Shown: one piece after another, positions 1-64,000 of the stretch | Position numbering within the stretch: the stretch's first letter is position 1 | Layout of the letters: every line of letters starts with the position of its first letter | Assembly (NCBI RefSeq): GCF_000688335.1 | Contig: NZ_JHZX01000001.1 | Location: 2,356,001 to 2,420,000 of the forward strand | DNA: 64,000 nucleotides | DNA from: Sediminibacter sp. Hel_I_10 | GTDB taxonomy: Bacteria > Bacteroidota > Bacteroidia > Flavobacteriales > Flavobacteriaceae | Reading direction: 5' to 3' | The notes under the pieces: model-generated | Seen by the model: only the letters and a program-made list of their open reading frames with translations | Told to the model about the DNA's origin: nothing | The model's database searches: none | Translations under genes and position numbers: made by a program

Positions 1-402
1 ATCTCAGATGGTACTACTTTATTGAATTCTTTTCAAGCTGTTGGTAATAGCGATCCAGAAACCATAACCGCTAGTTATACTGGTACTGGTGGAAATATTT
101 ACATCTATGATTCTAATTCTTTCAATCTTTATAAAATAGAAGTCACAGGCGCAGGAGCTGCAACACTAGGTGTTAGTGATTCTATATTAGCTTTTGAAAC
201 TAGTGTGAAAGCAATTAATGATAGAATATACATTTCTAACGTAACTTCAAAGACTAAGGTTAGCATCTATAGTATAACAGGTGCCTTGGTAAAAACAGTT
301 CATACCAATAATGACCTTGATTTTAGTTTCAATTCAGGATTGTATTTTGCTACTATCACCACTTCTGAAGGAGAAAATTCAGTAAAATTGTTAGTGCAAT
401 AG
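1..402 (+). CDS. C-terminal part of a T9SS-secreted surface protein (5' truncated by window edge)
   Basis: The frame is open from base 1, so this is the 3' end of a larger gene. The first ~55 residues form a beta-rich stretch with the motif GGNIYIYDSNSFNLYKIEV. This resembles the end of the carbohydrate-binding-like module of the neighbouring PL1 protein, which ends in NVYYMETAY. The last ~75 residues look like a type A T9SS sorting domain (DRIYISNVTSKTKVSIYS ... GLYFATITT ... KLLVQ), the signal for export through the Por machinery and surface attachment or release. Its position beside the pectinase genes suggests another secreted pectin-active enzyme, but the catalytic part lies outside the window. 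Confidence 0.8.
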   Translation: MSDGTTLLNSFQAVGNSDPETITASYTGTGGNIYIYDSNSFNLYKIEVTGAGAATLGVSDSILAFETSVKAINDRIYISNVTSKTKVSIYSITGALVKTVHTNNDLDFSFNSGLYFATITTSEGENSVKLLVQ

Positions 403-461
403 AGTACCGTAGTCTTTAATTCTTACTGAACAAAAGAATAAGGAGGCGACGAAAACAAAAA

Positions 462-489
462 AAGCAGTGTGTTTACACTGCTTTTTTTT
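462..489 (+). terminator. Rho-independent terminator between convergent genes
   Basis: A perfect 9-bp stem (AAGCAGTGT / ACACTGCTT) with a GTTT loop is followed by a run of eight T. It is preceded by a run of A, so it can also stop the minus-strand PL1 transcript arriving from the right. Confidence 0.85.
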
Positions 490-534
490 GTGATTATTTT
501 GATAGAGAACAACTCACTACAATAATCAACCGAA

Positions 535-3024
535 CTACAATTTCAATAGCTTTCGCGATATACTACCTAAATCTGTTTTAACTTCTATCAAATAACTCCC
601 GCTACCTAGACTGCTTAAATCCAGCGGTGTTGAATAGCCTTTAAAAGATTTAATGAGTTCACCTTTTATAGTATAAATGTAGATGTTTTCAATCTGCTGA
701 TTGGGTAGTGATAGGTATAGAATATCCTTCACAGGATTGGGATGCATAATGATTTTTTGAACAGTAGAATTTCCATTAATCCCCAATGACGCATATGCCG
801 TTTCCATATAATAAACGTTGGCTACATTTCCTTTCGTGATATTATGAGTGCCAATAGAGACATTGTCTATGGTTAGTACACCAGCGGTTGCATCATAGGG
901 CACATTATCTAATTTTATAGTTCCATTAAATGTTGGGTCGAACACTAGCGTTAGCGTTGATGGGGCTGTTGATGTATATGCAATATTTGTTGTAGACTCA
1001 ATTTTTAAACGTTCTGTCAACGTGAGACCGTTATAGGTCGTAGATCCAGGGTTAGAGTTGATATTTGCATTGGTAAATGTATAGAAATTACTTTCTAATG
1101 CCGACGTGGTAAAATTGTGAATTTCATCGCCTGTTGCTAAGCCATTAATAAAAATACTTCCCGAGCCAGAGACCGAAGTTCCAGTATCACCAACGGTAGT
1201 AACAGTAAACGTCACGTTAGAGGTTGGTATTCCTGAAACCACGACGGTTTTTGCATTAGTATCTGTAATATAAGAAATTCCTGATGATGGCAATCCGGAG
1301 ACGGTTGCAGTTGTAGCGTCTCCACCCCATGTAAATGTCATTTCAGAAATCGCGTCTCCTTCATTAACATACTGTTCGTTATTGTCTGGTATGTCGAGTG
1401 TTTGTGTTGTTCCAGAACCATTTGATTCTCCCTGTACAAACACTAAGCTTGATGTATATGAGGATAAAACTTCTAATAATCCAACGTTAACGCCATAATC
1501 TGTATCGTCTATACTATTGTCAAAAGTCCAATCAATATCTCCGCCTGATACTCTCCCAGAGTAGGTCATTACATTGTCTTTAGCCTCAGTAGGGCTATCA
1601 ATGATTAGGGTGTTAATGTATAAATTGTCGTCAGTGTCAAAATTATTGTAAACGTTTCCGCCTTGATATGAGTTAATAGAAGCATCTAAATTTTCAGATC
1701 GAGTAGAAGCCAAATAAGCATCAAATTGTTCTGCAGCTGAAGTTGAATTATAGGGGATGAAAAGGGTTTCGCCTGTGATATAATTATCAAAGGCTTTTAT
1801 AATACCACCGTCTTCTCCAGAGAATGTGCCTTGAGAGCCATTGTAAACATCTGTACCTTGTTGAGAGATGAGCATGGGATATTTGCAATTTCTAAAATAG
1901 TTACCTTCAACAAATAGAGAAGAGCCATTTGTAGATCCAGATCCGTATTTTGCATTACCATCAAAGTAATTATTGTAGATATGGGCAGAATAGAATCGTA
2001 CACGCGGATGTCTTGAATCTGAATGATCATACCAATTGTGATGATATGTAACATACAGATCGGTAGTAGTGTTTTCACTTAAACCCAAGAGATTGCTTTT
2101 TCCAGTATCCCAAAAATGGTTGTAAGACATAGTTACGTAAGTTGATTTTTTACAATCTAAGGCACCATCCCCTTTTGCTTGATCTGCATCACCACCAGCT
2201 GCGCCATAAAACATGTCGCAATTATGAATCCAAACGTGAGCATTGTCCTGTTGTAAGCCTAAGTTGTCACCTTCGTTAGCGTTGGTGAGCATAAAGCCCA
2301 GATTACGCACTTCTATATTGGTCCCTTTTTTAATGCGAAGTCCCCAACCATTTGCAAGAGCATCATCACCTACGCCCTCAAAAGTTATAGAGCCATTTAC
2401 ATTGTTTTCATTTTCAATAACAAGATCACCATTGAGCATATAATCCAGATCGGTGATGTTGCCAATAAGTCTTACCGATAAAGGCCTGTCATCATCTCCT
2501 TTTTTGAAACCATCTAAAATAGTTTGCAACCCAACACATGGATTTGTTGTAGCTCCTAATACATCAAGAGATATGGTGTTTTTTGAATTTTCCGTAATGT
2601 ATAAGACTACGGCATCAGTTTTAAGTGTGCCATCCAGATTATATGCCCCTGGAATATGACCATCATGATGTGCAAATCCATTTCTGTCATGAGACAATAC
2701 AGTCACGGCATTGGAAACCGTTTCATCTCCTTCAGAAGCTGTAATTATGGGAACAATCTTAAAGGTGTAGTCACCTGCTGCCAGACCCAAAATATCGGCA
2801 CGGTAATAATCACCGTAACTTCTTATAAGTTGCGTATCTATAATTTGGTCGGTAATGCCAGCGCCAGTGTAATACACATTATAACTGTCTGCTTCAGGGA
2901 GAGGTTGCCATTTGATGTAAGCGGTCTCCGTCCATCCAACCACTTCAGTGATTGAAACCGTTTGGGAAAAAGCTAATTTTAGAGATCCCAAAAATACACA
3001 GGCTACTATGATAACATTTTTCAT
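535..3024 (-). CDS. Secreted pectate lyase, family PL1, with T9SS sorting domain
   Basis: The 829-residue product should cleave polygalacturonate by beta-elimination outside the cell. In order: a signal peptide (1-21, ending LAFSQ); a fibronectin-III-like module (~24-110); a PL1 right-handed beta-helix (~115-480); a linker; a carbohydrate-binding-like beta-domain (~630-750, beginning IHNFTTSALESNF); and a type A T9SS sorting domain (~762-829, starting MHPNPVKDILYLS). PL1 hallmarks are WIHNCDMF, the GALDCKK segment, VTMSYNHFWDTGKSNLLG and VTYHHNWYDHSDSRHPRVRF, the last carrying the catalytic-region Arg (~338). It is transcribed divergently from the GH28 gene across a shared region with paired palindromic operators. 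The family call is firm. The substrate (pectate) is supported by the neighbours. Confidence 0.93.
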   Translation of the reverse strand: MKNVIIVACVFLGSLKLAFSQTVSITEVVGWTETAYIKWQPLPEADSYNVYYTGAGITDQIIDTQLIRSYGDYYRADILGLAAGDYTFKIVPIITASEGDETVSNAVTVLSHDRNGFAHHDGHIPGAYNLDGTLKTDAVVLYITENSKNTISLDVLGATTNPCVGLQTILDGFKKGDDDRPLSVRLIGNITDLDYMLNGDLVIENENNVNGSITFEGVGDDALANGWGLRIKKGTNIEVRNLGFMLTNANEGDNLGLQQDNAHVWIHNCDMFYGAAGGDADQAKGDGALDCKKSTYVTMSYNHFWDTGKSNLLGLSENTTTDLYVTYHHNWYDHSDSRHPRVRFYSAHIYNNYFDGNAKYGSGSTNGSSLFVEGNYFRNCKYPMLISQQGTDVYNGSQGTFSGEDGGIIKAFDNYITGETLFIPYNSTSAAEQFDAYLASTRSENLDASINSYQGGNVYNNFDTDDNLYINTLIIDSPTEAKDNVMTYSGRVSGGDIDWTFDNSIDDTDYGVNVGLLEVLSSYTSSLVFVQGESNGSGTTQTLDIPDNNEQYVNEGDAISEMTFTWGGDATTATVSGLPSSGISYITDTNAKTVVVSGIPTSNVTFTVTTVGDTGTSVSGSGSIFINGLATGDEIHNFTTSALESNFYTFTNANINSNPGSTTYNGLTLTERLKIESTTNIAYTSTAPSTLTLVFDPTFNGTIKLDNVPYDATAGVLTIDNVSIGTHNITKGNVANVYYMETAYASLGINGNSTVQKIIMHPNPVKDILYLSLPNQQIENIYIYTIKGELIKSFKGYSTPLDLSSLGSGSYLIEVKTDLGSISRKLLKL

Positions 3025-3039
3025 TTAATTAATTGTTTT

Positions 3040-3053
3040 TGTAATCGATTACA
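3040..3053. promoter_or_regulatory. Palindromic operator, PL1 side
   Basis: A perfect 14-bp palindrome TGTAATCGATTACA lies directly downstream of the PL1 gene's -7-like box. A central CG in a short perfect palindrome is typical of LacI-family operators. No such regulator is encoded in the window, so regulator identity is inference. Confidence 0.7.
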
Positions 3054-3061
3054 TAAAGATA
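3054..3061 (-). promoter_or_regulatory. -7-like promoter element for the PL1 gene
   Basis: On the minus strand this reads TATCTTTA, one base off the Bacteroidota TAnnTTTG consensus, and abuts the 3040-3053 operator. No good -33 TTG is visible at the usual spacing. The call rests mainly on the mirror-image arrangement with the GH28 promoter. Confidence 0.4.
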
Positions 3062-3101
3062 GTTTTTTACAAGATTAAATTCATTTAAAAGAGAATAAAG
3101 T

Positions 3102-3132
3102 TTGTGTACTGTTGTATAATTTTTTAGATTTG
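3102..3132 (+). promoter_or_regulatory. Bacteroidota-type promoter of the GH28 gene
   Basis: TTG (3102-3104), a 20-base spacer and TAGATTTG (3125-3132) match the Bacteroidota -33/-7 pattern. The -7 box is immediately followed by the 3133-3144 palindrome, so a bound regulator would cover the start of transcription. This placement also rules out a translation start at 3112. Confidence 0.7.
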
Positions 3133-3144
3133 GTAATCGATTAC
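3133..3144. promoter_or_regulatory. Palindromic operator, GH28 side
   Basis: A perfect 12-bp palindrome GTAATCGATTAC, the same core as 3040-3053, sits right after the -7 box of the GH28 promoter. A repressor bound here would block initiation. Confidence 0.7.
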
Positions 3145-3168
3145 ATTTTGCATTTATACTTACATAAC

Positions 3169-4677
3169 ATGAAACTAGAGATCTCTTATTGTAATATCAA
3201 AAAATATATAACTCAAATTTTGAGTATTTCTCAAATATTTCTTTTCTGTGCTTTACTCGCTTTTATAGGGTGTAAGGATGAAAAATCCAAAAAAGATACC
3301 GAGGTTCAAATAGAGGGCATTGTAGAAAATGATCCTTGGTCTGCTATGGATAAAGTGGTGGAAAGTGTCGTTGCGCCAACGTTTCCAGATGCAACCTTCA
3401 ATATTATGGATTTTGGAGCAAATCCAAATGGTGCTGCTAATAATACCATGGCTTTTAAAGAAGCAATAGCGGCTTGTGTCGAAAATGGTGGCGGAGTAGT
3501 GTTGGTGCCTAAGGGCAAATACCTTACAGGCGCTATTCATTTAGATGATAATATCAATCTTCATTTAGAAGAAGGTGCAGAAATTTTATTTAGCACCAAT
3601 CCTCAAGATTATTATCCGTTAGTTCCAACATCTTATGAAGGCGTTGAATTGATGAACTACTCTCCGTTAATTTATGCTAGCAATAAGAATAATGTGGCCG
3701 TTACAGGTAAAGGCACCTTAAATGGTCAAGCCGGAATTGAGAACTGGTGGAAATGGTGTGGAAAGGAAGAATACGGATGGGAAAAAGGAATGCCACAACA
3801 AAAGGATAGTTTGAATTTGCCTAGATTGATGGACATGGGACAAAACGGAACCCCTTTAGATGAACGTGTTTTTGGCGATGGATTCTATCTTCGTCCTAAT
3901 TTTATTGAGTTTTATGAATGTGAGAATGTATTGTTAGAGGGGGTTAAAATCACCAACTCCCCATTTTGGATCATTCATCCATTTAAATCCAATAATGTTA
4001 CCGTAGATGGTGTTACGGTTGAAAGTCATGGACCAAATAACGATGGTTGTGATCCAGAATATTCTAAGAATGTGATTATTAAGAATTGTACATTCAATAC
4101 TGGTGATGATTGTATCGCCATTAAAGCAGGAAGAGATGCCGAGGGAAGAAGAGTAGGCATCAAAACAGAAAATGTTGTGGTTAAAAACTGCAAAATGATT
4201 GATGGTCATGGAGGTGTCGTTATTGGCAGCGAAATGTCTGCGGGTGTCAACAATGTGTATGTAGAAGATTGTAAAATGGATAGTCCGAACTTAGATAGAG
4301 CCATCCGTTTGAAAACAAATTCAAGACGTGGTGGTGTGATTGATGGCGTATATGTAAGAAATGTTGAGGTTGGTCAAGTTAAGGAAGCGGTTCTAAAATT
4401 GAATATGTTTTATGCTACTTATACCGATCAAACAGGTGAGTTCATCCCTGAGATCAAAAATATTTGGTTAGAAAACATAACGGTTAAAAATGGTGGAAAG
4501 TTTGGAATTTTGGCAAAAGGCTATGAGCAATCTCCAATTACTGATGTCACCTTAAAAAATGTAACTATAGAAAAAGTAGAAACAGCTTTCTCTCTAGAAA
4601 ATGTGTCTAACCTAAATCTCATTGATACATACATTAACGGTTCTCTTGTAGAGAGCCCGCTAAAAAACGAGCAATAA
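3169..4677 (+). CDS. Polygalacturonase lipoprotein, family GH28
   Basis: This enzyme hydrolyses galacturonan backbone bonds and is probably anchored in the outer membrane or periplasm. The 502-residue product has a long signal with lipobox AFIGC (Cys35), then a beta-helix. GH28 motifs are present: NNDGCDPE (the NTD motif), GDDCIAIKAGRD (catalytic Asp pair), GHGGVVIGSE (catalytic-region His) and RAIRLKTN (the RIK motif). I chose the ATG at 3169 because the frame's upstream start at 3112 lies in the promoter and would put the operator inside the coding region. It is first in a plus-strand run of pectin genes, although a hairpin follows it before the next gene. Confidence 0.93.
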   Translation: MKLEISYCNIKKYITQILSISQIFLFCALLAFIGCKDEKSKKDTEVQIEGIVENDPWSAMDKVVESVVAPTFPDATFNIMDFGANPNGAANNTMAFKEAIAACVENGGGVVLVPKGKYLTGAIHLDDNINLHLEEGAEILFSTNPQDYYPLVPTSYEGVELMNYSPLIYASNKNNVAVTGKGTLNGQAGIENWWKWCGKEEYGWEKGMPQQKDSLNLPRLMDMGQNGTPLDERVFGDGFYLRPNFIEFYECENVLLEGVKITNSPFWIIHPFKSNNVTVDGVTVESHGPNNDGCDPEYSKNVIIKNCTFNTGDDCIAIKAGRDAEGRRVGIKTENVVVKNCKMIDGHGGVVIGSEMSAGVNNVYVEDCKMDSPNLDRAIRLKTNSRRGGVIDGVYVRNVEVGQVKEAVLKLNMFYATYTDQTGEFIPEIKNIWLENITVKNGGKFGILAKGYEQSPITDVTLKNVTIEKVETAFSLENVSNLNLIDTYINGSLVESPLKNEQ

Positions 4678-4746
4678 TCCAGAAGCTTTAAAAGAAAACA
4701 TGTCATGTGGAATTTTGTTTAAATTGGTTTATATAGCTTAATTCTT

Positions 4747-4778
4747 AAATAAGCCTGATGTAGCCGTCAGGCTTATTT
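4747..4778 (+). terminator. Hairpin terminator after the GH28 gene
   Basis: A perfect 12-bp stem (AAATAAGCCTGA / TCAGGCTTATTT) with an 8-base loop. The T-rich arm ends the stem, but no long T run follows. It may attenuate rather than fully separate GH28 from the downstream operon. Confidence 0.6.
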
Positions 4779-4799
4779 GTTAGATAAATTGTAATAATA

Positions 4800-5747
4800 A
4801 TGAGATTAAAAAATAGCATATGTTTGGGGTTCTTTTTGCTGTTTGTAATGGCAACTTATGCTATGCAAAACATTAAAAAGGACACCTCTTATACTGTAAA
4901 TAGTTCTTATAAAAAGTATAAAAAGGAATTTCCTCAAATTGAAATCGTCAAATCAAAACAATTTGAAAATGTAACGGAGATTGAGAATCTTGCTTATAAA
5001 ACATTAAAAAGCAGAAGCCTCTGTCTCGACGCTTTTATAAATTCTACAGCAGCTAATCCAGCTGTAATCATGGTACATGGTGGCGGATGGAAGTCTGGTG
5101 ATAAATCCCACATGAAGCCTTTGGCGCAATACATTGCCAATAAGGGGTATTCTTGTTTTACGGTAGAATATAGATTATCTGATGAAGCCATTTATCCCAA
5201 TGGGATCTATGATGTCAAACAAGCCATCAAATACATTAAGGCTAATGCCAAACAATTTCATGTAGATACCTCTAAGGTCGCTGTTTTGGGAGCTTCATCT
5301 GGAGCACAAATGGCAACATTGGTCGGCGCAACCAACAACAATTCAAAATTTGAGGAACGTTCGGGCGATGGTATATCATCTTCAGTACAAGCCATTATTA
5401 ATTTAGATGGTGTTTTAGCTTTTAAGCATCCAGAATCCAGTGAAGGTAAAATGGCAAGTTGGTGGTTGGGAGGAACCTATGATGAAAACCCTGAAAATTG
5501 GCAGCAAGCTTCAGCATTAACGCATACGAATAAGCATACACCTCCAATTTTATTCATCAATAGTCAGTACAATAGATTTCATGCTGGTAGAGACGATATG
5601 ATTAAAATTATGGATGCCTATTCCATTTATTCTCGGGTTGAAACCTTTCCAAATAGTCCACATACCTTTTGGTTATTTCACCCTTATTTCAATACCACAT
5701 TAGAATACATTACACAATTTTTAGATAAAACGCTTAAAAATCAATAA
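4800..5747 (+). CDS. Exported alpha/beta-hydrolase esterase in the pectin locus
   Basis: The 315-residue product has an N-terminal hydrophobic signal (LGFFLLFVMATYAM). Its alpha/beta-hydrolase fold shows the oxyanion motif HGGGW (~96), the nucleophile elbow GASSGA (Ser ~168) and a C-terminal His in SPHTFW. It belongs to the BD-FAE/acetyl-esterase-like group. In this context it probably removes acetyl or methyl groups from pectin, but the substrate cannot be read from sequence. The DUF4861 gene follows after two bases, so they are co-transcribed. Confidence 0.75.
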   Translation: MRLKNSICLGFFLLFVMATYAMQNIKKDTSYTVNSSYKKYKKEFPQIEIVKSKQFENVTEIENLAYKTLKSRSLCLDAFINSTAANPAVIMVHGGGWKSGDKSHMKPLAQYIANKGYSCFTVEYRLSDEAIYPNGIYDVKQAIKYIKANAKQFHVDTSKVAVLGASSGAQMATLVGATNNNSKFEERSGDGISSSVQAIINLDGVLAFKHPESSEGKMASWWLGGTYDENPENWQQASALTHTNKHTPPILFINSQYNRFHAGRDDMIKIMDAYSIYSRVETFPNSPHTFWLFHPYFNTTLEYITQFLDKTLKNQ

Positions 5748-5749
5748 CT

Positions 5750-6766
5750 ATGAAAACTATAACACCTATAGTAACAGCGCTTTGCTTAATAAGTTTAATC
5801 GCTTGTAAAAACGATAAAAAAGAGGCGCCTAAGGAAGACGTTATCATTGAAGAGGAGGTTGTTTCAACTCCAAAAACCTATGCAGAACTCTCAATTGCCA
5901 AGGGAGGTCAATGGGTAGATGGCAGTAGAGGGCATGAAGAATATGATGGCGGGACGTCATTTGAAAACGTAGACCACTTAAAAGTTCCAGATAATCATAC
6001 CGATCATTCGTGGTACATTCGTTACGAGGGTCCCGGTTGGGAAAGTAACAAAGTAGGCTATCGGCTTTACTTAGACTGGAGAAATGCGATTGATATCTTC
6101 GGAAAAAAGACAGATTCTCTAGTGCTCGCAGGAGTTGGTCAAGACGGCTTCGATTCTTACCATGAGTCTGAATCCTGGGGTCAAGACATTCTTAAGGTTG
6201 GTAAAGGCCTCGGCATTGGGTCGATTGGACGTTTGGTAGATAACTCTTTAGTGCATTTCAAAGAGGTGGATTCTACGTTCGCTTCTGTTGAAAATACAGA
6301 AGAAGCATCAAAAGTGGTCGTGAATTATAACGGCTGGAAAACGGGTAATGAGACTATTGATTTAGAATCTACCTTAAGTATAAAACCAGATCAAAGAGTA
6401 ACCAAGCATACCATTCAGGCTTCAAAAGCAATTGATGGTATTGTCACTGGTATTATAAACCATGACGTTTCTTATACAAAAAAAGAGAGCGACAACAAGA
6501 AATGGGGATACATTGCAACTTATGGCGTGCAAACATTAGTGCCAGATAAATTGGGAATGGCCGTATTTTATGAAGTTGAAACCGCTGCAGAGGTTAAAAA
6601 AGGAGAGTTTGATTATTTAGTGGAATTCAAGCCTACTACAGAGCCCATTGACTTCTACTTTTTAGGAGCTTGGGAACAAGAGCTTAATGGTATTACAAAC
6701 GAAGCAGATTTTTTATCTTACTTAGATGAAAAATTAAAGGAACTCAATGATAATAATGCACTTTAA
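5750..6766 (+). CDS. DUF4861 lipoprotein, pectin-locus protein
   Basis: The 338-residue protein has a lipoprotein signal (LISLIAC, Cys ~19), an acidic linker and a DUF4861 domain from ~45 (KGGQWVDG, HSWYIRYEGPGWES, YRLYLDWRNA). The family is a frequent companion of pectin and uronan utilisation genes in Bacteroidota. I know of no settled activity for it and infer a periplasmic or surface role on uronate-containing saccharides. It sits tightly between an esterase (2-base gap) and a cupin (3-base gap). Confidence 0.75.
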   Translation: MKTITPIVTALCLISLIACKNDKKEAPKEDVIIEEEVVSTPKTYAELSIAKGGQWVDGSRGHEEYDGGTSFENVDHLKVPDNHTDHSWYIRYEGPGWESNKVGYRLYLDWRNAIDIFGKKTDSLVLAGVGQDGFDSYHESESWGQDILKVGKGLGIGSIGRLVDNSLVHFKEVDSTFASVENTEEASKVVVNYNGWKTGNETIDLESTLSIKPDQRVTKHTIQASKAIDGIVTGIINHDVSYTKKESDNKKWGYIATYGVQTLVPDKLGMAVFYEVETAAEVKKGEFDYLVEFKPTTEPIDFYFLGAWEQELNGITNEADFLSYLDEKLKELNDNNAL

Positions 6767-6769
6767 TTA

Positions 6770-7204
6770 ATGAGAGGCTTTCCAAACAGCATGTGGTCAC
6801 TAGCCCTATGTGTTGGTGTCGCTTTTTCTGTAGGAGATCATCTATCTGCTCAAGAAAAAGATTACACCATAGAAAGTTGCGTCAATTCCTTTTCCGAAGA
6901 AAAAATAGTACCAACAAAAGTAGGCTATCAGTATTGGTTTGCAGATAAAGATTTTTTAGACGGAAGAACTATCAAAATGAGTGCTGTTGCGCCAGGAAAG
7001 TCTACCCATGCACCACACCAACATCCCGAAGATGAATTTTTCTACATTTTGGAGGGTACGGCGGAATTTTATTTAAATGGAGAAAAGGTTATTGTCGAAA
7101 AGAACACCAGTTTGTACTGCCCTTCAAATAGCATGCATGGCATAAGTAATGCCGGGGATACCGAACTGAAATATTTAGTGTTAAAAACATACGAGAAAAA
7201 ATAA
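6770..7204 (+). CDS. Exported KdgF-like cupin
   Basis: The 144-residue product is a single cupin domain behind a signal peptide (ending DHLSAQ, ~1-28). The metal site is visible in HAPHQHPEDEFFYILEG (two His plus Glu), with a second-motif His in SNSMHGISNAG. KdgF cupins convert the 4,5-unsaturated uronate released by lyases and GH105 into the linear keto-sugar acid. The GH105 gene starts ten bases downstream, which supports that role. Known KdgF proteins are mostly described as cytoplasmic, so an exported form would move linearisation to the periplasm. The cupin fold is certain, the reaction is inferred. Confidence 0.7.
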   Translation: MRGFPNSMWSLALCVGVAFSVGDHLSAQEKDYTIESCVNSFSEEKIVPTKVGYQYWFADKDFLDGRTIKMSAVAPGKSTHAPHQHPEDEFFYILEGTAEFYLNGEKVIVEKNTSLYCPSNSMHGISNAGDTELKYLVLKTYEKK

Positions 7205-7213
7205 AGAATTAAG

Positions 7214-8443
7214 ATGAAAAATATAGCGGTATTAGCCATAATAGCATTGGGTTTTCTTACAAGTTGTAAAGAAGAGAAGACGCCAGCAGAAACGGAGGCT
7301 CCAGTACAGGAATTGGAAATTTCAGAAGATTTAAAATGGTCTGAGCGCATGGCTTTGTCAGAAATTAAACGCTTTCCAGACCCAACCTTATTAGATTTTA
7401 GAGATAAACCGAGATGGAGTTATACAAACGGTTTGGTATTGCAGGCCATGTCAAAGGTCTACGAGCAAACAAAAAACGATACCTTATTTGATTATATCTA
7501 TGATTATGCAAATAGAATGATCAATGAAGATGGCTCTATAGAAACCTATAAGTTTTCAAACTATAATTTAGATATGATTAAATCTGGTGATGCCATTTTC
7601 TATTTGAATGAAAAGAAACAAGAGCCGAGATTTAGAAAAGCAATGGATACACTTCATGCCCAATTAATGGGGCAACCAACAACTTCAGAAGGTGGGTATT
7701 GGCACAAAAAAGTATATCCGTCCCAAATGTGGCTCGATGGGGTTTACATGGCAGAACCTTTCCATGCTAAATATGCAAAGACCTACATGCAAGATGAAGA
7801 GACTACCAAAATGTATGATAAGATCGTGCTACAGTTTGACTTGATAGAAAAATACAGTCGCGACCCAAAGACAGGGCTGTATTTTCATGGATGGGATGAG
7901 AGTAAGGCGCAAAAATGGGCAGATAAAACAACAGGACTATCCCAAAATTTTTGGTCTCGCGGCATGGGTTGGTACGGTATGGCCTTAGTAGATGTGCTTG
8001 ATGATTTACCAGAGAGCCACCCTGGAAGAGAACGTATTCTTAATTATTTAAAGCAATATGCAGAAGCCATTGTGAAGTATCAAGATGAAGCGACCGGAAC
8101 TTGGTATCAAGTGTTGAACATGCCTGAGAAAGAAGGAAATTATCTAGAAGCAACGGGAACGAGTATGTTCACCTATACTCTAGCTAAAGGGGTCAATAAG
8201 GGATATTTATCAGAAACCTATCTGGATCATGCTAATAAAGCTTTTGAAGGCATACTTAAGAACTTTATTACTGTTGAAGATAATGGCGTTGTCAACCTCA
8301 ATAAATGCTGTGGTGTCGCAGGCTTGGGAGGCGATCCCTACCGGGATGGTACTTTTGAATACTATATTGGTGAGATCGTGAGATCAAACGACCCTAAAGG
8401 AACGGGCCCATTTATCATGGCAGCTTTAGAACTTGATAAATAA
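7214..8443 (+). CDS. Unsaturated uronyl hydrolase lipoprotein, family GH105
   Basis: The 409-residue product releases the unsaturated galacturonate left at the non-reducing end by PL1/PL10 lyases. A lipoprotein signal (LGFLTSC, Cys18) precedes an (alpha/alpha)6 barrel with GH105/GH88 features: PRWSYTNGLVLQAM, MWLDGVYMAEPF (probable catalytic Asp) and WSRGMGWYGMALVDVL. The C-terminal GYLS...NLNKCCGVAGLGG loop is also typical. It acts downstream of the lyases and upstream of the cupin in the inferred pathway. The oxidoreductase gene starts one base after its stop. Confidence 0.92.
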   Translation: MKNIAVLAIIALGFLTSCKEEKTPAETEAPVQELEISEDLKWSERMALSEIKRFPDPTLLDFRDKPRWSYTNGLVLQAMSKVYEQTKNDTLFDYIYDYANRMINEDGSIETYKFSNYNLDMIKSGDAIFYLNEKKQEPRFRKAMDTLHAQLMGQPTTSEGGYWHKKVYPSQMWLDGVYMAEPFHAKYAKTYMQDEETTKMYDKIVLQFDLIEKYSRDPKTGLYFHGWDESKAQKWADKTTGLSQNFWSRGMGWYGMALVDVLDDLPESHPGRERILNYLKQYAEAIVKYQDEATGTWYQVLNMPEKEGNYLEATGTSMFTYTLAKGVNKGYLSETYLDHANKAFEGILKNFITVEDNGVVNLNKCCGVAGLGGDPYRDGTFEYYIGEIVRSNDPKGTGPFIMAALELDK

Positions 8444-8444
8444 T

Positions 8445-9494
8445 ATGAAAAGCACTCCAATACAAACAGCCTTGTGCTCTTTTGGAATGAGCGGACATTT
8501 GTTCCACGCGCCATTTATTGACGTCAACCCGAACTTCAATTTATACGCAGTGTTGGAACGCAGCAAAACTATAGCCGAAGGCAAGTACCCAAACATTAAA
8601 ACATTCAGGTCTTTAGAAGACTTGCTTAATGATAATCGCATAGAATTAGTGATTGTCAATACGCCAAACGCCACCCATTTTGAAATTACAAAAAAGTGCA
8701 TCACGGCTGGAAAACATGTGGTTGTAGAAAAACCATTTACAGTAACGATTGCTGAGGCTGAAGAGCTATCAGCTCTAGCCAAAAAACACAAGGTAAAACT
8801 TGCCGTTTACCACAACAGGCGTTGGGATAGTGACTTTAAAACAGTTAAAAAAATACTTGAAGATGGTAGGTTGGGAGACCTTGTTGAGGCAGAGTTTCAC
8901 TATGATAGATATGACACCCAACTCAGCTATAAAAACCATAAAGAAACTCCTACCGAAGGCGTAGGAAGTTTATACGATTTAGGATCGCATATCATTGACC
9001 AAGCGCTACAATTATTCGGAATGCCCAAAAGCGTTTTTGCGAGTCTAAATCACTTTAGAGACCAGTCTAAGGTGACTGATTATTTTGATGTCAAACTCTT
9101 TTACAAATCGCATTACGTCATTTTAAAATCAAGCTATTTTGTTCGCGAGGCTTTACCGGCTTATACACTTCACGGAACAAATGGGTCTTTCATCAAATCG
9201 AAATCTGATATCCAAGAAGTTGAACTCCAAAAAGAATTAAAGCCTAATAGCAAAAACTGGGGCATAGAACCGGAAACCGAGCGCGGTTTGTTACATTTTA
9301 TGAAAGATGGCCATGCATATAAAGAATTAATTGCTTCAGAAAAAGGAGATTATATGTTCTTCTATAACGGGGTTTATGATGCCATAAGATGTGATAAAGA
9401 AGTACCTGTTTCAGCAAAAGAAGCAACAAATGTTATAAAGATTATTGAAGCTGCAGGCCAAAGCCACAAAGAAAAAAGAATAGTTGATTTATGA
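8445..9494 (+). CDS. Gfo/Idh/MocA-family NAD(P)-dependent oxidoreductase
   Basis: The 349-residue product has no signal peptide. An N-terminal Rossmann fold (FGMSGHLFHAPF) is followed by the family motif EKPF (~90) and the substrate-domain motif LGSHIIDQ (~183), carrying the usual catalytic-region His. It most likely oxidises or reduces a sugar or sugar acid in the cytoplasm. The ATG at 8445 is preferred over an in-frame TTG at 8433, which lies inside the GH105 coding end. It overlaps the next gene by four bases (ATGA), so it is translationally coupled to exported enzymes although it is cytoplasmic itself. The substrate is unknown. Confidence 0.85.
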   Translation: MKSTPIQTALCSFGMSGHLFHAPFIDVNPNFNLYAVLERSKTIAEGKYPNIKTFRSLEDLLNDNRIELVIVNTPNATHFEITKKCITAGKHVVVEKPFTVTIAEAEELSALAKKHKVKLAVYHNRRWDSDFKTVKKILEDGRLGDLVEAEFHYDRYDTQLSYKNHKETPTEGVGSLYDLGSHIIDQALQLFGMPKSVFASLNHFRDQSKVTDYFDVKLFYKSHYVILKSSYFVREALPAYTLHGTNGSFIKSKSDIQEVELQKELKPNSKNWGIEPETERGLLHFMKDGHAYKELIASEKGDYMFFYNGVYDAIRCDKEVPVSAKEATNVIKIIEAAGQSHKEKRIVDL

Positions 9495-11101
9495 GAAAAG
9501 CATTTTTTGTTTTAATAGCATTTTACGCAGTAGGGCTATGGGCTCAAGACAAGCCCATTTCAGAAGTTTGGGTTTCAGATAATGGAGACGGCACTTATAC
9601 CAACCCCATTTTGCATTCTGATTTTTCAGACCCAGACGTCATAAGAGTAGGAGATGATTATTACATGACCGCATCCTCATTTAACACGGCGCCAGGTTTA
9701 CCCATCCTTCATTCTAAGGATTTGGTAAATTGGGAATTGGTCAATTACGCATTACCAGAGCAAGTGCCTTTAGATGTGTTTAACTTACCGCAGCATGGTA
9801 AGGGGGTTTGGGCACCTTGCATAAGGTATCATAATAAGGAGTTCTATATTTTTTATCCAGATCCAGACTTCGGGATTTATATGACCAAAACCAAAGATCC
9901 TATGGGCACTTGGTCTCACCCAGTTTTAATTAAAAGCGGCAAAGGTTTAATAGATCCAACTCCACTTTGGGATGAGGACGGTGTAACCTATTTGGCTTAC
10001 GCATATGCAGGAAGCCGCGCAGGCATAAAAAGTCTATTGGTCATTTGCACCATGAATGCAGAGGCTACAGCAACCAACAATGATGAGGTCATGATTATTG
10101 ACGGTCATCAAAACGAATCTACTATAGAAGGACCAAAGTTTTACAAGCGCAACGGCTACTATTATATTTTTGCCCCAGCAGGAGGTGTCGCCACAGGATG
10201 GCAAACCATTTTAAGATCAAAGTCTGTTTACGGACCATACGAAACTAAGAAAGTACTTCACCAAGGGAACACCGCCATTAATGGGCCGCATCAAGGGGCT
10301 TGGGTAACCACGCAAACGGGAGAAGACTGGTTTTTACATTTTCAAGATAAAGGTGCTTATGGGCGCATTGTGCACATGCAACCCATGACCTGGGAGGCTA
10401 ACTGGCCAGTAATCGGTGTCGATCAAAATAAAGATGGTATTGGAGAGCCCGTTGCTACCTATAAAAAGCCAAATGTCGGTAAGCGTTATCCTTTAAAAAC
10501 ACCGCCAGATTCTGATGAATTTAATCAACCCAAATTAGGGCTACAATGGCAATGGCAGGCAAATCCTGAAGTTTATTATGGATTTCCAACAACTATGGGG
10601 CACTTTACCATGTATTGCAGGCCAATTCCAGAAGCGGCTAAAAACTTATATCCTGTCTCAAACCTACTGCTTCAAAAATTTCCTTCGGAAACATTTACAG
10701 CTACTACAAAAATGACCTTTAATGCGCGTTTTGATAAAGAACAAGTAGGCTTTTTAATTATGGGATTAGACTATAGCTATCTCAAGTTTCAGCAAGAGAA
10801 TGGCCAACTCTATCTTTCTCAAGTGGTCTGTAAAAATGCAGATAAGAATGGAGAAGAAACAGTTATTGGTAAAACCCAAATAGCAACCAATACCGTGTAT
10901 TTAAGAGTTAATGTTGGTAAGGGCGGTATGTGCAACTTTTTATATAGTCTCGACAATACCAATTTTAAACCTATAGGAGACCCATTCACAGCAAGAGAAG
11001 GTAAATGGATTGGATCCAAAATTGGGTTTTTAGCACTTCGTGAAGGCGTCACAAACGATTCTGGAAGTTTAGATATTGATTGGATAAGGTTTACAAAATG
11101 A
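9491..11101 (+). CDS. Secreted family GH43 glycosidase (beta-xylosidase/arabinosidase type)
   Basis: The 536-residue protein has a signal peptide (ending VGLWAQ) and a five-bladed propeller with the GH43 triad regions FSDPDVIRVGDDYYMT (base Asp), LIDPTPLWDEDG (pKa-modulating Asp) and STIEGPKFYKRNGYYYIF (acid Glu). A C-terminal beta-sandwich (~345-536, starting SDEFNQPKLGLQWQW) is of the GH43 C2/DUF1349 type. It probably trims arabinose or xylose side chains of pectin. Four-base overlaps at both ends place it inside one operon. The exact linkage cannot be told from sequence. Confidence 0.88.
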   Translation: MRKAFFVLIAFYAVGLWAQDKPISEVWVSDNGDGTYTNPILHSDFSDPDVIRVGDDYYMTASSFNTAPGLPILHSKDLVNWELVNYALPEQVPLDVFNLPQHGKGVWAPCIRYHNKEFYIFYPDPDFGIYMTKTKDPMGTWSHPVLIKSGKGLIDPTPLWDEDGVTYLAYAYAGSRAGIKSLLVICTMNAEATATNNDEVMIIDGHQNESTIEGPKFYKRNGYYYIFAPAGGVATGWQTILRSKSVYGPYETKKVLHQGNTAINGPHQGAWVTTQTGEDWFLHFQDKGAYGRIVHMQPMTWEANWPVIGVDQNKDGIGEPVATYKKPNVGKRYPLKTPPDSDEFNQPKLGLQWQWQANPEVYYGFPTTMGHFTMYCRPIPEAAKNLYPVSNLLLQKFPSETFTATTKMTFNARFDKEQVGFLIMGLDYSYLKFQQENGQLYLSQVVCKNADKNGEETVIGKTQIATNTVYLRVNVGKGGMCNFLYSLDNTNFKPIGDPFTAREGKWIGSKIGFLALREGVTNDSGSLDIDWIRFTK

Positions 11102-12273
11102 GAAACAGCAACATTTTTATAACCATTTTAGGAATCACTGCGTTACTGTTTACCTCTTGTAAAGAAGAAAAAGCGTCTAGGATTCCTTTTGAAGTGAAAA
11201 CAAGTATGTTTGATCAGAACCAAAAGAATGATTTGGGGATGAAAACTCCTAAGGGTTTAGAAACGTTTACAATATTTAAACCAACTGACAGTACAGATCA
11301 ATTTAGTAACGGTGCTGTAATGATAGCTTTTAAAGATCAATTGTACTGTCAATGGCAAAGCTCGGCGAAAGATGAAGATTCAGAAGATACTTGGGTCGCT
11401 TACAGCAGCAGTACTGACGGTAAACACTGGTCGTCACCAATGATTTTATCGAGCAGTTTAGAAGATGGCATTTCAACCTCAGGCGGTTGGTGGGTCTCTG
11501 GAGATAGCCTTGTGGCGTACATCAATACGTGGCCATCAAAAGTTTTGCCAGAAGGAGGGTTTGCTTATTATAAAACAAGCACCGATGGCATACATTGGTC
11601 AGAAAAAAAACCAGTACTCATGTCTGACGGATCGGCCATGCAAGGCGTATTTGAGCAAGATCCGCACACCTTACCTAACGGGCGTATTATAAGCGCAGCT
11701 CATTTTCAGCCTGGTTTAGTAGTAGCTCCAATATATACCGATGATCCAAAAGGATTGAGCGGCTGGAAACGCGCCAATTTTTCAAATATCTCCATTAAAA
11801 AAGACGTATCACGAGAGATTGAACCAAGTTGGTTTTTAAAAGAGAACGGTAATGCGGTTATGGTTTTTAGAGATCAAAAAAGCTCCCATCATAGTCTAGC
11901 TTCAGTTAGTGAAGATGATGGTGAAAACTGGTCAACCCCAGTCATTACCGATATGCCAGACTCACGCTCTAAACAAAGCGCTGGTAATCTACCAAACGGA
12001 GTTGCGTTTTTGGTGAATAATCCAGTTCAAGATAAAAAACGCACTCCTTTAGCGATTACGCTTAGTCTAAATGGAAGTAGGTTTGATGAGGCTTTTGTGC
12101 TTCGGAAAACCGATGACATTCAACCCCTGCAATATGAAGGAAAATATAAAAGGCCAGGCTACCACTATCCAAAATCCTTTGTTTGGAAACAGCACCTTTA
12201 CGTGTCTTACACCACTAATAAAGAAGATGTACAATACACAAAAATACCTTTGTCTAGCTTAAATATTGAATAA
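11098..12273 (+). CDS. Sialidase-fold (BNR/Asp-box) lipoprotein of unknown substrate
   Basis: The 391-residue product starts at the ATG at 11098, overlapping the GH43 stop (ATGA). An in-frame start six codons earlier is less likely. A lipobox LLFTSC (Cys21) is followed by a beta-propeller with at least three Asp-box repeats: SSTDGKHWSS (~104), TSTDGIHWSE (~160) and SEDDGENWST (~272). This resembles exo-sialidase or related propeller enzymes. Pectin lacks bulk sialic acid, so it may act on another acidic or deoxy sugar such as a rhamnogalacturonan side-chain residue. That is inference. Confidence 0.7.
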   Translation: MRNSNIFITILGITALLFTSCKEEKASRIPFEVKTSMFDQNQKNDLGMKTPKGLETFTIFKPTDSTDQFSNGAVMIAFKDQLYCQWQSSAKDEDSEDTWVAYSSSTDGKHWSSPMILSSSLEDGISTSGGWWVSGDSLVAYINTWPSKVLPEGGFAYYKTSTDGIHWSEKKPVLMSDGSAMQGVFEQDPHTLPNGRIISAAHFQPGLVVAPIYTDDPKGLSGWKRANFSNISIKKDVSREIEPSWFLKENGNAVMVFRDQKSSHHSLASVSEDDGENWSTPVITDMPDSRSKQSAGNLPNGVAFLVNNPVQDKKRTPLAITLSLNGSRFDEAFVLRKTDDIQPLQYEGKYKRPGYHYPKSFVWKQHLYVSYTTNKEDVQYTKIPLSSLNIE

Positions 12274-12307
12274 AGCATAGGAAGTATAAGTATATTAAAA
12301 AACAAAA

Positions 12308-14326
12308 ATGAGATACATAAAACAGATAAAATTAGTTTTGATTACGATGCTGTTGCTTTCAGGTTCTGTGCTTGATGCGCAAATTCTCGATAAATCTTGG
12401 CACGAGATTACAAGTAAAAAAGAAGACGATTGGTTTGCGTCTGCAGAAGCCAAAACGATTGCTGATAACGTTTTGCTATACCAGCGAGATATTGGTGGTT
12501 GGCCTAAAAACATTCAAATGCAAAAGCCGCTTTCCGAAGCAGAAAAGCAAAAACTGAAGGCCTTAAAATCGAGTTCAAAAGACGTGACTACCGATAATGG
12601 CGCCACCTATCACGAAATGATTTTTTTGTCTAAAGTATACAGAGCACAGCCCGAGCCACGCTACAAAGAGGCGTTCTTAAACGGATTGAATTATTTGTTA
12701 GAAGCCCAATATGACAATGGCGGTTGGCCTCAATTTTATCCGTTGAAAGAAGGCTATTATACCCATATTACCTACAACGATGATTCCATGGTCAATATCC
12801 TCAAGGTGTTAAAAAATATTAAGGACGAGACCGGTTATTTTTCAATTCAACCTTCCGAAGCAGTTAGAAAAAAAGTAGATGTTGCATTTCAAAAGGGCAT
12901 TGAGTGCATATTGAACACTCAATATGTTCAAAATGGTGTGCTTACCGCTTGGTGCGCACAGCACGACAAAAACACCTTATTGCCAGCAAAAGCACGCGCC
13001 TATGAATTGCCATCCTTAAGTGGAGCAGAATCTGCAAATATTGTGTTGTTGTTGATGTCTATTGAGAATCCATCCACTGCAGTGATCAACTCAGTTCATA
13101 AGGCTGTTGCTTGGTTTGAGAACACTAAAATTACAGGATTACGAGAAGACCGAGTTTATAATGACGAAGGCAAAACCATAAGTAAAATCATGGTTGCAGA
13201 TGAAAATGCGCCAGCCATTTGGGCCCGTTTTATGGATTTGGAAGACAATACGCCTTTTTTTAGTGATCGAGACGGGATTAAAAAAGCAACACTTGCCGAA
13301 ATAGGGGAAGAGCGAAGAAATGGATATGCTTGGTACAAAACATTTCCGCAGAAAGTATTAGACAAGTATCCTGAATGGAAAGAAAAGCACAGCTCAAAGA
13401 ACTTGAAACAACTTGGTAATTTGTTTGAAGTGGTTGTCGCAAAAGATGGAAGCGGAGATTACGTAAGTATTCAAGAAGCCATAAATAACTCAAAGGCCTT
13501 TCCTTATGATAGAATCACCATCACCATTAAAAATGGCATCTATTACGAGAAAGTAAAGGTACATGAATGGAATCCTAACATCACCTTAATAGGCGAGAGT
13601 AAAGAACATACTATTATTACCTACGATGATTATTTTGATAAAATTGATTTAGGAAGAAACAGTACGTTTTATTCGCAAACAGTTTTAATAGATGCAGATC
13701 GTACAATTTTAAAGAATCTCACCATAGAGAATTCGGCAGGAGACGTTGGTCAAGCTGTGGCTCTAGCTGTAAATGCAACTGAGGTGGCTGTGATTAATTG
13801 CAACCTTCTGGGTCATCAAGATACCTTGTACGCCTCAGGAAAGGGACAACAATATTACAAGGCCTGTTACATTGAAGGGACTACAGATTTTATCTTCGGA
13901 AATGCAACCGCATTGTTTGAAAATTGTCAAATTCATAGCAAAAGGGATTCTTTTATTACAGCCGCTTCAACTCCAAAAGAGGCTGATTTTGGATATGTTT
14001 TTAAAGATTGTGATCTCACCGCCAATGACGAGGTGACTAAAATGTACTTAGGAAGGCCATGGCGTATTTATGCAAAAACGGTGTTTATAAATTGTAATTT
14101 GGGAGACCATATTCTGCCAGTTGGTTGGGACAATTGGTCTAAACCTGAAGCTGAAAAAACAACCTTTTACGCCGAGTTTAATAATTCGGGTGAAGGCTAT
14201 CGACCAAATGAGCGTGTGAATTGGTCACATCAACTCACAAAAAGTGAAGCTAAATCCTATACAATAAAAACTATTTTAGGAAACCCGAAGAAGTCTTCAA
14301 AAAAAGAATGGTATGAACTATTATAA
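12308..14326 (+). CDS. PL10-CE8 fusion: pectate lyase plus pectin methylesterase
   Basis: The 672-residue protein joins two pectin enzymes behind a signal peptide (ending GSVLDAQ). Residues ~25-365 are PL10: YQRDIGGWPKNIQ, GATYHEMIFLSKVY, NGGWPQFYPL and TAWCAQHD. Residues ~375-660 are CE8: GSGDYVSIQEAI, GHQDTLYA (~503, catalytic Asp), GTTDFIFGNATA (~523, second Asp) and LGRPWRIYAKT (~580, Arg). The esterase removes methyl groups so the lyase can cut the exposed galacturonan. Length equals the sum of the two families, with no frameshift. The CE12 gene overlaps its end by 14 bases. Confidence 0.95.
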   Translation: MRYIKQIKLVLITMLLLSGSVLDAQILDKSWHEITSKKEDDWFASAEAKTIADNVLLYQRDIGGWPKNIQMQKPLSEAEKQKLKALKSSSKDVTTDNGATYHEMIFLSKVYRAQPEPRYKEAFLNGLNYLLEAQYDNGGWPQFYPLKEGYYTHITYNDDSMVNILKVLKNIKDETGYFSIQPSEAVRKKVDVAFQKGIECILNTQYVQNGVLTAWCAQHDKNTLLPAKARAYELPSLSGAESANIVLLLMSIENPSTAVINSVHKAVAWFENTKITGLREDRVYNDEGKTISKIMVADENAPAIWARFMDLEDNTPFFSDRDGIKKATLAEIGEERRNGYAWYKTFPQKVLDKYPEWKEKHSSKNLKQLGNLFEVVVAKDGSGDYVSIQEAINNSKAFPYDRITITIKNGIYYEKVKVHEWNPNITLIGESKEHTIITYDDYFDKIDLGRNSTFYSQTVLIDADRTILKNLTIENSAGDVGQAVALAVNATEVAVINCNLLGHQDTLYASGKGQQYYKACYIEGTTDFIFGNATALFENCQIHSKRDSFITAASTPKEADFGYVFKDCDLTANDEVTKMYLGRPWRIYAKTVFINCNLGDHILPVGWDNWSKPEAEKTTFYAEFNNSGEGYRPNERVNWSHQLTKSEAKSYTIKTILGNPKKSSKKEWYELL

Positions 14327-15092
14327 ACTTATTTTTTTAATGCTAGTGCTTGTTTTTCAATCGTGTCAAGAACAAGAAAAACAGTCGGAGACAGAGGAAG
14401 AGTCCAATCAAAACGTGATGCTTTATACAATTGGAGACTCTACAATGGCCGATAAGCCCGATCCTAATGAGAACCCAGAACGTGGTTGGTGCCAGCTATT
14501 ACCTCAATTTTTAAATGACAATATAGCTTTAGAAAACCATGCGGTCAACGGCAGGAGTACACGAAGCTTTATTGATGAGAAAAAATGGGAAGCGGTATAT
14601 CATAAATTAAATAAAGGTGATTATGTGTTTATTCAGTTTGGGCATAACGATCAAAAAGAGAACTCTCCCAAACGCTATACCAATGCGCATACCGCCTACC
14701 GAAACAACTTGATCAAGTTTGTTGAGCAAACCAGAGAAAAAGGTGCAAACCCGGTATTATTCACATCAATAGTAAGACGTACTTTTAATACAGATTCAAC
14801 TTTGGTAGATACACACGGCGCTTATCCGTTAGAGGTGAGATTGGTAGCTCAAGACTATGAGGTGCCTTTAATTGATTTACAATATTTAACCGAATTGTTA
14901 GAAGAATCTTACGGCGTAGAAGCCTCAAGAAAGCTGCATTTGCATTATACACCCAATGAAATTTCCTATTATCCCGAAGGTAAAGAAGATGACACGCACT
15001 TGTCTGTTTTAGGAGCTACAGAAGTTGCCAAACTAGCAGTAACAGCTTTAAAAGATAAGGTTGAAGGCTTTGATCGATACCTTAAAAAATAA
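14313..15092 (+). CDS. Rhamnogalacturonan acetylesterase-like SGNH hydrolase (CE12), lipoprotein
   Basis: The 259-residue product should remove acetyl groups from rhamnogalacturonan. The lipoprotein signal is LVLVFQSC (Cys18). The SGNH blocks are all visible: GDSTMADKP (nucleophile Ser), NGRSTRSF (Gly/Asn region), FGHNDQKE (Asn) and DDTHLSVLG (Asp-His pair near the C-terminus). Its start lies 14 bases inside the PL10-CE8 gene, a strong sign of coupling with the methylesterase. Confidence 0.9.
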   Translation: MNYYKLIFLMLVLVFQSCQEQEKQSETEEESNQNVMLYTIGDSTMADKPDPNENPERGWCQLLPQFLNDNIALENHAVNGRSTRSFIDEKKWEAVYHKLNKGDYVFIQFGHNDQKENSPKRYTNAHTAYRNNLIKFVEQTREKGANPVLFTSIVRRTFNTDSTLVDTHGAYPLEVRLVAQDYEVPLIDLQYLTELLEESYGVEASRKLHLHYTPNEISYYPEGKEDDTHLSVLGATEVAKLAVTALKDKVEGFDRYLKK

Positions 15093-15113
15093 TTATGGGG
15101 TAGATGTCATAGT

Positions 15114-15286
15114 CCAGTGACTGTGCTAATTAAGTATATAGTCTTTGATAATGCAGATGATACTATTGCTATAAAAGCTGGACGAAAAGATCCTGCTAGA
15201 AATAGTTGTTTGCGTTCAAAAATATTATAATAAAATCTGTAAATTTATTAGAGAACGAAAAAAAAGTGCCAAGTGCTGCAAATTAA
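15114..15286 (+). pseudogene. Decayed GH28 polygalacturonase remnant
   Basis: Between two intact esterase genes, codons from about 15123 read VLIKYIVFDNADDTIAIKAG, then RKDPARN. This matches the GH28 catalytic block of the intact gene at 3169 (NVIIKNCTFNTGDDCIAIK). The frame ends at 15229-15231. A further piece in another frame (~15223-15286, ending LENEKKVPSAAN) may be the old C-terminus. There is no start codon, no upstream half and no other GH28 motif. The nucleotides differ widely from the intact copy, so this was a distinct second GH28 rather than a recent duplicate. Confidence 0.65.
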
Positions 15287-15290
15287 AATT

Positions 15291-16220
15291 ATGAGCTATA
15301 AAAATAAACTTATATATGTCTTTATGGGCATGTTATTTATGAATCTTCAAGCACAGCAGAACATCATAGAAATATGGGATAATGAAATTCCAGGAGAAGT
15401 GACCTCAGACGGTTATCAAGAAGAATTAAACGTTGAGAACGGGCAAATACTGCGTGCCGAAAAAGTTATAGTGCCCACCTTAACCGTTTATAAACCAAAA
15501 AAACCAAATGGCACCACAGTGATCATTTTCCCTGGGGGCGGTTATCATCATTTAGCAATAGATAAAGAAGGTACAAAAGTAGCGCAGTGGTTAAATCAAC
15601 TTGGGATTACAGCCTTTGTGCTAAAGTATTGCTTGCCAAGTGATGTCATTATGGAAGACAAAACCATAGGGCCATTACAAGATGCGCAAAGAGCAGTACG
15701 TTACGTGAGACGCAATGCCGAGAAAATGAAATTAGATCCAGCTAAAATAGGAGTAATGGGTTTTTCTGCTGGTGGCCATTTGGCGGCAACACTTTCTACG
15801 CAATACGATACAATCGTTTACGAGCTCGAGGATGAGGTGAGTGCTCAACCAAATTTTTCAATTTTAGTTTATCCCGTCATTTCCATGCAAGATGATATTA
15901 CGCATCAAGGATCTAAAACTAACTTATTAGGAGACCATCCTTCCGAAGAACAGGTAATGGCCTACTCCAATGAGAAGCAAGTTACAGATGCTACGCCTAA
16001 AACTTTTTTGGTGCATGCTACCGATGATTCCTCGGTACCAGTAGAGAATAGTATTCGGTATTATATGGCATTAAAAAGTCACAACGTCCCTGTTGAGTTA
16101 CATCTTTACGAAAAAGGAGGTCACGGCTTTGGTTTGGGTAGGGGCGATACAAATCAGTACTGGCCTTTGGCCTGCGAGCAATGGTTAGATGCTCATCATT
16201 TGATCAATAAAACATTTTAA
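15291..16220 (+). CDS. Exported alpha/beta-hydrolase, carbohydrate-esterase-like
   Basis: The 309-residue product starts at the ATG at 15291, which gives a clean signal peptide (MSYKNKLIYVFMGMLFMNLQ, cut after AQ). An in-frame start six codons upstream adds nothing. Motifs are the oxyanion PGGGYHHL (~83), nucleophile GFSAGGHLA (Ser ~163), an Asp in ATDDSSVP and His in GGHGFGLG. It is of the type often annotated as acetyl-xylan esterase or xylanase-B-like. In this locus a pectin or hemicellulose deacetylase is likely. It is the last recognisable gene of the pectin locus. Confidence 0.78.
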   Translation: MSYKNKLIYVFMGMLFMNLQAQQNIIEIWDNEIPGEVTSDGYQEELNVENGQILRAEKVIVPTLTVYKPKKPNGTTVIIFPGGGYHHLAIDKEGTKVAQWLNQLGITAFVLKYCLPSDVIMEDKTIGPLQDAQRAVRYVRRNAEKMKLDPAKIGVMGFSAGGHLAATLSTQYDTIVYELEDEVSAQPNFSILVYPVISMQDDITHQGSKTNLLGDHPSEEQVMAYSNEKQVTDATPKTFLVHATDDSSVPVENSIRYYMALKSHNVPVELHLYEKGGHGFGLGRGDTNQYWPLACEQWLDAHHLINKTF

Positions 16221-16373
16221 GATCATATTAGCTACTACAATAGGCATTAAGCTTCAAGGATATTTTGGCGCTTAATGGAGATGCTCAAAATAACAATAAT
16301 CTGAAATTCAGAATATTATAATTTTTGGCATAGCTTTTGAATCCTTGGTTTCATAACACAAAAACACACGATT

Positions 16374-17336
16374 ATGAGAGCCACTAAACTACTTTTCGGA
16401 TTTGCCCTAGCGGCTACATTATTGACATCCTGTTATACAGATGAGGTAATTGTTAACGATTATAACAATGCGCCCTCCATCTCATTAAATCAATTATTGA
16501 ATACCTACGAGCTTTGGTATGTGGATGTGAATCAGACTTTAGGAAATGGTGAAACCCCTTTTTTACAGATTGCATTTACGCTCTCATTTAGAAATGGCGT
16601 CTTGTATGCCAACAATAATCTGGTGGGATTTGGCAATCAAGGCAATGGGTTTGGAATTGATGTGGGTGTGTATGATACCTATGACATGATTTTGGATGTG
16701 ACCCATGACATCGATGGCTACCAATCTTTTGATGTTTACCAAATTGATAACAATACCATTGAGCTTTATAACCCATTTAATGATACCTCATATTTTCTAA
16801 ATGGTTACCAGCGCAGCAATTTTGATTATGACTTCGTATTCTATGATAATATCCATTATTTCTTACAAGAATATCAAGCTTGGGAGAAAACCTATACAAG
16901 CCAATTGGGCGCTATAAATGAGTTTGATAATGAAAATTACCTTCAGTTTTTGTCTGTCGGAAATGATAGCACCTTTAGAAGCTCGCAAGACACATATAGC
17001 AATAACCCGAGTACTATTTTTTGGGATTACACCGGTGTGTATGGTGTTGGAAATGTGAACAATAACCAATACTTAAAAACCTTAACATTAGATTATGATT
17101 TCTTCGACAATGAATTTTTTGAGTTGAGCGTTATAAATGATCAACGCATAGAGTTATACCATGCATCATCTGGCACGGTTTATGAATTTACAGGTAGAGG
17201 TTATATTGAGTTCTTAAGAACTGAAGAAGTCTCTGCCAAGAATGATAAAGGCTCTCCAAGTTTAGAGCCACAGATGAAGAAGCGTAAGCAAAAAACAGAA
17301 AAAAGAGACAACCCTCGAGAACATACTAGGAGCTAG
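16374..17336 (+). CDS. Conserved flavobacterial-type lipoprotein of unknown function
   Basis: The 320-residue protein has a lipoprotein signal (AATLLTSC, Cys20). The rest is rich in aromatic residues, Asn and Asp (YELWYVDVN, SYFLNGYQRSNFDYDF, YHASSGTVYEFTGRGYIEF), suggesting a repetitive beta-structure. A basic, Lys/Arg-rich tail (KKRKQKTEKR) ends it. I recognise the general type as widespread in flavobacteria but know no function. It has its own upstream gap of 153 bases and its own terminator, so it is probably not part of the pectin operon. Confidence 0.75.
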   Translation: MRATKLLFGFALAATLLTSCYTDEVIVNDYNNAPSISLNQLLNTYELWYVDVNQTLGNGETPFLQIAFTLSFRNGVLYANNNLVGFGNQGNGFGIDVGVYDTYDMILDVTHDIDGYQSFDVYQIDNNTIELYNPFNDTSYFLNGYQRSNFDYDFVFYDNIHYFLQEYQAWEKTYTSQLGAINEFDNENYLQFLSVGNDSTFRSSQDTYSNNPSTIFWDYTGVYGVGNVNNNQYLKTLTLDYDFFDNEFFELSVINDQRIELYHASSGTVYEFTGRGYIEFLRTEEVSAKNDKGSPSLEPQMKKRKQKTEKRDNPREHTRS

Positions 17337-17363
17337 ATTTTGGTTGGTTATTTAGTCTCCGTA

Positions 17364-17404
17364 AAGACGTCCATCTCATTTATTTGAGATGGGCGTCTTC
17401 TTTT
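17364..17404 (+). terminator. Rho-independent terminator between convergent genes
   Basis: A stem of about 15 bp with one mismatch (AAGACGTCCATCTCA against TGAGATGGGCGTCTT) and a short loop is followed by C and TTTT. It ends the lipoprotein transcript. Confidence 0.8.
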
Positions 17405-17477
17405 AAATATCTTTTTTTTCTTCGGAAATGGTTGCCTAAAAATAGCTTCAAAATTTTTGGAGACATCGCATAGCGCC

Positions 17478-18083
17478 TTAAGGAAGCTGTTTTCTGGAAA
17501 GCATCATCTGAAGCGTTTTTTTAACACCAATCCATTCTTGGGAAATGATGGAAAACACAACCGACTCTCTAAAACTCCCATCTTCGTTGATGCGATGATT
17601 TCTTAAAATACCATCCTTCTTGGCACCAAGTCTTGCTATAGCGTTTTTAGAAGTGGTATTGAACCAATCGGTCATGAATTGAACGGCAATACAATGTAAG
17701 GTTTCAAAGGCATAGGTCAACAATAGTAATTTACACTCCGTATTTACTCCAGAACGCTGATGAGACTTTGCATACCAAGTATATCCTATTTCTAAACGTC
17801 TGTGGGATTGCTGTAAATTGTAAAATCGAGTACAACCAATAATACGACCACTAGCATTATCTATTACTGAAAACGGAAAAGCCTCACCGCTTAACTTGTC
17901 TGCTAGAGCATGATCAATGTAATCATCCATGGTGTTTTTACAGGGCACGGATGTAAACCATAACTCCCAAAGTTTTCCGTCTTCTGCTGCTGAGCCTAAA
18001 GCGTCTTTATGGGCCTGCTCTAAAGGGATCAGTGTTACGATGTCACCCTTTAAGGTCAGCGCGTGAGGTATACAATTTTTCAT
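17478..18083 (-). CDS. GNAT acetyltransferase, RimJ/RimL-like
   Basis: The 201-residue protein fits the GNAT family that acetylates protein N-termini or small amines. It shows the opening LKGDIVTLIPLEQAHKDAL, the strand region GRIIGCTRFYNL, RRLEIGYTWYAKSHQRSGVN (acetyl-CoA pyrophosphate-loop region; the usual Q/RxxGxG/A is only loosely kept) and NTTSKNAIARLGAKKDGIL. The substrate is unknown. It follows the TlpA-like gene by 18 bases on the same strand. Confidence 0.8.
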   Translation of the reverse strand: MKNCIPHALTLKGDIVTLIPLEQAHKDALGSAAEDGKLWELWFTSVPCKNTMDDYIDHALADKLSGEAFPFSVIDNASGRIIGCTRFYNLQQSHRRLEIGYTWYAKSHQRSGVNTECKLLLLTYAFETLHCIAVQFMTDWFNTTSKNAIARLGAKKDGILRNHRINEDGSFRESVVFSIISQEWIGVKKTLQMMLSRKQLP

Positions 18084-18101
18084 TTAAGATAGCTGGATTG
18101 G

Positions 18102-19412
18102 TTATCGCTTAATTAATTTTTCTAAAGCTGCATGATCATGAGGCTTCGCTAAAATTGTTTTATCGGAATCTAAAAGAAAATAAGAAGGGGTTGCCTCTAC
18201 GCCATAAGCATCAGAAATTGGATTATCCCATTTCTCCAGCCCCAAAACATGGATAAAATCGGGATAGTTGGTTATGGCTTTTTTCCAGTTTTTAGCATCA
18301 TCTTCTAAACCAATGGCAATAACTGTGATGTCTTTATTGTCAGCCAAGAGTGCTTTTACTTTTGGAAGTTCTTCTAAGCAATGGCCGCAGGTACTGCTCC
18401 AAAATATCAATAAATACTGGTTTGCCATATTAAGCTCATGCAAAGTGGTTTTGGTTGGCTTTCCTTCTATAAGAGCGTCTATTTTAAAATCTTGAGCTTT
18501 GGCGCCAATAGCATTGTTTTTAGAAGCTATTAAATCTTCAGTAAGTGCATCGTAATTAAATTGCTGAGAGAGTTGTAGCAGATAATTGTCACTCACATAA
18601 TTGGCTAACTCTTGGTTGTCTAGAGTTTTGAAATTTCGCCATACTTGCTCCAAAAGAATAATTTTAATCACTTTTTGGCCTTCGCCAATGCTATTGACCA
18701 AAATATCAACATGTTTTTTATAGTCGGCATTGTTTTCTGAAGTCATTCCGAAGATAAAAGCCATCACCTTATCTGATAGAAAATCAGAACTTTGTAACAA
18801 GGCATTTCCGAAATCAACCTGTTCTAAGTAAGCACGTTTTAGGTTTTTGGTATAGGTTGCTAAATCTTCATACGCAGGGGGAATGTAGGGTGCGTTAGAT
18901 TTGATAAAAGGCGCAACCATCATGTCTTTTGCAGCTTCTTCAAACGCAGTTTGAGTGTCTTTAGCAGTTTTGAAGATTGATTTTAGTGCAGCCTTATCCG
19001 TACTTTCTTGGGTGTAAAAATTACTAATGGTACGGTTCACCATGTCAATACTGTGCAAATAAGATTGCCACAACTTATTTTCCTTACTTTCTGAAATTTC
19101 CAGGCCTTGGGTTTCGTTAAATGTAAAAGCAATGGACTCTTTTCCGTTATAAATCAAATCAAAATTAAATCGTTCTGGCGGTGTTGCATAAACGATCTTA
19201 TAAATTCCAGCGGTGATTGAACTGTCCAGTGCGATACTAAAACTTCCGTCTCCCGCCAATTTTGCTTGCTCCATAAACTCTGTACCAGTAGGCGTCGCTT
19301 TGTACAACAAGGCGTAGGTGTAATCTTCTACGGGAGAAAAGACACCGCTAATGGAATTTTGAGCGATCATTAACGCTGGTAAAAAAAACAGGAATAACAG
19401 AACTCGTTTCAT
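18102..19412 (-). CDS. TlpA-like thioredoxin-domain protein, exported
   Basis: The 436-residue product has a signal peptide (ending PALMIAQ). A long N-terminal region, of the sort that precedes thioredoxin domains in Bacteroidota, runs to ~300. The C-terminal thioredoxin domain (~310-436) carries the redox motif CGHC in FWSSTCGHCLEELPKV and cis-Pro in VEATPSYFLL. It probably reduces or isomerises disulfides in the periplasm. It is followed by the GNAT gene. Confidence 0.82.
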   Translation of the reverse strand: MKRVLLFLFFLPALMIAQNSISGVFSPVEDYTYALLYKATPTGTEFMEQAKLAGDGSFSIALDSSITAGIYKIVYATPPERFNFDLIYNGKESIAFTFNETQGLEISESKENKLWQSYLHSIDMVNRTISNFYTQESTDKAALKSIFKTAKDTQTAFEEAAKDMMVAPFIKSNAPYIPPAYEDLATYTKNLKRAYLEQVDFGNALLQSSDFLSDKVMAFIFGMTSENNADYKKHVDILVNSIGEGQKVIKIILLEQVWRNFKTLDNQELANYVSDNYLLQLSQQFNYDALTEDLIASKNNAIGAKAQDFKIDALIEGKPTKTTLHELNMANQYLLIFWSSTCGHCLEELPKVKALLADNKDITVIAIGLEDDAKNWKKAITNYPDFIHVLGLEKWDNPISDAYGVEATPSYFLLDSDKTILAKPHDHAALEKLIKR

Positions 19413-19461
19413 TTCTTAAGGTTTAACAGGTCAGTTCAAATATAAAGCCAAAGATTTATAA

Positions 19462-20331
19462 TTAGCGCGCAATTTTTTGTTTTGAACGGATACTTTCAAT
19501 CATTACTGTTAGAATAATTAATGTTCCACCTAAAAAGATGTTCCAAGATGGGACTTCATTTAGAAACAAAAAGGCAATAATAATTCCGAAAATAGGTTGA
19601 GAACTTCCTATAATACTGGCCGTGCTCACTTTAAAATATTTAAAGCTATTGATAAACATGGTATGACCAATGGCTGTAGTTAATAAGGCCAATAGGATGA
19701 CAAATGGGTACTCTGTTTCAATTTTTGAAGTATCCATAATAAACAGCATTGGGAACAGTATTACAGCTAAAATAGCAACTTGATAAAACATCAGTAGGCT
19801 GCCATCGTAGCGCGTGGTCTTTTCCTTAAGAATGAGATTTCTGAGTGCGTAGAAGATTGAGGATAGTAATCCTAAGATGACGCCTTGTAGTTTGGTGTTG
19901 TTTAAGTCAAAATCTGGGGCAAGAATAGAGATGCCCAACAGTACCAAGATCCCTAGAACGATGTGCATAGGATCAAATTTCAGCTTAAAAAACAGTGGTT
20001 CTAATAAGGCGGTTATTACGGGAAATGTAAATAGAGAGAGCATGCCAATTGCTACATTGGCCACTTTAAGCGCATAAAAATAGGTGATCCAATGGGCGCC
20101 CATTAAAAGAGCAGCAATAACAAAAGTAAATCCGTCTTTTTTGTAGTCTACTTTGAGCGTTACCTTTTTATAGCGGCAGTACAAAAACAAAAACAGACCT
20201 GCTAACGTACAGCGCCACCAAATGATCACGGGCGTGGGCATGTCTATATATTTGCCCAAAGCTCCAGAAGTACTTATGAAAATGGTGGAAAGGGTTAGCC
20301 AAAACACATGTTTTGAGTGCGTGGCGCTCAT
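19462..20331 (-). CDS. DMT-superfamily (EamA) transporter
   Basis: The 289-residue protein has about ten hydrophobic segments in two EamA repeats (~10-140 and ~150-282). The first contains PTPVIIWWRCTLAGLFLFLY, the second SSIFYALRNLILKE. It is a drug/metabolite-type exporter of unknown substrate. Its ATG overlaps the mfd stop by four bases, so both are on one transcript. Confidence 0.85.
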   Translation of the reverse strand: MSATHSKHVFWLTLSTIFISTSGALGKYIDMPTPVIIWWRCTLAGLFLFLYCRYKKVTLKVDYKKDGFTFVIAALLMGAHWITYFYALKVANVAIGMLSLFTFPVITALLEPLFFKLKFDPMHIVLGILVLLGISILAPDFDLNNTKLQGVILGLLSSIFYALRNLILKEKTTRYDGSLLMFYQVAILAVILFPMLFIMDTSKIETEYPFVILLALLTTAIGHTMFINSFKYFKVSTASIIGSSQPIFGIIIAFLFLNEVPSWNIFLGGTLIILTVMIESIRSKQKIAR

Positions 20332-23300
20332 ATTTGCTCGAGTCTGGTAAGGGCTTGTTTCACAGATTTAATGTGTTCAAAGGTTAAGAGCAAGCGTAAT
20401 CCATTTCTGGTTTGCTTCTCTTTCATCTTACAATCCTGAGGATGTGTTTGTACAAATTTTAAGACTTTGGTAAAGTGATCACTTTGATAAAAAGCACTTT
20501 TCTGATCATTGATAAAATAGCCAATAAAGCGACCTTTCTTCATGATGATTTTCTCTAAACCTAGTTTTGTGGCAATCCATTTAATGCGCACGCTGTTAAA
20601 TAAATCAACCACTTGAACGGGCATTTCACCAAAGCGATCTATGATTTCAGATGTAAAGGTCTGTAATTCTTCTTCGGTCTTTAGTGTATTTAATTTGGTA
20701 TACAAATTGAGACGCTCTGTAATATTGTTGACATAATCATCTGGAAACAACAATTCAAAATCGGTATCTATGGTAATATCCTTGACGTATTCTTTTTCTT
20801 TTCCGTCGTCTTGGTATAGATCTTTAAACTCGTTTTCTTTGAGCTCTTCAATGGCCTCATTCAATATTTTCTGGTAGGTGTCAAAGCCAATGTCGTTTAT
20901 AAATCCGCTTTGTTCTCCTCCTAAAAGATCACCTGCACCACGAATTTCGAGGTCCTTCATAGCAATATTGAATCCGCTACCAAGTTCTGTAAATTGCTCT
21001 AGTGCGGTAATACGCTTTCGGGCATCTGAAGTCATGGCAGAATATTCTGGTGTAATAAAATAGCAAAACGCCTTTTTATTACTTCGTCCCACACGACCTC
21101 GCATTTGATGCAAATCGCTCAACCCGAAATTATTGGCATTATTTATAAAAATAGTATTGGCATTTGGCACATCTAGACCACTTTCTACAATTGTGGTACT
21201 TATCAAGACATCAAATTCACCATTCATAAAGGCAAGCATGAGCTGTTCTAGTTTTTTGCCTTCCATTTGCCCGTGACCTACAGCAATCTTAGCATCTGGT
21301 ACCAAACGTTGTATCATTCCGGCAACTTCCTTTATGTTTTCAATTCTATTATGAATAAAGAAAATTTGTCCGCCTCTTTCAATCTCATAACTTACGGCAT
21401 CTCTTATGGTTTCTTCACTAAAACGAATCACATGACTCTCAATGGGGTAGCGGTTTGGCGGAGGTGTGGTAATTACAGAAAGATCTCTCGCTGCCATTAA
21501 ACTAAACTGTAAAGTTCTTGGGATTGGTGTCGCGGTTAAGGTGAGTACATCAACGTTGTCTTTTAAGGTCTTGAGTTTTTCTTTAACGGCAACTCCAAAT
21601 TTTTGCTCTTCATCTACGATGAGCAGTCCCAAATCCTTAAACTTCACATTTTTATTGACCAATTGGTGGGTCCCAATAATGATATCCACGTGCCCTTTTT
21701 CTAACTTTTCAAGGGTTTCTCTTTTTTCCTTGGCGGTTCTAAAACGATTGAGGTAATCTACGGTTACAGGAAAATCTTTTAGTCGTTCACTAATGGTACG
21801 GTGGTGCTGATAGGCCAAAATGGTGGTTGGTACTAGAATAGCCACTTGTTTGCCGTTATCAACCGCTTTAAAGGCGGCGCGAATGGCTACTTCGGTCTTG
21901 CCAAAGCCCACATCGCCACAAATAAGACGGTCCATTGGGCGCTCACTTTCCATATCGGCTTTCACATCGGCGGTAGACGAAATTTGATCTGGAGTATCCT
22001 CATAGATAAAAGATGCTTCCAACTCGTGCTGCAAATAGCTGTCGGGTTTGTATTGGTAACCCCTCTCTAATTTACGCTTGGCATACACTTGAATAAGATT
22101 AAAGGCAATCTCTTTAACCCGTGTTTTGGTTTTTTGCTTGAGCGTTTTCCAAGCTTTACTGCCCAACTTGTAAACCTTGGGTGGTTTACCGTCTTTACCA
22201 TTAAACTTGGTGATTTTATGAAGGGAGTGGATGCTAAGGTACAGCACATCGCGTTCCCCATAAATCAATTTAATGGCTTCCTGTTTTTTACCTTCAACAT
22301 CAATTTTTTGGAGTCCGCCAAACTTGCCTATTCCGTGATCTATATGCGTCACATAGTCTCCAATATCTAGATTGGTCAACTCTTTAAGGGTTATGGCCTG
22401 TTTTTTGGCGTAACCATTTTTAAGATGAAATTTATGGTAGCGCTCAAATATTTGATGATCGGTGTAGCAAGCTACTTTTTGATCGTGATCTACAAATCCT
22501 TGGTATAAAGAAAGCACAATGGTTTGGTAGTGTACGTGCTGTTCAATATTGAAATCGGCATCATCAAAAATATCATGAAACCGTTTGGCTTGTTGTTCAC
22601 TAGCGCAAGCAATGTAATTGGTATAGCCTTTAGAATGGTGCAGCTTTAGGTCTTCAATCAATAGATTGAATTGTTTGTTAAAAGCTGGTTGAGGCGAGGT
22701 ATTAAATTCTATCCGCTGTGTATGCTCGGCTTTATCAAGCATTTTAGAAGCACCAAATTCTACCAAGGTGAACTCCAATAACTGACGTTTCAAGCTTTCC
22801 GAATTACAGAAAAGTTCATTAGGCTCAGCGTGTTTTATTTCCGAAGATAATTTTTTAAAGGCATCAACAGCTTTTTCGTAGAACTCATCAATTCTATCAA
22901 ATAATAGGGGCGGATTCTTTACAAATACCACCGTTTTTTGCGCCATATATTTTAAAAAGCTCTGTCGGGTCTCTTCTAAAAATTTATTGGCAACATTAGG
23001 GATGATTCCAATTTTTTTAATTTGTTCGGTAGACAGTTGGGTTTCTACATCAAAGGTACGGATGCTATCCACTTCATCTCCAAAAAACTCAATACGATAG
23101 GGTTCGTCATGAGAAAAAGAAAAGACATCAACAATCCCGCCCCGTACCGAAAACTCTCCAGGCTCAGTCACAAAATCAACTCTTTTAAACTGATACTCAA
23201 ATAAGACCTCGTTTACAAAATCAATAGAAAGTTGATCTCCTATGGCAATTTTGAGTGTGTTTTTTTCAAGTTCACGACGTGTCACTACCTTTTCAAACAA

Positions 23301-23747
23301 AGCGTCTGGATAGGTCACCACAACCGCTGGCTTTTTGCGTGAATTGATACGGTTTAATACCTCAGAGCGCAGCAATACATTGGCATTGTCTGTTTCTTCA
23401 ATTTGATAAGGCCGGCGATAGCTGCCAGGATAAAAAAGAACATCCCTATCATTGAGTAAGGCCTCAATATCGTTTAAATGAAAGGCTGCTTCTTCTTTAT
23501 CATTAAAAATCAGCAAGAATGGTTTTTCTGATGTTCGAAATGCTTCGGAAATTACAAGCGAAAGCGAAGAGCCAATGAGCCCTTTAAGCTGTATTTTTTG
23601 TTGAATTTCGGCTGAAGAATCGAAAGTTTGGGCAATAGTTGTCTGCAGATTTTGCGTTTGCAAAGACTGTTGATATGTTTGCGAGAGAGTGGTTTTACTC
23701 AAGACAGATGTGTTTACAAAATGGGTACGTTTAAAGGTCAAACGCAC
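20328..23747 (-). CDS. mfd: Transcription-repair coupling factor Mfd
   Basis: Mfd removes RNA polymerase stalled at DNA damage and recruits UvrA. At 1139 residues it is close to the usual ~1150. The order is the UvrB-like N-terminal region (~15-350), the RNA-polymerase interaction region (~470-540, with IGDYVTHIDHGIGKF), the SF2 translocase (Walker A GDVGFGKTEVAIRAAF, DEEQ box VDEEQKFG, LTATPIPRTLQ, STTIVESGLDVPNAN, QMRGRVGRSNKK) and the C-terminal TRCF domain. A TTG at 23702 is an alternative start giving a shorter N-terminus (SKTTLSQ). Confidence 0.97.
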   Translation of the reverse strand: MRLTFKRTHFVNTSVLSKTTLSQTYQQSLQTQNLQTTIAQTFDSSAEIQQKIQLKGLIGSSLSLVISEAFRTSEKPFLLIFNDKEEAAFHLNDIEALLNDRDVLFYPGSYRRPYQIEETDNANVLLRSEVLNRINSRKKPAVVVTYPDALFEKVVTRRELEKNTLKIAIGDQLSIDFVNEVLFEYQFKRVDFVTEPGEFSVRGGIVDVFSFSHDEPYRIEFFGDEVDSIRTFDVETQLSTEQIKKIGIIPNVANKFLEETRQSFLKYMAQKTVVFVKNPPLLFDRIDEFYEKAVDAFKKLSSEIKHAEPNELFCNSESLKRQLLEFTLVEFGASKMLDKAEHTQRIEFNTSPQPAFNKQFNLLIEDLKLHHSKGYTNYIACASEQQAKRFHDIFDDADFNIEQHVHYQTIVLSLYQGFVDHDQKVACYTDHQIFERYHKFHLKNGYAKKQAITLKELTNLDIGDYVTHIDHGIGKFGGLQKIDVEGKKQEAIKLIYGERDVLYLSIHSLHKITKFNGKDGKPPKVYKLGSKAWKTLKQKTKTRVKEIAFNLIQVYAKRKLERGYQYKPDSYLQHELEASFIYEDTPDQISSTADVKADMESERPMDRLICGDVGFGKTEVAIRAAFKAVDNGKQVAILVPTTILAYQHHRTISERLKDFPVTVDYLNRFRTAKEKRETLEKLEKGHVDIIIGTHQLVNKNVKFKDLGLLIVDEEQKFGVAVKEKLKTLKDNVDVLTLTATPIPRTLQFSLMAARDLSVITTPPPNRYPIESHVIRFSEETIRDAVSYEIERGGQIFFIHNRIENIKEVAGMIQRLVPDAKIAVGHGQMEGKKLEQLMLAFMNGEFDVLISTTIVESGLDVPNANTIFINNANNFGLSDLHQMRGRVGRSNKKAFCYFITPEYSAMTSDARKRITALEQFTELGSGFNIAMKDLEIRGAGDLLGGEQSGFINDIGFDTYQKILNEAIEELKENEFKDLYQDDGKEKEYVKDITIDTDFELLFPDDYVNNITERLNLYTKLNTLKTEEELQTFTSEIIDRFGEMPVQVVDLFNSVRIKWIATKLGLEKIIMKKGRFIGYFINDQKSAFYQSDHFTKVLKFVQTHPQDCKMKEKQTRNGLRLLLTFEHIKSVKQALTRLEQI

Positions 23748-23783
23748 TAGGGTGCAAATATAAAATTTTTGTAATAGTGCTTC

Positions 23784-23813
23784 TTGTTAAAATATGAAAT
23801 AAAACTATCTTTG
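23784..23813 (+). promoter_or_regulatory. Bacteroidota-type promoter of the TerB-like gene
   Basis: TTG (23784-23786), a 19-base spacer and TATCTTTG (23806-23813) fit the TTG/TAnnTTTG consensus exactly, 22 bases before the start codon. Confidence 0.75.
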
Positions 23814-23835
23814 CACGACTTTAAAACAAAAGCAC

Positions 23836-24267
23836 ATGTCATTTTCAGATTTATTTGATAGCGGATTTAAAACAAGGAACCAAGATCATTTTGCGGCTAT
23901 CGTTCGTGTTGCCATGGATGATGGTATTATTAGCGAAGAGGAAAAAGCATTTTTAGATCGTTTGGCTAGAAAATTAGACATTAGCGAGACTGATTATAAA
24001 GAAATTTTAAAAGATTATCAATCGCATCCTATCAACCCGCCAACCTCTTACGACCAGAGATTGGAGCGTTTATATGATTTGGCACGTATGGTCTATGTAG
24101 ATCATATCAAAGGGGATCACGAGGAAATTGTACTGCAAAAAATTGCTATAGGCTTAGGTTTTTCTACAGATAACGTGAAGTACGTGGTAGATAAAGCCTT
24201 AACTTTAGTAAATAATGGGGTAGATTTAGATACCTTTTCAGAAGAAATGAAAACCATGAATAGATAG
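23836..24267 (+). CDS. TerB-like helical protein
   Basis: The 143-residue, soluble, all-helical product resembles the TerB/tellurite-resistance fold. The acidic helix AMDDGIISEEEKAFLDRLAR (~30-49) matches the TerB metal-binding pattern of early Asp/Glu residues, with a second acidic segment around YVDHIKGDHEEI. No ter operon is nearby, so a tellurite role should not be assumed. It is a single-gene transcript between its own promoter and terminator. Confidence 0.78.
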   Translation: MSFSDLFDSGFKTRNQDHFAAIVRVAMDDGIISEEEKAFLDRLARKLDISETDYKEILKDYQSHPINPPTSYDQRLERLYDLARMVYVDHIKGDHEEIVLQKIAIGLGFSTDNVKYVVDKALTLVNNGVDLDTFSEEMKTMNR

Positions 24268-24302
24268 TATTAGAACACTATTCCTTATAATTTATATAAA
24301 TA

Positions 24303-24328
24303 AAAAAGCCACGATCTCGTGGCTTTTT
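24303..24328. terminator. Bidirectional Rho-independent terminator
   Basis: A perfect 12-bp stem (AAAAAGCCACGA / TCGTGGCTTTTT) with a two-base loop has A and T tracts at its two ends. It serves both the TerB-like gene and the convergent fbp gene. Confidence 0.88.
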
Positions 24329-24362
24329 CTTGTGATATATATTCTGTTTTTCAGGTCCTGAA

Positions 24363-25382
24363 CTAAGAGTTCAAAGTCCTCGCATTTCGCATAAATTCTT
24401 CAGCTTTATCCACCATATTTCTACTGCCGCAGATAAATGGCACACGTTGGTGCAATTCGGTTGGCTCAATGTCCATAATTCGGTTAAATCCATCGCTGGC
24501 CTTACCTTTGGCCTGTTCGGCTATAAAGGCCATGGGGTTGCATTCATAAAGCAAACGTAATTTACCTTCGTAGTTTTTTGAGCTTTTTGGATAGATGTAA
24601 ATACCACCCTTAATCATGTTTCTATGGAAATCTGAAACCAATGAACCTATATATCTGCTGGTGTAAGGTCGGTCGCCCTCTTCCATTTGGCAATACTTGA
24701 TATAGCTTTTGATGCCTTGCGGAAAATGGATGTAATTTCCTTCATTCACACTATAAATCTTACCATCCGCAGGAAATTCCATATTGGGATGAGAGAGGTA
24801 GAAAGTACCAATGGCAGGGTTCAAAGTAAAGCCATTAACACCATGGCCTGTGGTGTACACAATCATGGTTGAGGTGCCGTAAACAATATATCCTGCTGCT
24901 ACCTGCTGACTTCCTTTTTGAAGAAAATCTTCAATGGTTACCGCAGTTCCTACTGGAGTCACCCTTCTGTAGATGGAGAAAATGGTGCCTACAGAAACAT
25001 TAACGTCAATGTTTGAAGAGCCATCTAAAGGGTCGATCAAAACGATATATTTGTTCCCATGGTTTTCATCTTGACTGTTTATCGCGATGAAATCGTCCTC
25101 TTCTTCACTCGCAATACCACAAACAATATTACGCTTGGTTAAGGTCTGTATGAATTTTTTATTGGCGTAAACATCTAGTTTTTGCTGGTCTTCGCCTTGA
25201 ATGTTGGTATCTCCAGCAGCGCCGAGAATATCTACCAAACCTGCTTTATTAACTTCATGATTAACCACCTTTGCAGCTAATCTTATGGAGTTGATGAGCC
25301 TAGACAATTCTCCTGAGGAGTACTTAAAGGCTTGTTGATTTTCAATGATAAATTCACCGAGTGTTTGGTTTTTTCTAGACAT
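24363..25382 (-). CDS. fbp: Fructose-1,6-bisphosphatase, class I
   Basis: This cytoplasmic enzyme hydrolyses fructose 1,6-bisphosphate in gluconeogenesis. The 339-residue length is standard. Metal and substrate motifs include [11 protein letters not shown] and [20 protein letters not shown], plus the C-terminal [19 protein letters not shown]. Together with pckA in this window it supports growth on non-sugar carbon. It diverges from the GNAT gene at 25497. Confidence 0.96.
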
Positions 25383-25473
25383 CTAATGTTAAAATTTTTA
25401 CAAATATCTTATTTTTTCGATCAACTACAACGATTTCGTCTGAATATTGATAATTCAATTTTTAAGTTTAAAC

Positions 25474-25481
25474 TATCTTTG
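25474..25481 (+). promoter_or_regulatory. -7-like promoter element upstream of GNAT/lysC
   Basis: TATCTTTG matches TAnnTTTG and lies 15 bases before the ATG at 25497. The nearest TTG is 24 bases upstream, longer than usual, so the -33 element is uncertain. Confidence 0.45.
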
Positions 25482-25496
25482 ATTCAAAGACAGCTC

Positions 25497-25976
25497 ATGA
25501 CATTTACCATTCGAAAAGCCAGTCGTGAAGATATGGCATCCGTTCTAAATCTAATAGAAGAACTTGCAGAATTTGAGAAAGAACCGCAAGAAGTGGAACT
25601 TAATATTTCAGACTTAGAACAAGCGGGGTTTGGAGCATCACCTCAATTTACATGCTTTGTAGCAGAAGTTAATAGTGTTATTGTAGGGTTGGCATTGGTC
25701 TACTATCGTTTTTCAACATGGAAAGGCAGGGTTCTACATTTAGAAGACCTTATTGTAAGACAGAAGATGCGAGGTTCTGGTTTAGGCACGGCTCTTTTGG
25801 ATGCGGTAGTCAAATATGGTAATGAGCAGGGCGTTAAACGGATTAGTTGGGAAGTTTTAGACTGGAATGAACCCGCCATTACGTTTTACGAAAACAAGGG
25901 AGCCGACGTCAAACGAGATTGGGATGTGGTGCATCTCAATGAAAAAGCAATACAAAATTATTTATCTAAACTATAA
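25497..25976 (+). CDS. GNAT acetyltransferase
   Basis: The 159-residue product resembles diamine/small-amine GNATs. It opens MTFTIRKASREDMASVLNLI, then has RVLHLEDLIVRQKMRGSGLG, the acetyl-CoA pyrophosphate loop (RxxGxG), and ENKGADVKRDWDVVHL. The ATG at 25497 follows the promoter element. Longer in-frame starts upstream would place the promoter inside the gene. Its stop overlaps the aspartate kinase start (TAATG), so they form an operon. The substrate is not evident. Confidence 0.87.
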   Translation: MTFTIRKASREDMASVLNLIEELAEFEKEPQEVELNISDLEQAGFGASPQFTCFVAEVNSVIVGLALVYYRFSTWKGRVLHLEDLIVRQKMRGSGLGTALLDAVVKYGNEQGVKRISWEVLDWNEPAITFYENKGADVKRDWDVVHLNEKAIQNYLSKL

Positions 25977-27226
25977 TGCGCGTATTTAAATTTGGAGGAG
26001 CTTCTGTAAAAAATGCAGAAGGTGTAAAAAACTTGGCTTCGGTTTTGAAGCAAGTTGGGCATAAAGAAACCTTGGTGATCATTTCGGCCATGGGTAAAAC
26101 AACAAACGCTTTGGAAGTAGTGATTAAAAACTACTTTGAAAACAAGCCAGCGTTAAGAACTGCCATTGAAGAGGTAAAGCACTATCACAACGAGATTCTT
26201 TGGGATCTTTTTGAGAATAAGCAACATGCAGCCTTCAGTAAAGTAAAAGCCCTTTTTGAAGAGTTAGATGGGTTTTTAGACCGAAATAAATCTCCAGATT
26301 ATAATTTTGTCTATGATCAGGTCATTGGTTTTGGAGAGTTGATATCAACTACGATCGTTAGTGCTTTTTTAAATGAAACGGGAATGACCAACACGTGGTT
26401 AGACGTACGCGAATTCATTAAAACAGACGATTATTACAGAAGAGCCAATGTAGATTGGGAGCAGACGCAAGCCCATATAAAATCTAAGGTAGATACTTCG
26501 ATACTTAATATAAGTCAAGGGTTTTTGGGCAGTGATGCCAATAACTTTACAACCACTTTGGGACGAGAGGGGAGTGATTATACCGCTGCAATTTTTGCGT
26601 ATTGTTTAAATGCCGAAAGCGTTACCATTTGGAAGGATGTACCAGGTGTGTTAAATGCAGATCCGCGCTATTTTGAGAATGCCGAGTTGCTTCACGTCAT
26701 TTCTTATCGAGAGGCGATTGAGTTGGCTTTTTATGGGGCATCGGTAATTCACCCAAAAACATTGCAACCACTTCAGCAAAAGGAAATTCCCTTATTTGTA
26801 AAATCATTTTTAAATCCTAAAGAGGCAGGTACTATGGTGGGGAAAGCTGCCGGAATTGAGCCAAACGTGCCTTGCTTTATCGTTAAGAAAAATCAAGTCC
26901 TTGTAAAACTCTCCTCGCTTGACTTTTCATATATTGTTGAGGAGAATATTAGTGAGATCTTTAGATTGTTGCACCATTATAAAATGAAGGTCGATGTGAT
27001 TCAAAATTCGGCCATTAGTTTTTCGGTATGTTTTGAAAACAGTTATGGCAACCTAGAGAAATTATTGCAACATCTTAAGGCAAAATTTAAGGTGTCTTCT
27101 CATGAAAATGTAAGTTTGTATACTGTTAGACATTACAACGAAGCGGCAGTAACTGCCATAGAAGAAGGCAAAGAATTGCTGTTAAAGCAATTGACCCAAG
27201 AAACCATGCAGATCGTAACTAAATAG
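25976..27226 (+). CDS. Aspartate kinase (monofunctional)
   Basis: The enzyme phosphorylates aspartate, the first step to lysine, threonine, methionine and diaminopimelate. The 416-residue product has the N-terminal signature VFKFGGASVKNAEGV, the substrate loop GFLGSDANNFTTTLGREGSDYT and C-terminal ACT regions for feedback control (~300-410). It lacks a homoserine dehydrogenase domain. Translation is coupled to the upstream GNAT. LysC is the likely name but the isoform cannot be fixed. Confidence 0.92.
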   Translation: MRVFKFGGASVKNAEGVKNLASVLKQVGHKETLVIISAMGKTTNALEVVIKNYFENKPALRTAIEEVKHYHNEILWDLFENKQHAAFSKVKALFEELDGFLDRNKSPDYNFVYDQVIGFGELISTTIVSAFLNETGMTNTWLDVREFIKTDDYYRRANVDWEQTQAHIKSKVDTSILNISQGFLGSDANNFTTTLGREGSDYTAAIFAYCLNAESVTIWKDVPGVLNADPRYFENAELLHVISYREAIELAFYGASVIHPKTLQPLQQKEIPLFVKSFLNPKEAGTMVGKAAGIEPNVPCFIVKKNQVLVKLSSLDFSYIVEENISEIFRLLHHYKMKVDVIQNSAISFSVCFENSYGNLEKLLQHLKAKFKVSSHENVSLYTVRHYNEAAVTAIEEGKELLLKQLTQETMQIVTK

Positions 27227-27256
27227 AAGACAAAAGGATTTAGTACATTTACCATC

Positions 27257-29101
27257 ATGACCAAACCAAAAGATACAGGCTTAGTAACTGCCAAAGAAGT
27301 TGCAACGGCAATACACATCGATAAATATGGATTTATCGGTACCTTTTTGGGTTGGATATTGATGAAAGTTTTAAAGATCTCATCACTAAATAAAGTCTAC
27401 AACAGAAACAAGCATTTAAGTGATGGCGAGTTTTTGGATGGTATTCTAGAAGATTTCCAGATTAAATTTGAAATCCCCGCAGAAGATTTAAAACGCCTTC
27501 CCAAAGATGGCGCTTATATTACCGTATCCAATCATCCTTTAGGGGGTATTGATGGCATACTGTTGTTAAAATTAATGGTAGAGCAGCGCAAGGATTTTAA
27601 GATCATTGCCAATTTTCTATTACACAGGATAGAGCCCTTAAAGCCCTACATCATGCCGGTTAATCCTTTTGAGGATCGTAAGGATGTGAAATCTAGTGTC
27701 ACTGGGTTTAAAAATTCTATAAAACACCTTCGAGACGGTCATCCATTAGGCATATTTCCTGCGGGAGAGGTGTCTACCTATCGCGACGGCAAATTGGTAG
27801 TCGATAGACCCTGGGAAGACTCTGCGATGAAACTGATCCAGAAAGCTGAGGTTCCTGTAGTGCCTATTTATTTTCATGCCAAGAACAGTAAGTTGTTTTA
27901 TAAACTCTCCAAATTGAGTGACACCTTAAGAACGGCAAAACTTCCTTCGGAACTGCTCACCCAAAAACACAGAACAATAAAAGTACGAATAGGCCGACCA
28001 ATTAATGTTAGCGACCAAAAGGAGCACGAGTCACTCCAGGATTTCTCAGAATTTATTCGGAAAAAAACCTATATGCTGTCTAATTCTTTTGATGAAAAAG
28101 GCAAGTTCTTAGGAAATCTAGCCTCTAACTTAAAAGTTCCAAAATCTGTAAAACCACCAAAATCTATCATAACTCCAGTAGAAAGTGACCTCATGAATAA
28201 AGAGGTGGACATGCTGAGAGCGAATGACAAACGACTTTTGGAGAGTAAAAATTACGAGGTATTTTTAACCGATGCCCAATCCATTCCCAACATTATGAGG
28301 GAGATTGGCCGTTTACGCGAAATTACGTTTAGAGCAGTAGGAGAAGGCACCAATGAGTCTATAGATCTCGATGTGTTTGATGAGTACTATCACCACATGT
28401 TCTTGTGGGATAATGAGGCTAAAAAATTGGCAGGGGCTTACCGTATGGGCCTAGGTTCCCAAATTTTTGCTTCTCGCGGAATCAATGGATTCTACTTACA
28501 AGATTTATTTAGGTTTGAGCCAGAGTTATATAAAATGATGAGCGAATCCATAGAGATGGGGCGTGCTTTCATTACTGGAGAATACCAACAAAAACCAATG
28601 CCATTATTTTTACTTTGGAAAGGCATTGTACACACCACCTTAAGATATCCTGAACATAAATACCTTATAGGTGGCGTGACCATTAGCGATCAATTTACCA
28701 ATTTTTCAAAATCCTTGATGATTGAGTTTATGAAGTCCAACTACTACGATCCTTATGTTGCGCAATATGTGAGGCCTAAAAAAGAGTTTAAGGTCAAACT
28801 AAAAGATGCTGATAAAGATTTTGTTTTTGATGAAACAGAGGCCGATTTAATCAAGTTTGATAAAATTATTGATGAGCTAGAACCTGGACCGCTTCGTTTG
28901 CCTGTGTTGATTAAAAAATACATCAAGCAAAATGCCAAGGTGGTGGCCTTTAATGTAGACCCCTTATTTAATAACGCGGTAGATGGGTTGATGTATATTA
29001 GAATAGCAGACCTTCCCGAGAGTACTGTAAAACCAGTGATGGAGGAGTTTCAAGCAGAGTTAGAGCGAAAGTTTTCAAGTGGTCATGAAGAAGAGAAGTA
29101 A
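27257..29101 (+). CDS. OlsF-like bifunctional acyltransferase (aminolipid synthesis)
   Basis: The 614-residue protein joins a lysophospholipid-acyltransferase domain (~70-270; NHPLGGIDG with the catalytic His/Asp and FPAGEVSTYRDG) to a hemolysin-related GNAT-like N-acyltransferase domain (~330-600; REITFRAVGEGT, YYHHMFLWDNEAKKLAGAYR). OlsF proteins with this layout make ornithine or related aminolipids by N- then O-acylation. The domains are clear, the product lipid is inferred. The next gene starts 17 bases inside this one. Confidence 0.8.
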   Translation: MTKPKDTGLVTAKEVATAIHIDKYGFIGTFLGWILMKVLKISSLNKVYNRNKHLSDGEFLDGILEDFQIKFEIPAEDLKRLPKDGAYITVSNHPLGGIDGILLLKLMVEQRKDFKIIANFLLHRIEPLKPYIMPVNPFEDRKDVKSSVTGFKNSIKHLRDGHPLGIFPAGEVSTYRDGKLVVDRPWEDSAMKLIQKAEVPVVPIYFHAKNSKLFYKLSKLSDTLRTAKLPSELLTQKHRTIKVRIGRPINVSDQKEHESLQDFSEFIRKKTYMLSNSFDEKGKFLGNLASNLKVPKSVKPPKSIITPVESDLMNKEVDMLRANDKRLLESKNYEVFLTDAQSIPNIMREIGRLREITFRAVGEGTNESIDLDVFDEYYHHMFLWDNEAKKLAGAYRMGLGSQIFASRGINGFYLQDLFRFEPELYKMMSESIEMGRAFITGEYQQKPMPLFLLWKGIVHTTLRYPEHKYLIGGVTISDQFTNFSKSLMIEFMKSNYYDPYVAQYVRPKKEFKVKLKDADKDFVFDETEADLIKFDKIIDELEPGPLRLPVLIKKYIKQNAKVVAFNVDPLFNNAVDGLMYIRIADLPESTVKPVMEEFQAELERKFSSGHEEEK

Positions 29102-30128
29102 GGGTGTCATTTTTATGTTCCTGCTGTTGGTTAACAGTGTGGTTGGCCAGACCATTACGGGATATATCAAAGATCAAAACACCAACGCTCCCCTAGAAAG
29201 TGTTTCTATATACTATGACGGTACAACTATTGGAGCCGTTTCAAATCAAAATGGATTTTTTGAAATTTCTTCGGAAGTCACCACCAATGCCGTAGTGGTG
29301 ATTAGTTATTTAGGCTATGAAACCAGATATTTGTCTCAAGCTGAATTAGCGCAAACTGAAACTATTTTTTTAAACGAAAATGCTGAAAGTCTTGATGAGG
29401 TTGTTATAGAGGCCGACGATTGGAGCAGAGCCAAAAAGTTAAAGATTTTTAAACGTGAATTTCTTGGAAGAGGTGGAGAGGCGCAATCCTGTAAGATCTT
29501 GAATGAAGATGATATCGAGTTGGTTTATAGAAAATCAACAAACACCTTGTTTGCTTATGCCGACGTGCCTATAAAAGTTCAAAATAAATATTTGGGATAC
29601 ATCGTCAATTATAATATTGTTGAATTTGAAGTTAAGTTTACTAATAGTTTGAGTGAATTTCCTTGGGTTAAAAGTGTGTATTTAGCAGGAACTACTAATT
29701 TTAGAGAGCTTAATGAGAAAAGAGTAAAAAGAAAATATAGTAAGGCCAGACAAGAAGTTTATCATGGTTCAGTATTGGAGTTTATGAGAGCTCTATCTCA
29801 AAAGCAATTAGCCGAACATTTCTACACGACCTTTAAAAAGAGTGATAATGAACATTCTGATTTTTTTATTCCGGTAAATGCTTACGAGTATTTAGACGTG
29901 AATACTTTAGACAGTGGTATGTGCCAAGTTAAAATTAAGACAGATAAGCTCGTCATTATGTATAATCAAGATGTACAGTCGGCCTTAATACCAAATGAAG
30001 GCTTCAACACCTTTTATATTGATGCTTATGGCATCCATACGCCGCCAGATCAATTGTTTTTTAGTGGCGCTTTTGGAAGGGAGCGTATTGCGAAAATGCT
30101 ACCGTTAAATTACAATACCGATCAATAA
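29085..30128 (+). CDS. Exported protein with carboxypeptidase-regulatory-like domain
   Basis: The 347-residue product begins at the ATG at 29085, overlapping the acyltransferase by 17 bases. An in-frame GTG two codons earlier is less likely. After a signal peptide (NSVVGQ) comes a CarboxypepD_reg-like domain (~25-105; TITGYIKDQNTNAPLESVSI, VVISYLGYETRY), usual at the start of Bacteroidota outer-membrane proteins. The rest (~110-347) is a folded region I do not recognise. It is too short to be a TonB receptor. Confidence 0.78.
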   Translation: MKKRSKGVIFMFLLLVNSVVGQTITGYIKDQNTNAPLESVSIYYDGTTIGAVSNQNGFFEISSEVTTNAVVVISYLGYETRYLSQAELAQTETIFLNENAESLDEVVIEADDWSRAKKLKIFKREFLGRGGEAQSCKILNEDDIELVYRKSTNTLFAYADVPIKVQNKYLGYIVNYNIVEFEVKFTNSLSEFPWVKSVYLAGTTNFRELNEKRVKRKYSKARQEVYHGSVLEFMRALSQKQLAEHFYTTFKKSDNEHSDFFIPVNAYEYLDVNTLDSGMCQVKIKTDKLVIMYNQDVQSALIPNEGFNTFYIDAYGIHTPPDQLFFSGAFGRERIAKMLPLNYNTDQ

Positions 30129-30163
30129 TTCAATTTAGCATCTCCTAGTTTGCCGAGATGTGA

Positions 30164-30673
30164 CTACAGATTTTTAAACCACTCTTGAAATTGTTCTCCC
30201 AATAAAAACGTTGGTTTCATTTTTCCGTTGAGGGAGCTTACCAAGCTCATGATCCAAGCTACAAAAACAACAATCCATAAAAGCCATCCTATGAGTGGGA
30301 TAATGGCCACTAAGCTGCATAGAATGAGCCCTAAGGTTTGACGAATGTAAAACGAACCAAACTCTGTTTTGTTATTGCTGTTCATCACCATGGCAATAAT
30401 CCAGCCTATAATGGTAAGATGAGCTATGATGGCTACGTTTTTACCGTCACTAAAGGCTTGTTCGGCATCCTGAGAAAATGCTTTTGCAGAGTTATGGGCC
30501 TCATCAGAAAATGCTCTGGCTTTTTCTCTGGCCTCTCTGCCAAACTCCTTGGCTTCTTCATTAAATTCTTTAGTAGAACTACTTATTTTTTCTCCAGCTC
30601 TGTGGGCGCTCTCTTTAGCGTCATCAAGCATTTCATTAAGATCGTCACTAAGGTTTTTTGAATTTTCAGCCAT
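30164..30673 (-). CDS. DUF4870-type membrane protein with amphipathic N-terminus
   Basis: The 169-residue protein has a charged, Ala/Glu/Lys-rich coiled-coil-like N-terminal half (~1-75, YtxH-like). Three hydrophobic helices follow (NVAIIAHLTIIGWIIAMVM, TLGLILCSLVAIIPLIGWLL, IVVFVAWIMSLVSSL), matching DUF4870/TIC20-like small membrane proteins. Function unknown. It converges on the gene at 29085. Confidence 0.72.
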   Translation of the reverse strand: MAENSKNLSDDLNEMLDDAKESAHRAGEKISSSTKEFNEEAKEFGREAREKARAFSDEAHNSAKAFSQDAEQAFSDGKNVAIIAHLTIIGWIIAMVMNSNNKTEFGSFYIRQTLGLILCSLVAIIPLIGWLLWIVVFVAWIMSLVSSLNGKMKPTFLLGEQFQEWFKNL

Positions 30674-30735
30674 GGTTTTTTAATTTAGTTATCACTTAAA
30701 TTTAGTAAAAAATAGCGTGGCTTTTACAAAAAGGC

Positions 30736-31110
30736 TTAGTCCACAGGTTCCCAAAGTTCAATTTTATGGCCGTCGTTATCCATGATCCAGCCAAACTTTC
30801 CGTAGTCATATACTTCCATGTCTCCAACAATAGTAACGCCTTCTGCTTTGAGAACTTCTAAAAGCTCAGCTAAATTCTCTACTCTATAATTGAACATGCA
30901 CTCTTTTTTTGAAGGATTAAAATAGTCAGTATCCTGTTTAAACGGACTCCATTGTGTCGAACATTTGTTGCCGTCTTTGTCTTTCCACCAGAATGTGCAG
31001 CCATAATCGTCTGTATTGAAGCCGAGATGCTTTTTGTACCAGTCTTTCGTGGCTTCTGGGTCTGCGGTTTTAAAAAAGAGTCCGCCAATGCCTGTAACGC
31101 GTTTCTTCAT
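30736..31110 (-). CDS. VOC-family (glyoxalase-like) protein
   Basis: The 124-residue product is a single vicinal-oxygen-chelate unit: VTGIGGLFFKTADPEATKDW, YGCTFWWKDKDG and the C-terminal FGWIMDNDGHKIELWEPVD with the metal-site Glu. Typical VOC dimers use such units for lyase, dioxygenase or antibiotic-binding roles. The specific reaction cannot be told. Confidence 0.82.
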   Translation of the reverse strand: MKKRVTGIGGLFFKTADPEATKDWYKKHLGFNTDDYGCTFWWKDKDGNKCSTQWSPFKQDTDYFNPSKKECMFNYRVENLAELLEVLKAEGVTIVGDMEVYDYGKFGWIMDNDGHKIELWEPVD

Positions 31111-31145
31111 AGATGTCGTTTTTAGTTGTGATTAGAAACCCGAAG

Positions 31146-32081
31146 TTAACAAAATTCAGCTTTAATTTTATCAACTATGGTTTGCGCTAGTTTTTCTTTG
31201 CTTTCTATGGTCCAACCAGCAACATGAGGGGTCAGAAGCACCTGTTCAGAAGAAATGAGATATTGAAAGGCCTCTGGTAATTGAGAGGAAAACAAGGTTT
31301 CGAAAGAGCCTTTTTCATACTCTAAAACGTCTAACCCTGCACCTAATATTTTTCCAGATTTTAGAGCAGAAACCAAAGCGTCTGTGTTCACGCTTTTGCC
31401 TCGTGCGGTATTGATGAGCCAAAATGGTTTTTTAAAGGCATTGATACATTTAGAATCTACCATATTTAGGGTTAAAGGGGTCTCGGGCGTGTGCAAACTC
31501 AACACGTCTGCTTGCTCTTTTAGTTCTTGAAGTGTAACTTGCTTGGCATTCTCATCACCTACATTTGGTTTTAAATCATAGCACAACACCGTGACGTCAA
31601 AACCTCTCAGTTTTTTAGCAAAGGCCTTTCCCATATTACCATAACCAATAAGACCAACAGTTTTACCGTCGAGTTCTATACCTCTGTTTTCTTCACGAAG
31701 CCATTTTCCGGTTCTGACTTCTTTGTCAGCCTTATTGAGCTTATTGAACAGAGAAAGTAACATGGCGAGACTGTGCTCTCCAACGGCATTACGGTTGCCT
31801 TCTGGAGCAGCAATAAGCTTGATGCCTTTTTGCTCGGCATAATCACAATCTATATTTTCTAAACCAGCGCCAACTCTACCAATAAATTTTAAGTGTTTGG
31901 CAGCATCTAAAAATGATTGGTCAATTTTGAACCGGCTTCTAAGCACGATGCCATCATAATTGTGAATGATGCGCTCAATTTCGGGTTTAGAAGAGGTATA
32001 GTCTTCGTCATTAGTGAATCCCAGTGCGTCAAGTTGGTCAATAAGTAAGGGATGGTTGGTATCTAAATGTAGTATCTTCAT
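31146..32081 (-). CDS. D-2-hydroxyacid dehydrogenase
   Basis: The 311-residue product is an NAD-dependent oxidoreductase of the D-isomer family (SerA/hydroxypyruvate-reductase-like). Motifs are GRVGAGLENIDCDYAEQKGI, the Rossmann GLIGYGNMGKAFAKKLRGF, LINTARGKSVNTDALVSAL (catalytic Arg), GLDVLEYE (Glu) and LTPHVAGWT (His). There is no ACT domain, so classic SerA is less certain. The ATG at 32081 gives the standard MKILHLDT opening, eight codons inside the longest frame. Confidence 0.87.
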   Translation of the reverse strand: MKILHLDTNHPLLIDQLDALGFTNDEDYTSSKPEIERIIHNYDGIVLRSRFKIDQSFLDAAKHLKFIGRVGAGLENIDCDYAEQKGIKLIAAPEGNRNAVGEHSLAMLLSLFNKLNKADKEVRTGKWLREENRGIELDGKTVGLIGYGNMGKAFAKKLRGFDVTVLCYDLKPNVGDENAKQVTLQELKEQADVLSLHTPETPLTLNMVDSKCINAFKKPFWLINTARGKSVNTDALVSALKSGKILGAGLDVLEYEKGSFETLFSSQLPEAFQYLISSEQVLLTPHVAGWTIESKEKLAQTIVDKIKAEFC

Positions 32082-32111
32082 ATAAGTTGGTGTTGAAAGC
32101 GTCACCTTTGG

Positions 32112-32669
32112 CTACAGGATGTCATCGGTAAAATGACCACCATGTTTTCCTTTGGAGAACTTTTCTTTATTAAAGAGCTTAGAGTCTCCCTTTGGGATGG
32201 ATAGGCTTTGCCAAGAGTCTGACTTAAGCATTCTGCCCAAATATACAATTTGGCCTATGTGATAAGCATAATGTGCTAGTTGTCTATTTAAGGCTTCACT
32301 AATGGAGTGGGATTGGTTCCTGATCAAGATTTCGGTATTGAAATTCTCTTGTTTGACTGAAGCTAAGGCTTCAAAGAGGCAGTCCCAACCTATTTGCCAT
32401 TTCTCTAGAAGTTCTGCTTTTGTTTTTATGATATCGTCAAACTCTAGATCTCGTTCTCGCCATTCTTTTTCGCCATCAGAGATTAAAAAATCAGTCCATC
32501 GAGAGGTCATGTTTCCCCAAAGGTGGTTGACGATGATGGCTATGGAATTGGATTGCGCATTGTATTGCCAAAAAAAATCGTTGTCCTCGAGCTGGACAAA
32601 GGTTTTTTCTCCAAGAGCTTTATAATAAGTAAACTGTTTTTTGACGCTATTTAAATATTCTAATTCCAT
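32112..32669 (-). CDS. DUF1572 / DinB-like protein
   Basis: The 185-residue product is helical with conserved His residues in SIAIIVNHLWGNM and LAHYAYHIGQIVYLGRM, the metal-binding pattern of the DinB/DUF1572 superfamily. Some members are thiol-dependent transferases. No specific activity can be assigned. It is on the same strand as, and 30 bases before, the hydroxyacid dehydrogenase start. Confidence 0.78.
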   Translation of the reverse strand: MELEYLNSVKKQFTYYKALGEKTFVQLEDNDFFWQYNAQSNSIAIIVNHLWGNMTSRWTDFLISDGEKEWRERDLEFDDIIKTKAELLEKWQIGWDCLFEALASVKQENFNTEILIRNQSHSISEALNRQLAHYAYHIGQIVYLGRMLKSDSWQSLSIPKGDSKLFNKEKFSKGKHGGHFTDDIL

Positions 32670-32718
32670 AGAAGAAAGACGTTTACCGTTCTAAAAAGGT
32701 CCCAAAGCTCAGTTAGGT

Positions 32719-34089
32719 TTAAAACCCAATAATCTCACCAGATAACATGAAAAACAAGAAAATTCCGAGAATATCATTGCTGGTTGTTATAAAGGGACCT
32801 GTAGCAATGGCTGGGTCAATACCGCGTTTATCGAGGATAATAGGTACAAAAGTGCCCACAAGCGCGGCCACTACAATTACGCTCATCATCGATAAGGCAA
32901 TTGCCAAACTTTCGATACCGTCTTGACCTATTAAAAAGCCAAAAGCGACCACCAGCAGTGCCAAGGCAAAACCGTTGATTAAACTGAGGCTGATTTCTTT
33001 CAACAATCGACTTAAAATACTGCCCTTTACATTATTATTGGCTAAACCCTGCACGATAATTGCGCTAGATTGAACCCCAACATTTCCTGCCATAGCGGCA
33101 ATGAGCGGCGTGTAAAAAAACAACGAGGGCACCGTGCTCATCACATCTTCAAAGCTTTTCATGATAAAGACACTTCCAAGTCCACCAAAAAGGCCTAAAA
33201 CCAACCAAGGTAAACGTGCTTTTGTAAGTTCTAAAATGCTATCATCGGCCTCTACATCTTGTGAGATACCAGCAGCTAATTGATAATCTTTATCAGCTTC
33301 TTCTCTAATTACATCGATAATATCATCAATGGTAATGCGTCCCAACAGCGTCATGTTGCCGTCAACAACAGGTATGGCTTCTAAGTCATACTTGGCCATG
33401 ACTTTCGCTACCTCTTCAACATCTTCTTCTACGTGCACATAGTCTACACTAGAGATATAAATGTCTGATATTTTTTGATCACTTTTAGCCACAATCAAAT
33501 CTTTGAGCGATAAGCGGCCTATAAGTTTATTTTTTTTATCTACTACGTAAATAGAGTGCACTCTGGTGACTTCCTGAGCCTGCCCTCGTATTTTTTTTAA
33601 ACATCCGGCAACGGTCCATGTTTCATAGACTTTTACCAATTCTTTAGCCATGAGTCCACCTGCAATATCTTCGTCATAGGCCAGCAGTTCTGTGATTTCA
33701 TCACGGTGACCTTGATCTTCAATATTAGAAATGACTTCTGCTTGACGTTCTTCTGGTAGTTCTGAAATAATATCGGCAGCATCATCAGTGTCCAGTTCTT
33801 CAATTTCTTCAGCAATTTCCTTGGCAGAAAGGTTTCGAAGTACTTTCTCACGATTGTCCTCATCCATCTCCATCAGAATATCTGAGGTGGTCTCAGAATC
33901 TAATAGCTTGATGACGTAAACAGAATCATCTAAATTAAGCTCATCGAGAATTTCGGCAATATCAGCGTAGTGAAAATCATTGAGAAGCAGTTTGAGTGAT
34001 GTGTCGTTTTTTTCTTCGACAAATAGCTCTACTTGCTCAATGAGTTCATCGGTTAACTCAAATTGTATGTTCTCTTTTTCTTCTTGCAA
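32719..34089 (-). CDS. mgtE: Magnesium transporter MgtE
   Basis: The 456-residue inner-membrane Mg2+ channel follows the standard plan. An N-terminal superhelical domain (~10-130; EIEELDTDDAADIISELPEE) is followed by two CBS domains (~140-265; MAKELVKVYETWTVAGCL, DLEAIPVVDGNMTLLGRITI) and five membrane helices (~290-456; ARLPWLVLGLFGGLGSVFIM, MAGNVGVQSSAIIVQGLA). The CBS and N domains sense cytoplasmic Mg2+. It follows rsmA by 13 bases and is probably co-transcribed with it. Confidence 0.95.
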   Translation of the reverse strand: MQEEKENIQFELTDELIEQVELFVEEKNDTSLKLLLNDFHYADIAEILDELNLDDSVYVIKLLDSETTSDILMEMDEDNREKVLRNLSAKEIAEEIEELDTDDAADIISELPEERQAEVISNIEDQGHRDEITELLAYDEDIAGGLMAKELVKVYETWTVAGCLKKIRGQAQEVTRVHSIYVVDKKNKLIGRLSLKDLIVAKSDQKISDIYISSVDYVHVEEDVEEVAKVMAKYDLEAIPVVDGNMTLLGRITIDDIIDVIREEADKDYQLAAGISQDVEADDSILELTKARLPWLVLGLFGGLGSVFIMKSFEDVMSTVPSLFFYTPLIAAMAGNVGVQSSAIIVQGLANNNVKGSILSRLLKEISLSLINGFALALLVVAFGFLIGQDGIESLAIALSMMSVIVVAALVGTFVPIILDKRGIDPAIATGPFITTSNDILGIFLFFMLSGEIIGF

Positions 34090-34102
34090 ATTCTGGAAAT
34101 AT

Positions 34103-34894
34103 TTATGACGTTTCGTCGTGTTCTATGAGCGAGGTGAGTTCTAAAAACGAGGCTACGCTCAATTGCTCAGGACGCTGGTCAAAGATACTATTTGCTTTTA
34201 AATTATCTGAAAGATTAAATGTTTTTAAACTGTTACGAAGTGTTTTTCTACGCTGTTGAAAAGCCGTTTTTACAACTCTAAAAAATAGTTTCTCATCGCA
34301 GTCTAGAGAGAAATTTTCTTTTCGTTTTAAAAGTAAAACGCCAGATTCTACTTTGGGTGGCGGATTAAAAACTGTTGGCGGAACCGTAAAAAGATAGTCG
34401 GCATCATAAAAAGCTTGGGTTAATACCGATAAAATACCGTACACCTTACTACCTTCTTTTGAGCAGATACGCATGGCCACTTCTTTTTGGAACATGCCTG
34501 CAAATTCAGGAATTTGGTCTCGCAACTCTAAGGTCTTAAAAACAATTTGTGTTGAAATGTTATATGGAAAGTTGCCTATGATGGCAAAAGGCCTGTCTTT
34601 AAAGACAAGACTAAGATCGTATTTTAAGAAATCTTGCTCGATGATTTTATCAGAGAGGTTAAGGTAATTGGCCTTTAGAAACTCTACCGATTCGGTGTCA
34701 ATCTCTATCACATGGGTTTTGGTGTCCTTTTTAAGAAGGTATTTGGTCAATACTCCTGTGCCAGGACCTATTTCTAAAATATCGTCATAACCTTTAAAAG
34801 AGAGCGTATTGGCTATCTTTTCGGCAATGGTCTCATCGGTTAGAAAGTGCTGTCCTAAATGTTTTTTTGCTTTGACTTGATGGTGTTCTGCCAC
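34103..34894 (-). CDS. rsmA: 16S rRNA dimethyladenosine transferase RsmA (KsgA)
   Basis: The 263-residue product dimethylates two adjacent adenosines near the 3' end of 16S rRNA. Landmarks are [13 protein letters not shown] at the N-terminus, the SAM motif [25 protein letters not shown] (the NLPYN active-site motif, here with Phe) and [15 protein letters not shown]. Length and order are standard. It lies upstream of mgtE on the same strand. Confidence 0.96.
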
Positions 34895-34995
34895 GTCTGT
34901 TTGTTTTGTTCTAAATTTGAAATCTGAATGGTTGTTTTTATTTTATATACAAGCCGCTCAGATTCGGTCAATATAGTTAAACTTAATCATAACTC

Positions 34996-35622
34996 ATGGT
35001 TTTTTTAGATCAAAAAATAGCGTTTCCAGAGGTTTCTAAAGCTTCAAAAGAAGGGATCTTGGCCATTGGTGGAGATCTGTCTCCAGAGCGCTTGATCTTG
35101 GCTTACAAACTCGGTATTTTTCCATGGTTTGATGCTGATGAGCCAATTATCTGGTGGTCTCCAGATCCTCGATTTGTCCTATTTCCGCAGAAATTAAGAG
35201 TTTCAAAGAGCATGAGGCAGGTGATGCGTAATACCGATTTTGAAGTGACGGTAAATGCCGATTTTGAAGCGGTCATTTCCAACTGTTCAAAGATGAAGCG
35301 AAACGGGCAGCAAGGCACTTGGATTACCAATACGATGAAAGCAGCTTATTTAAAACTGCATCAAATGGGTAAGGCAAAATCGGTTGAGGTATGGCTACAA
35401 GGCGAGTTGGTTGGCGGTTTGTACGGTGTTGATTTGGGAAATGGTGTATTTTGTGGAGAGAGCATGTTTGCCAAAGTGAGCAACGCCAGCAAGGCAGGAT
35501 TTATAACGTTTATTGAGAATTCTGATTATGCATTAATAGACTGTCAAGTCTATACCAACCATCTCGAAAGTCTTGGCGCAGAGGAGATCTCCCGCTCCCA
35601 TTTTTTAAGTTACCTTGATTAA
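34996..35622 (+). CDS. aat: Leucyl/phenylalanyl-tRNA-protein transferase
   Basis: The 208-residue enzyme attaches Leu or Phe to N-terminal Arg/Lys of proteins for N-end-rule degradation. Motifs are FPWFDADEPIIWWSPDPRF, GTWITNTMKAAYLKLHQMG, SVEVWLQGELVGGLYGV and GVFCGESMFAK. Length is typical. It overlaps the convergent DUF2490-like gene by four bases. Confidence 0.95.
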   Translation: MVFLDQKIAFPEVSKASKEGILAIGGDLSPERLILAYKLGIFPWFDADEPIIWWSPDPRFVLFPQKLRVSKSMRQVMRNTDFEVTVNADFEAVISNCSKMKRNGQQGTWITNTMKAAYLKLHQMGKAKSVEVWLQGELVGGLYGVDLGNGVFCGESMFAKVSNASKAGFITFIENSDYALIDCQVYTNHLESLGAEEISRSHFLSYLD

Positions 35623-36302
35623 ATACGAAGTTGTAGGGAGGTGCTCACAAAGAGCGACTCTTCCATCTCAATATTGAGCTTGTCTAAACGAAGTTCAAAC
35701 CCAAATTCAAAGATCAAATCTTTAGACAATAAAATACCCAAAGATGGCGTTACACGGTATTCTAACTCGGGCTTAAAGACTTTTGAATTCGTCAATAATG
35801 CTTCATTAGACACCACAATATAGGTTTCGCCAACATCTAATTTTAGCCCTTGTAGTGGGAGATCCAATGCCAATCGATACCTAAATCTAAAGGTGGTGAA
35901 GTCATCATAAAACCGTTGTTCGCTCCGTAAGCGATGCCCAAACCGGAGCGTCTTAAAAATAGAGCGACGGTTGAATTGCTGTGTGAGTCTAACCTCATTA
36001 CTGGAGTCTTCAAAAAGCTCCCGATTTCGATACATGATCCCAAGAGCCACACTGTTCTTGAGGTTGAGTTTTAAGGTAGAAAAGTGACCAATTTGAACCT
36101 GTCTTGTTACAAAAGAAACAGCATCTTGCGTATAAACATAAGCTCTTGAGCTCAGCTCAAAGTTGACACTGTACGCTTTAGAGAACCCATGTCTAACGGC
36201 AAATGCATTTTCGTTAAATACCTCAAATTGATCTTGTGCGCTACCAGAGATACTGATCACTAGCATACAAAGCACCAAAAATTTAGTACATAATGTATTC
36301 AT
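35619..36302 (-). CDS. DUF2490-like exported beta-barrel protein
   Basis: The 227-residue protein has a signal peptide (ending SISGSAQ). Its alternating beta-strand pattern ends in the aromatic or aliphatic residues expected of an outer-membrane barrel (RQVQIGHFSTLKLNLKNSV, TTFRFRYRLALDL, LFVSTSLQLRI). It resembles DUF2490, a Bacteroidota family of unknown function. It overlaps the start side of the next gene at 36283 by 20 bases, so the two are coupled. Confidence 0.72.
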   Translation of the reverse strand: MNTLCTKFLVLCMLVISISGSAQDQFEVFNENAFAVRHGFSKAYSVNFELSSRAYVYTQDAVSFVTRQVQIGHFSTLKLNLKNSVALGIMYRNRELFEDSSNEVRLTQQFNRRSIFKTLRFGHRLRSEQRFYDDFTTFRFRYRLALDLPLQGLKLDVGETYIVVSNEALLTNSKVFKPELEYRVTPSLGILLSKDLIFEFGFELRLDKLNIEMEESLFVSTSLQLRI

Positions 36303-36870
36303 AACTGTCTGGTTGCAATGTTCTAGCGTTTATAAACCGTCCGTCGGGGTCAAAGGTCATCTCTTTCAAAAACCATTCTTTTTTAACTTTTAAAGCTATA
36401 ATCAGTTCATAATAAGAAGCCGTATTGGTGCGCTGTTCTAAAATATGATTCAGAAATTCAACTTCGGAAAATGGCGTCTCAAAGCGATATTGTTCTTGGA
36501 TTTTAATAATCTCAAACTTGTTGGAGTTGGTTTCTAGATAGCTTTCAATGGCGCCTCTTTGTCTTTCGGGGAGGTCGTGCGCTTTGATTAAAACCTCAAT
36601 GTCTTCCAAAACACCTTTGGCACTAAATTCTACACTGTACCAATGGCTATTGAATTTGAACTTACTTTCAAAGCTCAGTTTTTCACCGTCAGTTTCACGG
36701 TAATAGCGTGTGCGTTTTGCCGCGTCTGGAGTTTGTTCCAAGACCAATTGTGCGGGTTCAGGGAATTGGGTAAGCTCCACTCTTGATTCTTTTTCATTCT
36801 TGGTTTGTCCCCAAAGGGATACAGATATCAAAAAGAAGATATAGAGCGGTAAAAGTTTAAACTTCGTCAT
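36283..36870 (-). CDS. Exported protein of unknown function
   Basis: The 195-residue product starts at the ATG at 36870, giving a good signal peptide (MTKFKLLPLYIFFLISVSLW, cut after GQ). A start nine codons earlier would bury the signal. The mature part has a KFKFNSHWYSVEFSAKGVLE stretch that may be a PepSY-like beta-sheet domain. I do not recognise it further. It overlaps tag by 14 bases and the barrel gene by 20, so tag, this gene and the barrel gene form one transcript. Confidence 0.7.
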   Translation of the reverse strand: MTKFKLLPLYIFFLISVSLWGQTKNEKESRVELTQFPEPAQLVLEQTPDAAKRTRYYRETDGEKLSFESKFKFNSHWYSVEFSAKGVLEDIEVLIKAHDLPERQRGAIESYLETNSNKFEIIKIQEQYRFETPFSEVEFLNHILEQRTNTASYYELIIALKVKKEWFLKEMTFDPDGRFINARTLQPDSYEYIMY

Positions 36871-37420
36871 ATCTAAAACAATGCATTTCATGATCATTGA
36901 CCATACCGGTAGCTTGCATGTGAGCGTAAATTACAGTAGAGCCCACAAATTTAAAACCACGCTTCTTAAGGTCCTTACTTATAGCGTCACTTAGGGCTGT
37001 ATTTGCTGGCGTATTTTTATAATTAGTAATTTTATTTTTAATGGGTTGGCCGTTTACAAAGTTCCAAATGTAGGTTGAGAAGGTTCTAAACTCCTTTTGG
37101 ATGGCCATAAACGCTTGTGCATTGCTAATGGTTGCCTTGATCTTCAATCGATTTCTAACAATACCTTCATTTTGTAACAATTGATCAATCTTGTTTTGAT
37201 CGTAAGTAGCTATTTTTTGATAATCAAATTGGTCAAAAGCCTTTCTAAAGTTGTCCCTTTTCCGAAGTATCGTAATCCAGCTAAGTCCTGCCTGAAAGGT
37301 CTCTAATATTAAAAACTCAAAAAGCGTTGCATCGTCCTTAACGGGAACACCCCATTCTTGATCGTGATAGTCTTCATAAAGCTGATCGCCAAGGCACCAG
37401 CCACATTTGTGTGTGTTCAT
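36857..37420 (-). CDS. tag: DNA-3-methyladenine glycosylase I
   Basis: The 187-residue enzyme excises 3-methyladenine. The N-terminal zinc ligands are in HKCGWCLGD (Cys pair) with His residues near the C-terminus (MVNDHEMHC). Other blocks are YHDQEWGVPVKDD, FQAGLSWITILRKRDNFRKA (catalytic-region Glu before it) and VNDHEMHCFRYDE. Standard length. Confidence 0.95.
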   Translation of the reverse strand: MNTHKCGWCLGDQLYEDYHDQEWGVPVKDDATLFEFLILETFQAGLSWITILRKRDNFRKAFDQFDYQKIATYDQNKIDQLLQNEGIVRNRLKIKATISNAQAFMAIQKEFRTFSTYIWNFVNGQPIKNKITNYKNTPANTALSDAISKDLKKRGFKFVGSTVIYAHMQATGMVNDHEMHCFRYDEV

Positions 37421-37551
37421 AATTTTGGTTTATAAAGCCAGAGATTTCAAAATTACTGGTTAGAAGTCTTAATTTTGGGTCTACTGAGATATAAAACTTA
37501 AAAATAGTAAGATTTTTAGCATTGAAACGTCTTATTCAAAAACTTAAAATC

Positions 37552-38172
37552 ATGGATGTCGCAAAAACACCTTCGGTCAACCAAATTATAGAACAAAGCT
37601 TAAGTCAAGCCATCAATTATCAAGATTATCGTGCGTTGGTGCACCAATTGGCATTAGAGGGTTCAACATCAGGTGCTGAAAAAACGGAAGATTTGGCCAA
37701 CTATACCTTATTGAGCGATAGGCGCATGAAACGCTGGGACAAGACGCTTAAAATTTCCGAAGTTGATCAAGAAACAATTTCCAATTTTGACGGAAACGTT
37801 ACTTGGTTGGTCATTACCGAAAGTTGGTGTGGCGATGCTGCGCACGTTATCCCAGTATTGAATAAGATGGCAGAACTATCTAACGGTATTGCATTAAAGT
37901 TGGTATTTCGTGATGAGAATGAAGCGCTTATGAATCATTTTTTGACCAATGGCGGCAAGTCTATCGCCAAGTTGATTATGATAGACAATGCTACCGGTGA
38001 CGTCCTAGGTACCTTTGGGCCTAGACCCTCTGAAGCCACAGCTTTAGTTGAGGCTTATAAGGCGGAACATGGCAAGCTAGCACCAGAATTTAAAGAAACG
38101 CTTCAAGCTTGGTACAACCACGATAAGGGCCAAAATGTTGTTAAGGATGTGTTGCAGTTGTTAAGCCTCTAA
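37552..38172 (+). CDS. Thioredoxin-fold protein with single active-site cysteine
   Basis: The 206-residue cytoplasmic product has a thioredoxin-like domain (~60-170). The usual CxxC is replaced by WCGDAAHV, leaving one Cys, as in the thioredoxin_9-like family. A cis-Pro region is seen near TFGPRPSE. It probably does not cycle as a dithiol reductase by itself. The ATG at 37552 is preferred to an in-frame TTG ten codons upstream. It converges on the TonB-like gene with a four-base overlap. Confidence 0.8.
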   Translation: MDVAKTPSVNQIIEQSLSQAINYQDYRALVHQLALEGSTSGAEKTEDLANYTLLSDRRMKRWDKTLKISEVDQETISNFDGNVTWLVITESWCGDAAHVIPVLNKMAELSNGIALKLVFRDENEALMNHFLTNGGKSIAKLIMIDNATGDVLGTFGPRPSEATALVEAYKAEHGKLAPEFKETLQAWYNHDKGQNVVKDVLQLLSL

Positions 38173-38924
38173 TTTTTACCTATAAAGTAATAAGTGATAG
38201 ACCCAATTTGGCTTTTGGTATTGGGGTCTTGTGAGAACAGCGCGTTTTTGGCATAATCAAGCGCATTTTCAATAAGGCATTTATTATCTGAGGATGAGGA
38301 AGAGTTGATGTAAGTGTCGGTCACTTGACCGTCTGCATTAACCGTAATATTTACAACAATTTTACCTGTAGTTTCACAGAGATATACTGGAGGCGGTAAT
38401 TTCACTTTAGTTCTATTTTTCAAGGAAAAAGATACCGTACTACTTTTGTTGGAGTCACTATTATCTTTGTTTTTTTCGGGAGAATGCATTGCCAAAATAT
38501 CCTTGGCCTTATTGAAAGACTGGCGTTCTTTTTCTTTTACCGCATAATTTTTTGAGGCATTAGCTGAAGACGCATTTGCTGTTAAAACATTATCTGGCGT
38601 TTCTGAGGCTTCTTCTTGAGCAGGTGCTTCTTTCGCTTTTGTTTCGTTGACCTGATTGGTATTTACCGTTTTAAAATTACGCATCATTTCCTTAAACTCC
38701 TCGTCTTCGTTAAAGGCTTGATTGGTTGCCGATTTGGCATTTTCCAAAGCTTTCTCGGCTTCTAATGCTTCAAGTTCTTCAGCCGTTTGTGGTTCAATTT
38801 CATAAAAACTTTCTGCAAGAAACTCAGCTTCCTTGGTGAGACGCATAGAGAACAAGGTCATGAGTACCGTGCCAGAAATGAGCACTGTAATGAGTAGGGC
38901 TTTATGTTTTTCAATGAAATTCAA
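38169..38924 (-). CDS. TonB-like energy-transducer protein
   Basis: The 251-residue protein has one N-terminal membrane helix (KALLITVLISGTVLMTLFSM). A long acidic, Ala/Glu/Asn-rich periplasmic linker (~35-170) leads to a C-terminal TonB-like beta-domain (~175-251; TGKIVVNITVNADGQVTDTY). It could link inner-membrane motor energy to outer-membrane receptors, but no ExbB/ExbD lies beside it. The usual Pro/Lys repeats are absent, so it may be a divergent member. Confidence 0.72.
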   Translation of the reverse strand: MNFIEKHKALLITVLISGTVLMTLFSMRLTKEAEFLAESFYEIEPQTAEELEALEAEKALENAKSATNQAFNEDEEFKEMMRNFKTVNTNQVNETKAKEAPAQEEASETPDNVLTANASSANASKNYAVKEKERQSFNKAKDILAMHSPEKNKDNSDSNKSSTVSFSLKNRTKVKLPPPVYLCETTGKIVVNITVNADGQVTDTYINSSSSSDNKCLIENALDYAKNALFSQDPNTKSQIGSITYYFIGKN

Positions 38925-39094
38925 GCGTTAAGTTTTTTGTGTCTTGGGTAACATAGATACGTTAAATTAAGCAAAAAAGATTAAAATCCTATTCAGTACA
39001 ACGATTTAGGGTTTTAAATAAAGAACGCGTAGCTTATGATAAGAATATATTGAAGTATGTTTTAAGAGCTGAACGCGATTAGGAATTGGAACTT

Positions 39095-39784
39095 TTACTC
39101 AGATAATTTTGCGATAAAATCTTCGGGGAGTATGGCATCGTCTACGTTAAATTCTCCAATTTTAGTACGTCTTAATGCAGAGAGATGCGCGCCAGATTGT
39201 AGTGCTTTCCCAAAATCATGCGCTAAAGATCTAATGTAGGTGCCCTTGCTGCAAACCACTCTAAAATTGACGTTTGTAGCGTCTATACTGGTAATTTCAA
39301 ATTCTGAAATGCTTACCTGTCGTGATTTTACTTCTACCGCTTCCCCAGCGCGAGCATATTCATAAAGCCGTTTGCCGTCTTTCTTTAAAGCTGAAAATAC
39401 GGGTGGAATTTGTTCAATGTCTCCAATAAAGGCTTTTGTAGCCTCGTGGATCATGGCTTCGGAAATGTGATGGGTTGGAAAACTTTGATCAATCTCCGTT
39501 TCCAAATCATAAGATGCTGTGGTGCTACCCAAAACAAAGGTGCCAGTGTACTCTTTGTCTTGTCCTTGAAATGTATTGATTTGCTTGGTCATTTTACCGG
39601 TACAGATGATAAGTAAACCTGTAGCCAATGGATCTAAAGTTCCCGCGTGACCAACTTTTATTTTTTTGATATTGAAGGCTTGGCGTATTTCCCAACGTAA
39701 TTTATTGACCGCTTGAAACGAGGTCCATTGCAGCGGTTTATCGATGAGCAGTATTTTGCCGTTTTGAAAGTCTTCTGCAGTCAT
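39095..39784 (-). CDS. truB: tRNA pseudouridine-55 synthase TruB
   Basis: The 229-residue enzyme converts U55 of tRNA to pseudouridine. Motifs are LLIDKPLQWTSFQAVNKLR, the catalytic HAGTLDPLATGLL (Asp), QGQDKEYTGTFVLG and SKGTYIRSLAHDFG. The ATG at 39784 overlaps the uppP stop by one base (TAATG), a normal coupled start. The longer in-frame extension (19 codons) lies in uppP and is rejected. Confidence 0.96.
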   Translation of the reverse strand: MTAEDFQNGKILLIDKPLQWTSFQAVNKLRWEIRQAFNIKKIKVGHAGTLDPLATGLLIICTGKMTKQINTFQGQDKEYTGTFVLGSTTASYDLETEIDQSFPTHHISEAMIHEATKAFIGDIEQIPPVFSALKKDGKRLYEYARAGEAVEVKSRQVSISEFEITSIDATNVNFRVVCSKGTYIRSLAHDFGKALQSGAHLSALRRTKIGEFNVDDAILPEDFIAKLSE

Positions 39785-40587
39785 TAGCCAGCGGTGTTTG
39801 ACAAGGCAAAACCTATGGCGATTAGGCCAACGATAACGCAATAGATTGCAAAATAAGACAACTTGCTTTTTTTGACCAAAGCAATCATCCAGGTACAGGC
39901 AAACAATCCTGCAATAAATGCAGCTACAAAACCAGCGCCCAAATTGGTGAAGTTGGAACTTTCATAAGAAATATCACCACTTAAAACGTCTTTGGCAATT
40001 TTACCAAAGATGAGTGGTACCACCATTAAAAAGGAAAACCGAGCGGCTTTGGTTTTATCATTGCCTAGTAATACCGAAGTAGATATCGTAGCTCCAGATC
40101 GTGAGATCCCTGGCAGCATGGCAATGGCTTGCGAAATGCCGATAATAATAGCATCCTTAAACGTGACATTCTTGTTGGTGTCTTTGGCGCGATCTGCCAT
40201 AAATAACAATAAGGCCGTGACGAGCAACATACAGCCTACCAGCAAAATATTACCGCCAAATAATTGTTCGAGCTGCTTTTCAAAAAACAACCCTACAATA
40301 ACGGCTGGCACCATAGACAGCGCAATTTTTGAAATGAATTTTAAATCGTCGTTCCATTGTAATTTTAAGGCACCTTTGATAAGGTCTAAAATATCTTTTC
40401 TAAAGATAACAATGGTGCTTAAAGCAGTAGCAAAGTGTAAGACTACGGTAAATAAAAGGCTTTCTTCGGGAATAGACGTGTCACCAAGAATGGCTTTGCC
40501 TAATTCTAAATGTCCGCTAGAGGATACAGGCAAAAACTCAGTTAAGCCTTGAATGATTCCCAGTACGATTGAGTCAATAACGTCCAT
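39784..40587 (-). CDS. uppP: Undecaprenyl-diphosphatase UppP (BacA)
   Basis: The 267-residue inner-membrane enzyme recycles the lipid carrier of cell-wall synthesis. The two active-site blocks are visible: GIIQGLTEFLPVSSSGHLEL (~12-31) and LPGISRSGATISTSVLLG. About eight hydrophobic segments and the standard length support the call. It is translationally coupled to truB. Confidence 0.96.
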   Translation of the reverse strand: MDVIDSIVLGIIQGLTEFLPVSSSGHLELGKAILGDTSIPEESLLFTVVLHFATALSTIVIFRKDILDLIKGALKLQWNDDLKFISKIALSMVPAVIVGLFFEKQLEQLFGGNILLVGCMLLVTALLLFMADRAKDTNKNVTFKDAIIIGISQAIAMLPGISRSGATISTSVLLGNDKTKAARFSFLMVVPLIFGKIAKDVLSGDISYESSNFTNLGAGFVAAFIAGLFACTWMIALVKKSKLSYFAIYCVIVGLIAIGFALSNTAG

Positions 40588-40659
40588 TGGGTAAAAGTAT
40601 CAAAATTGGGTGATGTATTGGTTGAAATTGATTGGTTATTGGGCTTGAGGCTTTAAAGT

Positions 40660-40944
40660 TTAGCTTTCAGTGCCGTCAGCTTTGGTCTTTGAGCCTTTAT
40701 CTGGGCTTAGTAAAATGGCGTACACTTGTATGCCAAATCCCAACAGCACCAATGTTGGCGCTAATCTAATGCGTCTCCAACTAAAGATAGAAGGATCAAA
40801 AACGTTAGGGTCATCACTGCCACCGCCAGCCATTAAAGCGAAGCCAAGTAAGATGCAGCCAAGACCAATGAGCATAAACTTGTAGTTCTTTTTTCCGAAG
40901 ATAAAATCGTTATTTGAGCTTTGTCTACGTTTTTGTTCTCCCAT
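40660..40944 (-). CDS. DUF3098 small membrane protein
   Basis: The 94-residue protein has two hydrophobic helices (FMLIGLGCILLGFALMAGG and APTLVLLGFGIQVYAILL) separated by a short polar loop SDDPNVFDPSIFSWRR, the DUF3098 pattern. The family often sits between ftsX and uppP in Bacteroidota, as here. Function unknown. Confidence 0.82.
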   Translation of the reverse strand: MGEQKRRQSSNNDFIFGKKNYKFMLIGLGCILLGFALMAGGGSDDPNVFDPSIFSWRRIRLAPTLVLLGFGIQVYAILLSPDKGSKTKADGTES

Positions 40945-41032
40945 GGGTACTAATGTTCTGTGGTGTTGTGCATTTAATGAACTGCAAATTAAAGGTTTTA
41001 TTTAGAACTGTAGAGTTAAGAGTTTCTAAATA

Positions 41033-41689
41033 TCAGCCCTTTTTCTTAGATTTTCCGCCAGTAAAGCTAATTCCCTTCATTAGAGTTTCAAGCTCTTGTC
41101 GTTGTGAGTCATTGGCGTAAGAAATAATTACAGATAAACTAAAGCCTTGATCTATGGTGCTTATGTATTGTTGGTAAAAGGTATTATCTAAATAATGTCC
41201 TGTAACCTTTAAAACGTCAAATTGTTTTCCTCCTAAATCAATGGGTTCAGAACTGGTGTCAAACTCATAATTCAAAGTTGAATCTTCTAAGAGTTTACGG
41301 GCTTCTTTTAAATAATCGCTCCCTCTTTTAAGTTGCGGAGACGATTTAATGTTTTCTGCTACGAGAATAATTGACGGATTGTAAATCTCTACCGTTTCTG
41401 GTTCAAACTTATAGGCGCAAAATAAATTAGCACTGGTGACGTCTGCAGTTCTAATGATATCTTTAACCACTTCACTCTTTACAAACTCTTCGGCGTTTTC
41501 TCCTAAGGCGTCAAGTTCTTGGCGCGTTTGTACATTCCAACTCGTTTTAAAGGGCATGCGTAAATTAAAAAAATCATTAATATACACGCCGTTTTCTATG
41601 GTGCCGTAATCAAATGTGTCGGGAATCTTGTTTGATTCTTGACAGGCAACACTAAAAACAAGCACAAGAACAAGCAGGAGTTTTTTCAT
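41033..41689 (-). CDS. Lipoprotein of unknown function in the ftsX-uppP cluster
   Basis: The 218-residue product has a lipobox VFSVAC (Cys16). The mature region (IENGVYINDFFNLRMPFKTS ... GFSLSVIISYAND) suggests an alpha/beta domain of the kind found in small stress-induced lipoproteins. It ends in a Lys-rich tail (GGKSKKKG). I do not recognise the family. It lies 12 bases after ftsX on the same strand. Confidence 0.72.
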   Translation of the reverse strand: MKKLLLVLVLVFSVACQESNKIPDTFDYGTIENGVYINDFFNLRMPFKTSWNVQTRQELDALGENAEEFVKSEVVKDIIRTADVTSANLFCAYKFEPETVEIYNPSIILVAENIKSSPQLKRGSDYLKEARKLLEDSTLNYEFDTSSEPIDLGGKQFDVLKVTGHYLDNTFYQQYISTIDQGFSLSVIISYANDSQRQELETLMKGISFTGGKSKKKG

Positions 41690-41701
41690 CTTAGGGATGC
41701 T

Positions 41702-42580
41702 TTAATAGTAAAGTTGGTCGGTTTTTAGGTTTAAGAAACGTTGGGTTGCAATAAAGGTACTAATCCAGGTAATCAATATTCCAACTAAAAAGATCCCTAA
41801 AAACAATCCTCCAATAAGCACTGGATTTTGTAGCAATTGTAGTTCTGGGAAGGTTTCATTAAGATAATACAGCACAATGCCCATACCAATAAGCGCAACC
41901 ACTGCGCCAATTATGCCCAATTGTACACTTTTACTAATAAAAGGACGTCTAATAAAAGATTTGGTAGCCCCAACCATCTGCATGGTCTTGATGATAAATC
42001 GTTTAGAATAGACCGCAAGACGTATGGAGCTATTGATAAGAAGCACTGCTATAAGCGTAAATAATGCGCTTAAAATCAATACCCAAAAGGTGATTTTCTT
42101 CACATTATCATTCATGAGTTCTACCAGATCATTGTCATAGCGTATTTCTTCAATAAATTTTTTGTTTGCTAATTCTTCGGTAATACCATCTAAGGTTTCA
42201 TTGGTCACGTAATCTGCCTTAAGGTACACGTCAATAGAATTCTGTAAAGGATTATAACCCACAAAATCCATAAAATCCTCACCGGTTTCTGCTTTCATGA
42301 GTTCGGCAGCTTCTTCTTTAGAAACGTATTCTGTAGCTTTTGTGTATGCTGCCATGGTCAAGCTTTTTTCAAGTTGCTTGATCTCAACATCCTTGGCAGA
42401 TTCATTTAAATAAATGGTAACCACCACTTGTTCCTTAAAATGATCGGCTACTTTTTTGGCATTTAAAACCAATAAACCCAAACATCCCAAGAGAAAGAGT
42501 ACCAAAGCAATACTGATAACCACAGAAAAATAGGAGGAAATCAACTTTCGTTTTTGATATTGGTCAAAGGAAGAAGCCAT
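41702..42580 (-). CDS. ftsX: Cell-division ABC-transporter-like permease FtsX
   Basis: The 292-residue protein has the FtsX plan. It has a first membrane helix (YFSVVISIALVLFLLGCLGL), an extracytoplasmic domain (~55-165; VVTIYLNESAKDVEIKQLEK) and three C-terminal helices including the IKTMQMVGATKSFIRRPFI cytoplasmic loop. With FtsE, not in the window, it controls peptidoglycan hydrolases at the septum. It diverges from leuS. Confidence 0.92.
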   Translation of the reverse strand: MASSFDQYQKRKLISSYFSVVISIALVLFLLGCLGLLVLNAKKVADHFKEQVVVTIYLNESAKDVEIKQLEKSLTMAAYTKATEYVSKEEAAELMKAETGEDFMDFVGYNPLQNSIDVYLKADYVTNETLDGITEELANKKFIEEIRYDNDLVELMNDNVKKITFWVLILSALFTLIAVLLINSSIRLAVYSKRFIIKTMQMVGATKSFIRRPFISKSVQLGIIGAVVALIGMGIVLYYLNETFPELQLLQNPVLIGGLFLGIFLVGILITWISTFIATQRFLNLKTDQLYY

Positions 42581-42745
42581 AGAAGTGATGAATTAAAGGG
42601 TAAAAATATAAAACTAAACGCTTGCATAACACTTACAACGCCTAAACTTTTTATTGTGTTGTATTAGACTTAAATTTGCCGTTCAAATAAGAATCTAAAA
42701 AGCAATCTGTAAGTACAGGTCGCTCACCATTATAACGGCATAGCA

Positions 42746-45700
42746 ATGAACTACGATTTCAATACCATTGAAAAAAACTGGCAAGCGTATTGGGCTAAAA
42801 ACCAAACCTTCAAGGCCTCTAACTCTAGTGATAAACCTAAATATTATGTACTAGACATGTTTCCTTATCCTAGTGGTGCGGGCTTGCACGTTGGCCACCC
42901 TTTAGGTTATATCGCTAGTGATATTTATGCCAGATACAAACGTCATAAAGGTTTTAATGTATTGCATCCGCAAGGGTATGATAGCTTTGGGTTGCCTGCC
43001 GAGCAGTATGCCATTCAAACAGGGCAGCACCCCGCAATCACTACCGAAACCAATATCAAGACCTATCGCCGTCAATTGGATAAAATAGGATTTTCATTCG
43101 ATTGGAGTAGGGAAGTGCGCACCAGTGATCCTAATTATTATAAGTGGACACAATGGATTTTCATTCAATTATTCGAGTCTTGGTACAATCATGATACCGA
43201 CAAGGCAGAATCTATAGACAGCTTGGTCTTTAAGTTTTCTGCGGAAGGAAACGCTACTGTCAATGCCGCTTGTGATGATGGTATTGCTATGTTTTCTGCG
43301 GAAGATTGGAACGGTTTTTCTTCGGAAGAACAACAAGACATCCTTCTAAAGTATCGATTGACCTATCTCGCCGAGACTGAAGTCAATTGGTGCCCAGCAT
43401 TAGGAACCGTATTGGCGAATGATGAAATTGTAAACGGCGTGTCAGAACGTGGTGGACATCCCGTGATTCGAAAAAAAATGACCCAATGGAGCATGCGCAT
43501 TTCTGCCTATGCAGAACGTTTACTCCAAGGCTTGGAAGTTATTGACTGGACCGATGCCTTAAAGGAAAGTCAGCGCAACTGGATCGGGAAATCGGTGGGA
43601 GCTAGTGTCAGATTCCCCATCCTATCCTTCCCCAATGTGGAAGCGAAAGCAGGTTCTAAAAAGTTAGCCGGATATATGACTGGAGGAAATAACTCACACC
43701 TCTTGCTGGAAAGAGCAAAAGCAATGCGAGCCAATCCAACTGAGGCAGAGGCTATTTTATGGGAAAATTTGAGAGGTAAGAAAGTAAATGCGAAATTCAG
43801 ACAACAACACCTTATTGATGATTTTATTGTTGATTTTGTTTGTCTTGATAAAAAACTCATCGTTGAGGTTGATGGAAAGATTCACGATAGCCAAATAGAT
43901 GCAGATGCTAAAAGAACTGAGCGCCTAGAACTTGACAACTATAAAGTGATCAGATTTACTAATGAGGAGGTCATAGGGAATATAGATGGTGTTTTAAATA
44001 AAATCACAACCGAACTATCGCAAAGAATATCAGTAAAGAGTGAGCAAGTCCTTCCCTTAGGGAAGGATTTAGGATGGGATATAGAGGTATTTACCACCCG
44101 CCCCGATACCATCTTTGGTGTTAGTTTTATGACCTTGGCGCCAGAGCATGATTTGGTATCTAAAATAACAACCCCTGAACAAAAAGCAAGTGTCGAAGCC
44201 TATATTGAAGCCACTGCAAAACGCAGCGAACGCGAACGTATGGCCGATGTAAAAACAATTTCAGGCGCATTTACCGGTGCGTACGCTGAACATCCGTTTA
44301 CCAAAGAACCAATTCCTGTTTGGATTGGTGATTACGTACTTGCTGGTTACGGCACGGGAGCAGTAATGTCTGTGCCTTGTGGCGACCAACGTGATTATGA
44401 TTTTGCCAAACATTTCGAAATTCCTATTCCTAACATCTTTGAAGGTGTAGACATTTCCGAAGAGGCTTATGGCTCTAAAGATAATGTGGTGATTACCGGT
44501 AGTGATTTTCTTAATGGTTTGACTTATAAAAAAGCCGTAAAGCGCGCTATTTTCGAACTTGAAAAATTAGGTCAGGGCGAAGGAAAAACCAACTACCGAT
44601 TGAGAGATGCGGTGTTTTCGCGCCAACGCTATTGGGGAGAACCATTTCCTGTGTATTACGTTAACGATAAACCGCAAATGATTGATAAGGCACATTTGCC
44701 CATTCGTTTGCCAGAAGTTGAAAAATACCTTCCAACCGAAACAGGCGAGCCACCTTTAGGTCGCGCAGATGTTTGGGCTTGGTGTACCGAGACAAATGCT
44801 GTAGTCTCTAATGATAAGATTAATGATACCACCGTGTTTCCTTTGGAATTGAACACCATGCCGGGTTGGGCGGGGAGTTCTTGGTATTTCTTTAGATATA
44901 TGGAAGAGCAGGCCAATCGTGGAGAGGATTTTTCGACAGAACCGGCATTGAATTATTGGGAAAACGTAGACTTATATATTGGCGGAAGCGAACATGCTAC
45001 AGGTCACTTATTGTACGCTCGTTTTTGGACCAAGTTCTTAAAAGATCGTGGCTTTGTAAACGTTGAAGAACCCTTTAAAAAGTTGATCAATCAGGGGATG
45101 ATTTTGGGGACGAGTGCTTTTGTTTATCGAGTTGTATTATTTGGTGATTTCCCTTTAATTCATACAGATTTCGTAGTCTCGAAAGGAGTTTCTGATTTAA
45201 TTCTTTCTGATTCAGAATCATCATTAAATATTCGTGAATTAATTACAGACCATTATAAATCTCAAATTCAAAAAGATAAATTTCCTAAATTATTTGCTAT
45301 TGGTGTTTCTGAGGATACTCATGTGAAAGTTGAATATGTCAATTCTTCTGATGAATTAGATATTGAAAGTCTAAGAAATGATCATGAATTCGGAAAAGAC
45401 TATAAGAATTCAGTTTTCATAGGTGAGAGTGGAGAAATAATTAAAAAAGATAATGATGTTTATAAAGTAGGCCGCGAAGTCGAAAAAATGTCCAAATCCA
45501 AATACAACGTCGTCAACCCAGATGCTATTTGCGAGCAGTATGGTGCAGACAGTTTACGACTCTACGAAATGTTTCTTGGGCCATTAGAGCAAGCCAAACC
45601 TTGGAATACGGCTGGTATTACAGGTGTGCATGGTTTTCTAAAAAAACTATGGAAACTCTATATCGATGATAATGGGTTAAAAGCTACAGATGCCGAGCCT

Positions 45701-46165
45701 TCTAAAGACGCACTCAAGACCTTGCATAAAACCATTAAAAAGGTAGAAGAAGATATTGAGAACTTTTCATTTAATACAACGGTATCTACATTTATGATTG
45801 CGGTTAATGAATTGACGGCGCAAAAATGTGAAAGCAAAGCTATATTAGAACCCTTATTAGTTTTGCTATCGCCTTACGCACCGCACATTTCCGAAGAGTT
45901 ATGGAGTAAATTTGGGCATACAGAGAGTATTTCAACAGCGCCTTTTCCAAAGTTTGAAGCCCAACATTTGGTAGAGAGCAGTAAAGCATATCCTATTTCG
46001 TTTAATGGTAAAACACGTTTTACCCTAGAGCTTCCATTAGATTTAAGTAAAGAGGAGATCGAAAAAACAGTTATGGCCAATGAAAAAACCCAAGCACAAC
46101 TCGATGGACGTGTACCAAAAAAGGTCATCGTCGTCCCCGGGAAAATTGTCAATATTGTGGGATAA
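42746..46165 (+). CDS. leuS: Leucyl-tRNA synthetase with an in-frame DUF559 nuclease-like insertion
   Basis: LeuRS charges tRNA-Leu and edits mischarged tRNA. The class I signatures are present: PYPSGAGLHVGH (~41-52) and EKMSKSKYN (KMSKS at 914-918). The frame is unbroken, but 1139 residues is about 200 above the usual bacteroidetal length. Residues ~291-445 do not belong to LeuRS. They separate KSVGASVRF from IEVFTTRPDTIFG at the start of the CP1 editing domain and contain a DUF559 domain (~320-415). The editing motif FTTRPDTIFG and the later GTGAVMSVPCGDQRDYDF are intact. Residues ~789-910, before KMSKS, are also longer and more diverged than I expect. LeuRS is certain, and the insertion is read directly. 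Confidence 0.96.
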   Translation: MNYDFNTIEKNWQAYWAKNQTFKASNSSDKPKYYVLDMFPYPSGAGLHVGHPLGYIASDIYARYKRHKGFNVLHPQGYDSFGLPAEQYAIQTGQHPAITTETNIKTYRRQLDKIGFSFDWSREVRTSDPNYYKWTQWIFIQLFESWYNHDTDKAESIDSLVFKFSAEGNATVNAACDDGIAMFSAEDWNGFSSEEQQDILLKYRLTYLAETEVNWCPALGTVLANDEIVNGVSERGGHPVIRKKMTQWSMRISAYAERLLQGLEVIDWTDALKESQRNWIGKSVGASVRFPILSFPNVEAKAGSKKLAGYMTGGNNSHLLLERAKAMRANPTEAEAILWENLRGKKVNAKFRQQHLIDDFIVDFVCLDKKLIVEVDGKIHDSQIDADAKRTERLELDNYKVIRFTNEEVIGNIDGVLNKITTELSQRISVKSEQVLPLGKDLGWDIEVFTTRPDTIFGVSFMTLAPEHDLVSKITTPEQKASVEAYIEATAKRSERERMADVKTISGAFTGAYAEHPFTKEPIPVWIGDYVLAGYGTGAVMSVPCGDQRDYDFAKHFEIPIPNIFEGVDISEEAYGSKDNVVITGSDFLNGLTYKKAVKRAIFELEKLGQGEGKTNYRLRDAVFSRQRYWGEPFPVYYVNDKPQMIDKAHLPIRLPEVEKYLPTETGEPPLGRADVWAWCTETNAVVSNDKINDTTVFPLELNTMPGWAGSSWYFFRYMEEQANRGEDFSTEPALNYWENVDLYIGGSEHATGHLLYARFWTKFLKDRGFVNVEEPFKKLINQGMILGTSAFVYRVVLFGDFPLIHTDFVVSKGVSDLILSDSESSLNIRELITDHYKSQIQKDKFPKLFAIGVSEDTHVKVEYVNSSDELDIESLRNDHEFGKDYKNSVFIGESGEIIKKDNDVYKVGREVEKMSKSKYNVVNPDAICEQYGADSLRLYEMFLGPLEQAKPWNTAGITGVHGFLKKLWKLYIDDNGLKATDAEPSKDALKTLHKTIKKVEEDIENFSFNTTVSTFMIAVNELTAQKCESKAILEPLLVLLSPYAPHISEELWSKFGHTESISTAPFPKFEAQHLVESSKAYPISFNGKTRFTLELPLDLSKEEIEKTVMANEKTQAQLDGRVPKKVIVVPGKIVNIVG
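43616..43643. repeat. Left inverted repeat of the DUF559 insertion
   Basis: The block begins CCCATCCTATCCTTCCCC. Its reverse complement matches the block at 44051-44078 with about 22 of 27 positions identical and two small gaps. It also contains a short hairpin (CTTCC ... GGAAG, 43627-43643). In leuS it encodes PILSFPNVE. Confidence 0.75.
44051..44078. repeat. Right inverted repeat of the DUF559 insertion
   Basis: This block ends GGAAGGATTTAGGATGGG and pairs with 43616-43643. It overlaps a perfect hairpin of its own, TCCTTCCC-TTA-GGGAAGGA (44049-44067, 8-bp stem). It encodes LPLGKDLGW in leuS. Confidence 0.75.
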
Positions 46166-46532
46166 ACTTGTAAGAATCCCGAGATGGCGGCAGGTTGATG
46201 AGGTCGGTGTGATTTTATTTGCTGCTTTTGTGATTGCAACAACATTATTTTATTTTAATGAATGGCGGTTTACTGAAGAAGATTGGAAGGCAGGTGTAGG
46301 GAAACGTCACGAAATTGTTGATGATCTCTTGGACTCTAAAATTCTATTAAAAAAAACTAAAGAAGAGGTCTTGACCATTTTAGGCGAGCCAAGTGAAAGC
46401 ATCTCTAGTAACCAAGAGCTGTTTATTTACGAACTTGGCGTGCCTCATACCTTTTCTGAACCAAAAGCAGAGCAATTGCTTATCTATTTTGAGAACAACA
46501 AAGTAGAGCGCCTCAGCGTGGTAAAGGAATGA
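46155..46532 (+). CDS. Small membrane-anchored protein with SmpA/BamE-like domain
   Basis: The product, about 125 residues from a TTG at 46155, overlaps the leuS end by 11 bases. A longer in-frame start (46080) would overlap leuS by 86 bases and is less likely. One membrane helix (VGVILFAAFVIATTLFYF) precedes a domain resembling SmpA/OmlA (LLKKTKEEVLTILGEPSE, LLIYFENNKVERLSVV). Such domains usually bind envelope partners. The true start is uncertain. Confidence 0.65.
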   Translation: MWDKLVRIPRWRQVDEVGVILFAAFVIATTLFYFNEWRFTEEDWKAGVGKRHEIVDDLLDSKILLKKTKEEVLTILGEPSESISSNQELFIYELGVPHTFSEPKAEQLLIYFENNKVERLSVVKE

Positions 46533-46672
46533 TTGTATTAGGGTTTGATTTTGAAAATTTCATAATCAAGGCTTTGAATTCTAAGGATTTGATAAAAATG
46601 TATAGCCTCTATAGTTTTAGTTGCTTGGCCATATTTTTCATTGTACTTTTCTTCTCATAAAAAGCGACACTT

Positions 46673-47755
46673 ATGATTATTGGCATCCCAAAAGAAATCA
46701 AAAACAACGAAAGCCGCGTGGGGATGACCCCTGGAGGCGTATTTGAACTCACTAAGAAAAACCACACCGTTTACGTGCAGAGTACAGCGGGCGATGGCAG
46801 CGGGTTTCCTGATAAATTATATACTGAAGTTGGTGCCGTAATTGTTGACACCATTGAAGATGTGTATGCCAAAAGCGATATGATTGTTAAGGTAAAAGAG
46901 CCGATAGCTTATGAGTATCCTTTAATTAAATCAAACCAGTTACTCTTTACTTATTTTCACTTTGCATCGAGCCAAACCCTAACTAATGCCATGATCAAGA
47001 GCAATGCGGTATGTATTGCTTATGAAACGGTAGAAGATGAAGATGGCACCTTGCCCTTGTTAACGCCAATGTCTGAAGTTGCAGGTCGTATGGCCATACA
47101 ACAGGGGGCTAAGTACCTAGAAAAACCAATCAAAGGTCGTGGTGTTCTTTTAGGAGGCGTACCGGGAGTTGCACCTGGTAAAGTGTTGATTCTTGGTGCT
47201 GGTGTGGTGGGCGTGCAAGCTGCAAAAATGGCTGCGGGTTTAGGGGCTCATGTCACCATCATGGATATTAATATGAAACGCTTGAGATATGTTAATGATG
47301 TGATGCCAAGTCATGTCACTACAGAGTTCTCTAGTGAATACAATATAAGAAAACACATCCAGACCCATGATTTAGTGGTTGGAGGCGTTTTGGTAAAGGG
47401 AGGAAAAGCACCCAAATTGATCACTCGGGATATGCTCAAACTCATGCGGCCAGGTACTGTGGTTGTAGATGTCGCTGTAGATCAAGGAGGTTGTTTTGAG
47501 ACCACGAAGGCCACAACTCATGAAGATCCTATTTACATTATTGATGATATTGTACATTACTGTGTGGCTAATATGCCAGGCGCTGTACCTTATACGTCGA
47601 CTTTAGCGTTAACCAATGTCACCTTGCCTTATGTTTTGAAATTGGCCAATAAGGGATGGGAAGCTGCTTGTGAGGCAGATGCTACATTGGCCAAAGGCTT
47701 GAATATTGTACACGGCGATATTGTGTACGATGGTATTGCTGAGGCTTTTGCCTAA
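46673..47755 (+). CDS. ald: Alanine dehydrogenase
   Basis: The 360-residue NAD-dependent enzyme interconverts alanine with pyruvate and ammonia. Motifs are MIIGIPKEIKNNESRVGMTP (signature with catalytic-region Arg), KVKEPIAYEYPL (Lys), TYFHFASS (His) and the Rossmann VLILGAGVVGVQAAKMAAGL. GCFETTKATTH and VHYCVANMPGAVPYTST follow. Length is slightly below the usual ~370. Confidence 0.94.
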   Translation: MIIGIPKEIKNNESRVGMTPGGVFELTKKNHTVYVQSTAGDGSGFPDKLYTEVGAVIVDTIEDVYAKSDMIVKVKEPIAYEYPLIKSNQLLFTYFHFASSQTLTNAMIKSNAVCIAYETVEDEDGTLPLLTPMSEVAGRMAIQQGAKYLEKPIKGRGVLLGGVPGVAPGKVLILGAGVVGVQAAKMAAGLGAHVTIMDINMKRLRYVNDVMPSHVTTEFSSEYNIRKHIQTHDLVVGGVLVKGGKAPKLITRDMLKLMRPGTVVVDVAVDQGGCFETTKATTHEDPIYIIDDIVHYCVANMPGAVPYTSTLALTNVTLPYVLKLANKGWEAACEADATLAKGLNIVHGDIVYDGIAEAFA

Positions 47756-47856
47756 AGTGACCAATCGATAGAACTGACACTTCTTCCGTTTTTATTTTGC
47801 TACTCAATATGGCTTGTTTTTTGATATAAGTAATAGAAATTACTAAAAAGAAAAAC

Positions 47857-48555
47857 ATGCTTATAGGATATTATATACTCATTGGAGCGATTGCTTTGGT
47901 GAGCTGGTTGGTAAGCAACCAATTGAAAAAGAAATTCGCCAAGTACTCTAAAGTGCAATTGCGAAACGGAATGAGCGGTCAAGAGATTGCTGAGAAAATG
48001 TTACTGGATAATGGTATTAGTGACGTTGAGGTCATTTCTGTAAAAGGTCAGTTAACAGATCATTACAATCCCAAAAACAAAACAGTCAATTTAAGTGAAG
48101 CGGTGTATCACCAGCATAATGCGGCGGCAGCAGCTGTTGCGGCTCATGAGTGTGGCCATGCGTTGCAACATGCACAAGCGTATAGTGCCTTAAAAATGAG
48201 ATCGGCTTTAGTGCCTGTAGTTTCTGTGACTTCGGGAATGTCGCAATGGCTCGTTATTGGTGGTTTGATTTTAGGTGCAGCTGCAGGAATGGGAATTGGT
48301 TATTGGGTTGCTGTTGCGGGTCTTGTGTTTATGGGCTTTGCTACCTTGTTTAGCTTTATCACCTTACCAGTAGAGTACGATGCCAGTAACCGAGCTTTGG
48401 CTTGGTTAAAAAACAAGAATATGCTCACACCAGAAGAATATAAAGGTTCAGAAGATGCATTAAAATGGGCCGCAAGAACCTACTTGGTAGCAGCCATCGG
48501 CGCTTTGGCCTCCTTGTTATTTTGGGCGCTTCAAGTGTTTGGTGGAAGAGATTAA
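47857..48555 (+). CDS. Zinc-dependent membrane peptidase, YugP family
   Basis: The 232-residue protein has an N-terminal membrane helix (YYILIGAIALVSWLV), the zinc motif AAHECGHALQHAQ (HExxH) and two later hydrophobic segments (MSQWLVIGGLILGAAAGMG, VAVAGLVFMGFATLFSFITL). The following EYDAS holds the third-ligand region. It matches the YugP/PF04298 family. Its natural substrate is unknown. Confidence 0.88.
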   Translation: MLIGYYILIGAIALVSWLVSNQLKKKFAKYSKVQLRNGMSGQEIAEKMLLDNGISDVEVISVKGQLTDHYNPKNKTVNLSEAVYHQHNAAAAAVAAHECGHALQHAQAYSALKMRSALVPVVSVTSGMSQWLVIGGLILGAAAGMGIGYWVAVAGLVFMGFATLFSFITLPVEYDASNRALAWLKNKNMLTPEEYKGSEDALKWAARTYLVAAIGALASLLFWALQVFGGRD

Positions 48556-48575
48556 TTCATTCTTAAACCTAATGA

Positions 48576-48617
48576 AAAACCTCATAGCGTGATTTTCATG
48601 GCTATGAGGTTTTTTTA
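48576..48617 (+). terminator. Rho-independent terminator after the zinc peptidase gene
   Basis: A 13-bp stem (AAAACCTCATAGC / GCTATGAGGTTTT) with a 12-base loop runs into a T tract. The A-rich left arm may help terminate the convergent gene at 48663 as well. Confidence 0.85.
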
Positions 48618-48662
48618 TGGGAGACGCTAACTTTGGCGCCTTTCCTTTTTAAGCTTTAGGTG

Positions 48663-49193
48663 CTATTCGGTGTATTCTAATTCTGAAAATGCACCTGTCA
48701 TTTCAATGTTGCTCGTATCATCTATGGTAGCAGCACTAATGTCAAAATTTCCTGAAATCAAACGCACTCCAGATTCGGTAGGATGTACTTTGTTTTCTGT
48801 TATAGTAACGCTACCTTCAGAAGAATAGTAAGACATCTGCGGCGAACTCTGTCTAAATAATCCGTAAGTTCTATAGTTGTCGGCATCAACGTTGTTCATT
48901 TGTTTTACGGTGCCACTATCAAAACCACCAGTTGCATTTAAGAATAATGTAATTTGTTCACCGTTAAGATCACCAACATCTATGCTCATTGTGGAATTGG
49001 AACTCACTGTAGTGATGGTATATGCTCCAAGATTGAAGTCGTAATCGGAAAAATCGCCGCCATCAATGGTGGCCTTAAAGTCTGTTCCCTCTAAGTTAGG
49101 AATGTTGTTGTCTTGGTTGTCATTGCTGTCATCATCTTTATCACAAGACACAAATAGAAATGACACGATTAAAAGGCATTGTAGGATTTTCAT
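48663..49193 (-). CDS. Lipoprotein, DUF6252-like, function unknown
   Basis: The 176-residue product has lipobox FLFVSC (Cys17), an Asp/Asn-rich linker (DKDDDSNDNQDNN) and a beta-rich domain (GTDFKATIDGGDFSDYDF, GSVTITENKVHPTESGVRLI, GNFDISAA). It resembles DUF6252-type Bacteroidota lipoproteins. No function is known to me. It is a stand-alone gene. Confidence 0.7.
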   Translation of the reverse strand: MKILQCLLIVSFLFVSCDKDDDSNDNQDNNIPNLEGTDFKATIDGGDFSDYDFNLGAYTITTVSSNSTMSIDVGDLNGEQITLFLNATGGFDSGTVKQMNNVDADNYRTYGLFRQSSPQMSYYSSEGSVTITENKVHPTESGVRLISGNFDISAATIDDTSNIEMTGAFSELEYTE

Positions 49194-49282
49194 GGTATTT
49201 TAGGTTAAGTTATATAGAAGCGGCGTTTGGGTTTGTAATCACAACTTCTATGTTATTATTTGGGGTTTTCTAAAGCTTTGAT

Positions 49283-49298
49283 GCCTAGAATTCTAGGC
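49283..49298. promoter_or_regulatory. Perfect 16-bp palindrome in a divergent intergenic region
   Basis: GCCTAGAATTCTAGGC lies between the divergent lipoprotein (49193) and Bax-inhibitor (49481) genes, followed 12 bases later by a run of nine T. It could be an operator or a small hairpin terminator. The rest of this 287-base gap shows nothing else clear. Confidence 0.4.
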
Positions 49299-49480
49299 CA
49301 AAATAGGATTTTTTTTTAAATCAGCACTTACAAATTTGAAATTTAATTCATTTAATAGGATCGTTTCAAGCCATCTTGGGGCATATGAATTTCAAGAAAA
49401 ATTAAATGAAACGGTTTTTTAGATAGCTTTAATTCGAGACAATTTAGTATTTTGGCATCACTAAACAAAACTTAACCCTT

Positions 49481-50206
49481 ATGGAACAATCTAATGAAAG
49501 CCACTTCGAACAGTTTGATGGGCAACTTATGGTAAGCAGCTTAGCGACTGAAGAGCGTGTTGCTTTTTACAAAAAAACATATGCACACGTTGCTGGTGGT
49601 GTATTGGTATTTATTCTTTTTGAATGGTTATTACTGCAAAGTGATGCCATTATAGAATTTGCATTATCTATGACTCAAGGTTGGCGTTGGTTGATCATGT
49701 TGGGTGGCTTTATGTTCATTACCAACTATGCCGAAGGGATGGCTTTAAAGACCCAAGATAAAAACAAACAGTATTTAGCCTATGGACTCTATATTCTAGC
49801 AGAGGCATTTATATTTGTGCCCCTTATCTATATTGCAGCTTTCTACATGGATTCTGGCACAGAGATTCTCAATCAAGCCGCAATTGTAACTTTGGCCTTG
49901 TTTACGGGATTAACAGCGGTGGTATTTGTGACTAAAAAAGATTTTTCATTCTTAAAAACAGGGTTGACCATTGGCTTTTTTATAGCCCTTGGCTTAATAA
50001 TAGCAGGCTCCTTATTTGGCTTTAATCTCGGGCTATGGTTTTCAGCGGCTATGTGTTTATTGGCTGGTGGCTCTATTTTATATCAAACCTCTAACTTGAT
50101 ACATAAATATTCAGAAGATCAATACATTCCGGCATCTTTAGGACTATTTGCCTCGTTGATGTTGTTGTTCTGGTATGTCTTACAGATTTTTATGAGTCGG
50201 GATTAA
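49481..50206 (+). CDS. Bax inhibitor-1 / YccA family membrane protein
   Basis: The 241-residue protein has seven hydrophobic segments, starting VAGGVLVFILFEWLLLQS and ending SLGLFASLMLLFWYVLQIFM. The C-terminal region carries the acidic positions associated with BI-1/YccA channels (YSEDQYIP). These proteins are linked to calcium leak and to FtsH control. It stands alone between its own gap and a terminator. Confidence 0.88.
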   Translation: MEQSNESHFEQFDGQLMVSSLATEERVAFYKKTYAHVAGGVLVFILFEWLLLQSDAIIEFALSMTQGWRWLIMLGGFMFITNYAEGMALKTQDKNKQYLAYGLYILAEAFIFVPLIYIAAFYMDSGTEILNQAAIVTLALFTGLTAVVFVTKKDFSFLKTGLTIGFFIALGLIIAGSLFGFNLGLWFSAAMCLLAGGSILYQTSNLIHKYSEDQYIPASLGLFASLMLLFWYVLQIFMSRD

Positions 50207-50222
50207 TAATAACTTCGGAAAC

Positions 50223-50254
50223 AAAAAAAGCATCCCAATAAGGATGCTTTTTTT
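50223..50254. terminator. Bidirectional Rho-independent terminator
   Basis: An A tract, stem AAAAGCATCC / GGATGCTTTT with a six-base loop, then a T tract. It serves both the BI-1 gene and the convergent SnoaL-like gene. Confidence 0.87.
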
Positions 50255-50282
50255 ATAAAATAATACGATGTTCTACGCGCGT

Positions 50283-50642
50283 TTAGTTTTCATTGTTGTA
50301 ATAAAAACGCTCATGAATAATATGATCACCTTTCCATTGTTGAACAGCAACTTGCTCCATTTTAGCTCGTTGTCCATTAGTAAACGTAACATCCATTGTG
50401 CTTTCAACAAATGATGTGGCATCTTTTTCATTAGAGCCAATATTGGACACTTTTAAATCATGAAACTCTTTGACACTGTCAAGAAACTCCTCCTCGTATT
50501 TTCTACATTCTGCTTTTCCAGATCTTGTACCTCGAGGCTCTGTCATCACAACTTCCTCAGCGTAATATTGGTCAAAGGCATCTAATAATTTTCCTTGTCC
50601 TAATTGATTGTAAATGTCTTGTGCTTTTTCTTTATAGGTCAT
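50283..50642 (-). CDS. SnoaL/NTF2-like small protein
   Basis: The 119-residue product has the alpha+beta cone fold pattern: an N-terminal helix (KAQDIYNQLGQGKLLDAFDQ), YYAEEVVMTEPRGTRSGK, and late strands GQRAKMEQVAVQQWKGD and IIHERFYYN. NTF2-like proteins of this size may be enzymes or binding proteins. No specific activity is evident. Confidence 0.8.
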   Translation of the reverse strand: MTYKEKAQDIYNQLGQGKLLDAFDQYYAEEVVMTEPRGTRSGKAECRKYEEEFLDSVKEFHDLKVSNIGSNEKDATSFVESTMDVTFTNGQRAKMEQVAVQQWKGDHIIHERFYYNNEN

Positions 50643-50847
50643 TGTTATATATTTTTATATGATTCATTTAAAGTTACCTTATATCAATACGTTTTCAAAC
50701 TTAATAGGCTACTTTAACCTCGGATTAACTAATTTTATAAGCCTTTGTTCGAGCTTAACAATATATTATAGAATGGTTCAAGTTTTTATAAAAGATGTTG
50801 CTTATATAGTGCGTTGATGTCGTGCTTTGATATGTATTAAAGAAATA

Positions 50848-51318
50848 TCAAATCTTAATCTGCCTGTCAATCTGTTGATTCAGTGAGATAAACGTTTCTG
50901 TTCTTGATACGCCCGTAATGGACTGGATATCCTTATTTAGTACATCCATTAAATGCTCATTATCTTTACAAAGCACTTTTATAAAGATGCTCCAGTTTCC
51001 CGTGGTGTAATGACATTCTAAAACCTCAGGAATTTTTTTCAATTGTCTTACCGCTTCCGGATTGCTTACCGCTTTATCAAGATAAATCCCAATAAAAGCC
51101 ATTGTGGTATAGCCCAAAACCTTAGGATTGATGACAAATTTTGATCCAGATAAAAGTTTCGATTTTTCCAATTTCCGAAGACGTTGGTGTATCGCTGCGC
51201 CAGAGATACCAACCGAACGCGCAATCTCTAGAATTGGCGTTCGGGCATCTTCCATCAAAGCCCTTAAGATTTTTTTGTCAATGCCGTCAATTTGAATATT
51301 TTGATTTATAATTTTCAT
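50848..51318 (-). CDS. Lrp/AsnC-family transcription regulator
   Basis: The 156-residue regulator has an N-terminal winged helix (IDGIDKKILRALMEDARTPI, SVGISGAAIHQRLRKLEKS) and a C-terminal RAM/Lrp ligand domain (~65-150; GYTTMAFIGIYLDKAV, VLECHYTTGNWSIFIKVLCK). Lrp proteins sense amino acids. It lies 53 bases downstream of the saccharopine-dehydrogenase-like gene on the same strand, suggesting a link to lysine or related amino-acid metabolism. Confidence 0.92.
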   Translation of the reverse strand: MKIINQNIQIDGIDKKILRALMEDARTPILEIARSVGISGAAIHQRLRKLEKSKLLSGSKFVINPKVLGYTTMAFIGIYLDKAVSNPEAVRQLKKIPEVLECHYTTGNWSIFIKVLCKDNEHLMDVLNKDIQSITGVSRTETFISLNQQIDRQIKI

Positions 51319-51371
51319 CTGCAGCTCCCAAGATAGGTGGGCATCCTTTAGTTTGTTTTAGGACCTGAGCA

Positions 51372-52736
51372 TTACACATTCAAGGGGTTGTATCCCAAAT
51401 ATGGGACTTCAGTTTCCTTAAATTTGATGCCAAAGGTTTCTAATTCTTCTAATATTGGCTTGTATACTTCTTTATTGATAGGGATTTGAACGCCGGTTGT
51501 CGTTATTTTTTCATTCAATATCATCAAGGTGGCAATGCCTACAGGCAGTCCCACGGTTTTAGCCATGGCAGTATAGGTTTGATCTTCACCAATGGTCACC
51601 ATGGTAGAGTCTATTTGATGTCTTTTACCATTGAGCTCATAGCCAAATTTGTGATACATAACCAGCATGTCTTTATCATCTTCGGCCAAAGTCCAGCTAT
51701 CTTCTAATATTTTTTGAAGAATTTTGGCAGGTGTTGCATTTTTGAGCTCTACTCTTTTGGTGTCACTAAAAATGTCTAACTCTTCTAGCTTGTCCCAAAC
51801 AATATCGTCTTGGTCAATTTTAAGCGCGTGTCTAAATTTTAATTCTACGGAATCTGTTGGGCTATAGGCTAGAAATGCGTTTACAAAATCTCGATAGGTC
51901 ATGTTCTCGCTATCTTCAATCTCGTAGCTATCATCGGTTAGTCCTAATTGCACAAACATGTTCCAAGCTCTACTAAAACCAACTCGTCGCATGGTCCCTC
52001 TGTAAAGGGTTTTGACGTCATCTAGTCGGTAAACCGATTGGTATTTTAAAGAGTCTCTGTTGGCATAACCCTCAAAACGACCGTAACCTTCTACATCCAG
52101 AAATTCTGTTCTTCGGAATAAACGGTGATACGGAATGTATTTATAGGTGTTTTCTTGAAGAAATTTAGCGGCACTTCCTTGTCCGGCAACAACGACGTTT
52201 CTTGGATTCCAGGTAAATTTATAGTTCCAAAGATTGTTGTCGCTTTCTGGAGCTACCAGTCCACCAGCAAAGGATTCGAATAAAATCACGTTTCCGCCTT
52301 TATCTCTAATGTCATCAATAACTTTCATGGCGCTCATGTGGTCAATGCCTGGATCTACGCCAATCTCGTTCATAAAAACCAAACCTTTATTTTTAGCGGC
52401 CTTATCTAAATCGGCCATTTCGTTACTTACATAAGAGGCCGTAACCATATTTTTACCTAGTGTGATACAGTCTTTAGCCACTTCTATATGATAGCGTGCA
52501 GGAAGCATAGAAACTACAATATCTGCATTTTCTATGGCCCGTTGTCGGGACGCTTTATCAAATACATCTAGGGTGATTGCCTGCGCATTTTCGTGATTAT
52601 TAATGAGTTTTCTGGCATTTTGAATATTGATGTCGCCTACTATGATATGGAGTTCTTCGGCTTCAGATTTGCCTAACAAATATTTAAGCAGATATGAAGT
52701 TGATTTTCCTGCTCCTATGATTAAAATCTTTCGCAT
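51372..52736 (-). CDS. Saccharopine-dehydrogenase-family oxidoreductase
   Basis: The 454-residue product has a Rossmann start (RKILIIGAGKSTSYLLKYLL), NADIVVSMLPARYHIEVAKD and MNEIGVDPGIDHMSAMKVID, the pattern of glutamate-forming saccharopine dehydrogenase. It would act in lysine breakdown, or a related carboxynorspermidine-type reaction. The ATG at 52736 is chosen because it begins the Rossmann strand. The 59-codon in-frame extension overlaps the divergent DUF423 gene and has no domain content. The Lrp gene follows. Confidence 0.88.
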   Translation of the reverse strand: MRKILIIGAGKSTSYLLKYLLGKSEAEELHIIVGDINIQNARKLINNHENAQAITLDVFDKASRQRAIENADIVVSMLPARYHIEVAKDCITLGKNMVTASYVSNEMADLDKAAKNKGLVFMNEIGVDPGIDHMSAMKVIDDIRDKGGNVILFESFAGGLVAPESDNNLWNYKFTWNPRNVVVAGQGSAAKFLQENTYKYIPYHRLFRRTEFLDVEGYGRFEGYANRDSLKYQSVYRLDDVKTLYRGTMRRVGFSRAWNMFVQLGLTDDSYEIEDSENMTYRDFVNAFLAYSPTDSVELKFRHALKIDQDDIVWDKLEELDIFSDTKRVELKNATPAKILQKILEDSWTLAEDDKDMLVMYHKFGYELNGKRHQIDSTMVTIGEDQTYTAMAKTVGLPVGIATLMILNEKITTTGVQIPINKEVYKPILEELETFGIKFKETEVPYLGYNPLNV

Positions 52737-52815
52737 AATTGGATTAGTTGAGTAGTTTTGTAGAAACGAATTTACTAAATAGTAAAGGTTATAAAAACCA
52801 AAACCGTAAATATCT

Positions 52816-53211
52816 ATGAATAAAACCTGCCTTATTACTGGTGTCATCTTTGGAGTGATTGCAATCATGCTGGGTGCTTTTGCGGCACACGGACTAGAGA
52901 ACTTAATTACCAAAGATGCTCAAGACACTTTTGAAACTGGCGTGCGTTACCAAATGTACCACGGCCTATTTCTATTGTTATTGGGAAACCTTACAATGGT
53001 AAGCCAAAAAACTAAAAAACGTGTTTGTAGGTTGGTGATTTTTGGTGTCCTCTTTTTTTCTGTATCTATCTATGCTTTGGCGACAAATAGCCTGTGGAGT
53101 TTTGATTTTAAAGTAATTGGCTTTGTAACGCCCATAGGAGGGTTGCTCTTAATTAGCGCTTGGTTGCTTTTAGGCTTCAATTTATACAAGGTAAAATTCA
53201 ATAATTCGTAA
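52816..53211 (+). CDS. DUF423 membrane protein
   Basis: The 131-residue protein has four hydrophobic helices and the DUF423 signature GAFAAHGLENLI early, followed by FETGVRYQMYHGLFLLLLG. It ends in FKVIGFVTPIGGLLLISAWL. Function unknown. Confidence 0.88.
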   Translation: MNKTCLITGVIFGVIAIMLGAFAAHGLENLITKDAQDTFETGVRYQMYHGLFLLLLGNLTMVSQKTKKRVCRLVIFGVLFFSVSIYALATNSLWSFDFKVIGFVTPIGGLLLISAWLLLGFNLYKVKFNNS

Positions 53212-53241
53212 TTTTATTTTGGACTCTTTAAGAATATGTTA

Positions 53242-53269
53242 TTGGTATCTCAAAGAATGTTTAACTTTG
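53242..53269 (+). promoter_or_regulatory. Bacteroidota-type promoter of pckA
   Basis: TTG (53242-53244), a 17-base spacer and TAACTTTG (53262-53269) match the consensus, 23 bases before the pckA start. The spacer is at the short end of the known range. Confidence 0.6.
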
Positions 53270-53292
53270 TGGCCTAAACAAAACAGAAAATT

Positions 53293-54909
53293 ATGGTAAA
53301 CCATACATCCACTACGAAATCGATTTCGTTAGATAAATATGGCATCAAGAATGCCAAAGTAAACTATCAGCTGTCACCAAATGAACTTCAAGACATTACT
53401 GTAGAAAAAGATCAAGGGGTCAACACCTCTTCTGGAGCTTTAGCCGTTAATACCGGTGAATTTACCGGGCGGTCTCCTCAAGATCGATTTATAGTAAAAG
53501 ATGATATCACTAAAGATCGCGTTTGGTGGGGCAATATTAATATTCCTTTTGAATCTGATAAATTTCAAAAACTGTATGATAAGGTCGTAGATTATCTCTC
53601 TGAAAAAGAAGTTTTTGTAAGAGATAGTTATGCTTGCGCAGATGATAATTACCGTTTAAACATTAGGGTCATTAATGAGTATCCTTGGAGCAATATGTTT
53701 GCTTACAACATGTTCTTAAGACCTACTGAAGACGAGCTTCAAGATTTTGAGCCAGAATGGACCATCGTTAATGCGCCTGGCTTTATGGCCAATCCTGAAG
53801 AAGATTGTACAAGACAACATAATTTTGCCATATTGGATTTTACACGTAAAATCGCTTTAATAGGTGGGACGGGGTATACAGGAGAAATTAAAAAAGGCAT
53901 CTTCTCTGCTTTAAATTTCATCTTACCCGTGTTTAAAGAAACACTTCCAATGCACTGCAGTGCTAATGTTGGAAAAGACGGTGATACTGCTATTTTCTTT
54001 GGCTTGTCTGGAACAGGAAAAACCACCTTGTCTACCGATCCGAAAAGAAGTTTAATTGGTGATGATGAGCACGGTTGGACTAAGGAAAACACCATTTTTA
54101 ATTTTGAAGGTGGTTGTTACGCCAAGGTGATCAATCTTTCTCAAGAACAAGAACCTGAGATTTACGATGCTATTAAAAAAGGAGCCATTTTAGAAAATGT
54201 GGTTTTGGATGATCAAGGCGATGTTGACTTCTCAGATACGTCGATTACTCAAAACACAAGGGTAAGTTATCCTATCTTTCATATTGATAATATTAGAAAG
54301 CCTTCCATTGGAAAGAATCCAAAAAACATATTTTTTCTTACCGCAGATGCTTTTGGTGTGCTGCCTCCAATTTCAAAATTAACACCAAGTCAAGCGGCGT
54401 ATCACTTTATCTCTGGCTATACTGCTAAAGTTGCAGGTACCGAGGCCGGAGTTGTAGAGCCTGTACCAAGTTTTTCGGCATGTTTTGGAGCACCATTTAT
54501 GCCGTTGCATCCAGCAAAATATGCTGAAATGCTCAGTAAGAAAATGAAAGCATCTGGCGTTAATGTTTGGCTTGTAAATACAGGTTGGACAGGTGGTCCT
54601 TACGGTGTAGGTACCCGAATGAAATTGAAATATACCAGAGCAATGATTAACGCCGTGTTAGATGGCGAGCTTGGATTGTACACTTATGATGACTATCACA
54701 TTCACTCCGTTTTTGGAGTCGCGCAACCACGCTCTTGTCCTGGTGTTCCTGCAGAAGTGCTGAGCCCAAGATCAACTTGGAATGACGATGAAGCTTATTA
54801 TAAAACGGCTTTTAAATTGACCAATGCTTTTAGAGAAAACTTCAAAAAGTTTGAGGCAGATGCAAGTGAGGAAATTCGACGAGGAGGTCCACAACGCTAT
54901 GCGTTTTAA
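53293..54909 (+). CDS. pckA: Phosphoenolpyruvate carboxykinase (ATP)
   Basis: The 538-residue enzyme converts oxaloacetate to PEP in gluconeogenesis. Motifs are TGEFTGRSPQDRFIV, MHCSANVG, the P-loop GLSGTGKTTLST, LIGDDEHGW and the late NTGWTGGPYGVGTRM. Length is standard for the ATP-dependent form. With fbp it fits a heterotroph that also grows on uronates and amino acids. Confidence 0.97.
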   Translation: MVNHTSTTKSISLDKYGIKNAKVNYQLSPNELQDITVEKDQGVNTSSGALAVNTGEFTGRSPQDRFIVKDDITKDRVWWGNINIPFESDKFQKLYDKVVDYLSEKEVFVRDSYACADDNYRLNIRVINEYPWSNMFAYNMFLRPTEDELQDFEPEWTIVNAPGFMANPEEDCTRQHNFAILDFTRKIALIGGTGYTGEIKKGIFSALNFILPVFKETLPMHCSANVGKDGDTAIFFGLSGTGKTTLSTDPKRSLIGDDEHGWTKENTIFNFEGGCYAKVINLSQEQEPEIYDAIKKGAILENVVLDDQGDVDFSDTSITQNTRVSYPIFHIDNIRKPSIGKNPKNIFFLTADAFGVLPPISKLTPSQAAYHFISGYTAKVAGTEAGVVEPVPSFSACFGAPFMPLHPAKYAEMLSKKMKASGVNVWLVNTGWTGGPYGVGTRMKLKYTRAMINAVLDGELGLYTYDDYHIHSVFGVAQPRSCPGVPAEVLSPRSTWNDDEAYYKTAFKLTNAFRENFKKFEADASEEIRRGGPQRYAF

Positions 54910-54930
54910 AAGTGTAATATATATTGCATA

Positions 54931-54964
54931 AAAAAATGCGACCTAGAAATAGGTCGCATTTTTT
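54931..54964. terminator. Rho-independent terminator after pckA
   Basis: An A tract, stem AAATGCGACCTA / TAGGTCGCATTT with loop GAAA, then a T tract. It works for pckA and probably for the convergent hemD gene. Confidence 0.87.
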
Positions 54965-55002
54965 ATTTTATAAGAAGAAACTGCTCAAAAGCATTTCACA
55001 AC

Positions 55003-55755
55003 TTATTTTTTCTTGTTGATCTTTTCGATATACTTTTCTAAAGCCATGGTCATAGATGGCGTTTCAGGAGTTGGCGCAGCAATATCTACCCTTAATCCGT
55101 GAGCCTCTACAGCTTTAATGGTTGTATTTCCAAAAACAGCAATTCTCGTTTCGTTTTGCTTAAATTCAGGAAAATTGTGAAATAAAGATTCAATACCTGA
55201 TGGACTAAAAAACACCAAAATGTCATAATACACATCGGCAAGGTCAGATAAATCACTAATCACAGTCTTGTAAAACACGGCTTGTTTCCATTTAACACCT
55301 AGACCGTTTAAGGTTTCAGGTACTTCTGGTTTCAGCTTATCTGTTGTAGGTAAAAGGAAATTCTCATCCTTATACTTTTTGATAAGTGTTGTTAAATCTG
55401 CAAACGCACGTTTTCCTACATAAATTTTACGTTTTCTATACACAACGTATTTCTGTAAGTAATAGGCAACTGCCTCAGATTGACAAAAATATTTCAAGGT
55501 GTCTGGCACCTTGAAGCGCATTTCATCAGCCACTCTAAAAAAATGATCTACAGAATTTCTACTGGTCAAGATGATTGCAGTATATTGGCTTAAATCTACC
55601 TTTTGATGTCTAATGTCTTTAGCGTCCACACCTTCTACATGAATAAAAGGTCTGAAATCTATTTTTACTTTTTGCTTTTCCTGTAAATCGAAATAAGGCG
55701 AATTTTCTATTTTAGGTTCTGGTTGGGATACTAAAATTGTTTTCACTCTCGTCAT
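55003..55755 (-). CDS. hemD: Uroporphyrinogen-III synthase
   Basis: The 250-residue product closes and inverts ring D of the tetrapyrrole in heme synthesis. The two-domain HemD fold is suggested by VKTILVSQPEP, AIILTSRNSVDHFFRVADE, VFFSPSGIESLFHNFPEF, and FGNTTIKAVEAHGLRVDIAA followed by APTPETPSMTMAL. HemD is poorly conserved, but these blocks are diagnostic. It follows the DUF4271 gene by 16 bases, a common flavobacterial pair. Confidence 0.9.
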   Translation of the reverse strand: MTRVKTILVSQPEPKIENSPYFDLQEKQKVKIDFRPFIHVEGVDAKDIRHQKVDLSQYTAIILTSRNSVDHFFRVADEMRFKVPDTLKYFCQSEAVAYYLQKYVVYRKRKIYVGKRAFADLTTLIKKYKDENFLLPTTDKLKPEVPETLNGLGVKWKQAVFYKTVISDLSDLADVYYDILVFFSPSGIESLFHNFPEFKQNETRIAVFGNTTIKAVEAHGLRVDIAAPTPETPSMTMALEKYIEKINKKK

Positions 55756-55771
55756 AGCTTAATAAGTGGGT

Positions 55772-56425
55772 TTAAGCGTTGAAATCTATAATTAACTTAG
55801 CTAAAATCAGATAAGGTCCGATTTCAAGTGCGCAAAGATACAAAATAAAATAGAATATGTTGTTTAGAAGTAATTTTTGATGATTCTTAAATGATGAGAT
55901 AAATCCCATTAAATTTATGATAACTATAAGTGTTATAACGCCATAGATTATAGGCTGTGAAGGGGGGAGAGCGTATATGAGGACACAATTGATTGGTAAG
56001 AGCACAATCCCGGTAAAATTCTTGTAAGTTGTCTTTTGAAACAAATAGGTGTCAATCATAGCGTCAATTTCGAACAAACTACCAATAAGACGTTCCAAAA
56101 GTACTTTTGCTAGAAATAAGATGCCCACTCCAAAGAGCAGTTTAGAAAATTGATTCTGATCAAAATCTACGGGTTCCATGAGCGATACGTAGCACACATA
56201 AAAGAATACAGATACCGAAATGATGAAGTTGGTAAAAAATAAGGCGTCAAAACCGTCAATAAATTTTTGATCCCTGGCGTAGATTTTTAGATATTTTGAG
56301 TTGCCAATTACGGTGATAAAGTCGCTAAATCGGTGGGCATACAAAAACTTAGATAAAGCCACAGCGGCCAAACCTAACATTAAGGAGATCGTAAACCAAT
56401 CATTCGAAATGACTTCTCGTAGCAT
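55772..56425 (-). CDS. DUF4271 membrane protein
   Basis: The 217-residue protein has six or so hydrophobic segments (FTISLMLGLAAVALSKFLYA near the start; NIFYFILYLCALEIGPYLIL near the end). The family regularly precedes hemD in Bacteroidota, as here. Function unknown. Confidence 0.83.
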   Translation of the reverse strand: MLREVISNDWFTISLMLGLAAVALSKFLYAHRFSDFITVIGNSKYLKIYARDQKFIDGFDALFFTNFIISVSVFFYVCYVSLMEPVDFDQNQFSKLLFGVGILFLAKVLLERLIGSLFEIDAMIDTYLFQKTTYKNFTGIVLLPINCVLIYALPPSQPIIYGVITLIVIINLMGFISSFKNHQKLLLNNIFYFILYLCALEIGPYLILAKLIIDFNA

Positions 56426-56548
56426 GCTGTAAAATTATGAAGAAAAATTGAGCCAGAGGGTTGTTAACATTGTTTATGGAATTTACATCAAAAATAAGGC
56501 ATAAACCTTTACTTTTGCCTGCAAATAGTAGAACTGAAATTGGTTTTA

Positions 56549-57271
56549 ATGAAAGATGCCATCGTCATCATACCAACGTATAACGAGATTGAAAACATTG
56601 AGTCTATAATTAGGGCTGTATTCTCTCAAAAAAAGGCGTTTCATGTTTTGGTGGTTGATGATAACTCTCCAGATCAAACGGCAGATAAGGTGAAGTTTCT
56701 TCAAAACGAATTTCATGAACAGTTGCATCTTTTAGTTCGCACAAAAAAAACAGGACTCGGCACTGCGTATATCGCTGGATTTAAATGGTCTTTGGAGCAT
56801 TCTTATCAATACATTTTTGAGATGGATGCCGATTTCTCTCACAATCCCGATGACCTTGTCAAGCTTTATGATGCCTGTGCGGTTGGAGGAGCAGATGTCT
56901 CTGTAGGCTCTCGCTATGTTAAAGGCGTTAATGTGGTCAATTGGCCAATGAGCAGAGTTTTACTATCTTATGGAGCCTCAAAGTACGTGCGTTTTATTAC
57001 ACGAATGAAAATATGTGACACAACGGCGGGCTTTGTATGTTATAAAAGAGAAGTTTTAGAGACTATTAATTTAGATGGTATTGAATTTGTGGGCTACGCC
57101 TTTCAAATTGAAATGAAATTTAAGGCACATCGCAAAAAGTTTAAGATTATAGAAGTGCCAGTAATTTTTACAGATCGTACGCGGGGGAAATCAAAAATGA
57201 GCAGCGGGATTATTTCTGAAGCTATTTTTGGAGTATTAAAACTGAAGTTAAAAAGTTTGTTTTCATCATAA
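56549..57271 (+). CDS. Polyprenol-phosphate mannosyltransferase-like GT2
   Basis: The 240-residue cytoplasmic-face enzyme would transfer a hexose from a nucleotide sugar to polyprenol phosphate. Motifs are IVIIPTYNEIENIESII, HVLVVDDNSPDQTAD, the DxD site FEMDADFSHNPDDL, and VPVIFTDRTRGKSKM. Its compact length lacks C-terminal membrane helices, as in soluble Dpm1-type enzymes. The ATG at 56549 is preferred over an in-frame TTG three codons before. Dihydroorotase follows after one base. Confidence 0.88.
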   Translation: MKDAIVIIPTYNEIENIESIIRAVFSQKKAFHVLVVDDNSPDQTADKVKFLQNEFHEQLHLLVRTKKTGLGTAYIAGFKWSLEHSYQYIFEMDADFSHNPDDLVKLYDACAVGGADVSVGSRYVKGVNVVNWPMSRVLLSYGASKYVRFITRMKICDTTAGFVCYKREVLETINLDGIEFVGYAFQIEMKFKAHRKKFKIIEVPVIFTDRTRGKSKMSSGIISEAIFGVLKLKLKSLFSS

Positions 57272-57272
57272 C

Positions 57273-58619
57273 ATGGAAGAAAAGACCATACTTATCAAAA
57301 ATGCCAAAATCGTTAACGAAGGGCATGTCACCGAAGGAGATATTCTTATCCAAGGAGACTATATTAAAGACGTTGCAGATTCTATAAGTGCAAAATCTGC
57401 AGATGTTGTAATTATAGACGTTGAAGGAAATTACGTGTTTCCTGGGATCATAGATGATCAGGTTCACTTTAGAGAACCAGGGTTAACCCATAAAGCAGAT
57501 ATTGGCTCAGAGTCTAGAGCGGCTGTTGCTGGCGGCATTACCTCGTTTATAGAAATGCCCAACACCAACCCTCAAACCACCACCATAGAAAAACTTGAGG
57601 AAAAGTTTGATATAGCTGCGAAAACATCGCACGCTAATTATTCTTTTATGTTTGGCGGCACCAATGATAATCTAGACGAAATCTTAAAGGTTGATAAAAA
57701 ATCCGTTGCGGGACTCAAGTTGTTTTTGGGATCTTCAACAGGAAATATGCTGGTAGACGATCATGCGGTTTTAGAAAAGATCTTTAAAAGCACAGACATG
57801 GTCATTTCGGTACATTGTGAAGATGAAGCGACCATTAAAAAGAATTTAAAGGAACAATTGGATATATACGGTGAAGACATTCCTATTGAAAAACATCCAA
57901 TTATCAGAAGTGAAGAAGCATGTTACATTTCGTCATCAAAGGCTATAGAACTCGCTAAAAAGACAGGTGCTAGACTGCACGTATTTCATTTGTCTACGGG
58001 TAAAGAAACCCAACTGTTTTCTAATAAACTGCCTTTAAAAGATAAAAAGATTACTTCGGAAGTATGCATTCATCACTTGTGGTTTTCAGATGAAGATTAT
58101 AAGAAAAAGGGCACGCATATCAAATGGAACCCTGCTGTAAAAACCAAAAAAGACAGAGAACAACTTTGGAAAGCGCTCTTAGATGACCGTATAGATGTGA
58201 TTGCTACAGATCATGCGCCGCATACCTTAGAAGAGAAAAATGGAAATTACATGAACGCCCCTTCTGGCGGACCATTAGTACAACATGCTTTGGTTGCTAT
58301 GATGGAGATGTTTCATAAAGGTAAAATTTCCGTAGAAAAAATAGCAGAAAAAATGTGCCATAACCCAGCAATCCTCTTTCAGGTAGAAAAACGAGGATAT
58401 ATTAGGAAGGGCTATTTTGCAGATTTGGTTATTGTAAATGCTCAAAGCCCATGGTCTGTAAATAAACAAAACATTCTTTATAAATGTGGTTGGTCACCTT
58501 TTGAAGGCACCACTTTTAAATCTAGAGTTACCCATACTTTTGTTAATGGCACCTTGGTATACAACAATTTTAAAGTTTTAGACGTTAAAGCTGCTAAACG
58601 ATTAACGTTTGATAGATGA
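57273..58619 (+). CDS. Dihydroorotase
   Basis: The 448-residue amidohydrolase forms dihydroorotate in pyrimidine synthesis. The metal site is in DDQVHFREPGLTHKADI (HxR), with GSESRAAVAGGITSFIEMPN, VISVHCEDE, RLHVFHLSTGKE and IATDHAPHTLEEK. The class I length agrees. It overlaps the DUF4296 gene by four bases. Confidence 0.94.
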   Translation: MEEKTILIKNAKIVNEGHVTEGDILIQGDYIKDVADSISAKSADVVIIDVEGNYVFPGIIDDQVHFREPGLTHKADIGSESRAAVAGGITSFIEMPNTNPQTTTIEKLEEKFDIAAKTSHANYSFMFGGTNDNLDEILKVDKKSVAGLKLFLGSSTGNMLVDDHAVLEKIFKSTDMVISVHCEDEATIKKNLKEQLDIYGEDIPIEKHPIIRSEEACYISSSKAIELAKKTGARLHVFHLSTGKETQLFSNKLPLKDKKITSEVCIHHLWFSDEDYKKKGTHIKWNPAVKTKKDREQLWKALLDDRIDVIATDHAPHTLEEKNGNYMNAPSGGPLVQHALVAMMEMFHKGKISVEKIAEKMCHNPAILFQVEKRGYIRKGYFADLVIVNAQSPWSVNKQNILYKCGWSPFEGTTFKSRVTHTFVNGTLVYNNFKVLDVKAAKRLTFDR

Positions 58620-59059
58620 AAGTGATACTATACCTCATGCTGATAGGTTTGTTTTTAGGCTGCGATAATGCTTCGCGTCCCAAAAAACCAGACGATTTGA
58701 TTTCCGAAGATAAAATGGCCGACATTTTATATGAAGTCTTCATTATAAATGCGGCTAAGGGCACAGCTAAAGGCATTTTAGAAGATAATGGGATATTTCC
58801 AGAGCAATATGTCTTTGAAAAATATGATATTGATAGCCTGCAATTTGCTAAAAGCAATGCGTACTACAGTTATGATATTAAGACTTATGACGAGATTATG
58901 TCACAAGTAGATACTATCATAAAAATAAATAAAGACAAATATCAAGCGCAAATAGACCTTGAGATGGACCTTAAGAAGCAAAAGAAAGATTCTATTAAGC
59001 AACTAAGCGATAGCCTAAGTACGTTTAAAAAATCAAAATTAATCGAAAGTATTAACTAG
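58616..59059 (+). CDS. DUF4296 lipoprotein
   Basis: The 147-residue product has lipobox LFLGC (Cys16), then PDDLISEDKMADILYEVFII, the DUF4296 signature. A charged C-terminal half rich in Lys and Asp (LEMDLKKQKKDSIKQ) suggests a helix. It commonly follows dihydroorotase in flavobacteria. Function unknown. It overlaps the convergent epimerase by eight bases. Confidence 0.83.
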   Translation: MKVILYLMLIGLFLGCDNASRPKKPDDLISEDKMADILYEVFIINAAKGTAKGILEDNGIFPEQYVFEKYDIDSLQFAKSNAYYSYDIKTYDEIMSQVDTIIKINKDKYQAQIDLEMDLKKQKKDSIKQLSDSLSTFKKSKLIESIN

Positions 59060-60080
59060 GTTTATTTTCAGTGTCTTTCAGGTAGATTTTACATACTTTC
59101 TCTATGGAATCATCTAAGTCTCTGAAACTATAGTTCAATGCTTTTCTGATTTTAGAATGGTCGTAAAGCGTTTTACCGCTTATAGATTTTGCCATTTGTT
59201 TTGAAAGCTTTCGTCGCCTTCCAAAGAGTTTATGGTTGAGCCAATCCAAACGCCAAGCAATTCCCAATAATAGTTTCCCAGCTTTTTTTTGAGCCGGTGC
59301 TATATGTAGCGCTTTTGCGGCTTGCTCTTGAAATGATTTAAAACTGCGATTTTCAGAAATTACTATAAAACGTTCGTTTTTAATAGTGCTCTCCATCAAT
59401 AGTTGCATGACCTTTACAGTGTCCCAAACGTCAACGTAGGCAGAACTGCCTGTTGGGTAGTGTTTAAGGCCTTTGTGTATGTTTTTTATCAAGCTACTGC
59501 TTCCTCCACCATTCCAAAAGCCAGGGCCTAAGATAATTCCGGGATTTACAATAACGGCATTTATACCTTCTTGTGTGCCCCGCCAAACCTCTAGTTCTGC
59601 TCCGTATTTTGTAATGGCATATACACTATTGTCTTTTTCGGGATTCCAATCTGTTTTTTCGGTAATAAAGGCATTGGCATCCATTGCTTGACCAATAGCA
59701 GCAATAGAGCTGACGTAGCATAGTTTCTTAATCTCATGAGAGATGCTAAGGTTCACAATATTGGCGGTACCCTTAATGTTAATTTTACGCAGTTGATTGT
59801 ATTTGTCTGGTTCAAAACTCACAAATGCCGCACAATGGTACACCTGTGTCACACCCTTAAAAGCCTGCTCTAAAGCTGGGATATCGTTAATGTCTGCGGC
59901 TACCCAATCGATACTGTCAAAAAGACGCTCAGCATCATCAGAATAGTATGCAAATACAGTTTTGACGCGAGCCAACGTTTTTTCTCGTCGGTAAATGGCT
60001 CTTACTTTGGTTTTTTCACTTACCAACTGGAATAATAAATGTGAGCCTACTAATCCTGTACCACCTGTAACTAAAATCAT
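59052..60080 (-). CDS. NAD(P)-dependent epimerase/dehydratase (extended SDR)
   Basis: The 342-residue protein has the nucleotide motif VTGGTGLVGSHLLFQL, an early strand HCAAFVSFEPDKYNQL and the catalytic YAITKYGAEL (YxxxK), with Ser in CYVSSIAAIG. The substrate could be a sugar nucleotide or a 3-beta-hydroxysteroid-like compound. Sequence alone does not decide. It diverges from tyrS. Confidence 0.86.
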   Translation of the reverse strand: MILVTGGTGLVGSHLLFQLVSEKTKVRAIYRREKTLARVKTVFAYYSDDAERLFDSIDWVAADINDIPALEQAFKGVTQVYHCAAFVSFEPDKYNQLRKINIKGTANIVNLSISHEIKKLCYVSSIAAIGQAMDANAFITEKTDWNPEKDNSVYAITKYGAELEVWRGTQEGINAVIVNPGIILGPGFWNGGGSSSLIKNIHKGLKHYPTGSSAYVDVWDTVKVMQLLMESTIKNERFIVISENRSFKSFQEQAAKALHIAPAQKKAGKLLLGIAWRLDWLNHKLFGRRRKLSKQMAKSISGKTLYDHSKIRKALNYSFRDLDDSIEKVCKIYLKDTENKPS

Positions 60081-60115
60081 AAGATAAATGTACGTTTTTT
60101 ATACGATAGTCTTTT

Positions 60116-60142
60116 TTGGTTACCGTCATAAATATATCTTTG
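60116..60142 (+). promoter_or_regulatory. Probable promoter of tyrS
   Basis: TATCTTTG (60135-60142) matches the -7 consensus, 23 bases before the ATG. TTG at 60116-60118 gives a 16-base spacer, a little short. Confidence 0.5.
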
Positions 60143-60164
60143 CCCTAGTTTTAAATCATAAGAG

Positions 60165-61460
60165 ATGATAACGAATTTTGTAGAAGAGTTACAATGGAGA
60201 GGGATGATACATGATGTCATGCCAGGAACGGAGGAGCATTTAATGGAGAGCATGCAATCTGCCTATGTGGGTATAGACCCAACAGCAGACTCCTTGCACA
60301 TCGGTCATTTGGTAAGCATCATGATGTTGCGCCATTTTCAATTGGCTGGCCATAAGCCTTATGCGCTCGTTGGAGGTGCTACGGGAATGATTGGCGATCC
60401 CTCTGGCAAATCTGCGGAACGTAATCTGCTTGATGAAAAAACGTTGCGCCATAACCAGAATGCTATTAAGGAGCAGTTATCTCGCTTTTTGGATTTTTCC
60501 AAAGGCGATGCGAATACCGCTGTTCTTGTCAATAATTATGATTGGATGAAAGAATTTTCATTCTTGGAGTTTATTAGAGACGTGGGTAAACATATTACCG
60601 TAAATTATATGATGGCAAAGGATTCTGTTAAAAAGCGTCTGTCATCTGAAGCTCAAGAGGGCATGTCTTTTACAGAATTTACATATCAGCTCGTGCAAGG
60701 TTATGACTTTTTGCATTTGTACAAGGCACATAACTGTACGCTTCAAATGGGCGGTAGTGATCAATGGGGAAACATCACCACGGGGACCGAAATGATTAGG
60801 AGAATAGGAAATGGAAAAGGCTACGCACTCACTTGTCCTTTAATCACTAAGGCCGACGGAACTAAGTTTGGCAAAACAGAAGGTGGTAATATCTGGTTGG
60901 ATGCCGAAAGAACTTCGCCTTATAAATTCTACCAATATTGGTTAAACACCTCTGATGAAGATGCAGAAAAGTATATCAAGATCTTTACCTTTATTTCAAA
61001 AGAGGACATTACCGAAATTGTAAAAGCACATCAAGAAGCACCACATCAAAGAGGCTTGCAAAAACGCTTAGCTGAAGAAATCACGACCATGGTACACTCA
61101 AAATCTGATTTTGAGAATGCTGAAAAAGCCTCTAATATTTTGTTTAGTAAAAGCTTTAAAACAGATATCAAGAGCCTCGATGAGAAGACGTTTCTAGATG
61201 TGTTTGAGGGCGTGCCATTGGTTGAGATCACAACATCGGAGCTTAGAGACCTAGACATGATTGGTGCTTTGGCCGATAAGACTAATTTCTTAAAATCAAA
61301 TAGTGAGGCAAGACGCGCTCTAAAGGAGAATGCTGTTTCTGTAAATAAGGAAAAAGTAGCCGAAGACTATCAGTTTACAGCAGATGATCTTATAGGTGGT
61401 AAATATATCATTTTGAATAAAGGAAAGAAAAACACCTATATCATTAAAGTGAATTCGTAA
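60165..61460 (+). CDS. tyrS: Tyrosyl-tRNA synthetase
   Basis: The 431-residue class I enzyme charges tRNA-Tyr. It shows [17 protein letters not shown] (HIGH), [36 protein letters not shown] and [13 protein letters not shown] (KMSKS equivalent KFGKT). A C-terminal S4 RNA-binding domain (~365-425; [18 protein letters not shown]) follows. Length is standard. Confidence 0.96.
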
Positions 61461-61495
61461 ACCTGTCTTTTCATTATTCTTAATGCCTAAATAAA

Positions 61496-61529
61496 GCAAA
61501 AAAACGCCCCGCTCATTGAGCGGGGCGTT
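61496..61529 (-). terminator. Minus-strand Rho-independent terminator
   Basis: A GC-rich stem AACGCCCCGCTCA / TGAGCGGGGCGTT with a very short loop. Its T tract exists only on the minus strand (a run of A on plus, 61498-61504). It therefore stops leftward transcription from the LuxE-like gene, not tyrS. Confidence 0.7.
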
Positions 61530-61876
61530 CAACATTAACCAATCAACTATTAGTGAAGCTAATCCTTCTTTTTCATAGAACTCTAAAACTATTTATTCTA
61601 AAATCATAGCTTCCCTCGTTAAGTCGATTGTTTGTTGCAAACCTTTCAGGATTACTATTATTATAGCATTTTTTTAACATTCTCGCAGCGACAACGTTTT
61701 TAATACCAATTTCAAAGATTTTGGGATTTCTAGTTGTTTTTAAGACCAAAGGCATGGCCTTAGATGTAAAATGCCACTGTCATTCTTTCGCTCCAAGATC
61801 AACCATGGAACCTGACACCCTAAGTATTGACGATGTCTTTTCTTAGTTGTAAAACTTTGTTTGAGATAGAAACGCC
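61530..61876. other. Intergenic stretch with no supported gene
   Basis: Between the minus-strand terminator and the LuxE-like stop there are 347 bases. A 60-codon minus-strand frame (61573-61755) shows no domain I recognise. The stretch could be the long 3' end of the LuxE-like transcript or the remains of a small gene. I see no tRNA or rRNA. Confidence 0.5.
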
Positions 61877-62857
61877 TTAGAGCACCATGAGGTTGCAGCC
61901 TCTAATATCACTATTATCAAACCTACCTATAATCTCAAAGCTGTGATCTTCATTCACACGGCCAAGATCTTGTGTGGCTATAAAAGCGCAGGAGTTGAGG
62001 TTGGCAAGGTCAATAACATTAAGTCCGCCGGTTTTATTTAAAGGTTGAAGAGAGAGTGCGTCTTCGGGATCTCGAGTAAGTATCCGCATCCAGTTTGGAC
62101 ATTCAAAAACACCATTTCCTTTGGAATAGGCCTGACTTAAAAGTTCGGTCATTCCATATTCGCTATGGATGTTATCAACTCCAAAGCCCCGTTTTAAAAT
62201 GTGGTGCAACTCTTCTCTAATGAGTTCTTTTCGTCTGCCTTTCATCCCTCCAGTTTCCATCACAATTGTATTTTTAAGCTGAAATTGATGAAGCTCTACT
62301 AAATCTAAAAGCGAGAAGGATACACCAATAAGCACTGTTTTTTTTCCTTCGGAATCTAAAGCGATCAAGCGTTCTTTCAATTCTGAAAGGTTGTCCAGAT
62401 AAAATCCGCTCTCTTTATGATTGGAAGCGGTAATCATATCGTTGACCATATAGATTAATGAAGAGCCTTCCCGTTCTAAATAATTTGGCAATAGGGCAAG
62501 GATGACATAGTCGTTAATATTTCCGTAGAAATGTTTGAAACCTTGTCTAAAACTGGTTTCGTATAGTCCTAAATCTGTCACCAAGTGTTTGCTTGTAGTG
62601 CTACCTGTAGTGCCACTACTGGTAAAGGTATCTTGAAGATCTGCTTTAGAACTTAATACCCTATGACTCTTGAAAAATTGAATGGGTAAAAATGGGATGT
62701 CTGCTATGGTTTTGACATCACTGGGATGTTTATAGAGCAAGTCGCAAAAGGACCGATACACGGGATTGTTTTCAAACTGAAATTTGAAAACCGCTAAGGC
62801 CACCTTTTGAAAATCGTTTTCTGAGGTAATTGAAAAAATAGAGTCTGTTGCAATCAT
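61877..62857 (-). CDS. LuxE-like acyl-protein synthetase family protein
   Basis: The 326-residue product fits the LuxE/adenylate-forming group: FQKVALAVFKFQFENNPVYR, IADIPFLPIQFFKSHRVLSS, TFTSSGTTGSTTSKHLV (the S/T/G-rich AMP-binding loop) and IHSEYGMTELLSQAYSK. No lux genes are near. A fatty-acyl activation role for another pathway is possible. The ATG at 62857 is preferred over one eight codons upstream because it opens the conserved MIATDSIFSI stretch. Confidence 0.82.
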   Translation of the reverse strand: MIATDSIFSITSENDFQKVALAVFKFQFENNPVYRSFCDLLYKHPSDVKTIADIPFLPIQFFKSHRVLSSKADLQDTFTSSGTTGSTTSKHLVTDLGLYETSFRQGFKHFYGNINDYVILALLPNYLEREGSSLIYMVNDMITASNHKESGFYLDNLSELKERLIALDSEGKKTVLIGVSFSLLDLVELHQFQLKNTIVMETGGMKGRRKELIREELHHILKRGFGVDNIHSEYGMTELLSQAYSKGNGVFECPNWMRILTRDPEDALSLQPLNKTGGLNVIDLANLNSCAFIATQDLGRVNEDHSFEIIGRFDNSDIRGCNLMVL

Positions 62858-62881
62858 TATTGCAAAATTAACTAAAAACAA

Positions 62882-62909
62882 AAAAGCGCTGTCTATTGAC
62901 AGCGCTTTT
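62882..62909 (-). terminator. Rho-independent terminator after the T9SS gene
   Basis: A perfect 12-bp stem (AAAAGCGCTGTC / GACAGCGCTTTT) with loop TATT. On the minus strand the T tract follows it, ending the T9SS gene whose stop is at 62931. Confidence 0.85.
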
Positions 62910-62930
62910 CAATATTAAAAAAAGAAGGAT

Positions 62931-64000
62931 TTATTTAACCACTAGTTTTTTAGTAGTTATGGCATCATTCTGTGAGATTTTCAAGATGTAAACACCGGTC
63001 TGCAATGCAGATACATTTAAACGATTAGCGTTTAATGTTTTTGTGATTACGTTTTTGCCAAGAATATCAAAAACAGATACAGTAATGGCATCATTAGAGC
63101 TGCTTGTAATGTTTACAAAACCGTTAGATACTGGGTTTGGATATATTTCAAAGTTAGCTGCGTTGAGGTCGTTGATTGCTAAAGTGGCACCTTCTACATC
63201 AGACGCATATCTTGGTAAAATTTGATATTCTCCATTAAACTCTCCACCTAAACCAATTACTGAGGACGCTGTAGTTGGGATACTAGCTCCAACTAAATCT
63301 TCATCTCCAAACGTTACTCTTGCAATGGTTGTAGGGTCTCCAGGAAGACCTGTAGCAGAAAGATTATAGTTGGTGTTATCTTCAAACTGACCAGTAACAT
63401 CAAAAATAACGTTATCGATTTTGATTAGCTCACTTTCATAAGTTTCTCCGTTTGCTAAAAAGTCTGCTAAAGAAATAACTTCTGGAGTAATTGTAGTTCC
63501 TGTAGAAGATGCAGAAGCCACGTTTGCTACAGGAGTGAATTGTAGAATGCCGTTAAATTCATTTAACTGACCTTGTAGTCCAGAAATACCGTCTCCAATA
63601 TTAAAGGTGGTAGATAAAACTCCAGACTGGTCATCAATCAAGATCCCAGCTGTAGCATCTTGGATGTATTTTTGATTTCTGCCATTATCAGTCACGATAT
63701 AAGTAATAATTGCTTCACCAGATAATTCATAAACTTCTCCTATAGTGCCAGCTCTTAAATCTGAAACTGTAGCTACTTGATTAACTGTAGCTATTGTAAA
63801 TGAAACGGAAGTGGTAGCTGCTGGATCTAAAGCATTACCATTATCATCAACTAATTCTAAGTTTACTGTGTGAGCTCCTTCTGAAAGATCACTTAAACTG
63901 ATGTTATCAAGGTCAAATTTATCAATAGTTGTGCCTCCATCAACGGAATATTCAATGTAGCCATCGCCATTTCCTTCAGCAGCAACCGCAAAATTTTGAA
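62931..64000 (-). CDS. C-terminal part of a T9SS-secreted protein (5' end beyond window)
   Basis: The frame is open without a stop to the right edge, so the 5' part lies outside. From the edge leftward it encodes an Ig-like module (YIEYSVDGGTTIDKFDLDN), an OB-fold-like region (~LRAGTIGEVYELSGEAIITY, NQKYIQDATAGILIDDQSGV, IKIDNVIFDVTGQFED) seen in Bacteroidota surface nucleases and DUF5689-type proteins, and a type A T9SS sorting domain (FEIYPNPVSNGFVNITSS ... GVYILKISQND). The function depends on the missing part. A GTG at 63695 can be read as a start, but the unbroken domain upstream argues against it. Confidence 0.85.
   Translation of the reverse strand, partial: QNFAVAAEGNGDGYIEYSVDGGTTIDKFDLDNISLSDLSEGAHTVNLELVDDNGNALDPAATTSVSFTIATVNQVATVSDLRAGTIGEVYELSGEAIITYIVTDNGRNQKYIQDATAGILIDDQSGVLSTTFNIGDGISGLQGQLNEFNGILQFTPVANVASASSTGTTITPEVISLADFLANGETYESELIKIDNVIFDVTGQFEDNTNYNLSATGLPGDPTTIARVTFGDEDLVGASIPTTASSVIGLGGEFNGEYQILPRYASDVEGATLAINDLNAANFEIYPNPVSNGFVNITSSSNDAITVSVFDILGKNVITKTLNANRLNVSALQTGVYILKISQNDAITTKKLVVK

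Follow-up and report, generated by a model that had tools for sequence, protein, structure and literature searches.

An in-frame DUF559 nuclease-like insertion with palindromic ends in leuS of Sediminibacter sp. Hel_I_10, and its counterparts in other genes of the Bacteroidota

For a selfish nuclease in an essential gene to be harmless, an intron or an intein is usually held to be required. Other insertions are read as part of the gene that they enter. RPEs and intragenic REPs (GTAG and CGTC repeats) are palindromes found in frame within protein genes, including DNA-repair and tRNA-synthetase genes, and sometimes at roughly the same site in related species (PMC3733652, PMC10969869). In the parts of these articles available to us, the inserts are short (~150 bp or some 20-82 residues), a nuclease domain is not mentioned, and the CGTC repeats are said to be without a dedicated transposase (the latter in PMC3733652). 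The insertion described here lies in the leucyl-tRNA synthetase gene (leuS) of Sediminibacter sp. Hel_I_10, within a stretch of 64,000 nucleotides (the window), and shares with RPEs and intragenic REPs a palindromic repeat that is in frame inside a gene. However, it consists of two palindromes around a full endonuclease domain, in an insert of 465 bp, and its hairpin (CTTCCCNNNGGGAAG) is not multi-copy in the window genome, where the one copy is that of the leuS insert, as against 8 copies in the congeneric genome G219.

The RAYT/REPtron arrangement comprises a gene between palindromes together with dispersed solo palindromes (PMC3733652). The DUF559 elements reported below likewise show a gene flanked by palindromes plus dispersed lone palindromes; but while RAYTs are HUH tyrosine transposases, the protein of the leuS insert is a DUF559 domain with a predicted Vsr-type fold. 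Regarding homing enzymes, those of the EDxHD type are described as having extended DNA-binding regions, and I-Bth0305I is listed among the homing enzymes of group I introns (PMC3943268). The nearest unspliced homing insertion is ShiLan (PMC11855218), which sits in a DNA methylase of phages, is compatible with the reading frame and patchy in its distribution, and encodes a homing-type nuclease; splicing was not detected for it. The ShiLan nuclease is of the HNH type, is encoded in another frame than its host and occurs in phage methylases; DUF559 elements, in contrast, have the nuclease in the host frame, many cellular host genes and palindromic ends. In the open-licence PMC literature, DUF559 was not found together with leucyl-tRNA synthetase, no DUF559 article (judged by title) dealt with in-gene DUF559 elements, and no description of a class of palindrome-bracketed in-frame nuclease elements was found.

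The leuS insertion and its nuclease-like domain

In window coordinates, the gene and its insertion are laid out as follows:

42746..46165, + strand: leuS, leucyl-tRNA synthetase with in-frame insertion; single ATG-started frame, 1139 aa
43616..44080, + strand: inserted element, residues 291-445, delimited by comparison with empty congeners
43616..43643, + strand: left end; outer tail CCCATCCTA, then decayed hairpin TCCTTCCCCAATGTGGAAG
43670..43708, + strand: N-terminal extension GYMTGGNNSHLLL, residues 309-321
43709..44017, + strand: DUF559 nuclease-like domain, residues 322-424 (Pfam PF04480 and fold match)
43865..43885, + strand: E-x-D-G-x-x-H motif, residues 374-380, putative catalytic site
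44050..44078, + strand: right end; hairpin CCTTCCCTTAGGGAAGG, then outer tail ATTTAGGATGGG
44075..44551, + strand: LeuRS editing (CP1) domain picking up again past the insert (Pfam)

Despite the insert, leuS scores 879 bits against the bacterial LeuRS family of NCBIfam (TIGR00396; cut-off, 548 bits). By comparison with empty congeners (VTFNVNxHDEV-IEVFTTRPDT), 155 residues stand in place of about 8 turn residues at the start of the editing domain; the Pfam match of this domain (PF13603) begins at residue 444 and profile position 21 and, in consequence, the insert splits the editing domain. Residues 322-424 match DUF559 with 109.4 bits (curated cut-off, 20.6) and an E-value of 1e-31, which bears out the sequence-only reading of leuS as one unbroken frame of 1139 residues with DUF559-bearing extra residues 291-445.

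The element resembles inteins in being in frame, nuclease-bearing, patchy and found at the same site in several genomes, so that a non-canonical intein, or an intron which is spliced out, has to be weighed. Nevertheless, at E 0.001 Pfam assigns no protein-splicing (Hint) family to any part of the 1139 residues, and no group I/II intron was matched in Rfam up to E 1 on either strand of 43400-44300, the insert being an open frame; thus, neither search found anything in favour of splicing. Besides, the ends encode variable linkers, and in MetH a nuclease-free relic remains in frame (see below). Intein and intron readings were consequently rejected, given the absent splicing domain and RNA family, and we consider them highly improbable. 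The 4.1 Mb one-contig window genome contains one full-length LeuRS match (three others reach just 23-28 bits) and, hence, the occupied gene must provide LeuRS activity, unless it is spliced. We infer that the insert is left unspliced and that a full-length LeuRS is present in the cell.

A structure model of the full-length LeuRS was too poor for use (pLDDT 57); that of the DUF559 domain reached a pLDDT of 85.3. By its fold, the domain matches 3hrl, a putative endonuclease-like protein (Z 16.4), I-Bth0305I (3r3p_A; Z 13.2, TM 0.66/0.79; profile match, E 2e-7) and Vsr (1cw0_A; Z 10.1). The profile search agrees with the fold matches to 3hrl and I-Bth0305I. The Vsr/restriction-endonuclease-like fold given for DUF559 in the sequence-only reading agrees with the predicted structure. 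On the model, the best characterised structural match of the domain is the homing endonuclease I-Bth0305I, from which the leuS nuclease differs in being fused in the host frame, with no splicing partner seen. No DNA-binding module was evident beyond the domain of 120 residues, in contrast to the extended DNA-binding regions of known EDxHD homing enzymes. As to the motif, 20 aligned LeuRS copies all have E374, D376 and H380, and the same columns do not vary in 59 aligned copies. In nine intact LeuRS pairs, pN/pS of the domain was 0.18-0.27 (host part, 0.07-0.19), and in the degenerate LeuRS pair described below it was 0.43; by these sequence comparisons, the DUF559 domain is under purifying selection. 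A phage origin was considered and rejected: 28 relatives were found in viral contigs, none of them with more than 45% identity.

Palindromic ends and dispersed copies

An inverted repeat of ~22 matches in 27 positions had been claimed for the outer ends of the element. It proved slightly better: when the left flank is locally aligned with the reverse-complemented right flank, 43616-43643 and 44051-44078 share 25 matches, with 1 mismatch and 4 gap columns (score 30). Control pairs of the same spacing, drawn from sequence surrounding in-gene DUF559 copies, reached that score in 4/5669 cases. On the right, the arm forms a hairpin of its own (44050-44066, CCTTCCC TTA GGGAAGG) with the outer tail after it, and the left arm is the same hairpin plus tail copied inverted, its inner half being decayed.

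The right-end unit is also dispersed among relatives. Away from leuS, it is found in apparently intergenic DNA of G219 (L418, L421) and G157 (L430) and, with 2 mismatches, in G125 (L424), where it lies at the 5' end of a frame with what we take to be a MurD-like start. In the genome G181, two copies are at the LeuRS insert, a third, belonging to a nuclease-free palindrome pair, is near KMSKS of that LeuRS, and a fourth is at another locus. In one of the searches the pattern was one loop position too long, so that true copies show up there with 2 mismatches and its counts are lower bounds.

For the hairpin test, which was picked once the inverted-repeat result was known, a strong hairpin was one above the 95% level of control windows. 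Strong hairpins were found on both sides in 7/24 in-gene copies of the family, in 40/74 and 28/42 copies of two wider in-gene sets (the in-gene sets overlap by 3 to 6 loci), and in 22/64 other DUF559 copies of the family, mostly standalone; if the two sides were independent, ~0.25% would be expected. Neither of the two degenerate copies has any strong hairpin (0/2). Hairpin ends are, then, frequent and not universal at the 95% threshold. A simple inverted-repeat score exceeds 99% of controls in 6/24 family in-gene copies, 35/74 and 28/42 copies of the wider sets, and 28/64 other family copies; its weakness in the family in-gene copies is due to left and right ends often differing in palindrome subtype. 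Repeats confined to the leuS copy had been named as an outcome that would leave mobility unsupported; similar palindromes were found at other DUF559 copies in other genes. By eye, no target-site duplication could be defined at the LeuRS, RecG and MetH junctions. In two HsdR genes (L195, L196), further solo palindrome words (KPSPKSSPNGRG, KPTPKSSPTGRG) lie in frame upstream of the DUF559 insert.

Occurrence in LeuRS and in other host genes

In 23 congeneric genomes, the LeuRS site, bordered by KSVGASVTF on the left and IEVFTTRPDT on the right, can be found in the following states: (i) with the DUF559 insert in 3/23 (window genome, G219 and G208); (ii) as an empty turn, e.g., NVNGHDEV, in 12/23 (one of them, G214, known from match coordinates only); and (iii) with a short, unrelated in-frame insert in 8/23. 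Five of the eight short inserts are clearly palindromic, folding better than shuffled sequences at p 0.03 or less (L097, L105, L110, L111, L115), whereas the folds of the remaining three are no better than shuffles (L100, L104, L106; p 0.28-0.58). MTSEMLKxVQHD-like words are contained in 4/8; the corresponding palindrome, ATGCTGAA-N5-TTCAGCAT, is present in 14/23 genomes with 1-12 copies each, and a reversed control pattern had no match. Elsewhere in the family, the fold of one short insert was borderline (L161, p 0.05) and that of another was not better than shuffles (L160, p 0.26). Since unrelated short inserts and DUF559 are found at the same turn, the LeuRS turn has been hit repeatedly by unrelated in-frame repeats; with short inserts in eight congeners, it is an insertion hotspot. 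Also within the genus, a DUF559 match at G205:C1:2348597-2348926 lies in a 1043-residue frame, about the length of an occupied MetH, and the window genome itself has a weak partial match (L002; G000:C1:1733702-1733830, profile 66-108) in a 161-residue frame. Weak matches such as the latter turn up throughout the family and seem to belong to a small protein of a separate kind.

At the family level, 89/199 genomes have a DUF559 match, and at least 17/199 carry DUF559 in LeuRS (14 intact, L086 in a broken frame, and 2 degenerate), a count taken among most of the strong DUF559 matches, with weak matches and L088 left out. L086 comes from a draft that is 64% complete and entered neither trees nor tests. 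In L088 (G125:C1:236312-236512), DUF559 is matched in part (E 1.5e-13) within a frame of 717 residues, at which tblastn gave no match. The degenerate copies L087 and L089 (G113 and G002) retain a DUF559-derived domain without the ExDGxxH motif and without strong flanking hairpins, a possible case of domestication. Close relatives without residues ~291-445, which the sequence-only reading had proposed to look for, do exist, and carriage of the insert by all relatives through vertical descent, an outcome that it had set against mobility, is not what was found.

This patchiness could, in principle, come from one old insertion per host gene, followed by vertical descent with many losses and no homing, the nuclease being tolerated baggage. 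The LeuRS host tree has 73 rows (16 intact, 2 degenerate, 10 short insert, 45 empty), second loci per genome having been removed, as well as four of the 40 fetched family leuS loci, which were unparsed (L123, L124, L146, L153). On this quick tree, the presence of DUF559 (18 carriers) demands at least 13 changes, which argues against descent from a single insertion; the well-supported branches alone, in its favour, force just 4 DUF559 label changes among labelled rows. Likewise consistent with it, insert and host distances among intact LeuRS copies agree in part (Mantel r 0.47, p 0.005; identities of 44-79% for inserts and 65-86% for hosts), no recent transfer was seen by low dS, the synonymous sites of the insert being about as saturated as those of the host, and RecG, HsdR, HemD and UvrD/RecB-like copies each form one lineage. 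Given the saturated sites and the correlated distances, much of the history of the insert is old and partly vertical. On the other hand, an in-frame insert of 465 bp would be expected to be gained more readily than to be cleanly lost many times over, the catalytic motif is retained in aligned intact copies, and the G208 insert is only 70% identical to that of the window genome, against 86% for the hosts, and has another palindrome type at its left end. All in all, we deem purely vertical descent unlikely.

LeuRS is one host among many. In a phylum-wide search, 161/395 genomes matched DUF559 at E 1e-15. Host domains were scanned in 36 representative proteins and five flank pieces (Pfam) and in seven proteins (NCBIfam), and 12 host families have host domains on both sides of DUF559: (i) LeuRS (the editing-domain turn and a second site in the catalytic domain), IleRS (TIGR00392 above cut-off in L269 and L277), MetH (two sites) and RecG; (ii) RecB/UvrD-like helicases, fused isobutyryl-CoA mutase (IcmF), PurL and a DegT aminotransferase; and (iii) four restriction-modification families, i.e., HsdR, HsdM, Eco57I-type IIG and type ISP enzymes. 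Three further proteins, an N6/N4 methylase, an MmeI-like enzyme and an M23-peptidase protein, are probably in-frame hosts as well: a host domain adjoins DUF559 at one end, and at the other a long open frame continues. They are counted apart because one host flank is without a Pfam match (the right one in L210 and L212, the left one in L179). In 7 further families, DUF559 is at a terminus: C-terminal in HisD, FGase and a GATase_5 protein; N-terminal of the open frame in HemD, HisF, coproporphyrinogen oxidase and a PALP enzyme. The N-terminal cases may possibly represent read-through from an upstream gene, with no fused product. A ValRS-like copy (L289) is truncated by the end of its contig.

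Among the matches listed, the 80 loci in named genomes that were best by similarity, which are no random sample, contain 81 DUF559 frames; by blastp, 44 are LeuRS-like (including L289), 12 RecG, 11 UvrD-like, 1 PurL and 1 MetH, and 12 have no label, IleRS and DegT being among those. Records titled Bdellovibrio, Algicola, Limnohabitans and Marithrix also carry such domains (L283, L287, L290, L280), three of them in Bacteroidota-like genes, possibly from misbinned drafts.

Empty sites were found for other hosts too. The RecG insert is absent in 15/15 chosen relatives, in which the matching blocks, up to residue 418 and from 565-566, are 3-6 bases apart (sequence shown for 10/15 loci, the other five known from match coordinates), and the MetH insert is absent in 14/14 relatives with MetH (15 chosen). 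In the MetH of G096, one of these 14, the DUF559 site holds a nuclease-free, in-frame palindrome (AGCCCCCCAAAGCGCTAAAAGCGCTGGGGGAGCT; L388, L402) that folds as one hairpin. In LeuRS, RecG and MetH alike, the element is present at a fixed site in some genomes while relatives have the empty allele, as with homing endonuclease elements.

In a tree of 91 family domains, the LeuRS, MetH, RecG and HisD copies make up one branch apart from the rest (99/93); RecG and MetH each form one branch, and LeuRS is not resolved as a single branch. The pattern of the GYMTGGNNSHLLL extension recurs in inserts of these same hosts (LeuRS, MetH, RecG, HisD). A tree of 124 domains in 24 host groups, built from few columns and with many weak forks, has 27 label changes, with a minimum of 23 and a shuffled mean of 69. 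Colonisation of new genes is rare and persistence at a site long, as expected of homing lineages and also of old vertical ones.

These trees also bear on REP-like transposition, i.e., that the palindrome is the moving unit, set in motion by the nuclease or some other enzyme, and that a flanked nuclease gene travels along in a composite, IS-like manner, being in frame by chance. Standalone DUF559 genes lying between hairpins (22/64 on both sides), nuclease-free in-frame palindromes in MetH and near KMSKS in the G181 LeuRS, and in-frame palindromes of another family at the same LeuRS turn would all agree with it. Nevertheless, the LeuRS, MetH, RecG and HisD branch is well supported apart from the standalone copies of the family, having mostly one lineage per site is a better fit to site-specific homing, and target duplication was not seen. 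We regard REP-like transposition as a serious possibility to which we give somewhat less than an even chance.

Recruitment of the domain for a function, e.g., as a nuclease used by LeuRS or by restriction enzymes against phage or stress, would account for purifying selection and for the several restriction-modification hosts. However, the hosts are functionally unrelated (LeuRS, MetH, PurL, RecG, an aminotransferase), presence is patchy and often flanked by palindromes, and two LeuRS copies keep the domain despite loss of the motif. In consequence, recruitment seems to us improbable.

Proposed mode of spread and significance

The best explanation, and one that we hold to be probable, is a palindrome-ended, homing-like, in-frame nuclease element that is tolerated unspliced in surface loops. 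The anatomy of the element, its empty sites, its many hosts, the end-repeats dispersed in relatives, purifying selection and the homing-endonuclease fold, all of them seen in the present data, argue for it. Speaking against it are the single palindrome copy in the window genome, the absence of a target-site duplication that could be defined by eye, the differing palindrome subtypes of left and right ends, the saturated synonymous sites, the correlated insert and host distances, the few changes forced by well-supported branches of the host tree, and the apparent want of a DNA-binding module. Its resemblance to RPEs and to homing endonucleases notwithstanding, the element is neither of the two. 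We are quite confident of one part of this explanation, that the insert is an in-frame mobile element kept in the protein; the other part, homing as the route of spread, is close to an even call and falls slightly on the doubtful side. The idea of a mobile, translation-compatible element, different from both RPEs and inteins, had been put forward from the window alone, and it now gains support from the patchiness and the variety of hosts.

According to this explanation, the leuS insert would be one copy from a family of elements that carry a Vsr/EDxHD-type endonuclease domain (DUF559) as cargo and have a hairpin-plus-tail repeat at either end, the left one inverted relative to the right. The elements would enter loops of host proteins, keep the frame and be translated within the host protein, with no splicing at the RNA or protein level; their ends, read in frame, would provide linkers rich in Pro, Gly, Ser and Lys, and entry into loops together with these flexible linkers may explain the tolerance of the host. 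The nuclease, presumably active, would most likely be a homing enzyme that cuts the allele lacking the element, or a palindrome there, after which repair from the occupied allele would copy the element into the cut one. Such homing would produce a single lineage for each host site, a patchy distribution and, now and then, entry into a new gene. Copies would later lose the catalytic motif and the palindromes, and might persist as an inert domain.

If so, a nuclease domain appears to be retained unspliced in a mature synthetase and in many other enzymes, and the in-frame inserts constitute a natural record of protein loops that tolerate an insertion of 150 residues. The degenerate copies in two LeuRS suggest a path by which a parasite may turn into a permanent protein domain, and the DUF559 element is a concrete candidate for the mobiliser of palindromic repeats that enter coding genes. 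The system is directly testable in cultivable marine flavobacteria.

More tentatively, these elements may represent a widespread autonomous class in the Bacteroidota, in which a small homing-type nuclease within REP-like palindromes, translation-compatible throughout, parasitises essential genes without splicing. Lone RPE-like intragenic palindromes would then be non-autonomous derivatives, and a parallel class, with GIY-YIG nucleases and other palindromes, would supply the missing mobilising enzyme for intragenic REPs. We find this generalisation plausible, albeit short of probable.

The pairing of GIY-YIG genes and palindromes in the genus is a lead only. Of 52 ATGCTGAA palindromes, 5 have a GIY-YIG gene at a distance of up to 500 bp, in two clusters, versus 0.1 expected (52 of 59 palindromes and 8 of 14 genomes entered this test), and a first flank scan found some known palindrome word in the flanks of 4/30 GIY-YIG loci. 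In L350 (G045 C13:232000) and L332 (G210 C39:83094), GIY-YIG genes adjoin ATGCTGAA palindromes that are also present inside the LeuRS of those species. One HsdR (L199) has both GIY-YIG (residues 251-316) and DUF559 (443-547) in frame. Finally, by eye, standalone GIY-YIG genes were seen between inverted-order hairpins such as TTCCTGCGAAGGCAGGAATCTC at L321, L323, L325 and L329.
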